DNA from: Climacium dendroides
Lineage: Eukaryota; Streptophyta; Bryopsida; Hypnales; Climaciaceae
Direction of reading: 5' to 3'
DNA length: 64,000 nt
Assembly: GCA_950106755.1 (NCBI GenBank)
Contig: OX467088.1
Location: forward strand, 31,396,401 to 31,460,400
The notes beneath the pieces are model-generated. The model did not search any database. It saw nothing but the letters and a program-made list of their open reading frames with translations, and had not been told where the DNA came from. Positions 1-64,000 of this stretch are shown here, in pieces; position 1 is the first letter of the stretch; the number at the start of each line of letters is the position of its first letter. Position numbers and translations under genes: made by a program.

Positions 1-186
1 TGTCTTCGTTGCTGCTCGGGTCTGAATGTGGCGCTTTGCTCAAGGCGGATTGCTATCGTTCTCCGTTCCGGACGTAGAATGGACACTTTCCTCCTTGGAA
101 TCTTCAATGACTTGGACTTCCATCCCTTTCTCTGGCGGCGTCTCCTCCAGTGTCATTGGTTCGCTCCCCTTCTTCGGTGTAGTCTT

Positions 187-3100
187 TGTAGTGATTAGTC
201 GGACCAGTATTCCTCCAGTTAGCCCTTAATTCTCACTAAAGACCCACTTAGAGTAAACCGCTCCAGAATCGTTCTCACAAGGACTCAAGGCTCACGGATG
301 CATAGGCTAACTCGATCTAAACTTTTCCTTTCTCTCCTATTTTCTAATCCGGTCGCTAGTGCCGGATGAGTTCCGGAAAAGTCCGGAAACCATTCAGTTG
401 TCCTTTCCGGGATCCCTGGGTTTAGGTGACAAGTGGCCAGATCCACCGTCCGGATGTTTACCGTGTTCAGAAACACTGACTCTCCCTTTCTCTCTCTCTA
501 CTAAATCTAACTTCAGGGACCGGAAGTATCCTGCTATTCCATCACCTCACAAATCAGGTCACGCAGGGACGATCAAGGACTACAACGATATTCTAGCATC
601 AATCCAACACTGAGCCTCCCATCGACCAGGTGCATATCCTTGCACTCTCTTGGGCGTTACGTCGGGGCTTTGACTCCGTCTATGGGGGAATTCCGGTACT
701 TGGAATTCGGGCACGTCTTGCAAACTCTTGTCCACGGAAGTTGCAAGCAGCCTCTCAGATACCTTCACACACAAGGCAATATCCTCCACTCAAGCTATAC
801 CGGCATCCAAACAGGCAATATACTGACACTATTGTCGGAACAATCCGGCCGATCTCCCCATCAATCCAGTGACGTCCGGAACCACTTACAAAGTCGACTC
901 TTGCTAATCAAGGTAAGTTCTCAACATCCGAGAAAGGCACGAATGGACCCCCACCCCCACAAGTATGCACCAAATACAAGAAGAAAGAGAATGGAAAGCC
1001 TCCAAACTCTTGGAAATAAGCGCAAAAAGGTATAAATTGAAAATACTATGTGGTGAGTGAATGTGTATGACCACAAAGGTCCACCAAAATCTAACTTATA
1101 CTACATCTAACATCATCTCAAAAATCCCACAAAACATTCCTACTAGTCCGCTAGATTTCCAGTTATCCACTAGATCCTATTTTTCTGGCTCAACGGCCGG
1201 ACTCCGGTACTATCATAAGTATGTACAAAATTGCCCCCTATTCCTTGGCGTCCTTAGGAGGAATAATGTTGTTTAATAAGTGAAGGTTTATCTGCTTTCG
1301 GCTACTCCTCGAAGAAAACACATCAGGGCCTCTTACTCCCCAACTTGGACCTCCCACAATATTGGTTCTTCTGTCTACACTCCGGATTCCGACTATCGGA
1401 ATTTCCAGACTTCCTCGGGAATCTTTCTAGGTCTGTTTGTGGCCGAGAGAAGACTGAACTGACTGAATCACTTTAGTCTCTGGAGGACCACCCGTAAAGT
1501 CAATGATTGGATTCTCCGGAAGGAGGTCCTCACTGCCTTTAGGTACAACAGTACTCCAATCCACTCCTTCTGGTCTCCCCGGCGGTGAAAGTTCCGGAAT
1601 AGGCGGTACCACTAGCAATACTTTTGTAACAACGGATTCCGGAATATTGCCTTCCGAAACCGTCAAGGTATATGCAAGAGAGGAAGGAAGAGGGTTTACC
1701 AGATTTGGATCTGCGGGTGCCAAATACTCCACCAGGTCCCGCATCTCAACTCGCGATGCGTCCATGCGTCTCACCTGCTCCAGTAAATATTTAACAATGG
1801 GCACCCGGCTCGAGCTTGCGGCTACTTCGAAGTTGGCTTCGAACAACCAGGCCTTGTTGATGTAGTCCGTCGAAACTTCCAAGGAACTTTGGAGTTGGGT
1901 CACACTCCAACACAGTGCCTCTATTTGCCAGTGGTGTTCTTCTTCCACGGCTTTGGCCTTCTCTTGGTCTGTTCGTAGCTCCTTCTCCAACCGAGCATAA
2001 GTGGACTCCAACTCTTGGGCTCGTTCCAACAAAGTCCAGTTCTCCACTCGTAAAGCGCCCACTTCCGTCACCGACTTCTTTTGTTCCTCGATCAAGATGG
2101 CGTTTTGTTTCTCCGTCGCCACCAAAGCGTCCGTCCTCCGGAAGATAGCGTTCTGATCGGTCAGTGCCATCCTCCGACACACCTGTTTGAGGGTCTCCTC
2201 ATAGTTTTGCAGAATCTTCATGATGTCTTCCGTCCACCACACAATGTGTTGAGCCAGATCCAAAATGTCATCCAAAGGTGACCCTCCTAGTCGAAGCTCG
2301 ATCCTCTCTTCCTCCTCTGCCTTTGTAGGTCTAATCCGGGAAGGACTGGCCTTTGTTTGAGAGGGACCAGCTTCCGGCTGAGAAGGTCCGGCCTCTTCAT
2401 TGTTGAGAAGGTCCGGCTTCTTCTTTCTAGTCCGGAGCGTCCTCCATTTGTTTTGGTGCGGGAGGATCTGCCGTTGGCCTTGCCGGTGGAGTTACCTTCG
2501 TCAGAGGGGTGGGCGGCTCCTCATCCTCCGTCTCCTCGTCATCCGGTCCTTACCGGGGAGAAGATTCTTCTCCTCCGTACTTTTGGAGCTAAACCAACTC
2601 TTGATAAGCGTCCTCCTCGTTTGACTTGAGTAAGAAGTGGTGGGAATACAGATGGGAGACATAAGCCGGAAGAGGGCTCCCACCCTTCTTCCTCTACCAG
2701 AGAGAACGCACAAGGTCTCCTACCAATTCGTAGATGACGAAGGCCCAATCTATCATCATCTTCTCCTGAAGGCTCCCTAGGATGGTGGAAAGCACCTTGG
2801 CCACCACTCGCCTCGGCTTGGTCAGGTGGAGGATAAGGTTGAGAAATACTACCACATCCTTGTATTCCGGTTTGACCAGGTCTGATACCTGGAAACCATC
2901 CTTCGGGTTTGCCGCCGCCCGGAACTCGCCCTCCATACACTCTTGATTCTTTTCCATGACCTTGTCCGACGCCATCCGAAACCCGTAGGCAGCTCTCTAC
3001 TCGTTGACCATCCATAGTTCCGGCTTCGCTCGGAGGGTGGTATCCAAGATACCACTTTTCGGTCGAAGCAAATCCGCCACTAGACTCTCCTCCCGGATGT

Positions 3101-3806
3101 TCTAAGGGACATCCATCAAACCCTCACACCCCATGTTGGTGAGGTTCTGTCATAGGCGCTCCAGCCGGACTTCATCGGTTGGAATTTCCGGCACCACCCG
3201 CATTAACGGAATTGCCTTCGGCCGGGGTGGTGGCATTGGAATCGCCTCGTCTGAGTCCTCTGGCTCCTCCCTCAGCCTACGTCAACTCGCCCTGGAAGAC
3301 ATCACACTTACAAGAAACCTCGCACAATCTCTCCCACCCCTCTTGCTCACAAAAGATCACTCTAGAATCCCCTACACGATCACAACTCACACAGTCCCTC
3401 AATCTACCGGAAATTTCTAAAAGGTGGAAAGGTGGAAAACAAAGATACAAGAAAATAAGAAAGCCACTATGCCTTCCGCCAGCTACAGTCCTCTTCTTAT
3501 TTGACTAGACGAATAGACGGTCGGACAAGAGTACAGGATAGGTTTTGGCGGCAAAAACCTAATCCTAGTACGGATTCAGTTTTTGGTTTTTAGGGTCGGC
3601 GCCATCATCCGATTTTTAGAACTTTCTAGAGCTACAAAATTAAGTTTTTATACTTAATGGAATTTCTCCGGATCCGGAGTTCCGGTATTCCTAAAATCTT
3701 TTTAATCTCCTACAGGGACTCAAAACTTTCCTTTTAAAGGAATAAATTTTGATTTTTCGTCAAATGCTAGTGTTCTGGGTCTAGCATGTGGGATCATACT
3801 CCCACA
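187..3806 (-). mobile_element. LTR family A copy A1 (solo LTR unit with internal ORF)
   Basis: On the minus strand the unit begins TGTGGGAGTATGATCCCACA at 3806 and ends CACTACA at 187, with the TG...CA ends expected of an LTR. The same start is seen at 47582 and the same end at 44313. The flanks, read on minus, are GAAAC and AAGAC. The intact family C copy has GAGAC at this place, so these are plausibly a diverged 5-bp target duplication. Length is 3,620 bp. It contains an ORF remnant (3302-1427) and a downstream non-coding part (about 1300-200). No gag or pol lies inside. Confidence 0.75.
1427..3302 (-). pseudogene. LTR-A encoded ORF, nonsense and frameshift mutated
   Basis: Function unknown. 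Reading from the ATG at 3302: a proline-rich start, a module with NMGCEGLM and PELW, then the conserved block DKVMEKNQECMEGEF followed by a region ending DWAFVIYELVGDLV. After that come an acidic linker and a long coiled-coil-like C-terminal part (about 2275-1700, rich in E, K, L and R). The same order is found in the plus-strand copy at 48091-49661 and the copy split by the MULE at 63995/50343. Stops include a TGA at 'RL*QNL' and a TAG at 'NE*RAA'; both are shared with the 48091 copy but not with the 63995 copy. The first block recalls the domain called 'putative plant transposon protein' in plant retroelements; that is a resemblance only. Confidence 0.6.
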
Positions 3807-3844
3807 GTTTCCTACATGTGCGTGAAACCCTCCAGATTCGTCCG

Positions 3845-3954
3845 AGACGGATTTTAGGTGACGTCGGAAAAAACAACTTGTATTTTCCGACGTCACCTAA
3901 AATCCGTCTGAAAAAATTACAAAACGTCACCTAAAACGCGGGTTTCTTCTAGTG
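3845..3954 (+). mobile_element. CACTA-type terminal remnant with perfect hairpin
   Basis: A perfect 26-bp inverted repeat (3846-3871 against 3883-3908, 11-nt loop) is followed by a segment ending TTTCTTCTAGTG at 3954. That end matches the CACTA-type terminus at 26095 (GAATTCTTCTAGTG). No 5' CACTA end is visible on the left, so only the 3' part remains. It lies inside LTR copy C0. Confidence 0.55.
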
Positions 3955-4118
3955 GGAATTGACTTCGCGTTGGATTTGTGTTCCGGATCCGAAGTTGGCC
4001 TCAAGTTCAACTCCGTCATCCGCATTTTGTTGAAAATGGGCTTGGCCGGCATGAGTATCTCCTTCAGATCTTCCATCTAAGTTTGTTGCCTGATGCACTA
4101 ACGGCCACCCTAGAGTAA

Positions 4119-4824
4119 TGTGACAACTTATATTTTTGATTTTTTTTCGTTTACCTTTTGAGTGGAACGGAAATTAGAAACAGATATCCGGATCGAGCTA
4201 AAGGGAGGGAGATAAATCAAAAATAGTCACAAGAGAATCTTACGGAACTAATCCGGTTCTAGGTAGAAGCGGACCGGATTGGATTTCCAACCGGAAGGGA
4301 ATTCCAACCGGATTCTCGTTGACCGGATTGGAGAGAATCGGATGACAAGGACCGGACCGGATGTCCTACCTGTCATAATGACTAGTCCAGGGCGTTAGGA
4401 CTATATAAGGCCTAACCCTGCCCATTTTCAAGTCTTTGGTTTTCGCGTGTTGTCGTTTCCTGTCTTAGCATCTCATCATTTTCGTTTACGGCGGCGAGGA
4501 GCGGAGAATACGAGAGGGTCTGGTAGTGTATGAGACGGAGAGATCGCCTCCGGGCGCAAGTAGGTGAGACTTGAGCGCGAGCGGATACGGAACAGTGAAA
4601 AGCTGAGAGTGTGAGCGCGCAAGGAGGTTAGTTTGTAGGTGGAGCGGAAGACTAGAGTGTGAGCGCTCCCTCGTTAGGTCAGAAGAGAGTGAATCCGGGT
4701 AGAGACACCCTCATGCCTTGGCTAAACCGGAAGAGACCAGGCTCTAGCACCCCACCCCCGAGTGAAGTGAAGTTGAGGAAAGTGGTTCCAATCATGCCGA
4801 CCAAGGAACCGGAACAAGGAGAAC
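4119..4824 (+). mobile_element. LTR family B, 5' part (copy B1)
   Basis: It runs from the LTR start to just past the ORF ATG (ATGCCGACCAAGG near 4794), where a second B LTR start (TGTGACAACTCATATTTT) begins at 4825. It contains the likely promoter (CTATATAAGG at 4401) and a leader rich in GAGCG and GTGAG repeats. The matching 3' part lies at 26096-28297. Confidence 0.7.
4401..4410 (+). promoter_or_regulatory. TATA box of LTR-B promoter
   Basis: CTATATAAGG lies about 280 bp into the LTR, some 390 bp before the ORF ATG. The family B copy on minus has a matching ACTATATAAAGCC near 8590-8580, preceded by the same GTCCAGG-GTCA/TTAGGAC context. Initiation about 30 bp downstream would make the LTR ORF the first ORF of the transcript. 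Confidence 0.5.
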
Positions 4825-5444
4825 TGTGACAACTCATATTTTCGATTTTCTTTGTTTACCTTTTTAAGTGGAACGGAAATTAGAAATAGGTATCCGGATC
4901 CATCTAAAAGGAGAGAGATAAATCAAAAATAGTCACAAGAGGACCTTACGGAACTAATCCGGTTTTAGGTAGAAGCGGATCGGATTAGATTTTCAACCGG
5001 AATGGATTTTTAACCGGATTCTCCTAGACCGGATTGGAGAGAACCGGATGTCAAGAACCGGACCGGATATCCGACCGGTCATAATGACTAGTCCAGGGCG
5101 TCAGGACTATAAAAAGACTGTCCTACCCATTTTCAGGTCTCTAGCTTTCACGTGTTGTCGTTTCCTGTCTTAGCACCTGAAGCTTTTCCGTTTATGGCGA
5201 CGAGGAGGGAGAATACAAGAGGGCCCGGTAGTGAGTGAGAGGTGTGAGACGGAGAAGATCGCCTCCGGGTGCGAGTAGGTGAGACTTGAGCGCGAGCGGA
5301 TACGAAACAGTGAGGGACTGAGAGTGTGAGCGCGAGCGGATACGAAACAATGAGGGACTGAGAGTGTGAGCGCACAAGGAGGTTGGTTTGCAAGTGGAGC
5401 GGAAGACTAGAGTGTGAACGCTCTCTTGTTAGGTCAGTAGAGAG
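4825..5444 (+). mobile_element. Second LTR family B 5' part, with internal 40-bp duplication
   Basis: A second LTR-B start lies in tandem with B1 and about 80% similar to it by eye. It is cut at 5444 by the end of the minus-strand LTR B2, whose reversed end TGTCGCAGCACAG starts at 5445. A 40-bp unit beginning CGCGAGCGGATACGAAAC is tandemly repeated at about 5291-5370. It stops before the ORF. Confidence 0.6.
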
Positions 5445-8400
5445 TGTCGCAGCACAGAGTAAGCAATTTCCCTATTATACTCACAAAAATCACTCTAGAG
5501 CATAACAAAATGACCCTAAAGATCGAATCCACGAGATCCTGTGAAGTAGCTAACTCTAACAAGGAGACAAACCCAATTAACCCCTTTATTCTACCTTTCC
5601 GGTTCTACCTCTGATGACCGGAACATCCAAAACCAACCGGAAGACTACGACCGGACTGTATCCTACTTCCGGTTTTGATAGTTCCCCGGTTTACTAATTC
5701 CCCGATCTCTGGACTGACTTCTCAATTCTGGACCCTGCAACTTCCAGTCCTATGTACCCTCCTGGGCGAATCCGATCCGGTCCACCCTTCCGTACCCGGT
5801 TTAATTTTACCTCTGTTTTACCATCAGAGGGTTTGCCGCTTGCTTTTGAAAGTAGTAGGCCCACCAATCCTCCCGTGACTTATAGTGGCTGAAGACCCAC
5901 TTTCCTATCCACTGATTCCCTAATTAACACGGATCCGGTTTGGTCCTTCACAATAATCCGGATAGTAACCTGAATCACAGGTCACACAAAGACCCCCCAT
6001 ACGATCTTCTCATACTACAACAACCTTGACACTGATCCGTTCCGTACGAAGTTGGGTGGCTACAAGTGCATCCGTCCGTTCCAACCTCTCCGAAAGTTCT
6101 TCCGTTCACAACGGTGGCAAGACCTTACAGGAGTCAGGATACTCAACCGGATTTTCCACCTAGGAGTTCTAGCGCAGCTAAGGAATCCCTCCTTATCCTC
6201 CTAGCCTGATCAACGGATCTCTTACCCGGAATGCTAAACTTCTGTAGCTGTTGAGGCACTGGAATCCACTCCTAACTCTTCATAACCTACTCACATGTAC
6301 CTAGAACCGGAAACATACATCAAGGGGAGAAACTCTACCAACACCTCCGTACTCACCTTCCTATTCTGACTCCGTGCACTCTTGCCAATACTCGGGAAAA
6401 ATACACAAAAGTTAGTTTAAAGGAAAGTACACAAGGAAATGCCAAGAGAACTCTCTCCCCGTCTCCAGCTCAGAGACTGTTTTATATACAAAAAGCAAAA
6501 AGTGAATACATGATTTCCGCCTCTGAAGGCGCTAACAATCCGGTCCTACCTTATCCTAACCGGATTCTATTCCGGTTCCTATCTATAAGTCCTATTTTTA
6601 CAATCCTTCCTGTTCCGTCTCATACACTCGGGATCCAATGGTAGAGCTCTCATCAGGTCTCTCCAACTGCTCGAAGACCTCATTTAGATTCCGGTTCCGT
6701 TCCCCATCCGTAGGTAGAACCGGATGATCTTCCTTAGCTTCCGGGGAGTCCAAATCTATCGGCTGATGTCCGGTCGAGGGCGTCTCCTTCTTTGCCCTAC
6801 TTGACTGGGGCGTCTTGTCCTTCCCCGGTTCCTAAGCTACGTCTTCCGGAAACAAGTCCGGAAGAGAAATTTCTGAGAGCCGGACCGGAACTTCTGTCAA
6901 CTTCTGACTACTCTCCACGATCCGGTCCGCTAACTCCCGTGCCTTGGATAGGAGCTTTTCCATCTGCTCCTCAAAATCGGTGAGGATGTGCACCACCCTG
7001 GTTCTGGATATCTTCTTGTCCTTGTGCACCTCCTCTTCGAACAAGCGCGCCTTGGTGACCGCGGCTCCGGGTCCTCCAAGCACGTCCTTCACTTCTGCGG
7101 CCAACTTCTTCATTTCCTCCGCCATCTCCTTTGTCGCGGTGGCATTCTCGAGCAACGCAAAAAGTTCAGCCTTGAGGGTGTCCACCTCATCGTGCTGCCG
7201 CTTGCTGTCCTCCTTCATCTTCCGGAGCTCTTCCGGATTGATAACACTCTCAGCTACCTTCCGCGGCAACTGGCTGTCCGGTTCCGCTCCGATTAATTCC
7301 GCGATCTCCCCGAGCGTCCGCTTCTTAACTTCCCAATCTGCCCGGATTCCGCAGAGGATCCCAACCAACTCGTCGAACGGATCTGTGGTTCCCGATCCAG
7401 ATGCCACATCCGGTCCGGTTGGAGTCTCACCTCTGCGCGGCCACGGATATTCCGGGGGCGTTCCTCGATTCCGAGCCGGTGTGGTCTTCTGCCTCTTGGC
7501 GGGAACATACAGTTCCTCCTCTTCCTCTTCTTCTTCCTCCTCCTCGGTTTCGTTTTCGGAATCCGCTTCTTGGTCGGACTCGGATTCGCCGTACTTCATG
7601 GTCCGCTCCTGGGCCTTCCACACCTTCAGCTCCACTTCCGTCAGCAGTTCCTGTTGCTGGTAGAGGTGGTACACATAAGGGCACAGTGGAGTAGCCCTAC
7701 TTCTCCCCACTCTTGTAGTAAGCTGGGACACCAGATCAAAGAAGATCCGGCCCCAGTCTACTTTCCGGGTTTCGCTTAGCGCTCCGAAAATCGTATTAGC
7801 CAAGGTGATAGTCACCCTGGTGGGCTTTTCCGGATGCAAAACCGGAACCAGGAACTAAAGCAGGCGTCACTCCCGGTCATCGAGGCAGTCTTCAACCGCG
7901 TAGCGGTCCTTTGAGTTTACTACACTTCCGAACTTGCCCTGGATGAAATCATCCTTTCGGTTGGCAAGCCCGAGTCCTCCTGGCCGGAATCCGTATACGT
8001 CCCGCCACAAAGCCTCAATCCATTGGACCGGATTCCCTCTCAGGGTGTTATCGAACTGATTCGATACGCCACTTAGGATTTCTCTAACCATCCTCTCATC
8101 TTTGAAACCCCAAGGTTTCAAAGCTAACCCTTGACAACCCATCATCGACAAATCCTCTCTGAGCTCTCCCTGTTCCGGTTCCTTGGTCGGCATGACCGGA
8201 CTACTTTTCTAAGCTTTACTTCACTCGGGGGCGGGGTGTTAGAACCTCTCTTCCGGTTCAGCCGCGGCATGAAGGTAGCTCTACTCGATTTTCACTCTTC
8301 TACAGTCCTAACAAGGGAGCGCCGATACTTAGATGTTCCGCTCCGCCTGTAAACTAATCTACTGGCGTGCTCACACTCTCAGTCTCTCTCGTATTCGCTC

Positions 8401-8872
8401 GCACTCAAGGTCTCACCCACTCATGTCTGGAGGAGATCTCTCCGTCTCACACCCCTCACTCACTTCCGGACCCTCTTGTACTTCCTCTTCCTTGCCGTAG
8501 TCAACGATGGAAATGTCAGGCGCTAAATCAGGACACGACAACACGTGCAAATCCAGAGACCTGAAAATGGGCAGGGCCAGGCTTTATATAGTCTTGACGT
8601 CCTGGACTGTCTTTAAGACCAGTTGGCTATCCGGTCCGATTCTTGACATCCGGTTTTCTCCAATCCGGTCAACAAGATTCCGGTTGCAAATACTATCCGG
8701 TTGTACATCTAATCCGTTCCGCTTCTACCTAAAACCGGATTAGTTCCGTAAGGTCCTTTTGTGACTATTTTTGTATTTATCTTTCTCTCTAGATGAATCT
8801 GGATACCTATTTCTAATTTCCGGTTCACTCAAAAAGTTAAACAAATAAAAATATAAAATATGAGTTGTCACA
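5445..8872 (-). mobile_element. LTR family B copy B2: 3' LTR of the minus-strand retroelement
   Basis: On the minus strand it starts TGTGACAACTCATATTTT at 8872, directly after the purine tract that follows integrase, and ends CTCTGTGCTGCGACA at 5445. Length is 3,428 bp. This position (pol, purine tract, then this unit) is what identifies the ORF-carrying unit as an LTR. Order on minus: U3-like region with ACTATATAAAGCC near 8590, leader, ORF 8193-6832, then about 1.35 kb non-coding DNA with the conserved TTGTTGTAGTA motif near 6020. Confidence 0.75.
6832..8193 (-). pseudogene. LTR-B encoded ORF (about 450 codons), two nonsense codons
   Basis: Function unknown. It starts MPTKEPEQGELREDLSMMGC at 8193. 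The N-terminal part (residues 1-110) carries the shared LTR-ORF module: MGCQGLALKPWGF, then W..D.YGFR, then a DDRE segment. Next comes LHPEKPTRVTITLANTIFGA (near 7830) with a DW-motif helix ending CPYVYHLYQQQELL. An acidic stretch of about 25 E/D residues (near 7530) follows, then a basic patch (KRQKTTP) and a long coiled-coil-like tail to PEDVA. A TGA and a TAG sit near 7890-7860, joining two otherwise in-frame parts. The acidic, basic and coiled-coil order suggests a nucleic-acid or chromatin partner; that is inference. Confidence 0.65.
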
Positions 8873-8892
8873 TTACCCCCTCCTCATCTGTG
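8873..8892 (-). promoter_or_regulatory. Polypurine tract next to 3' LTR B2
   Basis: On the minus strand GATGAGGAGGGGGTAA lies immediately before the LTR start TGTGACA. This is the usual place for the plus-strand primer of a reverse-transcribing element. The same arrangement (GAGGAAGGGGTAA then TGTCGCA) is seen at 40165-40152. Confidence 0.65.
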
Positions 8893-8906
8893 AGCGTCCC
8901 CGCGAA

Positions 8907-11900
8907 CATCATTCCTCATCATCGGAAGAAGTAGCAGCATTGTACTTCTTTACTCTTGATCCGTTCACCCGAGTATCAAGCCACTGGCCCTGCAATGTTT
9001 CTAGTTGCAAAGAGCCATTCTAAAAAACTTGATTCACTCGGAATGTTCCCATCCATCTGGTATGTAATTTACTTGGAAAATCCTTGTGACGGTTGTCATA
9101 TAGAAGGACCAATCCTCTTTCTCGAATTCCGTGTCAGCCGGAAGTTTCCGGTTGTAGATTATCTTCCGCTTCTCTTGAACACCCATAGTCTTCTCTAGTG
9201 CTACATCTCGTATTTCCTCTAGTTCTTCAATAGCAATGAGTCGTGGAAGTGTTTCCATTCTTGACTCGGCATTCCGAGCTGCCATTACATGGAATGTTTC
9301 CACCTCTAATTCCACCCCATGCATTGCTTCTTGTCCGAAGACCAGGAAGTATGGTGTCTTTCCGGTCATGGTTTTCTCCGTAGTGTTGTATGCATAGACC
9401 GCCGAAGGCAGTTTCCGGTCCCAATCCGTTTTGTGAGCGGAAACCATTTTGTTCAGGATCTTACCAACGATACCGTTCGCTCGCTCCGTCAATCCGTTCG
9501 CCTTTGGGTTGTAAGGAGTGGTCTTCCGGTGTTTGATGAGATATTTGCTTGTTAGGTCGAGGATGACATCATTGAGAAAATGAGTGCCCCGATCACTAAC
9601 TAACTCCAATGGGTGCCCAAATCGCATGAGGATTTCTTCAAACAAAAAGTTCACTGAAGTTTCCGCATCGTTCTTCCTAGTTGCCTTGGCTTCCACCCAT
9701 TTGGTCGCGTAATCCGTGGCTAGGATAATGTATCTCTTCTTCCGTATACTGACCGGAAAGATAGGTCCGATAAAATCTATCCCCCATTTCTCAAAAGGTG
9801 CTAAAGGGATGATTGGAGTGAGCGGCCAATGGTTCCGGAAAGATGGTGCTCCGGTCCGTTGACACTGATCACAACTCCGTACATAACTTCTTACATCGCA
9901 GTGCAAGCCTAGCCACCAGTATCCGGCTGTACGGATCCGGTTGACAGTATTGACAAATGCAAAATGTCCTCCTGAACTTCCGGAATGAAGTGCTCGGATT
10001 ACCTTCTTCCGTTCCGGGAGCTCTAGGCATCTCCGGAGTACGTCATCCGGTCCTAACTTAAAGAGAATTCCTCTAATCAAGGTATAAGGAGCCGCTTTTC
10101 TCTAAAAGATCTCTTTTTCTTCTCGACTCATCTGATCCGGATATCTAGATTCCACTAAGTAATCTATGATATCCTGATATTCTGATATAGACTCATCATT
10201 GAGGTAAAAGACATCTAGTGAGGAAGTTTCCGGAAACTCATCCGGAAACCCAGCAGATATATCTGCTACGGATTCCCGTTCCTTTTGCTGGGAAAGGTAA
10301 TCCGCGTTTGAATTTTCCTTTCCGGGTATAACTACTACTTCGTAGTTAAATTCCTGTAACAACAAAATCCATCTAGCAATCCGGCCTGACAAATCCAGTT
10401 TGTTTACAAGGTACTTTAAAGAATCATGGTCCGTGTGAAAAATTACCTTGTAACCCAGAAGGTAATGTTGGAACTTTTTACAAGAGTACACCACAGCCAA
10501 CGCTTCCCGTTCCGTGGTGGTGTAATTCTGCTCCGCCATACTCATTTGCCTACTTGCGTAGTAAATTGGATTCTCGCGTTTTATTCCATCAAACTGCCAA
10601 AGAATAGATCCGAGACACCAACCGGATGCATCGATGGTGACATGGAACTCCTTTGTCCAATCTGGAACACACAAGATTGGAGCTTTAGCAAGTTGGAGTT
10701 TGAGATTTTCAAAAGCTTGCTGCCGGATTCCGGTCCATTCAAATTCCGTATCCTTCCTTAGGAGTTCTGTAAGAGGAATCGCTCTCTTAGCGTACCCGTC
10801 AATAAACCGGCGGTAGTATCCGATACAGCCAAGAAATCCACGGATCTCTCTAACGTTGGTCGAAGGCAGTAAGGTTAACACTGCCCTGACTTTATCCATA
10901 TCCGCCTGCAATCCGGATTTGCTGACTACATGTCCGAGTAGTATTCCGGAACTCATCCCAAAAAAACACTTGCCCGGATGCAACTTCAGGACGGTCTCTC
11001 GACATCTCTCAAAAGTTTTCCGTAAACAGTCCAAATGACTTTTCCGATCACTGTAAACCGCAAAGTCATCGATAAATATCTCAATAAAATGTCGAAGAAA
11101 ATCTCTGAAAATGTCCATCATGAGACGCTGGAAGGTTCCGGGTGCATTGCACAATCCAAACGGCATTCGTGTGAAAGCAAAAGTCCCCCATTCCGTTGTG
11201 AATGTTGTCTTCAACTGATCGCACCACCGGATGAAGACTTGATTGTAACCGGAAAATCCGTCCAGAAAATTGTAGCACTCGTGACCGGCCACTTGGTCCA
11301 AAATGATATCCATGAACGGAAGAGGAAAATAATCCTTCTTTGTGGCCGCGTTCAACTTCCGGAAATCCTGGCAAACCCGGATCTTGACTTTACCATCCGT
11401 TCCCACCTTTTTCGGGACCACTACGATAGGGGAAACCCACTCGGAATTGTTAACCGGATATATGAATCCGGCTTCCAATAATCGAGTAATTTCCTCCTTC
11501 ACCATCAATGAGTACTTGGGGTTGAGCCGGTATTGTCGTTGACGGACCGGAATGGATCCTTCCGTTAAATCGATGTGGTGTTCTCCTAAATGAGGGGGAA
11601 TCCCCTTCAAATCGGATGACTCCCAAGCAAAAATGTCGAGATACTCCTTCAATAGCTGACTGTATCCGGATCTCCTCTTCCCTTGTAACAGCCTATTGAT
11701 GTAAAAGCTCTTACCGGGGTCGATTTCCACTTTCTCATAATCTGTGGGTGAAACGACTGGTTTGATCTTTTCCGGATGAACTCCTTCCGGATTGGAATCT
11801 AAACCTGTCCACTCTTTTGTTTCCATTCCGAGGATATTGGCTAGAAGATTTCCGGTTTGTATCTGTCCGGCGATCCACTTAGCTGTAAGCGGAATGCTTG

Positions 11901-12313
11901 ACTCTCCCAACGATTGGTCTTCCACAACCGGATCTCCGGTTGTGTTCGGAACATGCTCTAGGACGGCATTGGGAAAGCCATAGCTAGTCTCAGACTGATC
12001 TCCAAATGAGTCCACATAATAGCTAGGAGCGGAATCTTCCGGATCCGACCAATCCATGGTGTATCCTTCCGAGTCGCTGGTTTCCCCCAGATGTCTTTTC
12101 GTCGCCCAAGGAATACGGATAGGAGGTTTTCCTACCACCAACTCCTAGGCTCCCCAATCTACCAATACCCGGGCCGAATATAGCCAAGGTCTTCCGAGCA
12201 ACATTGGAAATGGCCTTCCTTTGTTAACTCGGATAACCACGTAATTCAGCAAGTAATTTATCCCCCCGATCCGGGTTGGTGTGGGAATCCGGAATCCGGA
12301 AACGGATCAATAA
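8907..12313 (-). pseudogene. pol: Ty3/gypsy pol: protease end, reverse transcriptase, RNase H, integrase
   Basis: Polyprotein remnant of an Athila/Tat-like Metaviridae element. On minus: the end of the protease region (TPTRIGG...MLLGRPWL, about 12280-12150), then an RT domain with QDFRKLN, FLDGFSGYNQ, MPFGLCNAP and the catalytic FIDDF near 11065. RNase H follows with IDASG, TEREALAVVY and HTDHDSLKYL. Integrase has H..C-C residues (RSCDQCQR), then the triad D in GIDFIGP, D in SDRGTHF and E in GLTERANG. The C-terminal part (HTRWMGTFRV...) is shifted by one frame near 9110 and ends about 8908. In-frame TAG codons lie at 12145-12147 and 10102-10104. Upstream it is broken by LTR C1, and continues at 15.8-17.0 kb as protease and gag. 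Not functional as it stands. Confidence 0.9.
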
Positions 12314-15300
12314 TGCAAGAAGTAGGTACGAAAAATAAAATAAAAAATAAAAAAATAATAGTTAGAGTGTGATTTTTGGACCAGATAACTTGAATTAGGA
12401 AATAAGTGTTCTGGTACCACCCGTAATCGGAACTTATCCGGATCTGGAATCCGGACTCATCCGGAACACAGGAACCTACCGTATAGGTCCCGTAGCTACG
12501 GAAGTAGGATACCGTTGATACAACGGACCTGTAGCCGTTGTCCTTAAGACCGTAGAGAGACAGTTTAGTACTTAAGCTGTCTTCCTAGGGTTTCCTCTTC
12601 ACTTTTCTGTTCTGTGTACCCGAGACTGTTTGTGTGAGTAGTTGAGAGAAAGAGTGGTGAGTTAGCGACTGAGGTAGAACTACTTTTTCCTCGTTCTCAC
12701 TTAGATCTTATGGCATCCGGACCAATACGGAAGATAGCGGTATCTGCCCAAGTTATCTCTCCGGCCATTCCGGATAGCCCGGAACTACACAAACAGTTAG
12801 AGGAGGACTTGACTAGGTTAGGATGTGTCGGTTTACTACACCGACTGTGGAACCTCAAGAGTGAGGAGATAATTCAAGAGCTACTTCACGGTGTTCTGAA
12901 TCAGTATGAGCTTACTTTGAGAGGACGACCAGTCCCGTGGACCGAGGACATCTGGGCGGACGTTTATCAGTTCCGGAAGAGTGGGAACGGTTTAGCATTG
13001 AGGACGGACCGTTTTGTAGCCGGGAAGTTCACCGGGACTGCAAACCCTAAGGACGAATTTGCTATCAGCGAGTGTAAGGACGAGAGACATAGGCGGATCC
13101 TAGAGTTTCTAATTCCGATCTTATATCCGGAAAAGCCAACGCTGGTTACCATTACAGTGGCTAATACTATCTTTGGGGCTATGGAGAACCGGGTAGTGCA
13201 CTAGGGTAGGGTCATAGCCGGAATAGTGGCTATATTAGCGGATCACATGACTCAAGTTAAGGCAAGTCCAGTTAGCACGTATTTATTTCATCTGTACCAT
13301 CAATAGGAACTTTTGAGTGCGGCGAAAATAATTCAGTATGACACCGGAAAGACACTCCTGTCATACGGACTTTCCGGGGAGGAAGCGGAAGATCCAGTCG
13401 AGTCTGAACCGGAGGAGCTTCCCGAGGAACGTCTGACCGATGCAAGGACCAAGAAGAGGAAGTCAACCGATCCGGGGTCGAGAATCAAGCCACCCACAAT
13501 GGAGAGGGGGGAGTCCAACAAGGGACCTGAGATGGAAACAGAATCTGCATTTTTCAATGCGGGGCTCGATTGGATACGGGAAGCCAAGGTACTTCACGAC
13601 GGATTGTCGGATCTGGTGATAGATACCGCGGAAGTACTGAAGGTGGATCCGGATCAGATCGTGGAAGTTGTCAAGCGATTGCCCAAGCCGGAGGATCTGA
13701 AGAAGAAGGATGAGCGGATCCAGGAGTTGGAGGCGGAACGGAACCTACTCCAGACCCGGGTGAATTGGGCGGAAGGGGAAATGGTAGTTGCGAAGGAAAA
13801 AGAGAAGGAGGCTCTCGTTCTGGTCAAGAATCTATCCGGGGCAATCAACATCAAAGCCAACATCATCACGAAAGCTGCCTTGTTTGACTCGAAGATGATA
13901 TCAGAAGGCCACATTACCGGAACCAAGGTAGTTACCATCCTCGTAGACTTCACTGCGAGAATAGAGCGAGTTTTCAAGGAGATCCAGAAGTTGCTGGCGA
14001 CCATCGACCCAAACCATGCGATGGATTTCTCCACCTTTCCGGAACTTCCTTTTGTCGTAGGTACCCCAAGGAAGCCAGTGGCGAATCAGGCAACCCGGAT
14101 GGAGGGCCTGAGGGGGATACTCACACCAGCCGAGCCTTCCGCCAGTAAGATACAGATGACGGAGTTGAATCTGAGGCCAGCCTCGGAACCGGAACCGGAG
14201 TCTAGCGCGAAAACGGTTCCGGTGCCATCTAAGTTCTCAACTCCGGAAGTTCCCAAGGCACAAACAATGCCAAATTTGATGACCGGATCATTCAAGGTTC
14301 CGGGACAGTAGGTTAGGGGAGATCTCATCAACCGGATCAGTGGGATGACCAATCCAGCTCGAACTAATCCGAAAGGATTTGTGCACATGCAAGAGACCAC
14401 GCCGGAGAAAGGAAGCGAACCCGCAACATTGGAGGATACAACACCAGAGAAGGAGAAGGAAGTTCAAGTCATTGAAGATTCTGAGGAGGAAAGTGCCCAC
14501 TCCACTTCCAGAACCGAAGGCGACAGCGATCCGTCTCCCGCAACGTGCCATATCCAGACTTGGTCTACAGCAAAAACTACGCCAGCAAAGAATACGAAGG
14601 GGACACCTACCAGCCAAGCAAGGAGTCATTCAAAGAAAGGACGAAAGCCAAGACATTAGGGTTGGTAGGAGAAGAAGTATAGGATTCGGAATGGGGTTCC
14701 GAGCTTGGACCCGGTTTCCGGAATTTTAGGCGGATAGTAAGGAAATCCGGTTATCTCGGACAGCTGTTAGCAATCTTTCCGGATATTTCGGGAGGTTCAG
14801 AGATTGGTGGCCTGAATTTCCGGGTTTTCCTTTTCAGGCTTTTAAGAGTTGACTTTGGGTTTTTGTGTTAGTATTTTAAGGGCAGGCAAGTTAGTTGTCT
14901 GCCATTCCATTCCATCCTACTCCACTGGATTTTCGTGCTTTCACGTATGTATTACAATTTTCTTTTCTTAATCTAAGTCAGCTAGGATACCTTTAGCTGC
15001 ACTTTTGCTTAGACAGGGTCTTTTGGGCTGAGTGTACACATGGGTGTATGATCTGGTACTGGAGAGAGAGAAGGGAGGGAGAGAAGGAATCTGAATCTTG
15101 AGTTATGGATCATCTGGAGGTGGAGCTAGTGAGAAGGAATGCAAAGCTAAGTAAGGGAGTGTAAGTGCAACATGCTTTTAAACTGCCGGAACGACAATCC
15201 GGAATAGAAGGTAGAGGTCCGTGCGAGTCCAGAACCAGGAGGGTTCTGTGCGGAGTTAAACAACCGCCAAAGGAAAGGATCTCCCGCTACTTCGGAAAGT

Positions 15301-15780
15301 CTGCCAACCTCCCCTTTGGTAAACTGTCTTCTCCTTGAGATTCTATTCTTTTGGGTCTATAAGTTCTGATCCGTCGTTGTAGTAAGAGAGGTGTGAAAAG
15401 TGCTCTGTGTAACTTGATTCCGGATTGGCCAATTCGGAAACTGTGAGAGAATACTCCTCCCTCCTCCTACAACTGTATTGTCTTGGGTGTGTTGTTTAGT
15501 AGATTTAGAGTACAGAGAGGATAATTGTATAAGTGGTGAGTCCCCATCCCTTTCTAGATCAAGGGCGGACCCTCTGAGGGTAAAACAGAGGCAACAAAAA
15601 CCAGTGACGGAAGAGAGACGGAACTTAGTTCCGGGTATATCCGGATCCGGAACGGAATCCGGAATGTACTAAGTTTCCGGAATAAGGTAGGGAAGTGAAA
15701 TAAGGGAGATTAAATGAGTAGTCACAATCCGGATACTTCTCATTCAATCGATATCATACTAGAGTTCCCTAGAACGATAA
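12314..15780 (+). mobile_element. LTR family C copy C1, inserted in the protease region
   Basis: It splits the minus-strand retroelement between the protease part ending around 15800 and the part starting at 12313. The left edge is set at TGCAAGAAGTAGG by comparison with copy C2, whose reversed start is TGTGGAAAGAAGTAG at 30031. The right edge is uncertain; no GCGACA-type end is visible, so it may be truncated. It contains the ORF at 12710-14659 and about 1.1 kb of non-coding DNA with TCGTTGTAGT near 15373 and the CTCTGAGGGTAAAACAGAGG hairpin near 15570. Confidence 0.65.
12710..14659 (+). pseudogene. LTR-C encoded ORF, three nonsense codons
   Basis: Function unknown. It starts at ATG 12710 (MASGPIRKIAVSAQVISPAI). 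Shared module: LGCVGLLHRLWNLKSEEIIQ, W.EDIWADVYQFRK, then PKDEFAISECKDERHRRILE and LYPEKPTLVTITVANTIFGA. Breaks: TAG at 13202-13204 in place of a Trp (family pattern DW/HW), TAG near 13303 (Gln), and TAG at 14309. After the first two, 13313-14311 reads through: acidic linker, basic KKRKSTD, then coiled coil. The last part (14345-14659) is acidic with VQVIEDSEEES and a basic end. The split copy C0/C2 has the same layout. Confidence 0.65.
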
Positions 15781-16556
15781 TTCGTATCATCTTGCAACCA
15801 TTTGTCGTTGTAAGGATACTTACGGCTAACTGCGCGTATGACAGTTAGTACGTCCAATAATCTTCCGACCGGATTCACCCGAGACTGGTCCGCCATTCTA
15901 AGGACTTGATCCGTGGCTTCCAAAGTGGTGAAACCTAAGTCAAATGCCGTCTTCTCCAACATCAAGTTGACCCCGGATCCTCCATCTATAGGCACATGCG
16001 GAATCGAGCATCCCTCTCTTTCCACAGTGACTTCTGGTGCTCCGGAATCTTCCGGTCTTGTGAAGTTCATTGCAACAAATGGAAGTTTCACTCGCCTCTT
16101 CCGTCTCCGTGTCCATGCCTCCCGGATCAGTTTCTGGTACGTTACATTGTCATGCAGTAGCTGACCGATAGTCACGTTCGCCTTCTGATCCTTGATGTCC
16201 TGGATGATGTTGTACTCCTGGGTACTTACATCCGGGTTGATAATGACTGGGGTGTCACTAAAACTCACCCTCTTTGGTTTAGGTACAGGATCCGATCCGG
16301 AAATTTCCGTTCGGATCTCTGTACTAATATCTCTCGGAATCCGATTCCTCTCCACCCCTTCCTCAGATTGAACCCTATCCGGTTCCGGTCTTACCTCTAC
16401 GGGGACTAGGTTGGAATCACTACTTGATTCCGGTTTCTCCCTATGCTTCTTCCTCCTCCTCCTCCTCCTTCGATTTGATTGATCCGGTTCGTTCCGGGTG
16501 GAGCTGCGGGTAGTTACTCGGTTTACCATAGTTTCCACCTTATTTGGCAACTCCAC
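15759..16556 (-). pseudogene. Retroelement gag C-terminus and aspartic protease, truncated
   Basis: It follows the zinc-knuckle ORF by 9 bp. Order: a basic run RRRRRRRKKHREK, a linker, the block VRVSFSDTPVIINPDVS-like with NIIQDIKDQKANVTIGQLL, then a retropepsin core with the catalytic motif in IDGGSGVNLMLEKTAFDLGF and the later VGRLLDVLTV. The reading leaves the family pattern after about 15830, where LTR C1 cuts it. The degraded plus-strand copy at 31211-31449 has the same DDAPVIINQN and NVTIGEHL blocks. DGGSG replaces the more usual DTGS/DSGS, as in some plant gypsy groups. Confidence 0.8.
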
Positions 16557-16565
16557 TTTACACCG

Positions 16566-17012
16566 TCATTTGTCTGGATTCTCCGTGCCGGCCGTGTGTC
16601 CGTAATTGAAGGCGGTTTGCTCCCTTGGAAGAATTTGCACTTGTTTATACACCGGCCTTGGTACAACTAGTTTCGGACATTGTTCTTCCGGATGTCCGTA
16701 TTCCTGGCAGTTCTGGCAGGGAAGAACCCTTGGCGCACCTTGCCCTATTCCCTTGTTTGGACAAGAATTGGCATAGTGTCCTGGTTCCCCACAACCATAA
16801 CAAATCACCACTTGTCTATCCGGATAACCGGATGGTCTCATTGGCTGCTGCATCATCATCCCTTGACTTGATCCAGGTAAAAAGTTCCGGTTCAACATAT
16901 TGGAACGGATCGGAACAGCGATCCCTTTTCCCCTTGCATAAGTTGGTTGAACCTGGTAAACTTCCCCTTCCTCTTCCGCCATGGTATAGTACATCTCTTC
17001 TTCCGGGTACAC
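16566..17012 (-). pseudogene. gag: Gag nucleocapsid piece with two zinc knuckles, 5'-truncated
   Basis: Minus strand. It has a basic glycine-rich stretch (YARGKGIAVPIRSNMLNRNF) and then two CCHC knuckles: CYGCGEPGHYANSC and CQNCQEYGHPEEQC. These are the RNA-binding nucleocapsid motifs of LTR retroelements. The N-terminal capsid part is missing: beyond about 17015 the sequence is unrelated DNA. The plus-strand relative at 30160-30950 keeps the same knuckles but has stops in place of Gln codons in the second one. Confidence 0.85.
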
Positions 17013-17396
17013 CTGATCAGTATAGGAAAGAACTTGAGGGTGTAAAATTCAGGCTTTCTGGGAGGATGTGAAGTCATGGGTACAAGGTAGGATTAAAGTG
17101 ACATAGACACATGTAATGACTCAACAAATGTGTTTTGGTGTTACAAGTCTAGGGTATGCCAAAATAAAAAGGATGTACAGAATTAAATATTTTAGGTCCT
17201 AAACCATGAAAGATGGGAAATAAAAATGGAGACTCATTGGAATAACCTTATCACAGAGGTGAAGTTAGTCAAGTTACGCAATATTATTTGGAGACGGGTT
17301 TTGAGAATAGAAAATGGGGATTACTTGGGAGTGTTGGGATCAATGTGACATTATTCCATTGGCTTTGGGATTGCAAATTAGGCCCCATAAAATGGA
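17013..17396. other. Non-coding DNA between truncated gag and satellite
   Basis: No ORF, RNA gene or terminal repeat could be recognised. The composition is AT-rich with short homopurine runs, unlike the CCGGAA-rich retroelement DNA to its left. It marks the breakpoint where the minus-strand retroelement lost its capsid region and 5' LTR. Confidence 0.4.
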
Positions 17397-19215
17397 GAGT
17401 GACTTGCAGTCCCTATAGTGAATTCCTTCCAATGTTTTTTGGATTTACGGAGTTGAGAAAAAATTAAATGGGGAGAATATAGGGGTGTCCAGTTCAAATT
17501 CATTCCATTGGGTTGGGGCTTGGGGGTCCCCCCCCAATATGGGGGCACTATAAGAAAACGTAGTTTTTTTGGATGTCACAAAAAATAGGCATCTGTGTTT
17601 TTAAAAACGGGTTTGACATTGACGTTGATGTCCTCCGAAATCCGTCAAAAAAGAAACGTCCAAAACATGCTAAAATTTTTGTGAACGTCACCAATAACAT
17701 GACGATTTTTTGTGACGTCAAAAAAATTCAAGGCCTCCAAACTTCTCTAAGTGTGACATGTGGAGGGGTCCAAAATGCCAACTCAACTTTTGTTTGGGCA
17801 GTTTTTGCCAGATGTACTTTTTTTCCCCCAACCCCTTCCTGCCCGGGGCGGTGACGTGGACCCCTTTCAAATCTGACGTGGCATTTTTTGACGTGGACAT
17901 GCCACATCAGATGCCACGTCAGCAATATTGGGTGAGTTGAAATTCTAAAGTCCTGTTGTTCATGACATCTCATAAAACGTAGACGTGTCCATTTTGACAT
18001 CATTGTGAACAACCTTTATGTCATGCAAAGGTCAGTACAAAAAACCCTAAACAAGGTCAGTACAAAAAAAACTATTGAAAAAATAAAATAAAATAAACAT
18101 ATAAAAAAATTTAATTCAAAAAAATGTAAAGAAAACTTACCATGTACGATCAAAAGGATTTTTGATGGCAAAATGAAGGAAATAAGTCATTAAAATTTAT
18201 TAAAAATGAAGGTAAAGGGGTCCTATTTATATTCATTCTCTGTCCATGATGAGACAAAAGATATGGGATAAATGGAAAATGGGAATTTGAACATTGTCCA
18301 TTTTGACGTTGTTTTAGACATGTAGATGTTGTTTCAGACATGTGACATGTTGATTTAGACATCAGAATCAACGAGTCTTGTTTTTTTACACATTTTATAT
18401 TGAACACAAGTTTTGTTGTACTTATCCCATATGGATTGTTTCTCTTCCTATCACCCCACTAGTATAAAAACCAGCTCTTCTCATCCATGGTGCACATCCA
18501 TCCATGTCCTTTTTTTTTACAAGGTATGCCACGTGGCTGCCCTATCCTTAAATTTTTATATGTGGTCAACATTTCAAAACAATTTTTACTAATTTAGCCA
18601 TAATCAAAATAAGTTTACTTGCTGACGTGGATTTCTCATGTTTTTTGTGATGTCAAAAAAAACATATTCTGTTGTGTTTGACGTCATGGAAGACATGTGA
18701 CGTTGCAAGTGACATTCATTTATTCTCTGAATTTTGTTGCCTTGTTGTCGTTGACATCAATTGAAATCTCATTATCCAGCACTTGTTTTTTGGCAAACGT
18801 CGGATGTTTTTGAAAACATGTGACGTTTTTCTGGACGTCACGTGTTTTTGTCAAAACATCGTCAAAAACACAGTTTTCTTAGAGTGGGGTGAATGGTAGT
18901 ACGGGGAGTGCGAAGAAGTGCTTTCCATTGGGGGTTCGTGGATGGCCCAAACAATTTGGGAGTAATTTGAAGTCCCCACAGTGAATTCTTCCCAGTGCTT
19001 TTTGGATTTAGAGAGTTGGGAAAAAATTTAAATGGGGAAAACATGGGGGGGTTATGGCCAAGTTCATTCCATTGGGTTGGGGCTCGGGGGTTCCCCCCCC
19101 AAAATTGGGGTGAATAGTCGTGTGGGAAGTGCCAGGAAGTGCTTTCCCACCTGGGTTTAGGGATGGCCCAAACAATTTGGGAGTGACTTGCAGTCTCCAT
19201 AGGGTGAAAGCACAT
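17397..19215 (+). repeat. Satellite-like tandem repeat, about 221-bp unit, interrupted
   Basis: The phrase GAGTGACTTGCAGTCC recurs at 17397, 18960 and 19181. The last two are 221 bp apart; the first two are 221-222 bp apart once the 1,341-bp CACTA element is removed. Other shared blocks are TTTTTGGATTTA.(G)GAG, TTCATTCCATTGGGTTGGGGCT and a C-run (CCCCCCCC). At least two units are present; the ends are ragged. Confidence 0.7.
17546..18886. mobile_element. Non-autonomous CACTA element, 1,341 bp
   Basis: Its ends are CACTATAAGAAAACGTAG and, reversed, CACTCTAAGAAAACTGTG. GGG lies on both sides (17543-17545 and 18887-18889), the 3-bp duplication typical of CACTA elements, though within a G-run. 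The subterminal DNA is dense in GACGT and ACGTC words in both directions, a usual transposase-binding pattern. No coding region is visible. Confidence 0.75.
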
Positions 19216-20500
19216 TACGCCCCCCTACAAAGTACGTCTAAAAAGTACTTTTTGAGGATGTATTTATAGAACGTACTTTTTTTTAGATAAAATAAACATT
19301 ATTTTCACTTTTCAATTGATCCAATTGGTAGGTACTTATGTAGAGAAGGTATTCTACCACATTCTAATCCAATTTAGTGTTTCATCCATCCTCTACAAAG
19401 TACTTTACCAACAATAAAAGTGTGTTAGGTTTGCAAAATAATTACAAATGACTTTGTACAGGCCAAATGAATGATCAAAAAAGCACAATAGTTTGTACAA
19501 AAATAGAATATATATACTATGCAAGGGCTTCTTGGTGATAGTAGAACTATAATTACAATATCTATTGGAATGTGGAAGTCAGATGGGCATTATCTTTTGC
19601 GGAGGAAAAAAGACACAAAAAATAATATTTACGTTCATTTTTTAATGAGTAAAGCACTACATTCACATACTGTAGCATGGCTACTGCTTAAATCTCCAAT
19701 ATTTTGTATATTTGTTTGATTTTTTTCCTTGCTTCTATTCGTGAAGAATTACTTATGGTTTAGGGTAGTTTTAAACTTTCAACTTCATCTCCATGAGCTC
19801 CTTTATAATCCCGAAAGTCATTCAAAAATTAGCTAAACTCGTTCCTACCTATCAATAGAATAATAGGAACTATTTTCAATAGAAAAAGTAGTGATTTTCA
19901 GTGTCCCTTTATCACAAGGACAAAACTTCTTATAGTATAGATGTTTGTTTAAGTGTTTAACCCCTAAATGCCCAAGGCCTTTTTTGAGCTTTGAGGAATT
20001 TGTTCTAAATTGAACAAAAAGACATCATTTTGATAAGTTGTATCATTTTTTTTGGAATTATAATTGTACAAATTCAAACTAAACAATTTAGAGATCACAT
20101 AGGAAAAGAAAACACAACAATATTACTTATGGATTGAAAGATTATAATGTTTCATCATAAAGATGCTAAAATTGTAAAAGAAATTTGAAGTCTTTCAATC
20201 CTCTTTTTACATGCCAAATCTAAAAAGTTGGTCACCAAAAAAATATGAGGATAAGGGCCTAACATGCAAAATCCTAACCAATTTATGGCTTCTCAAAATC
20301 TACTCTTGTCTATTGTGCAATGGATAGCCTTGTACAAAATCTTGAATAGAAAAATCATAATCGCTCATTTTCAAAATTGAATTTTTAATGCTAAAACTAG
20401 ACTTCAAAAAAAAATTCAAAAATATAAAATACTAAAAATAGAAACTTAGTTAGGTTTTATTTAACTTCAAAGTATTGTTCAACATCAAATTTGTGCTCAT
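19216..20500. other. AT-rich region without recognisable genes
   Basis: No supported ORF. It includes GTACTTT-type short inverted words near 19230-19280. A block at about 20220-20480 is an inverted relative of 38745-39075 (see the repeat entry). Confidence 0.5.
20220..20480 (-). repeat. Inverted relative of the Harbinger-like element interior (38745-39075)
   Basis: Read in reverse complement, this block shares with 38745-39075 the words CAATACTTTGAAGTT, GTCTAGTTTTAGCAT, AAGATTTTGTACAAG and GCATGTTAGGCCCTT in the same order. No terminal repeats are seen here, so it is a fragment of the same AT-rich repeat family. Confidence 0.6.
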
Positions 20501-20708
20501 AGGGTCCTCAATTGATCTGATACCTGGGTGATATCCATCTCTGTTCCATTTGACAAGCTCAATAAAATTAGGGTTTTAATTGCATTGTAGCCAGCAGATT
20601 TGTAGCTCCTCTCAATTTTCGCGCATTCTCTTGCTCTCATGCCATTGTAATCTATCAAATTGCAGCTTAGCTTTGCTACTTGTTGGAAGAAAGAAAAAAA
20701 AGGAAGAA

Positions 20709-20810
20709 GATGGCAGTTCCGATTCACCCCGAGGATCCTGCACCAGATCAACCCTGGACTCCGCCCCTAGTCAGCGATTTGCTCCAGGCAAGCCAGATTT
20801 GTCGACACTG
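20709..20810 (+). CDS. Possible first exon of an unidentified gene
   Basis: ATG at 20709 follows a purine stretch (AGAAAGAAAAAAAAGGAAGAAG) and opens MAVPIHPEDPAPDQPWTPPL, a proline-rich start. The preceding 200 bp read like a plant leader (AATAAAATTAGGGTTTTAATTG). The frame closes at 20810 without a clear GT donor. The phrase GTGATTTGCTCCA recurs at about 21217, so this may be a duplicated or captured fragment. Not recognised; could be part of the CACTA element's gene. Confidence 0.25.
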
Positions 20811-21559
20811 AATTGCTATTTTCTTAGTGTAAATGTGTGATTGAGGTTCCTTTTGAGAATTTATTCATATTCTTCTTTGTTTTCTTATATTACTCTCTGA
20901 ATGTACTTTACATTATTGTTATTAACTATGGAGTTGTGATTACGTTTTAATTCACAAAATCTGATTTTTCAGATGTGAATCTTTCAATTTTCGTTTTCTC
21001 ACCTGAGAATCGGTATTCTCCAAGGTTCATTACGTTGGATTTACCCTATCTCACAAGTTCTTAGTTCTTGTTGGATATCGAGATAAACTTTCAATGCAGG
21101 GACGGATTAGGGTTTGGGTTTTTAGTTTGAGAATCACAATGTGTAGTCTAACTAAGTGCTCAAGAATATAAGATCAATATTTCACTGTTGGTTGTTATGA
21201 ATGACCGAATTAAGTGATTTGCTCCATGCAAAATTCGCGTTCAATTGCAGTCTTTATAATGCTGCTGATTGAGTTTGGATGTTCAAATGAGCTGCTTCCA
21301 CAGAATTTTCATGAGCGTTTGTATAGTACTGTATGAATCTCCTTTACATTTTCCATTGACTATGGAGTTTGTGGTTAGGTTTTACTTCACAATCCACTCA
21401 AAAGTTGTGAATCTGGAAATGATCATTTCTCACATGAGAATTAGTATCCTCCTTATTCCGGTTGTGCCGATATCTAGGTCTGAACATTCTATTGGATTTA
21501 CAAGATATTTGTTCCTTTTAGATTTGGGTAAATCTCCATTACATTCTCCAAGAGTTACC

Positions 21560-24290
21560 TGAACACCCTTGGAAAGTACTTCAGATCGGGACAACAATCC
21601 TCCACCGAAGAGGAAGAGGACCCCTCAAGTGCTATTGGAGTTGTCGGAGGAGGTAGGGCATGACGCAGAGGAAGAGGAGGCTCTCAAAGAGCAATCTTGG
21701 AGGTAAGTTTGGAAGAAGAAATAATTTGAGTATAGAACCAGTGGTATTCAAGGTTTTTGGGAAGGCGCGCGTTGGTACAGACGTCAAGTGCAACGCACAC
21801 CTTGTTTCTTATGACGTCGACTCTATCATGTTAAACGTCATAGACGTTTAATGTGACGTCCGGATAAATTGTGTGACGTTCATGTCTTCGTCACGGAGGA
21901 CATGTTCTTTGAGTTGAACTCTATACAAAGAAAAGTGATTGTTTGTTCCTTAGTCAGAGAGAAATTTGTAAGAATTCAGGAGTGATCAATCAGGACGTAC
22001 GGGAGTCAGCCCCCTACAAAGGTGACAGACCCTAAACCACGGCGTCTTTCCAGTTTTTATCAAGAGAAAGTTCCTATAATGTTCAAAACAACGTTCAGAC
22101 GTGTCTACATCGACATTAGATTCAACGTAGTGAGCAACAAAGGAACATGTAGAGTACTTTGAAGCCGCAAATAGCATATGTGGACATCTCTTTTGCAGGG
22201 GTCCAGTTGCGGGAGTGCTTTGGTTGTACTGACGTAGCACCATTTTCTTCCGAAGCTGATAGTGCATTTGACCTTTTACAATAAGGGCTACAACACAGGG
22301 TCTGATGAACCAGCTTTGGATGCTAATACTGAAGAGATGATTGAGCAGCTGATCCCCGAACAGGCTCACGAAAAAAGCTTAAGCACTGTAATGAAGAAAC
22401 CTGTGGAAATAGACCGACAGGGAGAACCATTCGGACCTATGAAGGTTCCTTTCTCCAATGACATCAACAAATATGTAAGAGAACTTGACCCCAGGTTAGG
22501 ATGGGAGGTTCAGCCTAAGAAAGACAGACGGCGCTTATTTAGGCGCCTATATACAAGTTTGTATTCAGTCCTTTTCTGTGAAATGAAGAGGACTATAGAC
22601 CTTGTAGTTCACTGTTGCATGTAGTTCAGAAGATTGTAAATGTTGTGGAAGGTAGTTCATTGGCCATGAGGCGAGGCAATGGATGTCACCTGTAATGTCC
22701 ACAGCGACGTCGAATACAATGTTACAACTGACGTCAGTGTAGGATCCTCTACAGTGAGGGGTGGTCCCTATGGTCGTCCGCACTATAGGGACGTGCAGTG
22801 TGTATCCCCTAGTGTTTTCTGGAGACATAGGGGTGTCCATGTAAATTCTCTTGTTATTCTTTGGCACATCAATGTCGTACACAATGCAGAGGTAGCTATA
22901 CTAAGTCCTCTGGCTTGCAGATTGGCGTATAGAGGGAGAGTCCGAGCGAGTGTCGGAGAAGTGAATGCAGCCGTTCATCACAAAAGTGCTCATTCATGTT
23001 CGTTGGAAGCTCAATCGATTGATTGATGGCGGAAAACCCAAGCCGATCGGAATGGATGACGATGTGTGGGAGGCATTGAAGGAGGTTCGTGCTACCGATG
23101 CTTCCCAAGAGAAGTCAGCCCATATGTCTGCCATTTCTAAGGGGAAGGCATCCAACATAGCCCAGCATAAGGCCGTAGAGAGAGAAGTCATCTCGAGGCT
23201 GGTAAGTATGTAGTAACTGACGTCCACCTACTTGCCTATGTCGATACCACTTTCATCACACATGTTGCGTTTGTTGTTCCAAAAAATGTCAGAAATGATG
23301 GTAGATGTGGAGGACTCGGCCTTCTTCTTCGCACATGGAAGGACCTTTCTAGGGTGGCATTGAAGCATGTAATCATTACATCTGAACTCTAAGTGTATAT
23401 TTTTCTTCCCCTTGTCGGGTGGCATTCAAGCATGTAATCGTTGCATGTGAACTCTAAGTGCATATTCTTCTTCCCCTTGTACGGTGCCATTGAAGCATGT
23501 AACCTTTGCATGTGAACTCTAAGTGCATATTCTTCTTCCCCTTGTAGACTTTGTTGCGGAACAGAGCACCGTTTGAAACAAAGGTGGACGCAGAAGTGGC
23601 CAAGGAGTTGCAGCATCTGGAAGAAGAGAAGCGTAGAGGTCGAAGTCCCCATGGCAAAGAGATGCAAGAGATGCGCAATCGGTTGGATGAGCTTGAGTTC
23701 AGTGTAAGTCACCTTACTGAGACCGTGAGCACGTCCCACAAAAGCATGGAGGAAATGCTACGTAAGATCCTCGCAAGTTAGTGTAAAGCAAGTGGTGGGG
23801 GGACCCTGGATGTCACGGAGCCATCCTTGCCTATCGGGGCAGGGAATCCACCACTTCTCACGTCACCTAGGGCAGAGGCGTCGAAAATGGCACAGAAGAA
23901 CTGTCTTGTGCCCGTGTTGCAGCCTACAGCTCTTGTAGATGTCGTTGAGCTAGTCCCCATAGTTGGCCAAAGCGATGTCAAAGACGATGTTCTTGTTGAC
24001 GTTAACTCCGACAAGCGGGCTGTTGAAGACGATGTTGTTCACGACATTGTAGCTAATGCTGAGGAGGAGCAGGTAGAAGGCGCCGATGAAGTTGCGATCC
24101 CTGAAACTGCTGAAGGTCAGCAAGGAGTGGAAAATATGTATGCCATAGTCAAAGACTCCGGGGTGCAGGCAACATCTGAGAGGAGAGAAAGCATGATGGA
24201 GACCTCCACGGAGCAACAGGTGATGCAACGTCTCTCTTTTCATTTTAAGTGCCAAGTGATCGACGTGAAGCACTCCCTTTGTTAGGCTAG
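21560..24290 (+). pseudogene. CACTA (En/Spm) transposase-like gene remnants in several exons
   Basis: Coding-like pieces with splice signals. They are about 21575-21700 (PPPKRKRTPQVLLELSEE..., donor GGTAAGTT); 22310-22560 (SDEPALDANTEEMIEQLIPE to DPRLGWEVQPK); 22960-23200 (DDDVWEALKEV, then SAHMSAISKGKASNIAQHKA, donor GTAAGTATG); 23546-23781 (acceptor TTGTAG, then a Glu/Arg-rich coiled coil ending RKILAS); and an acidic piece at 23827-24285. The 'H-S-x-S-K-G-K' helix followed by a coiled coil resembles the C-terminal part of plant En/Spm ORFs (Transposase_24 type). I assign this by layout and by its place inside a unit ending with a CACTA-type terminus at 26095. No catalytic residues were identified. 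Confidence 0.4.
23353..23547 (+). repeat. Tandem repeat, three units of 65 bp
   Basis: Units start GGTGGCATTGAAGCATGTAA at about 23353, 23418 and 23483, each ending TTCTTCCCCTTGT. They lie in the intron between two transposase-like exons, and the last unit runs into the acceptor TTGTAG at 23547. Units differ at only a few positions, so the expansion is recent. Confidence 0.85.
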
Positions 24291-25549
24291 TGAAGTTATT
24301 TCCATGAATTGCCTTGTATGAGGATGGTGTCGTAGCGTAGTAGCGTTTGTTTGCAATGCTTCAATTTTTTTTTACAAGTGCATGTCAAATTGAACATCAA
24401 AGTGAACGTCACTAGTGGCAGACGTTGATGCACTCTAGGGCTCAGCCTGTTTTTTTCAAAGCGAGTACATCAGAATAGTATGTAAGCAGAAGTCAAAGTT
24501 TCCTTTCAGTCCCCCATTCCATTGAATGCGCAGGTATATTTTACAATAATTATATGCATCTTACAGGAAAGCAAGTGCCTCAATGGTGCTCAGGTAAGGC
24601 TAGGAAGTGTAGGTGATTAGAGGATGTCAAAAGTGAATAATAATTGTGTGATGGTGTTGCAAGAAGACATTGAAGTCCTTGGTGAGTCCTCAAGCCGGCC
24701 TCGGCGTGCTGTGAGGACCACGCAAGCTGCGAAGGGCACGAAGGCTACACCGAAGGCAGCAATTCCCAAAGCGGTGGGTCTTCTTAAACCTACCCAACCC
24801 ACTAAAAAGGTTAGGAAGGCTGCATTCCATTCACCCATACTTTCATTTGTTTTTGTATGCAACTTAAAAGAATTATAATGCAAGTGTAGCATTCCTTAAC
24901 ATTTGTTGTGGCTGTATAAGAGTCCCAAAAACAAACATGCACGAGTAGGTACTGCTGGTTTTGACTTGGTGTGGTACGATGCAGGCTGCTGTTGTCAAGA
25001 AATCGGATGCACCTCGGAAGAAGTGAGTCCTTGTTTGCCACAGCGTGTCCAACTGAACGTCGCATATGATGGTCAAGCATGTTATTCAGAACATTGAGTA
25101 GAACGCACCATGTTTTCATCGAAAGTGTTGTAGTTAATGTTGTTGTGGATTTCTTCATAGTACTATACTATGGGCATGTGCATAGCTATTTTGTGCAGAA
25201 GTTGGCAAGTGGCCTTATAATCCCAATGCCATTGAAAATACAAGCTTCTATGCTTGGACATCTCTTACAAAGACACATAATTCATCTTCTAATGGCATAT
25301 CTCAATCTTCCATTCACTCATGAATATGGGCTATAGAGTACATCGTCTTTGATGTTGAGGTTTATGATTCACATTGTTCATTTCGTTCGAGAAAACATCC
25401 TTCCTCTCGCATTGTATGTCTTCTGTAATGCTCAAGAAAACACTGCAGTTGTCACTGTGCGTGTCGAACGGAACACTGAGCGCAAAGCAATGCATACCCC
25501 AGTACACGGGTTGCTCTACTTAATGTCACAATAGACGTGTATGTGGATG
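24291..25549 (+). other. Scattered exon-like fragments, unidentified
   Basis: One basic reading at 24624-24780 (SSSRPRRAVRTTQAAKGTKA then a donor AAAGCGGTGGGT) and one small piece near 24983-25020 (GCAG acceptor, GTGAGT donor) look like short exons of a basic, nuclear-type protein. The rest (25040-25549) shows nothing I can support. Possibly a further gene of the CACTA element. Confidence 0.25.
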
Positions 25550-26095
25550 ATGTCTGCGATTTCAGTAAGGAAGCAATTCCACATTATTGTCCATCCAGCT
25601 CGTTTCCTAAAGCACATTCTCGTTGACTCTGATGTCATTTAAAACATCCTCTTGTCAAATGTGACGTCCCAGAGAACATTACACAGAACATCGGCATGTA
25701 CCGCAGAAGAGTGCCACATCAGCTGCCACGTAGGCTGCGTGCACTGAAAATTATTTTCCACGTTGGATTTTTAGGGGTCCACGTCATTGGACACGTCAGA
25801 ACGTCGTTGGATGAAAAAGTTGTCCCACATGTCCCTGCCCATCGTTAAAATTCCTACGTGGATGCCCAAACCCCTCCACATGGCACTCTCAAAAACTCTT
25901 GGGTGACCCTGTTGTTTTCGATGTCACAAAAAATTTAAGCACGTTTTAGCACATAACATGGCCCGTTTTTGGCCCGTTTTTGGCCCGTTTTTTTAAACGG
26001 ATTTTTTTAGACGTCACTACAGGCACCGTCCTTGTTAAATAAAAAATCACGGCACGTTTTTTCCGATGTTAAGAAAACACTGAATTCTTCTAGTG
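25550..26095 (+). mobile_element. 3' end of a larger CACTA element
   Basis: The region has dense GACGTC, CACGTC and ACGTGG words, three tandem copies of GGCCCGTTTTT (about 25960-25992), and the terminus CACTGAATTCTTCTAGTG ending at 26095. Reversed, it begins CACTAGAAGAATTC. It abuts the LTR-B ORF in mid-codon run (VWKAQERTMKYGES follows). The 5' end of this element could not be found, so its extent is unknown; the transposase-like exons at 21.6-24.3 kb probably belong to it. Confidence 0.6.
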
Positions 26096-27120
26096 AGACG
26101 AGGGTTTGGAAGGCCCAGGAGCGGACCATGAAGTATGGTGAATCCAAGTTCGACCAGGAAGCGGATTCCGGGAACGAAACCGAGGAGGAGGAAGAAGAAG
26201 AAGAAGAAGAAGAGGACCCGCATTTCATCTCCAAGAGGCAGAAGACCACGCCAACCCGAACTCGAGGAACGCCTCCGGTTCAACCCCGGCCATCCAAGAC
26301 GGAGACTCCAATTGGACCGGATGTACCATCCGGGTCGGGAACCGGAGATCCGTTCGACGAATTGGTTGGGATTCTCTGCAGAATCCGAGCGGATTGGGAA
26401 ATCAAGAAGCGGACGATTGGGGAGATCGCGCACTTGATTGGAGCGGAACCGGACAGCCAGCTACCACACTAGGTAGCTGAGAGTATCATCAATCCGGATG
26501 AGCTCCTGAAAATGAAGGCAGAAAGCAAACGATAGCATGATGAGGTTGACACCCTCAAAGCCGAAGTTTTCGCCTTGAACGAGAACGCCACCGCGTCAAG
26601 GGAGATGGCGGAGGAGATGATAAGGCTAGCCGCGAAGGTGAAGGACGTGCTCGGAGGACCCGGAGTCGCGATCACTAAGGCGGGCCTATTTGAAGAGGAG
26701 GTACACAAAGAAAAGAAGATATCCAGAACGCGGGTGGTGCACATCCTCACCAATTTTGAGGAGCAGATAGAGAAGCTCCTGTCCAAGGCACGGGAGTCAG
26801 CGGACCAGATTGTGGAGAGTAGCCGGAAGCTGATAGAGATTCCAGTCCGGCTCTCTAAACTTTCACTTCCGGACTTGTTTCCGGAAGAGGCAGCTCAAGA
26901 ACCGGGAAAGGACAAGACGTCCCAGTCAAGCAGGGTACATAAGAAGATGCCCTCGACCGGACCACAACTGATCGACTTAGATTCCCCGGAAACTGATGAA
27001 GATCGCCCGGCTTCAACTCCGGATGGGGAACGGAACCGGAATCTAACTGAGGTGTTCGAGCAGTTGGAGAGACCTGCCGAGAGTTCTACTATCGGATCTC
27101 GAGTATGCGAGGCAGAGTAG
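26096..27120 (+). pseudogene. LTR-B encoded ORF, C-terminal two thirds
   Basis: It begins inside the family ORF at VWKAQERTMKYGES after the CACTA junction. Visible: an acidic run of about 13 Glu (near 26190), basic KRQKTTPTRTRGTPP, then SGTGDPFDELVGILCRIRADWEIKKRT and a coiled coil to SLPDLFPEEAAQE. A TAG at 26470-26472 replaces the Arg/Lys after QLPH, and another TAG near 26534 replaces Gln (KRQHDE in the B2 copy). The tail 26890-27118 (SSRVHKKMPSTGPQLIDLDS...) is open to 27120. No start remains. Confidence 0.6.
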
Positions 27121-27479
27121 GAAGTTTTATAAAAAATGGGAGTTAGAAGCAAGAACCGGATTGGTAGAGTATGAACCGGAATAGAATCCGGTTAGGATTA
27201 GGTAGGACCAGATTGTCAGCGCCTTCAGAGGTGGAAATCGTGTATTCACTTTTTGCTTTTTGCTTTTTGTATACAACAGTCTCTGAGTTGGAGACTATGG
27301 AGAGTTCTTTTGGTATTTCTTTGTGTACTTTCCATTGATCTAGCTTTGTGTGTTTTTCCCGAGTATTGGCAGGAGTACACGGAGTTGGAGTAAGAGGGTA
27401 TGTACGGGTGTGTTGGTAGAGTTCTCCCTTTGATGTGTCTTTCCGGTTCTAAGTACATGTGAGTGGGTCATGAAGAGTT

Positions 27480-27990
27480 AGGAGTAGATTCCAAATCCTC
27501 AGCATCTGCAAAAGCTTTGCATTCCGGGTAAGAAAACCGTTGATTAGGCTAGGCGGATAGGGAGGGACTCCTTAGCTGCGCTAGAACTCCTGGGTAGAAA
27601 ATCCGGTGGAGTATCCTGACTCTTGTGAGGTCTTGCCACCATTGTTGGTAAACGGAAGAGCTTGGTAGAGGTTAGAACGGACGGATGTACTTGTAGTCAC
27701 CTAACTTCGTAAGGAACGGATTCAGCATCAAGGTCGTTGTAGTATGAGAGAATCATATGAGAGGTCATTGTGTGACCTGTGATCTGGATTGCCATCCGGA
27801 TTGCTGTGAAGGACCAAACCGGATCCTGGTTAGTTAGGGGATTAGCGGATAGGAGAGTGGGTCTTCAGCCACTATAAGTCACGGAAGGAGTGGTGGGCCT
27901 ACCACTTTCAAAAGCAAGCAGCGAACCCTCTGATGGTAAAACAGAGACAAAACTAAACCGGGTACGGAAGGGTGGACCGGAACGGATCCG
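27480..27990 (+). other. Conserved, probably structured non-coding part of LTR-B
   Basis: The stretch after the ORF keeps a series of short blocks that recur in the D copy at 34200-34690 and partly in A and C. Blocks: TTCCGGGT..., TAGGCTAGG, AGGTCGTTGTAGT (27731-27743), TGTGTGACCTG (about 27769), the hairpin AGTGGT-GGGCCT-ACCACT (about 27885) and CCTCTGATGGTAAAACAGAG (about 27920). Family D has AGAGG...CCTCT at the AGTGG...CCACT hairpin, a compensating change. A role in RNA folding, packaging or translation is inferred. Confidence 0.5.
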
Positions 27991-28297
27991 CCCAGGAGGA
28001 CACTTAGGATTGGAAGTTGCAGGGTCCTAAGTTGGGAAGTTAGTCAATAAACCGAAAAACTATTGAAACCGGAATTAGGATAAAATTTGGTCATAGTCTT
28101 CCGGTGGGTTTTTGGATGTTCCAGTTTTCAGAGGTAGAACCGGAAGTTAGAATTTAAGGGTTAATTGGGTTTAGCTCCTTGTTAGGGTTAGCTACTTCAC
28201 AAGATCTCGTGGGTTCGATCTTTAGGGTCATTTTGTTATGCTCTAGAGTGATTTTTGTAAGTATAATAGGGAAATTGCTTACCCTGTGCTGCGACAA

Positions 28298-29646
28298 GTA
28301 ACTATGACAAAAGGGAGTTCCGAAAAGTTTAAGAAATCCATTAATTGATTTGGATCTTCATTGCTTAACAGATGCCGCATTTCCCCTAGGACCCACTCTA
28401 TCCGTGCGGTGAAGTCTACCAAGATTGTCACTACCTTAGTCCCGGTTATGTGACCCTCTTGTATCAACCTAGTATCAAATAGAGTTGCTTTCGTGACGAT
28501 GTCTGTTGTGACGTCGACTACTCTAAATAGGTTTCTGACAAGGGCGAGGGCCTCCTTCTCCCTGTGCTTTGAGGCCACCATCTCACCTTTTGCCTAGTTC
28601 AGTCAAGTCTGGATTGGATCCCATTCCGTCTTCAACTCCTGAATCCTGTCTTCCTTGCTCTTTAGATCTTCATGTTTGGGTAGTCGCTTAATTACTTCTA
28701 CAATCTGGTCCGGTTCCACCTTCAGGATTTCCGCCATCTCTATCACTAGATCGCTAGGCTATTGTGGAGCACCTTGACTTCTCGTACCCACTCGAACTCG
28801 GCATTGAAAAACACAGATCCGTGTTCCTCTTTCGGATCCTTGCTTGACTCACCTCTCTCTATCACTGGGGATTTGATCCATGACCTCGGATCCGTCGACT
28901 TCCGCTTCTTCGTCCTCGGATCGTTCAGAGGTTCCTCGGGTTGCTCTTCCGGTTTCGACTCGACCGGGTCTTTCGGCTCTTCTCTAGACAACCTGTACCT
29001 TTCTAGTACCGTATTGGACTATCTCCGCAGCACTCAAGAGTTCCTACTAGTGGTACAAATGAAACAAGTAAGTGCTAACTAGACTGGCCTTCGCGCGGGT
29101 CACATGCTCTGCTAGTTTGGAGACTATTCCTACTATAACCCTACTCCAATGGACAACCCTATTTGCCATGGCCCCAAAAATCATGTTAGCTACTGTAATG
29201 ATGACCCGTGTAGGTTTTTTTGGGTACAAGATTGGGATGAGAAATTCTAGGACTCTCCTATGTCTCTCGTCCTTGCAATCGCTAATAGCGAACCCGTTCT
29301 TAGGATTTGTAGACCCCGTGAACTTTCTGGCTACAAAACGATCCGTCCTTGATGCTAATCTGGCTCCGCTCTTCCGGAACTAGTACACATCTGCCTAGAT
29401 ATCCTCCGTCCACGTGACTGGCTGTCCTTTTAGAGTGAGCTCGTATTGATATGGAACCCCGTGGACCAATTCTTGAATCATTCCTTCACTTTTTAAGTTC
29501 CATGGTCGGTGCAACAGTCCAACACACCCTAAACTAATTAGAATTAGATTCTTTTCTAATTGTTTGTATTGTTCCGTGTTGTCTGGGATGGCTGAAGGAA
29601 TGATCCGAGCAGGGACAACTAACTTCCGAACAGGCCCCGGCACCAT
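28298..29646 (-). pseudogene. LTR-C encoded ORF, N-terminal two thirds, with stops
   Basis: It starts MVPGPVRKLVVPARIIPSAI at 29646. It then matches C1: LGCVGLLHRPWNLKSEGMIQ, W.EDI, a stop, GSARLASRTDR-like text, and KPTRVIITVANMIFGAMANR near 29190 followed by HW (Trp kept where C1 has TAG). The acidic/basic KKRKSTD block lies near 28900 and the coiled coil near 28580-28300. Several TAG codons interrupt it. It ends at the insertion site. Confidence 0.6.
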
Positions 29647-30031
29647 AAAGCTAAGTAGAAATGAGGGAAGAAAAAAAAGCCTAAGGTGGTCGCTATATCA
29701 CTACTCTTTCTCTCAACTACCCATACGGAAGACTAGCGAACAAACAGGAAAGTGGAGATGGAAACCCCGAGTAGGCAACTTAAATATTGGATCTTCTTCC
29801 TACGGTCATCGAGATAACGGATACAGGACCATTTTATGAACAGTATCCTATACCCGTAGCCCTGATGGTCTATGTTGTAGGTTCTTGAGTTCTAGGTATT
29901 TCTGGATTCTGGATCCGGATAAGTTCCGGTTACAGATTTTGCCGGAACGTCTATTTTCTAATTTGGGTTTTATTAAACTATAATCAAGTTCTAACTAGAT
30001 TTTTTTTTTGAATTTTCTACTTCTTTCCACA
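28298..30031 (-). mobile_element. LTR family C copy C2 (5' part of the LTR split by B1)
   Basis: On minus it starts TGTGGAAAGAAGTAG at 30031 and runs through leader and ORF to 28298, where the family B insertion begins. Its continuation is C0 (4118 downward). The leader shares GGAACTTATCCGGATC and the GTTGAGAGAAAGAGT block with C1. It lies against gag sequence of a plus-strand retroelement that begins at 30032. Confidence 0.7.
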
Positions 30032-31449
30032 TATTTCTCTCAAACTTGATCCATCCCTTGATTCTGGATTTCCACGGCAGTCCCTCCAGAAGTCTTTGAA
30101 GAGATGTGAGAAAAGAGACAAGGAGAAGAACAAGGAACGTGATCGCAGGTTGAAGAACTAGAAGATGGTTTCTGATTCGGAAAGTAGCTCTGAGAGCTCT
30201 AAATCAGTAGATTCGAATTCCAGCTCTTCGAGTTTTGATGAAGAAAGAAGTGTTTCACCCCTGAGGAGATCATCAAAATCCAAAGGTATGCGCGAGAAGG
30301 TTGTTGTCAAAGTAAAGATGGAGGATCCAGATTCCAAGAAGATGATGAAGAGTATCTAAAAGTCTTTGAAAGCGATAAAAGTGAATCCTGCAGAGAACCG
30401 GAATCCAAGACGAATCGTCCCCACTTCCAGAGCGAATGTATGGTGCGAAAGATGTGGAGAACTAGATCACTATCCGAGTGAATGCTAGCGAGCAGCTCAC
30501 AAGCCAGTATATTATGTATACTCGGAGGAAGAGATCTACTACACCATGGGAGGTGATGAAGAAGAGGAAATTTACTAAGTGCAGTTGACGTACGGGAGAG
30601 GGAAAGGAATTGCAATTTCGATCCGGTCCAAATCGTTGAACCAGAATTTCTTATCCGAACCAAGTCAAGGGTTGATGATGCATCAGCCGATCCAAATCTC
30701 AAGTTACCCAGGTAGGTAAGTTGTAATTTGCTATGGTTGTGGAGAACCAGGTCACTATACCAATGCGTGTCCTAAACAAGAACAAGCACCAGGAGCTCCC
30801 CGGATTCTCACATGCTAGAATTGTTAGGAGTATAGAGACCCTGAAGGGAAATGCCCACATCGTGTACGGGCCAGGCCACTTTACAAGCAAGTGCAGATCC
30901 TACCCAGGGAGCAAATGGCACTCAACTACGGTCACTTAGAAGGGATTGAGAAACTGGAAAAATGACAATATGAGGTGGAGCTGCTAGAAGAAGAAGAAGT
31001 AAATCAGGTATCTACTCGTAGTTCCACCAGAGGAGAATTGGAGCAGACGACCTAGAGCAGAAAAGGAAGGAAGAACTACAAGAGGAAGTCAGAATCTAGT
31101 GGCGACTCTGATCCACCTCCTGTACTGAAGAAAACGGAAAAGAGGCGGTCTACTTTGAAGAAGGGGTCGCAATCGACCAGATCCTTAGGGACATCAATAC
31201 TGAAGTTCACATGGAGCTTTCCAAAACAAATGTCCCACCAATCCAAAAGTCAATTAGTTTTGATGATGCCCCCGTGATTATCAATCAAAATACACGAGGA
31301 CATGAGTATGACACTGTCCAAGACATCAAGGACCAGAAGGCCAATGTCACGATTGGAGAACATCTTCACGATAATATCAACTATCAGAAGTTGATTTGGG
31401 AAGCATGGACTAGGAAGCAAAGGAGGAAAGTTAAGCTACCCTCAGTAGC
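30032..31449 (+). pseudogene. gag: Plus-strand gag and protease-leading region, heavily decayed
   Basis: Same family as 15759-17012 but on the plus strand. Order: Ser-rich MVSDSESSSESSKSVDSNSS (from 30165), basic patch, a first Cys motif (CERCGELDHYPSEC), a glycine/basic stretch, zinc knuckle CYGCGEPGHYTNAC (about 30733), a second knuckle with TAG codons replacing two Gln, then DDAPVIINQNTRGHEYDTVQ and NVTIGEHL to KVKLPSVAI at 31449. There D1 cuts it before the protease core. More than eight stops, mostly TAG. Confidence 0.75.
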
Positions 31450-34400
31450 TATCGCAACCTAACTTTTTGATTTTTTCTCTCTATCGTATTTTGAAACACG
31501 GAATCCGGAAAAAATATACCTGAATTGATACAGAAAGAAAGGAAAAGCTAAAAATTAAGACGACTATGAAAACAAACATTGAACAAACCGGAATATGGAG
31601 TGGAACGGATATTGGAAATGAATCCGGTCTAATTCCATCACTAGGGGAACGGATCCGGGATCTGTGCCCAAAAAATCGGAAAAAAGTAATGATTAGGTTT
31701 CTAGGGTACAAAAGAGACTGCTTTAGGGTTTGGACTATCATTTGCACTTAAAAGCGCTCGCGTACTTGCTACGATCTCAATTATTTCTGTCTGTGAGAGT
31801 GCAAGGGTGTGTTGTGAATTTTTGTATTTATAAGAGTGAAGGTGTTTGTGAATGTGTGAGCTTCTGTAAATCTGTTTTCTTTTGCGAGGGTGATTGAGTT
31901 TCCTTTACGCTGATTGTGGAGAGGAATTGGTTGCGTATCTTTGGGAGCGGCCGATTGAGGACGAGTGAGCGCCGTGAAAGTCTGTGTGAGGATTGGCATA
32001 GGAGATAACTCGGTTGAGACCGAGGAGTGAATTGTGAAAAAACGGGACGTGTAGCCAAGAGAGAAGTGAGGTAGTCATTTGGTGAGGAGACGGATGCTGT
32101 AGTTAAAGCGCACTAGGAATCAAAGACAAACAAGTGCAAACAAGATAGAAATCAGAGTGAGAAAGGTGGCACCTTTAGAGCCTAGTAACAAGCGGGAGAG
32201 AGCGGAGTTAATGGAAGACCTCTCCACCATGGGATGTATAGGTTTCTTTGGGAAACCCTAGGGCTTCCGAAGTGAAGCCATAATTAGGGAGCTCATAGAA
32301 GGAGCCCCTAACCAGTGTGATAACTCCCTTCGACCGGCTCCGCCCATGTGGACGTGGGAGATTTGGAGGAGAGTTTATGAATTCAAGGAAGGCGGTACAA
32401 CGCAGGCCAACTGGAAGGGAGACTTTGTGTGCGGGAAGTTCAGGGAGCGGCCAACCCCAAGGATGGGTTCGCCATTGAAGACTGTGTCAACACACGACAC
32501 CGGCGATTGCTCAAATTCCTAGTGTCCATCCTACATCCGGAAAAACCCACTTGGGTGACTTTCACATTCAGGAACGCCATTTTCGGAGCCTTGAGTGGGG
32601 AAAAGAAGATGGATTGGATGGGCTACATTCATACGTTGGTGAATGCCCTAGTTGCAAATGTGGAAAAGAGTAGGGCTATTCCGGTATGCCCCTACCTTTT
32701 CTACCTGTATAAAAACCAGAGTCTCCTGACTACAGAGGAGAACAAGGAGTGGAGAGCCCAAATGGCTCTCTGAACGTGCGGTGGATCGGATGAAGAATCC
32801 GAGACGGAACCGGATAGCTCGGAACTGGAAGATAAAGGTGAAAACCCTAAGAAGAGGGCTTGGTTAGAGGAAGAGGAGGAAGAAGAAGCTCCTCTCAACC
32901 GAAAGAGGATCAAGCGAACGTCTAGTTTAAGGGGCTCTCCTTCAGTGCCTCGTAAGGACAAAGAACCGGAACTAATGGAGCCGGTCGTCCCAAAGAAGCA
33001 GGAGCTAGTGGAGGTGGCCAAGCAAAGACCCACTCCAATGACTCAAATGACGGACCTAACGGGTCCGTATAACGACCTAATCCGGATTCTCAGTGCAGTG
33101 CAAGCGGATTGGGAGATCAAGACCACTACGCTTCTTGAAGTGGCGGACTTGGTGGGAAGTACTCCGACTAGTGCGCTACCAAAAGCAGTGGCGAACTATA
33201 TCAACAACCTTGACGAGGTTCGGGAATTGGAGGAAAAGATGCTGAAGTAGAACATTAACCAACGGGAGACGGATGAGTTGGTGATCCGGTTGCGAGGGGA
33301 GATCCAAGTCTTCCGGAAAGACTTGGAAATCAGTCGCGAGTAGGTGAAGATTGCAATGTCTCTGAAAGAGGAGACTAGGGCGGCAATCGATCGGATGACC
33401 ACAGTAGTAGGGGCATCTGATGATGTGATGGCGAAGACAAAGCTTTTCGATGAGGGAATGCATAAGGACCAAAAAACTTCTAGTACCCGGATTGCCCGCA
33501 TCTTAGCTGACTTCGCTGGAGAGATAGAGGAGACCATGAAGGAATTCCGGAAAGACGCGAAAGGGCTCGAGGAAAATATCCGGAAGTTCCAAAGTGAGCT
33601 GATTTCCCTATCCGGGATTTTGATCCCAGATGAGTTCAATATTGTGGAGATCCTGGATGGGATGTTTGAGACTCTAGTCTCAAAAAAGAAGGAGGGAGGA
33701 AGAACTTCCACTTCAGTGGCTCCGTGGGCAATGACAGGGACGACTTCCCCTGTAGAACCAGAACAAATTCCAGAAGGGAGAGACAAGATTAAGAACTTGA
33801 GTGAACTTTCACCTGTAGCTACTCTAGATAGTGGTGGACCCCCATAGGATGAGTAGATAGTTAGGAATTTAGAGATAGGGAATTTTGTTAGATCGAACCT
33901 TATCCCGGAAAGATAGGAAAAGTTCAGATCCGAAAATCTAGGCCGGATCAGTGCCAGATTTCCGAGGACACCTTTTTGTAAATTTCGTATATAATTTGAG
34001 TCTCAAGACTGAGACGAATAGTTCTTTTCTTGCATATGCTGTCTCCTTTGTATTTTCTATTGTTTTCCTTGTCTTCCCAAGGACTAGCCGGATGAGGGAG
34101 TGAGAGATTGAGTATAGATGAGCGAATTGTAAGAGGAGCTTCTCCCCTTCGTATCTTCTTGTGATTGCATGTGCATGTGGACAGGTTGTAAGCGTTGGGA
34201 GTGAGTCAAGACACCTTAGTAGATTTAGAGTTCATTATTCCGGGTGTGATAGTCAGTATTAGGCTAGGTAAAAAGAGAGAGGATTCTCAAACTGCACTAG
34301 AGATACCAAATGGGATATTTGGGTAAGCCTCCGATCACTTGAGAGATCTCGCCATTTGAAATAGTAAACAGAAGAACTCTAGATTACACTCGTACGGGCG

Positions 34401-35025
34401 GACACACTTGTAGCCACCTTAGTTTCGCACGGATCTGAGAAAACATTAAGGTCGTTGTAGTTGGTAAGGATCGTACGGGGGATTTTTGTGTGACCTGCAA
34501 ACTAGGATCATTCTTAGTTTGCTGTGAATGATCAAACCGGATCTTGTTAGAATAGGGAGATAGATTAGTTGAGTGAATCTTCCGTCACTATAAAGACTGG
34601 AAGGAGAGGAAGGCCTACCTCTCTGAGAACAAGTGGCAGACCCCTCTAAAGTGCCAACAAAGGTTAAGCGAAACCGGAACGGAAACCGTGAAGAATGAGG
34701 TCCTTGGACATAGTAATAAAGATCCAGTCGGGAGTGTGAGTTTCGATTGGGTTTTAGTTGGTTATGTGAATGGATTCTAATTCGGATCGGGTAGTAGCAT
34801 AGTCCGGATTAGTAGACGATAATAGAAAGGAATTGTCCTGTTTTGGGGGAAAAGGGTAAACGGGAAGAAAGAAGAGTACTTGAATTGAGAATTTCCTTCA
34901 AACTATCTAGTAACACGAAACACTTCACAAAGTCTGTTGGATTCGATCTTTAGAGTCACTTTGTTATGCTTTAAAGTAGTTTTTGTGAACATAATAGGGA
35001 ATTTCACTTACCCTGTGCTGCGACA
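31450..35025 (+). mobile_element. LTR family D copy D1
   Basis: It starts TATCGCAACCTAACTTTTTG (the first TG mutated to TA) and ends TTACCCTGTGCTGCGACA at 35025. Length is 3,576 bp. It contains a GTATTTATAAGAG promoter-like word near 31830, the ORF remnant 32090-33847 and a conserved non-coding part with AGGTCGTTGTAGT (34450). The left flank is gag-protease DNA; the right flank is the interior of copy D2, so the two flanks do not give a matching duplication. Confidence 0.7.
32090..33847 (+). pseudogene. LTR-D encoded ORF, start lost and several stops
   Basis: Function unknown. The start codon seen in D2 (MRRWMPQLKRTR) is GTG here. Module: KIEIRVRKVAPLEP, MGCIGFFGKP*GF (TAG for Trp), W.WEIWRRVYEFKE, DGFAIEDCVNTRHRRLLKFL, PEKPTWVTFTFRNAIFGALS, KKMDWMGYIHTLVNALVANV, CPYLFYLYKNQSLL. 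Then an acidic/basic linker, and a coiled-coil part (33045-33650) with QADWEIKTTTLLEVADLVGS. Breaks include TAG near 32262, TGA at 32771, TAG at 33248 and TAG at 33341 (D2 has Gln). The reading after 33344 is open to 33847. Confidence 0.6.
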
Positions 35026-37890
35026 TTGGCTCACCTTAGAACTTCCAGATGCTCTCCTCTAGCTCCTTAGCATCCTTCCAGAATTCCTTCATGGTGTCTT
35101 CTATCTTCTCGGCGAAGTCAGCTAGGATGTTGGCAATCCGGGTTCCAAAAAGCTTCTAGTCCTTTTGCACTCTCTCATCAAATAGCTTGGCCTTCACCAT
35201 CGCATCGCCAGATGCCCCCACCACTGCGGTCATCCACTCGATTGCAGCCCTGGTCTCTTCCTACAGAGATCTAGTAATCCTCACCTGCTCACGGCTGGCC
35301 TCCAGGTCCTTCCGGAAGACTTGAATCTCCCCTCGCAATCGGAGTACCAACTCATCTTTCTTACGCAGGTTGATGTTCTTCTTTAGCACCCTATCCTCCA
35401 ATTCTCGGATTTCATCTAGATTGCTGATATAGTTTACTACCGCTTTTGGCAGCGTGCTATTCACTATACCACCCACCAAGTCTGCCACTTCCCTTAGTGT
35501 GGTGTTCTTAACCTCCCAATCCGCTTTCACCGTACTTAGAATCCGGATCAGGGCATTGTACGGACTCGTCAAGTTTGTCAACTGGGTTACCAGAGCGGTC
35601 TTTGGCTTAATCGCCTCTACTGGCTCTTCTTTCCTTGGGACGACCGGTTCCACTCTACCCACCGGTTTTGGCCCCTTGTCTTTGTTGAGTACAAAAGTAG
35701 AACCCCTTAGATCAGGCATCCGCTTGATCCTCCTCCTGTTGAGGGGGACTTCCTCTTTCTTTTCTTCTTCTTCTTTCTTCCAGGCCCTTGTAGTTAAGAA
35801 TCTATAGGGAATTTGTGAAGAGTTTTAAAATTTTGGTTAAATACCTCGTTTTCTATAGTGATAGTGGTGTTACAATGTTAACAATAGGCTATTACCCGAG
35901 TAGGAAGATTTTCTATAGTTTTGGCCAATAGATGGATGGGATTCAAGGGGATTAGATGGATGAATTCTATTGTGTTGGCGGTTGAGGTGGTTGGCTATGG
36001 TGTTCAAATGAAGTTCCATGGGGAAAGTCAATTGTTCTCAGTTTGGAGAGGGAATCCAGAGCTCCTGCGTGGTGAGCCAACAGTATAGCGTTAGTTTTCG
36101 TGTTTGCTATTGTGAGGAGATCGGGTGAAGAGTGTAGCAATTTTATAGTCTGGGGTGTCGTTGTAGTATGTTGTGCTGGGTCAATTGATGTTATCGAAGC
36201 AAGATTGTGAGAGATGGAAAATAATTGTAAAAATTTGTAATGGAATGAAATGCTAATTTGAATGGAGTTTGGAGTTATTGTGTGATGGTTTGATTGAATT
36301 CAATTGGTAGTGTGTGCTGAATTCTATGTGGTTTGAATCAATTGATGCCAGCGTTGATGGGTGCTATGATAATATTCTATAATCTGAATTTTGTTATTGC
36401 TATGGAGCATGTGCTGAAATGGAAATGAATTGATTGTACCTGCTGTGTTTGGATTGAATATTAGATCTATAGATTCATTTTTTTTTTAAGAAATGGTTAT
36501 TAAGTGATTGAGAATTGATGTTGAATAGTGATTAATTTTAATTGTATTATCAATGGTGAATGAATTGAAACTATAAAAATGAGTGGATTCCATAGAGAAA
36601 ATAGTAAATGTAAGTTCTGTTGTAAGAATGATTATCCAAAGCAAATTTGCAATAGGCCTATAGTCGTTGTTAAACAACAATTGAAGCCAGAGTATAAAGG
36701 AGCAGATCATAATAAGCAAATATCAATTGAAGCTGATAAGATTAACATGGAAAATGAAGCTGCAACATTGGTAAAAGAAGAAAAGAGCAATCAATCGTGG
36801 AAAGCAAAAAAGAAATCAATAGAGACTATACCAGCCGGTTGGTGAGGTTGACAAAGAAGTGAGCAAATAAAGCTGAATTGATAGATTGACATACAATTGA
36901 TAAGTCTCCAACCTTGATTTTAATTATAATATGGTTTAGATCTATTGTTTGGGTCAATGTGAAATATTTCCCCCTTTCCTTCAATTGTGCACAACTTGGG
37001 TTAATAAATTGCCTTAGGAATTACCTATTGTAAACCATACCTCCCTGTGAACGAACTCGTAACTATAGGAATTTCTCAATAGTTAAATCTATAGTAAATT
37101 CCAATCTACAGTCTTCTTCTTCGGGTTTTCACCCTTGTCCTTTGGCTCTAGGCTATCTGGTTTGGTCTTGAATCCCTCCTCATTTGATCCACCGAACGTC
37201 CGGAGAGCCATTTGGGCTCTCCACTCCTTGTTCTCCTTTGTGGTCAAAAGACTCTGATTCTTGTATACGTGGAAAAGGTTGGGGCATACCGGAGTAGCCC
37301 TACTCTTTTCCACATTGGCGACTAGGGCATTCACTAGTGCATGAATGTAGCCCGCCCAGTCCATCTTCCTCTCCCGGCTCAAGGCTCCGAAAATGGCATT
37401 CCCGATCGTGGAAGTAACCCACGTGGGTTTATCCGGATGCAAGATCGGCACCAAGAATTCCAACAACCAGCGGTGTCGCGTGTTGACACAATCCTCGATG
37501 GTGAATCCGTCTTTGGGATTGGTTGCTCCTTTGAACTTCCCCCACACAAAATCTCCCTTATTTTGGCTGCGCTGTACTGCCTTCTTCAAACTCGTAAACC
37601 CCTTTCCAAATCTCCCATGTCCACATGGGCGGAACAAGTCGGAGACAGTTGTCAAATTGGTTAGGGGCTCGTTCTATGAGCTCCCTAACTATGGCTTCAC
37701 TCTGGAAGCCCCAGGGTTTCCCAAAAAAACCCGCGCACCCCATGGCGGAGAGATCCTCCATCAACTCCACTTTCTCCTGCTCATTGCGTGGCTCTAAAAG
37801 CGCCACTTTTCTTACTCTAATTTCTACCTTTGTCACACTTGCTTGTCCCTGAGTTCTAGTACGTTTTAGTTGCGGCATCCATCTCCTCAC
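35026..37890 (-). pseudogene. LTR-D encoded ORF (best-kept N-terminal half), interrupted
   Basis: It starts MRRWMPQLKRTRTQGQASVT at 37890. The N-terminal half has the family module with Trp intact (MGCAGFFGKPWGFQSEAIVR), a one-base shift near 37590, then DGFTIEDCVNTRHRWLLEFL, KPTWVTSTIGNAIFGALS, KMDWAGYIHALVNALVANV and CPNLFHVYKNQSLL to about 37095. After the insertion it resumes at 35807 with KKEEVPLNRRRIKR, then PYNALIRILSTVKADWEVKN and a coiled coil to about 35030 (ILADFAEKIEDTMKEF). The end is lost at the D1 junction. Confidence 0.6.
35795..37090. mobile_element. Unclassified 1.3-kb insertion in the LTR-D ORF
   Basis: AT-rich DNA unlike its surroundings separates the acidic linker of the D2 ORF into two parts. 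Its ends both carry CTATAG words (ATCTATAGGGAATTTG near 35803; AATCTATAGTAAATTCC near 37085), possibly short inverted ends. One small reading at 36579-36845 has KCKFCCKNDYPKQIC, which looks like a decayed zinc knuckle. Family unknown. Confidence 0.4.
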
Positions 37891-38030
37891 CTATTAGCTA
37901 CCTTACTTCTCTCCTGGCCGCACATCCTGTTTCCTCACAATCTCTTCTCGGTCTCAACCGAGTCACCAAGAGCGCCAATTCCTCACACAGATTCTCGCAG
38001 TGCTCACCCGATCTCAACCAGCCATACTTA

Positions 38031-39689
38031 AGGCCGGTTTATACTTGGGGCCGGATTGAGGGCTGGCCGAAACTCTTCAAGTTTGAACCAATAGGAGTGC
38101 TCACCTTCTCCAAATCCGGCCCAAGGCGTTTATACTTGGGGCCAGATGGAACTACAACTCATCCTACGTGTCACCTTAGGTGGCACGGTTTTGGCGCCAA
38201 ACCATCCGGCCCAAGAGGCAATTGGGCCGAGGTTTTTGGTGGCCCGAACTCCCATCTAGGGCCGGATTGGGGCCAAATTGGGCTCCTCCGTTGGATTGTA
38301 CAAATCTCCACCATCTACAAATGTGAAGTCTTTTGTTTTCTATTTTGGTATGTGCTTGTTAATTGTGAGCTCAAGAAACTTCCACTAATATGCATTGCTT
38401 AATTTTTATAGAGCTTGATCTGTTGCCAATATTTCAGTTTGACATTGGGAGTAGTGGGCTGAGAGCTCTAGAATGGAAGTGTACACAATTTATAATACAT
38501 TATATAAACTTGTTATAATATAATTTATATATTATATTACAACAGGTTTATATAATATATTATAATATAATATATACAATCTTGTTTGTTTGATAAGATG
38601 TTCTATAAAATTATTCTTAATTGAATATGAGATTTTTAAGCATATTTGATTCAATCATTTTTAACTGACTCAACATAAGATGTTTATTTTTTATTTGGAA
38701 TTTGGTACTTAATTTCTAAATGCCCAAGGTACCAAATTTTGGTATGAACAATACTTTGAAGTTTAATAAAACTTAACCAAGTTGCTATTCTTAGTAGTTT
38801 ATATAAATTTTAAAGTCTTTTTTAAGTCTAGTTTTAGCATCAAAAATCTAATTTTCAAAATCATTGATTATGATTTTTTTATTCAAGATTTTGTACAAGA
38901 ATGTCCATCACAAACTTGACTTTCACAGTGTTGAGGGCTTTTGGAAATGAGCCTCAAATACACTAAATCTTGGAGAAAAAACCACATTAAAGATTCATTT
39001 AAAAAATTATAAAGTAGATTTTGAAATGCATGTTAGGCCCTTTATCCTCATATTTTTTTAGTGACTTGATTTGTTTCATATTTTTTAGATCTTTGTATAA
39101 TTAGTTATGAATATTTTTAAGTTGAAAGGCAATGGTCATTAAAAGTGACCATGTTCTAAAATGTGCTAGTACATTCAATAAAGCAAAATTTACCTCTTTG
39201 TCATGATCACTCTTAGAGCATGGGTGTTTTTAGAACAAACTCCCTTATGTATTTACTTTTTTTAATTTTAAAAGAAAATCATCTAAGTGACTACAATAAA
39301 GTACCTATGTTTTGGCATTAAACATGTTGATTACAAATGCATATTCTATATAAGAAGAAAACCAAAACATTAAATTTTTATTTTATTTTTAAATAATAAA
39401 TAAATAAACTTTTTTATTTATTTTAGAAATGAAATATATAAAAAGAAAAAGAAAAAAGAAAAAAGAAATCTTTGTTTTTAATTTTTTTTTAAAGATAAAC
39501 ATGCATATTTATATATATTTTTTTAATTGAGAATTGAGAAAATCCAAAAGCACATGAATTGGAAATCCGGCCCTAGAATCCGGCCCAAGGGGTTTACATT
39601 AAGTAGGGCCGGATGGAAAAACTTGGGCCGGATTGAAGGCAAATCCAGCCGGCCTTCCATCCGGCCTTAGGCACAGTATAAATCCACCC
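38031..39689. mobile_element. PIF/Harbinger-like non-autonomous element, 1,659 bp
   Basis: TTA lies on both sides (38028-38030, 39690-39692). The ends are AGGCCGGTTTATACT and, reversed, GGGTGGATTTATACT. The 200 bp at each end are dense in GGCCGGATT words in opposite directions; the interior is very AT-rich with no coding region. A TTA duplication and short imperfect inverted ends fit a PIF/Harbinger-type MITE. Part of the interior is related to 20220-20480. Confidence 0.6.
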
Positions 39690-40685
39690 TTAGATACACA
39701 CAACCCATTCTTCTCTAATTTCTGATCAGCGTACTGGGAACAAACACACTCACACACACGCACAAAAACTCACAACTCTCAAAATTCACAAACACACTCA
39801 CAGAAGTGGTGCAAAACAGCTGAGAGCATGGTAAACAAGTTAGTGCTCTCAGATGCAAATGGGAGGTCCAAATCCTAAAGGAGTCTTTTTGTACACTTGA
39901 AAACCTAATCATTATTTTTTTCCGCTTTTCCGGGCGCAGATCCCGGATCCGTTCCTCTGGCTTTGGATCTAGACTGGATTCGTTTCCGATATCCATTATG
40001 TTCCATTTTCCGGTTTGATCATGGCTTGTTTCCATAGTTTTCCTAACTTTTAGCTTTTTCTTTCTTCTTGTACCAATCTGGGTATACCTTTTCCAGATTC
40101 CGTGTTTCAAAACACGATAGAGAGAAAAAATAAAAAAGTCGGGTTGCGACATTACCCCTTCCTCATCTATGAGCGTCCCCTCGAACATCAAATAGAGACT
40201 TCTTCGGAAGAAGCTGCTTCCGTGTACTTCTTCACCCTTGATCCATTCACACGAGTATCAAGCCAGTATCCTTGAAGATCTTCTAGTTGCAGAGATCCGT
40301 TCAGAAAGACTTCATTGACTCGATAAGGTCTCATCTACCGGGTGTGTAGTTTGCCCGGAAAGTCTTTATGTCAGTTGTCATAAAGTAGCACCAGTTCTGC
40401 CTTCCTGATTCTGTGATCAATCAGGATCTTCCGGTAATACTCTACCTTTCGCTTTGCTTGTACTTCCCTTATTCGTTTTAGGGCTGCTTTTCGGATCTCT
40501 TCTAATTCTTCAATCGCAATTAGTCTTGGATGAATATCCGGTCTTAATTCTCCGTTTCGTGCTACCAAGACTCGGAATGTTTCCACCTCTAACTCGATTC
40601 CGTGAACTACTTCTTGTCCAAAAACTAAGAAATATGGCATTTGTCCGGTTGTTGTTTTCTCCGTGGTGTTATACGCATGGACTAC

Positions 40686-43600
40686 TATCGCAGTACAAGG
40701 TGAATAAATTCCCTGTTATATACCCAAAAACTCCTTTAAAGTATAACTAAGTGACCCTAAAGATCAAACCCACGAGATCCTATGAAGTATTTAGTGTTAT
40801 TGAACGATTTAGACTAAGTTAGCACGCAAACCCAACTTCCGGTTCCAAGTCAATTATCGGAAGACATTATAATATTCGGAAAACTAAGAAATGGCTTTCT
40901 GCCACTATTCCGGTCCTACTAACTATCCGGTCTATATAATAATTACAACCCCGGGAGGCTATAATTTCCGATTCTGGTTACTCCTATAGACCGATCCACT
41001 TCAGCCTACTAACATTCTTCTTGATCCCATTCAATTTAATTTAGCCTCTGTTTTACCATCAGAGGGGGCGCCCTTTGGTTTTCAGAGTGGTAGGCCCACC
41101 ACTCCTTCAGTAACTTATAGTGGCTGAAGATTCACTTATCCTATTCTCTAATCTCCTACTTACTACGGATCCGGTTTAGTCCCTCACAACAATCTGGGTA
41201 TTAATCCGGATTGCAGGTCACACAAAGACTCCCCGTACAATCCTCTGATACTACAACGACCTTGGGCAACCTTTCCTATCCGTGCAAAGTTAGGTGGTTA
41301 CAAGTGAAACCCGTCCATTCCAACACTTTACTAGAATTATTTTGTTTACCAACGATGGCAGCAAGACCTCACAAGAGATCGGACACTCAACCGGATTTTC
41401 CACCCAGAAATTCTAGCGCAAGTAGAGAATCCCTCCCTATCCGCCTAGCATAACAACGGTTTTCTCACCCGGAATCTCAAACTCTAGACATGCTGAGGAG
41501 CTGAAGTGCACTCCCAACTCTTTCACTACATGCTCACATACACTGAAAATCGAAAAACAGAATGCACCAAGGGGAGGAAATGTCAATTCTAACTCCAACT
41601 CTTGTTCTCCTCTCTTCCAGTCATACAACAATCATATACACTCACATGACACACACCCACGATAGAAAAGCAAAAGGGAAAGACACAAGGGAATTTGCAA
41701 AAGAAGACTTTTTTTCTTCCCCTCCCTTTCTCAAGGCAGGTTTATATACAAAACTAGAAAAAGGCAAAAAGGCAAAAAGCATCATGGAATCTGGCCGCAT
41801 TTCCCGACTGAACTTCCGATCCTACCTACCTACTATTGGATAGAATCCAGTTTTGTTCTAACTTCTCTAATATGTACAAATTTTACTAATCTACAATCCT
41901 AACCCTAAGGTAGGACTCTTTGGCTCGGCTTCCATCCCCTTGAAGATTTCAGTCGAGTTCCGATTCCGTTCTCCCTCCATAGGTTTTGGAACTAGATCGC
42001 CTTGACCGGAATCGGGTGTGGATTCTAGATCGATGGCGGATTCTGGGGTGTTGGCCGATTTAGACGTTTGTGCAGTCATCTTGGACTTTGGAGTCTTATC
42101 CTTCCCCTCTTCAGCGGCTAATACATCCAGGAATGATTCCGGTAGCGAGAGCTCTAACAGATGGATCTCCTTAGAACACGTGGCTCCCATCAGTTTCCGT
42201 CTGCTTTCTTCAATCCGGTTCGCTGACATCCGTGCCTCCCTCACTGCCATCTCAACCCGCTCCGCATAATCCGTGAGAATCCTTACTATCCTAGCACCGG
42301 ATAGTTTCTCCTCCTTATGGACTTCGTCATCGAATAGCTTGGCCTTGATGGCGGCCATCCCGGATACTCCAAGCACGTCCTCCACCTGCTCCACTATCCT
42401 TCGTGTTTCCTCTGCTATCTCCCTCGTGGCGGCTGCCTCCTCCTTCAAGCCAAAGTTTTCCGCCTTCAAGGTATCCACCTCTGTCTGAAGTCGGACTACT
42501 TCTTCCTCCCGCCTTTGGTACTCAACCGGATCGGTGATACAGTCGGCTACCTTCGTTGGTAGCTAGCTGTCTGGCGGCACATCCACCAGTTTTCTGATCG
42601 CCTGCAAGGTCAGATACTTCACTTCCCAATCCGCCCGCACACCGAAGAGAATAGCAATCAAGTTATTGAATGGATCCCATGGATCCATTTCTTCTTCCAT
42701 AACAACTTTCCGTTTCTCATCCGGAGTTGACGGGCCATGACTTGAAGGTGTTCCTCGCCTATGGGGAGGAGTTGTTTTCTGTCGCTTGATTGGCGGCAGT
42801 AACTCTTCCTCCTCTTCTTCCGTTTCCGGATCTGAATCTGGAACTGATTCCGCTTCTTCGTCTTCTTCTGATTCTCCATATTTCAGGAGAGCTCCCTGAG
42901 CCTTCCACTCCTTCTCTTCCTCGTTTGTCAGGAGTTGGTGGTTATGGTACAAGTGATATAAGTACGCGCATATGGGGGTAGCTCTACTCTTTCCTACCCT
43001 CCCGATGAGTTGGGTTACCAAATCAAAAATGATCCGAACCCAATCCACGTTCCGGGTTCCGTTCAGAGAACCAAAAATGGTATTTCCTAGGGAGATTGTC
43101 ACCCTCGTCGGTTTCTCCGGATGGAGGATCGGAATCAGAAACCTCAAAAGATGGCGGTGTCGATCGTCTATGCAGTCGTCAATTGCGTATCCGTCTTTAG
43201 GGTTGGGAATGCCATGGAATTTACCCCGGATGAATTCATCCTTCTGGCCGGCCATTCCAAGACCCCGTACACAGAAATCGTACACTCCTCTCCAGACTTC
43301 CTCGGTCCAGAGGGACGGATTCCCTCTCAAGGTGTTATCGAATTCATTGGACAATTTGCCCAAGAGTTCCTTTACCATTCTCTCCTCCCGAAATCCCTAG
43401 GGTTTTTCAGTGAACCCCTGGCAACCCATAGAAGTTAAGTCTTCTATGAGTTGGGCCTTCCCTTGTTCGTCTGAGGGACTCACCGGAAATATCTTCCGAA
43501 GTTTCACCTCGATCGGAACGGATCTTGCCGACCCCACTCTCTTTCGACGTAGTAGCAACATGGAGTGCATTACCTCTCACACGGATTTCCTCACCAATTC

Positions 43601-44061
43601 TACCTCACCCGCTCCTAGCCGCACGTCCCGTTCCTTTTTTCTCTCTCCGATCTCAACTTGAAGTAAAACTCTACTGAGGCACTCTCTCGTTACACGAGGG
43701 TACCAAATGCTGTAAACAACATGAGGAGCGCCCAATCTCGCGAGGAAATGAAAGAGGTAAGACTAGCAAGTTTGGTCCTTAAATAGCCCCAGGACTCCGC
43801 CGTGGTCATAATGACCATTTCCGGTTTGGCGGCTTGACGTCCGGTCCAACCCTAATCCGGTTTCTAGATTGATTTCGGATGGATTTTTGATCCCGACTAA
43901 TTTGAAACTTTCGACTGGATTGAATCCGGTCTACCTGCTATTTTATTTTCCGTATATATATCCGGTTTTCCTACAACTGGCATTCCGATCCAATTCTTCT
44001 TAATTAGTTTCTGTTCTAATTTCTAGATAAACTGAACAAAACAAAAATTCATATTGCGACA
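40686..44061 (-). mobile_element. Solo LTR family B inserted in integrase, 5-bp TSD
   Basis: On minus it starts TGTCGCAATATGAATTTTTG at 44061 and ends CCTTGTACTGCGATA at 40686. Flanks are ACTAC (40681-40685) and ACTGC (44062-44066), a 5-bp duplication with one change. The integrase reading joins across it (KLPRQ to VVHAYN). Length is 3,376 bp with the full LTR-B ORF and downstream non-coding region, but no gag or pol. This is the cleanest proof that the unit moves through a retroviral-type integrase. Confidence 0.8.
41891..43561 (-). pseudogene. LTR-B encoded ORF in the solo LTR, near complete
   Basis: Starts MLLLRRKRVGSARSVPIEVK at 43561. Module: DLTSMGCQGFTEKP*GF (TAG for Trp), EERMVKELLGKLSNEFDNTL, W.EEVWRGVYDF, KDGYAIDDCIDDRHRHLLRF, HPEKPTRVTISLGNTIFGSL, NVDWVRIIFDLVTQLIGRVG, CAYLYHLYHNHQLL. 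An acidic run follows, then KRQKTTPPHRRGTP, NLIAILFGVRADWEVKYLTL, a TAG near 42563, and a coiled coil with EEVHKEEKLSGARIVRILTD-like text to 41891. Only two obvious TAG codons separate it from a full 550-codon frame. Its role is unknown. Confidence 0.65.
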
Positions 44062-44312
44062 ACTGCCGTGGTAGTTTTTGATTCCAATCAGTTTTGTTAG
44101 CGGAAACCATCTTGTTAAGAATCTTACCAATAATCCCATTCGCCCGCTCGGTTAATCCGTTCGTCTTTGGATTATAAGGAGTTGTCATCCGGTGCTTGAT
44201 AAGATACTTCGTTGTTAGGTCGATGATGACATCGTTCAGAAAATGGGTTCCTTGGTTGCTAATCAATTCAAGTGGGTGGCCGAATCTCATAGGGATTTCT
44301 TTAAAAAAAATT

Positions 44313-45926
44313 TGTAGTGATTAGTCGGATCAGTATTCTTCCAGTTGGCACTTAGTTTCTGCTAAAGACCAACTTAGAGTAACCGCTCTGGAATCGTTCC
44401 CACAAGGACTCAAGGCTCACGGATCTAGGCTAACTAGGTCTAAGCTTTTCCTTCTATCCCTTCGTTCCAATCCGGACCAAATGTCCAGTCCAGTTACTAG
44501 TGCTGGATTGGTTCTGGAAAATTTCGGAAACCGTTCAGTTGCCCCTTTTCGGGATCCCTGGATTTAGATGACAAGTGGCCAGATCCACCATCCGGATGTT
44601 TATCGTGTCCGGAAACATTGACTCTCTCTCCCTCTCTCTAATACTAACCTAACTTGAGGGACAGGAAATATCCTACTTTTCCGTCACCTCACAAATCCGA
44701 AATGCTTACCAGACCAGGTCACACAAGGATGGTCAAGGACTACAATGACATTCTAGCATTGACTCAACATTGAGCCTCCCATCGACTGGATGGACATCCT
44801 TGCACTTTCTTGGACATTACACCGAAGCTTTGACTCCGTCTACGGAGGAATTCCAGTATTCGGAATTTGGATTATGTCTTACAAACTCCCGTATACGGAA
44901 GTTGCTCTCAGACTCTCAGATATCCTCGTACATGAGGCAGTATCCTCCCCTTAGGCTATGCCGACATCCAAACAAGTAGCACACTAACACTTCCTCCAGA
45001 ACAATCCGGCCGATCTCCCCATCAATCCAGTGACAACAAAAACCACTCACAACGTCGACATTTGCTAACCAAGGTAAGTTCTCATCATCCGGAATACACA
45101 TGAATGGACCCACACCCACAAAACTATGCACCAAGTATGAAAAGAAAGAGATTTGAATACCTCCAAACGCTTTAGATTTAAACTTGAAAGTATATAATGA
45201 AGATCATGAGGGAGGGAGTGTGAGTGACCACAAAGGTCCATCAAAATCTAACTTATACTAAACTAATCCTCATCTCAAAATCACACAAAACACTCCTACT
45301 GGCCCGCTAGATTTCCGGTAATCAACTAGATTCTACTTTTCTAGCTCTGCGACCGGACTCCGGTATTATTACAAGTATGTAAAAAACTACTTTTTATTCC
45401 TCTGCATCCTTGTCCTTAAGAAAAATAATGTCTTTTAACAAGTCTAGGTATATCTGCTTCCAACTACTCCCCGGAAGAAACACACTAGGACCTCTTGCTC
45501 CCCAACTTGGACTTGCAGTGATATCGGTTCCTCTATCTGTACTCTTGATTTCGGCTAATGGTACTTCCGGACTTCTCGGGAATCTTTCTGGGTAATTTTT
45601 CGGTGGAGAGAAGAGTGAACAAACCGAGTCACCATTGTCTCCGAAGGAGTACTCGTAAGGTCTATGACCGGGTTCTCTTGAAGGAGATCCTCGTTCCCCT
45701 TGGGTACAATGGTACTCCAATTCACTCCTGTCTTCTCGAATGGAGGTGATAGTTCTAGAACAGGAGGCATCACCGGCGAAACCTCTGCAATAGCAGTTTC
45801 CGAAAGCACAATTTCCTCCGGAACCTGCAATATATGGGTGGGAGAGGAAGGAGGAGGGTCTACTGGATTTGGCTCTACGGGTGCCAAGCGCGCCACCAAG
45901 TCTCGCATCTCTCCTCGCGATGTATC
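44313..45926 (-). mobile_element. LTR family A copy A2, 3' part
   Basis: On minus it ends with ...CACTACA at 44313, the same end as A1 at 187, inserted in integrase. It contains the ORF tail 45908-45394 (EMRDLVARLAPVEPN..., PVIDLTSTPSETMV) and the non-coding part 45390-44320. Its upstream part was cut by D3 at 45927. Confidence 0.7.
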
Positions 45927-47581
45927 TGTCGCAACCTAATTTTTTGATTTTCTCTCTCTATCGTGTTTTGAAACACGGAATCCAGAAAAAGTATACGCGG
46001 ATTAGTACAGAAAGAAAGGAAAAGCTAAAAGTTAGGAAGACTATGGAAAGAAGCTCAGAACGAACCGAAATATGGAGCGGAACGGATATCGGAAACGAAT
46101 CCGGTCTAGTCCCATGACCAGGGGAACGGATCCGGGATCTGTGCTCGGAAAATCGGAAAAAAGTAATGATTAGGTTTCCAGAGTATAAAAGAGACTGCTT
46201 TAGGGCTTGGACTATCATTTGCACTTAATAGCGCTCGCGTACTTGCTACGATCTCAATTATTTCTATCTGTGAGAGTGCAAGGGTGTGTTGTGAATTTTT
46301 GTATTTATAAGAGTGAAGGTGTTTGTGAATGTGTAAGCTTCTGTAAATCTGTTTTCTTTTGTGAGGGTGATTGAGTTTCCTTTACGCTGATTGTAGAGAG
46401 GAATTGGTTGCGTATCTTTGGGAGCGGCCGATTGAGGACGAGTGAGTGCCGTGAATGTCTGTGTGAGGATTGGCATAGGAGATAACTCGGTTGAGACCGA
46501 GGAGCGAATTGTGAAAAAACGGGATGTGTAGCCAAGAGAGAAGTGAGGTAGTCATTTGGTAAGGAGACGGATGCTGTAGTTAAAACGCACTAGGAATCAA
46601 AGACAAACGAGTGCAAACAAGATAGAAATCAGAGTGAGAAAGGTGGCGCCTTTAGAGCCTAGTAACGAGCGGGAGAGAGCGGAGTTAATGGAAGACTTCT
46701 CCGCCATGGGATGTATAGGTTTCTTTGGGAAATCCTAGGGCTTCCGGAGTGAAGCCATAATTAGGGAGCTCATAAAAGGAGCCCCTAACTAGTTCGATAA
46801 CTCCCTTCAATCGGCTCCGCCCATGTGGACGCGAAAGATTTGGAGGAGAGTTTATGAATTCAAGGAAGGCGGTACAGCGCAGGCCAGCCAGAAGGGAGAC
46901 TTTGTGCGCGGGAAGTTCAAGGGAGCGGCCAACCCCAAGGACGGGTTCGCCATTGAAAACTGTGTCAACGCACGACACTGGCGGTTGCTCAAATTCCTGG
47001 TGCCCATCCTGCATCCGGAAAAATCCACTCGGGTGACTTCCACAATCAGGAACGCCATTTTCCACTTGTAGAAAAAGGGGCTATAAATTACTTGTCTTTT
47101 ATAACTGCATCAACAACAATGACTGCACAGTTACTTCAAAATAACTTCAAATGACTTCAAAATGACTATTTTGTAGTCATTGTTGTTAGTGTAGTCATAA
47201 AAGACAAGTAATTTATAGCCCCTTTTTCTACTAGTGTTTGGAGCCCTCAGCGGGGAAAAGAAGATGGATTGGACAGGCTACATTCACACACTGGTGAATG
47301 CCCTCGTTGCAAATGTGAAAAAGAGTAGGGCTACTCCGGTATGCCCCTACCTTTTCCACTTGTATAAGAACCAGAGTCTCGTGACTTCAGAAGAGAACAA
47401 AGAGTGGAGAGCCCAAATGGCTCTCCGGATGTGGCTCTCTAGATGTACGGTGGATCGGATAAAGAATCCGAGACGGAACTAGATAGCCCGGAACTAGAAG
47501 ATAAGGGTGAAAACCCTAAGAAGAGGGCTTGGTTAGAGGAAGAGGAAGAGGAAGAAGAGGAAGCTCCTCTCAACCGAAGGA
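45927..47581 (+). mobile_element. LTR family D copy D3, 5' part
   Basis: It starts TGTCGCAACCTAATTTTTTG at 45927 and is very close to D1 through the leader. The ORF remnant runs from about 46570; the family Trp is TAG (KS*GFRSEA), and the reading KKMDWTGYIHTLVNALVANV is kept near 47260. It holds a 174-bp CACTA-type MITE and is cut at 47581 by LTR A3. The ORF is not intact. Confidence 0.7.
47063..47236. mobile_element. 174-bp palindromic CACTA-type MITE
   Basis: Ends CACTTGTAGAAAAAGGGGCT and, reversed, CACTAGTAGAAAAAGGGGCT. The inverted arms extend over 60 bp (ATAAATTACTTGTCTTTTAT in both). Host ORF text AACGCCATTTTC lies left and TTTGGAGCCCTC right, so the 3-bp duplication is TTC/TTT and the D ORF would join as NAIFGAL. 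Non-coding hairpin element. Confidence 0.8.
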
Positions 47582-49620
47582 TGTGGGAGTATGATCCCAC
47601 ATGCTAGACCCAAAACACTAGCATTTGACGGGAAATTTCAAAATTTATTCCCTTAAAAAGGATAGTTTTTGAGTTCTCATAGAAATTTAGAAAAATTCAG
47701 GAATACCGGATATTTGGATCCGGAATAATTCCATTAGGTATAAAAACCTAATTTGGAAGCCCTAGAAAGGTCTGGAAATCGGATGACGGCGTCGGCCCTA
47801 AAAGCCGGAAATCGGATCCGTACTAGGGTTAGGTTTTTGCCGCCAAAACCTATCCCGTACTCTCGTCCGACCGTCCATCTGTCTGGCCAGTATAAGAAGA
47901 GGACTGTAGCCGGTGGAAGGCACGATTGCCTTCTTACTTTTTTACATTTGCATTTTCCGCCTTTTTAGCTCTTAGAAATTTCCAGTACACTAAGGGACTG
48001 TGTGAGTTGCGATCGTATAGGGGGTTTCAGAATGATTCTTTGTGAGCAAGAGGGGTAGGGAGAAATTGTGCAAGGTTTCTTGTAAGCGTGATGTCTTCTA
48101 GGGCGAGCCGGTGTAAGCTGAGGGAGGAGCCAGAGGACTCAAACGATGCAATGCCAACACCACCGCCCCGGCCAAAGGCAATTCCGGTAATGCGGGTGGT
48201 GCCGAAAATTCCAACCGATGAGGTCCGGCTGGAGCGCCTATGACAGAACCTCACCAACATGGGGTGTGAGGGTTTGATGGATGTCCCTTGGGGCATTCGT
48301 GAGGAGAGTTTGGTGGCAGATTTGCTTCGTCCGGAAAGTGGTATCTTGGATACCACCCTTCGGGCGAAGCCGAAATTATGGACAGTCAATGAGTAGAGAG
48401 CTGTCTACGGGTCCGGATGGCGTTGGATAAGGTTATGGAAAAGAATCAAGAGTGCATGGAGGGCAAGTTTTGGGCGCTGGCAAACCCGATGGATGGTCAC
48501 CAGGTTTCAGACCTAGTGAAGCCGGAATATCGGGATGTGGTAGCGTTTCTCAACCCTATCCTTCACCCGACCAAGCCAAGGCGAGTGGTGGCCAAGGTGG
48601 CTTACACCATCCTAGGGAGTCTTCAAGGGAAGCTGATGATGGATTGGGCCTTCGTCATCTATGAATTGGTAGGGGACCTTGTGCGTTCCTTCCAGCAGGG
48701 AAAGAAGGGTGGGAGCCCTCTTCCAGCTTATGTCTCCCACCTGTATTCCCACCACTCCCTACTCAAGACGAACAAGGAGGACACTTATCAAGAGTTGGTT
48801 CAGCTCCAAAAGTACGGAGGAGAAGAATCTTCTCCCCGGGAAAGACCAAATGACGAGGAGACGGAGGATGAAGAGGCGCCCACTCCTCTGGTGAAGAAGC
48901 CCCGGTGGCAGGTGACTCCACCGGCAAGGCCAACAAAGGATCCTCCCACACCAGAGCCACAGGAGGAGGGAGCTCCGGACCGGAAAGAAGAAGCTGGACT
49001 TTTTCCGCAAGAGACCGGATCTGCTCAACCGGAAGTTGGTACTGCTCAGACCGAGGTCGGACCCTCCCGGACCAGACTTACGGAGGCAGAGGAGGAAGAG
49101 AGGACCGAGCTTCGACTAGGGGGGTCGCCCTTTGAGGACATTTCGGAACTGGCCCAGCACATCAAGTATCGGACAGAAGACATCATGAAGGTTCTCTAAA
49201 ACTATGAGGAGACTCTCAAGCGGGTGTGCTGGAAGATGGCACTAGCCGACCGGAACGCCATCTTTTGGAGGACGGACGCGTTGGTGGCGGTGGAGAAACA
49301 AAACGCCCTCCTGATAGAGGAGCAAAAGAAGTTGGTGACGGAGGCGGGCATTTTACGAGTGAAAAAACGGACTTTGTTGGAACGAGCTCAGGAGTCGGAG
49401 TCCAATTGTGTCAGGTTGGAGAGTGAGTTGCTAACAGCCCAAGAGATGGCCAAAGTTGTGGGGGAAGAGCACCGCCGGCAGATAGAGGCACTGTGTCGGG
49501 GTGTGACCCGACTCCGAAGTTCCTTGGATATTCCGACGGACTACATCAACAAGGCCCGGTTGTTCGAGGCCAATTTCAACGTAGCCGCCAGCTCGAGCCG
49601 GGTGCCCATTGTCAAGTGTT
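47582..49620 (+). mobile_element. LTR family A copy A3, 3'-truncated
   Basis: It starts TGTGGGAGTATGATCCCACA at 47582, directly after the D3 ORF text CAACCGAAGGA. It includes a TATAAGAAGAGG promoter word (47890) and the ORF from 48091. Around 49620 the reading IVKCLL leaves the family and meets inverted copy A4. Confidence 0.7.
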
Positions 49621-49661
49621 TACTACACCTCATTTCTCCACCTTTCCGGAACCCTGGTTAG
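48091..49661 (+). pseudogene. LTR-A encoded ORF, plus strand
   Basis: It starts at ATG 48091 (MSSRASRCKLREEPEDSNDA). TGA at 'RL*QNLTNMGC' and TAG at 'NE*RAVYG' are the same two stops as in A1. From 48417 it is open: DKVMEKNQECMEGKFWALAN, the block to DWAFVIYELVGDLVRSF, PAYVSHLYSHHSLL, an acidic then proline-rich linker (49030-49130), GGSPFEDISELAQHIKYRTE and, after a TAG at 49197, a coiled coil from 49224 to IVKCLL. The far C-terminus is missing. Function unknown. Confidence 0.6.
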
Positions 49662-51699
49662 GTTTGGGGTCACACTTACTACGCAGGCTATACCGGCATC
49701 CGAGCAGTACTACACTAACACTACTGCCGGAACCATCCAGTTGATCTCCCCATCAAGTTAGTACATCCAGAAACCGCTCACGAAATCGACTCTTGCTACT
49801 CAAGGTAAGTTTTTAGTCTCCGGAAAAGCAAGAATGGACCCACACCTCCCACAAACATGTACCGCACACAAAAAGATAAGAGAATGGATATTCCAAACAC
49901 TTGCAATTAAGCTCAAAAAGGTACAATGCTGGAACTATGGGATGGCTGCGAATGACCAGAAAGGCCATCAAAACTCTTACTTATACTAAGACCAACATCA
50001 TCCTAAAAATCCTACAAAACATTCCTACTGGCCCGCTAGATTTCCAGTAAATCCCAGATCCTATTTTTTCGGCTTTGACGGCCGGACTCCGGTATTGCCG
50101 CTACACTACATTACTGCACACTATTTCTTGGAATCCGGATCCTTGGGAAGAACATAGTCCTTCAGCAAATCCAGCTTCACCTCCTTCCGGCCACTCTCTG
50201 GAAGAAACAGCTTTGGACCCCTTTGTCCCCATCTTTGGACCTCCACGATATTGGGATCCTTGTCTACACTCCGGGTCCCGAATATCGGCACGTCTGGACT
50301 CCCCCGGGAATCCTTCTGGGTCTTCTTATGACGAGGAGAGGACTATATCGCCCGACCATTGTGAGCTTCCGGAGAAGTACCCGTCAGGTCAATGGTCGGG
50401 GTCACCGGAAGTAGATCTTCGCTTCCTTGGGGTACCACGGCTCCCCAGTCCACTCCTTTTGGCCTTCCGGATGGTAATGAAAGTTCCGGATTCACTGGTA
50501 CCACCGGCGATACTTCAGTAACCACGGGTTTCAGGTTATTGCCCTCCGGAACCACCAAAGTTTGCGCGGAGGGGGAAGACGGAGTTACCGGATCCGTCTC
50601 GGTGGAAGCCAAACACTCCATCATCTCCCGCATCTCTGCCCGAGATGCATCCATCTGTCTTGCTTGCTCCAATAAGCACTTGATGATGTGAACCCGACTC
50701 GAGCTGGCGGTTGTGTCGAGGTTGGCTTCAAATAGCCGAGCTTTATTAATATAATCCGCTAGTACTTCCAAAGAACTCTGGAGCCGAACTATACCTTAAC
50801 ATAATGCCGCTATCTACCGGCGGTGGTCCTCTTCTATGAGCCGGGCCGTTTCCTGGGCTGTGCAGAGAGTACTTTCTAATCCCACACACTTGGATTCTGA
50901 ATCCCAGACTTGGTCCCGCAACGTCCGGTTCTCCACGCGTAACGTTCCCAACTCTATCACCAACTTCTTTCGTTCTTCTATTAGGAGACCGTTTTGCTGC
51001 TCCGCCGCCACCAACGCATCCGTCCTCCAGAAGATGGCGTTCCTATCAATTAGTGCCATCTTCCGGCACACCCGTTTGAGAGCCCCCTCGTAATTCTCGT
51101 AGATCTTGGTGAGGTCATCCGCCCGCCATACCAGGTGCTGAGCCATCTCCTAGATGTCCTTTAATGGCGTCCCTCCCAGTTGCATGTGGGTCCTATCTCC
51201 CTCCTCTACCTCCATCATCCTGAACCAGGAGGGTCCAGCCTCGGCCTGAGTGACAACAGCTTATGGTTTCACTAGCCCAACCAATTGCATAGAAGGTCGG
51301 ACTTCTTCCGGGGCCGGTCCGGTCTCCGTCTTCTACTCCTGAACTTCTTCTTCTCGTGGCCCCGGTGCGGGAGGATCTTCTGGCGGATTCACCGGCGGCG
51401 TCTTAGTTCGCCGTCGCCTCTTCTTTAGAGGGGTGGTCGGCTCCTCGTCCTCCGTCTCTTCATCGTCCGGTCCGTCTCGAGGCGAGGGTTCTTCTCCCCC
51501 GTACTGTTGGAGCTGAACTAGCTCCTAGTAGGCGCTCTCCCAACGGTGCTAGATTGTGAGCATGTGAGCGTGAGCCTACGAGCGTTGAGCATGAAGTATG
51601 TGAACGTGGAGTTCTGGAATTGTAAAAAATTCAATAATATTTATAAAAATAGAATTTTCAAAAAAGGGATTCAAATAAATTCTATTTTCAGGATATTCG

Positions 51700-51762
51700 T
51701 ACCCTATTACCGTGGACCTTTTGCCGTGGACCTATTACCGTGGACCTATTACCGTGGTTATA
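51700..51762 (+). repeat. Short tandem repeat near the MULE left end
   Basis: CCGTGGACCTATTA-like 14-bp units occur four times (one variant CCTTTTG). They lie 160 bp inside the MULE left end; no counterpart is seen at the right end. Confidence 0.75.
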
Positions 51763-52011
51763 TACAATTTGTATACAATTTTGAGTTGCTATTACTGGTT
51801 AGAGTAATAGAAGTGCATGTTGCGAAAGGCAAACAAATGACCTACAAGAAAAAGTAAGTCGAGATTGAAAATAGGTTGTATTGAATACTTCAAGAAATTA
51901 CAGTATTCAAACATACAAATTGGTACTTCTAAAGCTATACATCTCACTTTAGTGTATAGTCCTTCAATCATTAATACCAATCACCTAGGGATTCTTGGAC
52001 TTCTAAACATG

Positions 52012-55000
52012 TTAAAGACTCTCCCTTGAAACTTTGATGATGTTGGCCTTTGTGAGAAGGAGCTTCACTTCATTGAAGCTAAAGCTTGGAGAATGTATAA
52101 ACTTATCCTCTGCCGGATTCATTTTGCTGAAGTAGCGAAGTAAGTAATAAAGATGTTTGCAATGCACTACCTGCTGGCATCCACCAATTGCTGAAATGGC
52201 CATGTCGACAAAATCAGGACAAGTGCACTCTGGATACATGCCAAGTGTAATGCGATAAAGCTTTTGCTGAGGTTCAAGTCCGGATTGAAGGGAGATTATG
52301 GCTCCAAGTCCAGGGAAGGGGAGCAAGGTTATTCCTATAATTGTTCCCTTGACATTACTAGCACTCTCCCATTTATTGCGGTGCTCTGTTGTAGGAGCAT
52401 TTGCAATATGGCGAATAGCTTTGCTCCTTCGAGTAGTTGGATATGTGTCAGCATGCAAAGGACTAGGATGATCATAGTAGATGGCTTGGAATACATTGGA
52501 CATGGTGAATAAACGTCGAGGAGACATAGATGGTCGTTGTTGTAGCTGAAAACCAGCCTCTTGCAACAACAATGTTTCTTGGCGAGTCAAATTTGTGCCT
52601 ATTAGTACAAGCCACACATCCGGAACTTGGGGCCAATCAATTACCCAAACTCGTTTGGAGCCTCAGACACATCGTTCAATATCATTTGGGCAAAACCAGA
52701 AGTCAGTCATGATCTCTTTGTTTCCGCCGTACTGTTTTTTTCTACCACGGTAGGTCGAAGCTGGAGTACCTCTAGATCCCTTTGCAATTTTGGCAACACA
52801 GCGGATGTTTGAATTCCGTTGTTGCGCGTGACATTTGCAACTGGACTTGTGTGAGATTCTTGCGATATGCCACTATAAAGTATCACAGTCAGTTTCCATT
52901 GCAAATGTCACATGTGGTACATGCGTAGAATCAACCAACGTGTCTGCTTCATTAGAAGCAACCGTGGGTGAACATGTTGATCGTGTTTGTACTCGAGGCT
53001 GAGAGAAGTTGACCTTGTCTGGACGATGAGAGTCACCATCTGACCCAATGGGGAGGTCAAGCTTTCGCTTACTGCTACCAAATACTTCTTCGCCTTCCAA
53101 ATGGGGAATACATGATGCAACACCAACCCCTCCAGGAAGGTCGTTCAGCGCCTCCGCAATCTTCTTAGGATCCCCGCTACGTCTAGCGCCTCGTAACTTT
53201 AACTCCTCTTTAGATGGCCCTGACCTTGATATGTTGCCTTTCAGAAAAGCTCGATAATTGGTCATTTGCATGAAAGCTCGAATGCAGTCATCAGAAGTTG
53301 CGGCAAACAAATCATTATCCCGATTACCCGATTGCTGCAACCATCTATTATGGATTGTTTCGGATAAGTTGCATGATGGCATGTCTGCCATCTCCTCAAC
53401 ATTTAATTCCTGAAATAACAATATCAATAACAAATCAAATCCAAAATTATGTATCATCAGAGTTTTGAGTTACAATGAAATACTTAAACTTTGATCTCTC
53501 TACTATACGGGCAAGGCTCCTCTCGGCGCCGAGGGGAGAATCCCCGATACTCTAGAGTGATCAATATTTTCAAAGAAGGTAGCAATATTTGCTCCAAGCT
53601 TTGTTTCAGTAAAATAAAAGTGGATCTAAAAGATTGCAAAATAAGAAAGATAAGGTAGGAAAATTACCATTTGCATGAACTTGTCCCATTGACGATATCG
53701 AAAGTGCCAAAATGCAAGCCACAACTCGAGTTCCTTCATAGCATCTTCCGAGGCTGCTCCAGATGAAAGCCACCAAGATCGTATCGCTAGGTAACGTGTC
53801 TCAGCTTCGTCCATACTTTTGGAGTCTTTGTATTGCTTACAAAGTTGAGTATGTTGGTGTTGCAAGTCCGGCTTGATGAGCTTCTGTGTATGGCGATGCA
53901 AAGAGGTACTCCAATGTAAAAGACATGTCCGCTCTCGGTTCACCATCTTTGTTTTGGGATCTCCTGATCCATAGACAATTCAAATGGCATTCCAATTCGC
54001 TTGTGCGCTATCAGCCATAAAGCCTTTAAAATTCGGATTCTCAATGCCATTGCGTCTCATGACTCCGTTCAAAGATCTCCACATGATGCATTGAACCTCA
54101 GTGTCCTCAAATTGCATATCACACACAGCTATTGTCATCACTTTCTGGCATCCTGTATCGTAAACATGGCAAGCCATGGTTGTCCAGTCTTTAACCCGCT
54201 TGACATGGTCAAACATGAGCCATGCGTTCTCCAGATCTCCACCCGGTTGCATCCGTTTGACAAAGTCCACACCACTCCCTGGCCCTTCTACAAGCATCTT
54301 AAAACAAGTAAACCTTCTCTTTGCCTTAACCAGAAAACACACTATCATGGATGTACTCAAACCTCAAATTCCTTTTCATATTCATGATACTATCTATTAT
54401 CCCACTTTTGCCACTTGAACGGAAAGACGAAATAACATTTCGGATATTAGGAGAACTTAGTATCTGGAACTTGTCCATTACATCATCTAACGAATTCCCT
54501 TGCAACATCTGCTTTGGACCTTCACCGTTGTGTATCAAGTGGCTATCAAGAAATTGCTTGCTAGCTGCTAGGGCAATGGCAGAGTTAGTGGTACTAGGGG
54601 TTTTGAAAACCTCGCCAGTAATGAGTTCGGACACAACACCTAAAGATTCTCTACATGTTCCGGAAGCGACCGGATGCACATGATTCCCCAAATGAATGCA
54701 AGCTCTTGTCATGCTTGCAGAATCACCAACAACGTAATAGATTCGAGCATCACAGACATTGATGCAATGAGGCGGACATTTGCATATCTTACAAAGGAGG
54801 GTAGAATCCTTTGGAGGAATGGCACCAATACGAAATGGTCCAGGAGTGAAACCACACCACTCAGTCTCATTTGGCTGAGAAGAACGCTTCAAGTAGTTGC
54901 ATTCTGAATTCTTACAAATAAGATGGCCTGCACAACAAGATTTTCTAAACTTCAAGCCATCGTAATTGTTGATGTTAGATGTCATTGTCCTACACCAAGC

Positions 55001-55852
55001 GTGTCCACCATAATGTTTATCCATGCCCTATAACTTCCCAGCAATAGATGATGAAGTCGGCATCGAAAGAGAAGGCAACTCAAAAACTACATCTCCGTCA
55101 AAATTAGCAGGAAGGTACTGAACCTTGTGATGGATAAGTGCATCATAGTCTAATGATGCTACTTCATTTCGAGAACCACGTATAGACGCTAGCTTACGTA
55201 GGCAACCCACAATACTAATTGCGAATGCACAACCGGGATATGTTGGTGGACGCGAGTACGTGGACAAAGCAGGACTACTAGAAGGCATTAGCTTTGTCGT
55301 AGACAATGTGTTGAGGGCATCGTCAGAGACTGTACTAGGAAATATTGGCTGGTTCGGAGACTCTCCTTCGGACTCACTCGACAGATCTATAACAAGGTCA
55401 TTGGGTTCTTGCTTTACAGTGAATAAAGGAAAAGGAGTGACAATATTTGTGACATGCTCACTTTTAGAAGTGTTTCGGTTGTCACGATGGGAAGGAGGCA
55501 TGTCCACTATAGAATGTTCGGAATGCCAATGTAAGATCTCAGTGGAGTCTACCCTCATAACAAATGGTAAACCGTAAGCTCGATAGCGCTCTTCCCGAAG
55601 ATGCCAGAAATGATTGTCATCAACTACCATTCTCTGCATATGGATTGACTCTCTTAAAGTTCCGGACTCAGAGAATACCTCCTCTTCAACATAGATACTA
55701 GACATGACAAATCCAAAACGTACATGAAGAAGGTGAGTAGAAACCATAATAAAATCCTGATCTCCAAAAGGAAGAAAGAGAGGAACCTCATGGCCATCCG
55801 CTCGAAGGGAGGCCATGTTCCCAAAATCGAATCCCACTATTGACAAGAACAA
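52012..55852 (-). pseudogene. MURA-type MULE transposase, broken
   Basis: Two large exons (55852-53668; 53409-52012) with a GT-AG intron. The N-terminal part has unknown function (MFLSIVGFDFGNMASLRADG). Around 55020-54760 a Cys/His-rich region with HYGGHAWCRT, CCAGHLICKNSECNYL and CKICKCPPHCINVCDA looks like a WRKY-GCM1/FLYWCH-type DNA-binding zinc fold. Residues near 54300-53990 match a MULE catalytic core (VCDMQFEDTEVQ, then FMADSAQANWNAI with the second acidic residue). The C-terminal SWIM finger is CTC...C-K-H in YPECTCPDF and VVHCKHLYYLL (near 52170). Breaks: TAG 55028, TAA 54326 with a one-base shift just after, TGA 53980, TAG 52873, TGA 52663. Decayed, but the layout is clear. Confidence 0.8.
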
Positions 55853-56524
55853 TATGACCTAAACTATTTCAATGATCAAGTACGTTTGAACTGAGCACCC
55901 TTCCTAAGCGTACTGCATGGCCATATGAATGAGATTAAAATGGATTTGACAATCCAGGATTTACAACGTTAGCATCTACAACTAATATTCATTAATATAA
56001 TAACGACCCGTATATAATATATTTTAAAGAGTTACTGATATAGATGGTTGCGCTTGGAATTAAGGAAATGCACTCAACTGTCCATTGAATGAAAGTAACA
56101 CGAACGCCAAATGAATTGAACTTTATTAAGCTTAATAGTTAGATTGTGGCACAATAACAACATGAAAATATGTAGATCTTCTTTGTACACGAGTTTCGAA
56201 CATTATAAAAATTGGACCATTAGTTCATCAAATCGAATAGAGTAGAATATGCAGATTTAGCTTCAATTACCAACAGTAACCAATATTCTAATAACTAAAT
56301 TATGGACACAAGCCTGTAAAAGAGGGTACTTGTGTGATGTTGGATTTCATAAATCAAATTAGAAAATCGTGAAGTATTTCCAAAAACAATTATTGGGGTT
56401 CAAATGTTGAGTACGGTGAAATCATGAATTGATTAGAGGAATTTGAATTTGAATAGTTCTGACGCTTTGAGAATGAAAGTAGTCCCAATAATATGATTGG
56501 TTACCCTAAATCCTGAACGCAGGG
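55853..56524. promoter_or_regulatory. Divergent intergenic region of the MULE
   Basis: AT-rich DNA between the two head-to-head genes, with CATTATAAAAATTGG near 56203. It probably holds both promoters; no coding reading or defined element is seen. Confidence 0.35.
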
Positions 56525-59500
56525 ATGGTTCGATCCAACTACACTACCCTATTTCTCATTGATAATTATCACTACATACAATGGTCGTATGTATGTAGTG
56601 TTAGTCATATGCTTACACCAGATATCACGAGCGATGGAATTCAGCATGGTTCTAAGAAAAGGAGGAAGAGAGGAAGAACATTTTTTTCTTCTAGGAAAGA
56701 GTTGCAGAGGTCAAGAAATAGAAGTAAGAAGGTTGTATCATTGACTGAGTCCCAGCCACGTGAACAAACTCAAAGTGCTCTAATGCATGTAGACGACTTC
56801 AATATAGATCTCATTTCAAAGAGTGAGCATATTGTAAGTGTCCTTGAAGAAGAGCCACCAAGGTGTAGCATTGGCCAAGAGAGATTGCATCATTCGGTAA
56901 GTAAATATACTTGGTATTCGCAGTTCCTTTTCCCTTTGCAATATTGTATCTTGGAAGTACCATTAGGATATCCAAAAATGAATCAGTTGATGACCATACA
57001 AACTCGAGAAAGTCCCCATTACAACTAGGGGTCCACGTTATTTTGTATGTCTTTGTGACAGGGCTCATTCCTTACTCTCTACACATTTCCATTGCGCTTC
57101 TTCTAACCTAGAAAGCGGACATGGCGAAGAAACGGAAAACTAAGAGCACAGCCGCGGAGGCGTAGAGAAGCAAAGAACACGATGAGAATAACAACGATCA
57201 GGAAGAAGTGACCCATTCCATGAAGTCGACGGAAGGACCAACAACTCAGAGCTCAGAGGTATTCAAACTTTGCATTCCTGTCAATCCTTGTTTCTCTCAA
57301 AAAAATTAAGAAGGTTTAGAGTTCTAGGTCGCTCCATTTCTTTCCTGTCTGCCTGTTTCTGCATTAGGACTCCCCCGCCCCGGCCTTGCCTTCGGCGCCG
57401 AGGGGAAAGGGGGAGCGCTATTGTGTTGATGTTTTTCCGTCAAAGGTGAGCTCCGGGGCCCCTGCTTCGTCCGCGGGGTCACCCTCATTTCTTTCTTGTC
57501 TGCTTATTTCTGCATTAGGACTCCCCCGCCCCGGCCTTGCCTTCGGCGCCGAGGGGAAGGGGGGAGCGCTATTGTGTTGATGTTTTTCCATCAAAGGTGA
57601 GCTCCGGGGCCCCTGCTTCGTCCGCGGGGTCACCCTGTTTTCTTTCCTGTCTACTTGTTTCTACATCAGGACTCCCTCGCCCAGCCTTGCCTTCGGCACC
57701 GAGGGGAAGGGGGGAGCGCTATTGTGTTGATGTTTTTCCATCAAAGGTGAGCTCCGGGGCCCCTGCTTCGTCCGCGGGGTCACCCTCGTTTCTTTCCTGT
57801 CTGCTTATTTCTGCATTAGGACTCCCCCGCCCCGGCCTTGCCTTCGGCACCAAGGGGAAGGGGGGAGCGCTATTGTGTTGATGTTTTTCCATCAAAGGTG
57901 AGCTCCGGGGCCCCTGCTTCGTCCGCGGGGTCACCCTGTTTTCTTTCTTGTTTGCTTGTTTCTGCATCAGGACTCCCCCGCCCCGACCTTGCCTTCGGCG
58001 CCGAGGGGAAGGGGGGAGCGCTATTGTGTTGATGTTTTTCCGTCGAAGGTGAGCTCCGGGGCCCCTGCTTCGTCCGCGGGGTCACCCTATTTTCTTTCCT
58101 GTCTGCTTGTTTTTGCATTAGGACTCCCCCGCCCCGGCCTTGCCTTCGGCGCCAAGGGGAAGGGGGGAGCGCTATTGTGTTGATGTGCTAGGTCACCCAG
58201 TGAGCTGGGGGACCCCGGGATATATTGTTCATTCATTGTTCATGTACTTCATGAGTGACTCACTTCTTCGACTTGTTTCTTACTAATGACATTATTGGAT
58301 GGCTTGTATGACTTCGATTCAGGTGGAAGTAGGTTCACCAATTCAAGTTTTGGAGAATACAATGGAGCTTGTTACCATTGCTGATGTTGACGTTGAGGTT
58401 GAGAATATTCACCAAGACGAAGGAAAAGATGAAGAAAAATTCCAAACCAAGGACGCCTATAGGAGGTCTTAGAAGGTGAACTCTGTAGCCTCCATTGCCG
58501 AATTACGCCTAAAACCTACCTCTATATCTCGAATTCGGATTCCATTGTGTCGCCTTGTCCAAATGCCCATGGTTAGACCCGCACTTCAAAGCGATCTTAC
58601 CAAATTGGAGTAGGAGTTCGTTCATGGGTACAGAGATGGATCGAATGTTTTTTATGTGTCCCTGACTAATGAGCAAGGGGAGACTGAGATGGTGTCTGAT
58701 GCGGAAAGAGAGGCTTGGGGGCCGATGTGGAATGAAGAGAACGACAAATTCAATGCAATGTTGTCTTCCACCCCAGGCCTCCAAAACTTTCAAGGGTCTA
58801 AGTTCTTCGTTTGCGACGGCAACCACAGACTTCTGGCATGGACCTCTTACATCAGCAAACACCACAACCGTGACCGGGATTGGCATATTTCGGTGGATTC
58901 CATCATTCTTGACACTAAGGGGAGGATTGGTGATGTCATGCATGCTATGCATGACATTAATAAGTGAGTGTTCCTTTGCAAGTAGTTCATCATTTTGTCT
59001 TTTCTATGTGATCGTGTAGGAAGAAATTGATGTGTTTTTGCCTCCGTTTCAGGCATACAGAAAGCTCGTTCATCAAGACCAGTCTTATTCATACGCTATA
59101 CCGTGTTCAAAAATATGGCATGCTACCACTTGAGAAGTTCTCTAAGCATTTAAATGAGACTGAGATGACTCAATGCCAACAAAATCTGCGTAAGAGTTGG
59201 TACTCAATGTCGGTTGAAGTGTTTACTTCATTCATCTATCGAGTAACGATTCTCTCAAATCATGTGCATATTTTTTCTATAGTAGAGGTGTTTAGAAATA
59301 TCAATGCTTTCAATGGTTTCCTCACTTCCATGTGGTTTTGCAGTATGAGATAGCAGCGGCCGCTGACCTAGCAGTTAGGTTGTATAGGGAAGAGACACCT
59401 ATGGACCTACAATCAGAGGAGGGTGTCTTGGATGCCATGAGGTTAGGTACGAAAGAGAAGACAGCTAAGTTAGTTCAAAAATTGGGGAAATTGACTGCCG

Positions 59501-62500
59501 TTGCCAATCCCAACCTGGGAATTGAGTGGCTTCAAGAGGTATGATAACATCCCTTTAGACTTTACCTTTTTTTATTCTTCTGATCTCATTTTGTTCACTT
59601 AACTAGATGTGATTTGTGGTGTCAGATTGAGCGTCACTGGAGCTCAAACATCACTCCAGAGATGACTCTAGAAAAGTTGCAGTCCATGGCAACTTGCAAT
59701 GTTAGCAAGGAGCATAAGGTAAAGTGGCTCAGATGGTGGAACTCATCAGTTCAGACAAGGGAGGCAAGAAGGTTTCCATTAAAGCCAGTTGGAGAGATAG
59801 AACTGAAGTCTTTCCTAGTGAAGGCATGTTGGTATGCTGGAGTAAGTGTTTTTCTTTCATTTCTATCATGTTTCATTCATCTCATTTCTTGGTTGTCATC
59901 TGTTCCGTTGTGACATTTGGCCATTTTTGTAATTTGGAGTGCAAAGTATTTTGTAGAATACCACTTCACTTTTAATGGCCTTGCAGATACAAGACACGGG
60001 AGCTGAAATGTTTGATAACATTGTGAAGAAAGACCAACTCAAGTTGGCTTTGGACTCTCCCATGGAGCCCGACAGTTTTCCAGATTATGTTGAAGATTGG
60101 AGAATTCGAGTTTGGGACCATGCTTTCTTGCCCCACTTCAGGGGACATGATGTCTTCAGGGGACATGATGTCTTCAGGAAGTCAGATGACTTCAAGAAAC
60201 ACAAAGGCTCTGACCTAGTTGTCAAACGGGTGATCTATCGGTAAACATCTGATATCTGAATGCCATCCTGATATGCTTGAGTATGTTTTCTGATTGCGGC
60301 TGTTGAATCAGTTTCTATATTTTGAAGTAATTGTTCCTTACAGGTATTTCAAGTATGAGTTGTTACCCAAGGGGGCAATTGCGAAGCGCGACCTTCCTCC
60401 ATTTTTAGGAACATGGTTGGATGTCAATTCAGAGCATTGCATGTACTCGGCGTCACAATTGAGATGGTGGACGAGCTTACATTTGAAATCCGGTGCGTGG
60501 TACTTGGACTGCCCGCCGGAATTCACGTCGTTGCCTGAGGAGCATCTAAAGCGGTCAATCAATACCCAAAACGTGGTCGAGGACTTTGATGAGTTTGTTG
60601 GCCTTGATGAGGATGCAAAGGCAAAGGCAATCAAAAAGACAGATGACGTAGACAAGAAGATTGCACTCAAGAACTTCGAGGCGGTGGACAAGGCAAAGGA
60701 GAGAGCCACGAAGAAGACAAAGAAGGTTGTTGAGTCCGATCGGGTACCAACGGCGGAGAAGGAGAAGGGGAAGAGGCCCCAAAAGGATGTCTTACCTTCA
60801 TCTTGCAATGACGCAGCTTCCCAGCACCAACGCACAAATTCACGTGGCACTAAGTGTAATGCTGAGTATGCTTCACTCAGCAATGATGAGATGCAGCATG
60901 GTCCATCCGTTGTGGAGTACTTGCCGGATTCAGAGATTTCTATTCACGAGTTGCTTCTGAATTACTCTCTTACGGATGTCCTGGCCAATCCTCTTCCCAA
61001 AGTATACCACGACATTGTCAATTTTGTTGACAAGGTTGGCATTTTCATTTTCATCCATTTGTTGAGTATGTTGGGGTTTTTCAAACATGCCTGGTTTGGT
61101 TCCTAATCAATTGAATGATTTTGCAACACAAAGGAGAGAAGGTGCGCTTCTTCCGTGGTGCTCCAAGCAATAAACCCCGAGTAGACCTTGTGATTGCGGA
61201 CATGCCTGAGGGGTTGCCTATCCCAGGTCTATCAGTACCTACAAATAGTGTTCCGAAATGGAACACAGCCGACCCTTCTTGGCTGGAGGCGGTCTTTGAG
61301 TTTGCTGATGGTCATTTGCACGATGATGGTGCATTACTTATTATTCATTCTCGGAGTCCTCTCGCAAAGGCTACAATTTTGAAGTACGCTGCAACATATT
61401 CGTTTCAGAAGATGAAGGATTGGTGGGGAACCAATTGGCTTCACCTAGCCTCACCGATCTCTACTGGAAGTACGGTATGTACATCCTTCATTGTTCCTTG
61501 TTTTATTCATGTACTCATCCTTTGTTGACGTGCATACTTTCATTCTTCAATTTTCCATCTTCTATTTCAAGTAGTGATTTTTTGGGTAACTTTTCTTTGG
61601 ATTGTCTTAATTGATTACATCTGTGCTTCAATGGGTTTGTTATGGCAACTAATAGTTTAGATTTGTTCATTCAATTTGGACTTATTCACTTGGCACCACT
61701 TCACTTCTGCAGACACAGTTCTTCCGTGTCATGTTGCTGGTCCGGAACTTGGATGGTATTGGTCCTTCCAAGTTTCAATTCCAGCCATGCCCCAAGCTGA
61801 AGGAGCTAGGAATAGACGTGGCAGTTGATGATGTTATTCAGAATTTCACGAAGAGAGAGACGTTGACCATGGATAGCAATTTCAAACCTTGGAGGGGTGC
61901 AAGAGAAAAGGATCCCCGTTTCATGCAGATGTTGATAGAAGCATCAACATTTGCCAACGACGTTGTTATTGATTGCACTGCAGCGACAGATATTTGCTCA
62001 ATGCCATTTACTGTCTTTTATTGTTTAGCGACAGGTATTTGCTCAATGCCATTTACTGTCTTTTATTGTTTAGATTGATTATTATTTGTTCTTCTATTCT
62101 TATTGAGTGCTGTTGTAATTTGTTTTGTTCTGTTTGGGGATTAGGGGCTTCCATCCACGCTTGCAGGATTTTGAGCAGACACATCATTGCACTTGAAGAA
62201 GACAAGGGCATTTTTGAGGCTATTTTGGCCCCAATGATTCGCGTGGAGAGAGATGTTCCACCGTCACTTGCACCTGTCATACAAGATTCTGACGATGATG
62301 GAGCTCAAGAACTTGAAGTTCCCCACATCGTGAAGAAGTCTCATTTCAGTAAGTAAGTCTACCCCTGCTTGTTTTTTCTACATTTTCTACAAATAGCTGT
62401 ATACTATTCGATCACTTTAATTTGACTTTATCCTACAAGTTTCTTTCTTCATGAACATGATCTTTTTATCATTCCTAATAATCATTTTCTCATTTGCAGC

Positions 62501-62770
62501 ATAACTTGCAATCCACTTGCTCCCCGGCCATTTTTCACTCTATCCTCTTTTTTATCAAGCCCAAAGAAGTCCTTTGTGTTGCCATCGTATGCAGAGGCTC
62601 TAGCTGGGACATTGGCCTGTCAAGAGGATTTTTGTAGACAGAGAAAGTCTAAATTTGTAGACCCTAGAATTCTACAATTTGTAGATGAGATAGCTGTAGA
62701 ATCAAAGGAGGAGACCTCATCCATTGAGAGTAGTGACCACTCTCAGTCTATGTCTTTATCATCTATGTGA
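56525..62770 (+). CDS. ParB-like / permuted amino-DNA-methyltransferase-like gene in the MULE, multi-exon
   Basis: About twelve exons with GT-AG junctions. Examples: 56525-56896 (donor GGTAAGTAA); 57110-57258; 58332-58964; 59052-59211; 59343-59538; 59625-59839; 59987-60240; 60344-61035; about 61133-61474; 61714-61992; 62145-62353; 62500-62770 (stop TGA). Domains: basic N-terminal region (KKRRKRGRTF); a ParB/sulfiredoxin-type motif FVCDGNHRLLAW near 58813; a central region; then a methyltransferase-like fold in permuted order. That fold has VDLVIADMPEG at the motif IV position (61181), W-FE-A-GHLHDDGALLIIH, WWGTNWLHL, then VVIDCTAATGASIHACRIL at the motif I position, interrupted by the last intron, and RHIIALEED. 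Motif IV reads ADMP instead of [DNS]PP[YFW], so activity is doubtful. In-frame TAG at 57163, 58470 and 58611. Exon edges are by eye. Confidence 0.65.
57368..58200 (+). repeat. Six-fold 151-bp tandem array of exon-like units
   Basis: Each unit has a pyrimidine tract (TTTCTTTCCTGTCTGC), TGCATTAG or CATCAG, a 78-nt exon-like block, and AAG followed by GTGAGCTCCGGGG. Exon-like blocks: 57368-57445, 57519-57596, 57670-57746 (77 nt, one base lost), 57820-57897, 57971-58048 and 58122-about 58190 (donor changed). The 78-nt block has no stop in one frame (DSPAPALPSAPRGKGERYC, then VDVFPSK). It lies between the 57110 and 58332 exons of the methyltransferase gene. Confidence 0.8.
60141..60176 (+). repeat. 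18-bp in-frame tandem duplication in a methyltransferase exon
   Basis: GGGGACATGATGTCTTCA occurs twice back to back, giving FRGHDVFRGHDVFRK. Six codons are gained without breaking the frame. Confidence 0.9.
61983..62072 (+). repeat. 45-bp duplication spanning a splice donor
   Basis: GCGACAGATATTTGCTCAAT starts the first copy (61983) and GCGACAGGTATTTGCTCAAT the second (62028). The first copy's donor is changed (AGAT), the second keeps AGGT. Either use keeps the frame into GASIHACRIL, with or without 15 extra codons inside the motif I region. Confidence 0.85.
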
Positions 62771-63359
62771 CTCTGTTTCTAGTTACTTTTCACATGTTGA
62801 TTTTTATTCTATTGTTTATTGTACGTTGTTTTGTGTATTTCAATTAGGATTACCTACAAAATCCAGATCAAGAATGAATGCTTAGAGGTAGAACTTCATA
62901 ATCGTGGAAAGTACCTTCATACCCTAAACGCTAATTCAAATCTTTTGTTGAACCCTAAACTACATTTTCATACCCTAAACCCTATATTTCAATATGTAGC
63001 CAAACATCATGAACATTATATTTGAAGGGATGAAATTCACATCACTAATTCCAAAAATAAATAACCGTATTTCACTACAATCGTGAACTATGGACCAAAT
63101 ATCTTTTCAATCCTAAAAACCCTAACATAGTATCAATAAAATTTGCAATGAATTTCATTGAAATTGGATTGCGTTACCCTACAATCAAAACATATATATC
63201 ACATTTTATTTTTTTCCATCATACATCGTTAGGTGTAGTCCTCTTTCCAATTTCCACAGTCATAGGTACCTCATCAAACCCTAGACAAAAAAGTTGTATG
63301 CTCACACGCTCACAGGCTCACACATTCCTGCTCACAGGCTCACAGAATAGCAACCCTGG
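62771..63359 (+). other. MULE 3' flank after the methyltransferase gene
   Basis: AT-rich DNA without coding signals, including three AACCCTAAAC-like words (62930-62990). It ends in GCTCACA-type subterminal repeats (63300-63345) and the right terminal inverted repeat. Confidence 0.5.
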
Positions 63360-64000
63360 GTGCTCTCCTCGTTTGCCTTAAGCAGGGAGTGATGAGCATA
63401 TAGATGGGACAAATACACCGGAAGGGGACTCTGACCCTTATTCCCCGACCGGAGGGAATGCACCAGGTCCCCAATTAACTCATGGATGATGGTTGCCCAA
63501 TCCATCATCATTTTACCCTGGAGGCTCCCCAAGATGGCGGAGGCCACCTTTGCTACCACTCGCCGCGGCTTGGTTTGGATGGAGAATAGAATTAAGAAAT
63601 GCTATCACATCCCGGTACTCCGGATTCACCAGGTTGGAAACCTGGTGACATTCCTTCAGATTGGCGGGTGCCCGGAAGTTGCCTTCCATCACCTCCTGAT
63701 TCTTCTCCATGACCTTATCCGGCGCCTCCCGAAACTTGTAGACGGCCCTCCATGTGTTAACTGTCCATAGTTCTGGTTTCGCCCAAAGGATGGTATTCAA
63801 GATACCACTTTCCGGACGAAGTATGTCAGACACCAGACTCTCCTCCCGGATGCCCCACGGAACCTCTAGGAGCCCATCACACCCCATGTTGTTGAGGTTC
63901 TCCCGCAGACGCACCAATCGGTCCTCCTCGGTAGGAACCTCTGGAACCACCTTCATCACCGGAATGGCCCTCGGTTGGGGCGCCAGTGGCGGCATCTCGT

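Follow-up and report, generated by a model that had tools for sequence, protein, structure and literature searches.

A multi-copy, two-gene transposon with a Mutator-like transposase and a ParB-methyltransferase-like gene in Climacium dendroides

Results

The locus

The window, by which we mean the whole stretch of 64,000 nucleotides analysed here (C37:31396401-31460400 of the 412.6-Mb genome), holds one mobile element with two genes, a transposase gene on the minus strand and a second gene on the plus strand, which lie head to head in divergent orientation. Both genes could be modelled, and the arrangement proposed in an earlier interpretation made from the letters of the window (the sequence-only reading), a MURA-type transposase gene facing a ParB/methyltransferase-like gene inside the element, holds. 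The features are the following:

51541..63358, no strand: whole element, 11,818 bp; left end common to 29 other loci, right end from the terminal inverted repeat (TIR) and the target-site duplication (TSD)
51531..51540, no strand: left TSD copy, 10 bp, GGCGCTCTCC
63359..63368, no strand: right TSD copy, 10 bp, GGTGCTCTCC
51541..51569, plus strand: left 29-bp TIR with TGTGAGC words, 22/29 ungapped against the right end
63330..63358, minus strand: right 29-bp TIR
52012..55816, minus strand: transposase gene, three exons (55816-54341, 54297-53668, 53409-52012), modelled by hand
52012..52662, minus strand: C-terminal part of the transposase with a SWIM-type CxC...CxH motif (motif match only)
57121..62772, plus strand: ParB-methyltransferase gene, 11 exons, 1142 codons, modelled by hand
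57335..58187, plus strand: tandem array of 151-bp units, intron 1 of the second gene
58323..58963, plus strand: exon 2, ParB-like domain with DGNHR (107 relatives of the subfamily-B exon; predicted fold of a relative)
61127..61474, plus strand: exon 8, methyltransferase motif IV region, D-M-P-E
61713..62352, plus strand: exons 9-10, methyltransferase motif I region (PF01555 at E 7.5e-6; DpnA alignment; PHROGs)

A single 11.8-kb insertion with inverted ends carrying TGTGAGC words had been proposed, and the exact left end at 51541, the paired TIRs, the TSD and the other copies confirm it. Two details needed correction. The right end lies at 63358, one base before the 63359 given earlier, since the TIRs pair at 22 of 29 ungapped positions with the former and at 6 of 29 with the latter, and the duplication is 10 bp long with one mismatch between GGCGCTCTCC and GGTGCTCTCC, not 9 bp. 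None of 20,000 random pairs of windows reached 22 TIR matches, the best having 21. Removal in silico of the insert and one TSD copy joins the two parts of a gag-like host reading in one frame, as had been claimed; what is joined is a decayed gag with its own stops and a frame change elsewhere. It resembles, by eye, a second gag copy at 48417-49199. The two readings (48417-49199 and 51000-51540/63369-63998) are gag-like, related to each other and part of an LTR retrotransposon; the second of them is the one interrupted by the element. Rfam at gathering thresholds gave no match in the window.

Copies across the genome

The left end was scored at 40 places out of 120 candidates, that is, at 39 places besides the window, and the right end at 40 places out of 191 candidates, window included (42 match rows). 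Thirty left-end loci were compared, one of which (L044) is the window copy; 28 of the other 29 begin at the identical base, L066 begins one base later, and the flanks of these 29 are unlike by eye. TSDs were scored in 20 other copies with both left and right flank sequence: 15 have 10 bp (at most one mismatch), three have 9 bp and two (L054 and L066) have none. The automated count was 14, 3 and 3, and the pair L050/L077, whose end had been misplaced automatically, was reassigned by eye.

Counting the window, 31 of the 40 left ends have a right-end partner that lies on the same strand and no more than 40 kb away; nine have no partner among the matches listed. The paired spans range from 10.9 to 34.5 kb (21 of the 31 under 13 kb); ten longer ones were counted as elements with other inserts, six of them with a 9- or 10-bp TSD, and where elements are nested a gene within a longer span could belong to an inner copy. 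Both genes are enclosed in all 31 paired elements. Each contains a transposase match; the second gene was located in 24 by genome match (from the best 40 of 3275 candidates, with two positions approximate) and in the other seven through 301-bp probes at 90-94% protein identity. Conversely, a transposase adjoins the second gene at all 41 second-gene loci examined, which are the 40 scored genome matches and one further locus. The expectation that other copies would combine matching ends and TSDs with the methyltransferase gene was confirmed, the TSDs being present in 18 of 20. The element is a two-gene, multi-copy transposon with a conserved arrangement.

The window copy has a neighbour of the same family ~35 kb away (C37:31494550-31506411), oppositely oriented, whose second gene is among the closest to that of the window (best 40 of 3275 candidates); local transposition perhaps placed it there. 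Several family ends also occur within ~130 kb at C37:30282790-30416433.

The transposase gene

The transposase model comprises 1167 codons in three exons and is broken in the window by the in-frame stops TAG 55028-55030, TGA 53980-53982, TAG 52873-52875 and TGA 52663-52665. Mutator-like elements (MULEs) are marked by a DDE transposase with an RNase H fold, a zinc finger that is often of the SWIM type, and TIRs, which are absent in some groups. The element has a zinc finger of this kind (CxC...CxH, a motif match only) and TIRs (22/29), and the TSD lengths of the window and the other copies fall within the 8-11 bp of MULEs (PMC6446971). Exon 2 found 488 relatives. The nearest match to the predicted fold of a transposase relative is ISCth4, both in Foldseek, with a low TM-score of 0.30, and in VIA; in Foldseek the places after ISCth4 are filled by HIV reverse transcriptase rows, and in VIA integrase cores and Hermes have Z only slightly below that of ISCth4. 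Pfam MULE profiles had no match in the window pieces, the spliced transposase or 68 relatives, though PF10551 (MULE) has 41 matches elsewhere in the same genome. By eye, none of these 41 coincides with any of the 150 transposase matches listed.

The predicted fold suggests a DDE-type, IS256/Mutator-like transposase, and we name it Mutator-like and do not place it as a MULE member. Of the MURA-type assignment in the sequence-only reading, what stands is the predicted fold, the SWIM motif, the TSD length and the TIRs, and what fails is a Pfam MULE match. It is somewhat unlikely that the element is instead a member of a different DDE superfamily, named or not, and MULE-like only in TSD length and fold: the absent Pfam match, in a genome where PF10551 does find targets, and the small drop in Z to integrase cores and Hermes would fit this, against which stand TSDs of 9-10 bp, the SWIM motif and ISCth4 as the best fold match.

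More distant transposase relatives at 73-78% form a large class with near-equal scores, many with long open frames, and this may be the most recently active class.

The second gene and its ParB-like domain

The window copy of the second gene is broken by three in-frame TAG codons and two damaged splice sites, and the gene is broken in others among the copies read as well. An altered genetic code was considered for the in-frame stops and rejected: both TAG and TGA occur in frame, copies of an older subfamily (subfamily B, below) are open at the two exon-2 TAG sites, and C-to-T changes dominate. Intron 1 contains about six of the 151-bp tandem units, and copies may differ in length partly because they have more or fewer of these. 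A 45-bp tandem duplication (61982-62071) crosses the end of exon 9; in the alignment most other copies lack one of its units.

The full-length second protein as query gave no match at E 0.001; single-exon queries did find relatives. The ParB-like exon has GNHR in 100 of 107 relatives (DGNHR in 99), and the predicted fold of a relative matches ParB rows, with low Foldseek TM-scores of 0.28-0.35. Pfam returned no ParB match for the exon, giving the weak unrelated name DERM, and among its 107 relatives DUF1015 touches five and CB_ParB_C two, all weakly. Among PDB sequences the ParB profile produced chance rows only, and a pattern scan of viral contigs for the second protein found none. A ParB(-CTPase)-like fold of the N-terminal domain is supported by the structure prediction.

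The methyltransferase-like part

The downstream exons have the layout of beta-class enzymes, with motif IV before motif I, a PF01555-like C-terminal part (a weak match at 26.5 bits, 0.2 bits under the cut-off of 26.7) and DpnA and PHROG matches. In beta-class DNA amino-methyltransferases the catalytic motif IV is [DNS]PP[YFW], and its aromatic residue holds the flipped base. In the family described here 29 of 34 copies have D-M-P-E as motif IV, and none of the 34, which span two subfamilies 62% alike around this motif, has [DNS]PP[YFW]. A tblastn search with the L041 methyltransferase part against phage records returned 59 records, none covering 80%, with a best E of 1e-4. Ordinary amino-methylation by the second protein is doubtful because motif IV is mostly D-M-P-E and never [DNS]PP[YFW]; on its residues, the C-terminal part resembles beta-class amino-methyltransferases and is not placed as an active member.

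We consider it unlikely that the second gene encodes an active ParB-guided amino-methyltransferase which puts N6-methyladenine or N4-methylcytosine on the element and so marks or protects it. Such an enzyme would agree with the beta-class motif order, with the PF01555, DpnA and PHROG matches, with the constraint on the methyltransferase exons and with the role proposed for an Ectocarpus protein, as PMC12477816 describes it, but not with a motif IV altered in both subfamilies. The earlier suggestion that the gene marks the element's DNA is weakened by this motif as far as methylation is concerned.

Older relatives and selection

In subfamily B the second gene is ~64% identical to that of the window, and both genes occur together at five loci. 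At four second-gene loci (C34:3886421, C3:3873641, C3:3948320 and C35:33026727; 59-61% alike in exon 7) the transposase, 85-86% alike in exon 2, lies beyond the 5' side of the second gene in the opposite direction; C3:3873641 and C3:3948320 score equally and seem to be a single stretch that was duplicated, so that one of the five loci repeats another. The fifth, C39:28272104, is a transposase of the subfamily-B class that was chosen blind to its neighbour, and the second gene was found beside it. The transposase alone may suffice in relatives, since at one locus of a third class (class C; C1:1149354, transposase 77% alike) no second gene was found in the 6 kb searched.

Between the window and L041, L042 and L043, dN/dS of the second gene is 0.116-0.128 (~0.12) over the exons read, exon 8 alone not being calculable, and the ratio is rough because dS is ~2, near saturation. 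The second gene is under purifying selection. Because it occurs in all 31 paired elements and at the five older loci, with dN/dS ~0.12, it belongs integrally to the element lineage, where selection maintains it, and is not the passenger that the sequence-only reading had taken it for. A captured passenger of no use to the element, like the gene pieces in Pack-MULEs, is very improbable: the broken second genes in the window and other copies would suit it, but the gene is in every paired element, has 11 exons, is kept under constraint in the older subfamily and always adjoins a transposase at the loci examined.

Decay of the copies

Over ~3 kb, 29 copies (window included) diverge from their majority sequence by 0.8-2.3%, and C to T or G to A makes up 73% of the changes. 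Per site and copy, the rate of decay is 0.046 at CG, 0.052 at CHG and 0.010 at CHH, with 0.003 for other changes. Decay at CG and CHG is the mark of plant-type methylation and makes a land plant or a near relative the likely host. The window element is a fairly young but decayed copy. The C-to-T decay at CG and CHG points to past methylation and silencing of the copies, regardless of the role of the second gene. By the same token, this gene did not lastingly protect them from cytosine methylation. Any anti-silencing effect of it was at best transient, and marking of the element by methylation loses weight.

Discussion

On balance, we favour a two-gene DNA transposon whose second protein is a sequence-specific DNA-binding helper without ordinary base methylation. 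The TSDs, the ends and the copy number are the observed basis for transposition; as to its chemistry, we infer that the DDE transposase would cut and paste the element, leaving TSDs of 9-10 bp. The second protein would act as an element-specific DNA binder, with its ParB fold loading onto DNA of the element; the TGTGAGC words repeated in the ends are plausible sites for this. Its methyltransferase-like part, with D-M-P-E, may add DNA or cofactor binding in place of ordinary base methylation. The protein could then help transposition or, by analogy with VANC of VANDAL elements, counter host silencing in trans. The D-M-P-E form of motif IV leads us to rank active marking below a role, as helper or against silencing, that does not involve ordinary methylation.

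More tentatively, we can picture a Mutator-like lineage that has long kept a ParB-methyltransferase with its methylation motif lost or rebuilt, and that has possibly turned it into a ParB-loaded DNA clamp, a pseudo-methyltransferase or an enzyme of changed chemistry, which would mark element DNA for the transposase or shield it from CG/CHG silencing.

Comparison with known systems

By analogy, the nearest working model for the second protein is VANC, in which we know of no ParB or methyltransferase fold. VANDAL MULEs encode VANC anti-silencing proteins (PMC10398659, PMC5735166), and VANC is described as recognising short motifs and in this way directing hypomethylation of the family to which it belongs (PMC13317346). 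Common to both systems is a Mutator-like element with an accessory protein; hypomethylation has been shown for VANC, whereas here it is only supposed. The main text of a MULE survey (PMC6446971) mentions no ParB, methylase or methyltransferase, nor does a plant review (PMC13317346) mention ParB or methyltransferase.

Phages and prophages have ParB-N6/N4 methyltransferase fusions, according to PMC12704722, with the same combination of domains; the present gene differs in being eukaryotic, with 11 exons and a long middle part. Dinoflagellate and charophyte retrotransposons likewise carry a DNA methyltransferase-type gene of their own, but these are reported as C5-cytosine enzymes, shown to methylate CG, in retrotransposons (PMC5890265).

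The closest likeness is to Sola1-1_Ec32 of Ectocarpus, described as a DNA transposon with a 1104-aa accessory protein that combines a ParB-like domain with an N6/N4 methyltransferase domain (Dinatale et al. 2025, PMC12477816). The layout described there recurs here, with both domains in one protein on the strand opposite the transposase and a similar length (1142 codons). Compared by description, the two differ in that Sola1-1_Ec32 belongs to the Sola superfamily of a brown alga, whereas the present element is Mutator-like with plant-type CG/CHG decay. A citing sentence in the same paper extends the accessory-protein idea to ParB-methyltransferases in green and red algal transposons (Iyer et al. 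2011; Petroll et al. 2025, as cited in PMC12477816). ParB-methyltransferase accessory genes are thus already known from algal transposons; in the literature found, as far as its accessible text goes, a transposon ParB-methyltransferase is described only in PMC12477816, which is no proof of absence elsewhere. A Mutator-like carrier with D-M-P-E is new within the literature searched.

The present family, Mutator-like and with dozens of copies in two subfamilies, adds a genome with plant-type decay from cytosine methylation to those in which transposons have accessory genes of this kind, and the selection on the second gene shows its importance to the element. Should the protein be a pseudo-methyltransferase, a eukaryotic transposon would have a new means of keeping hold of its own DNA, and with so many copies this can be tested directly against VANC-like anti-silencing.
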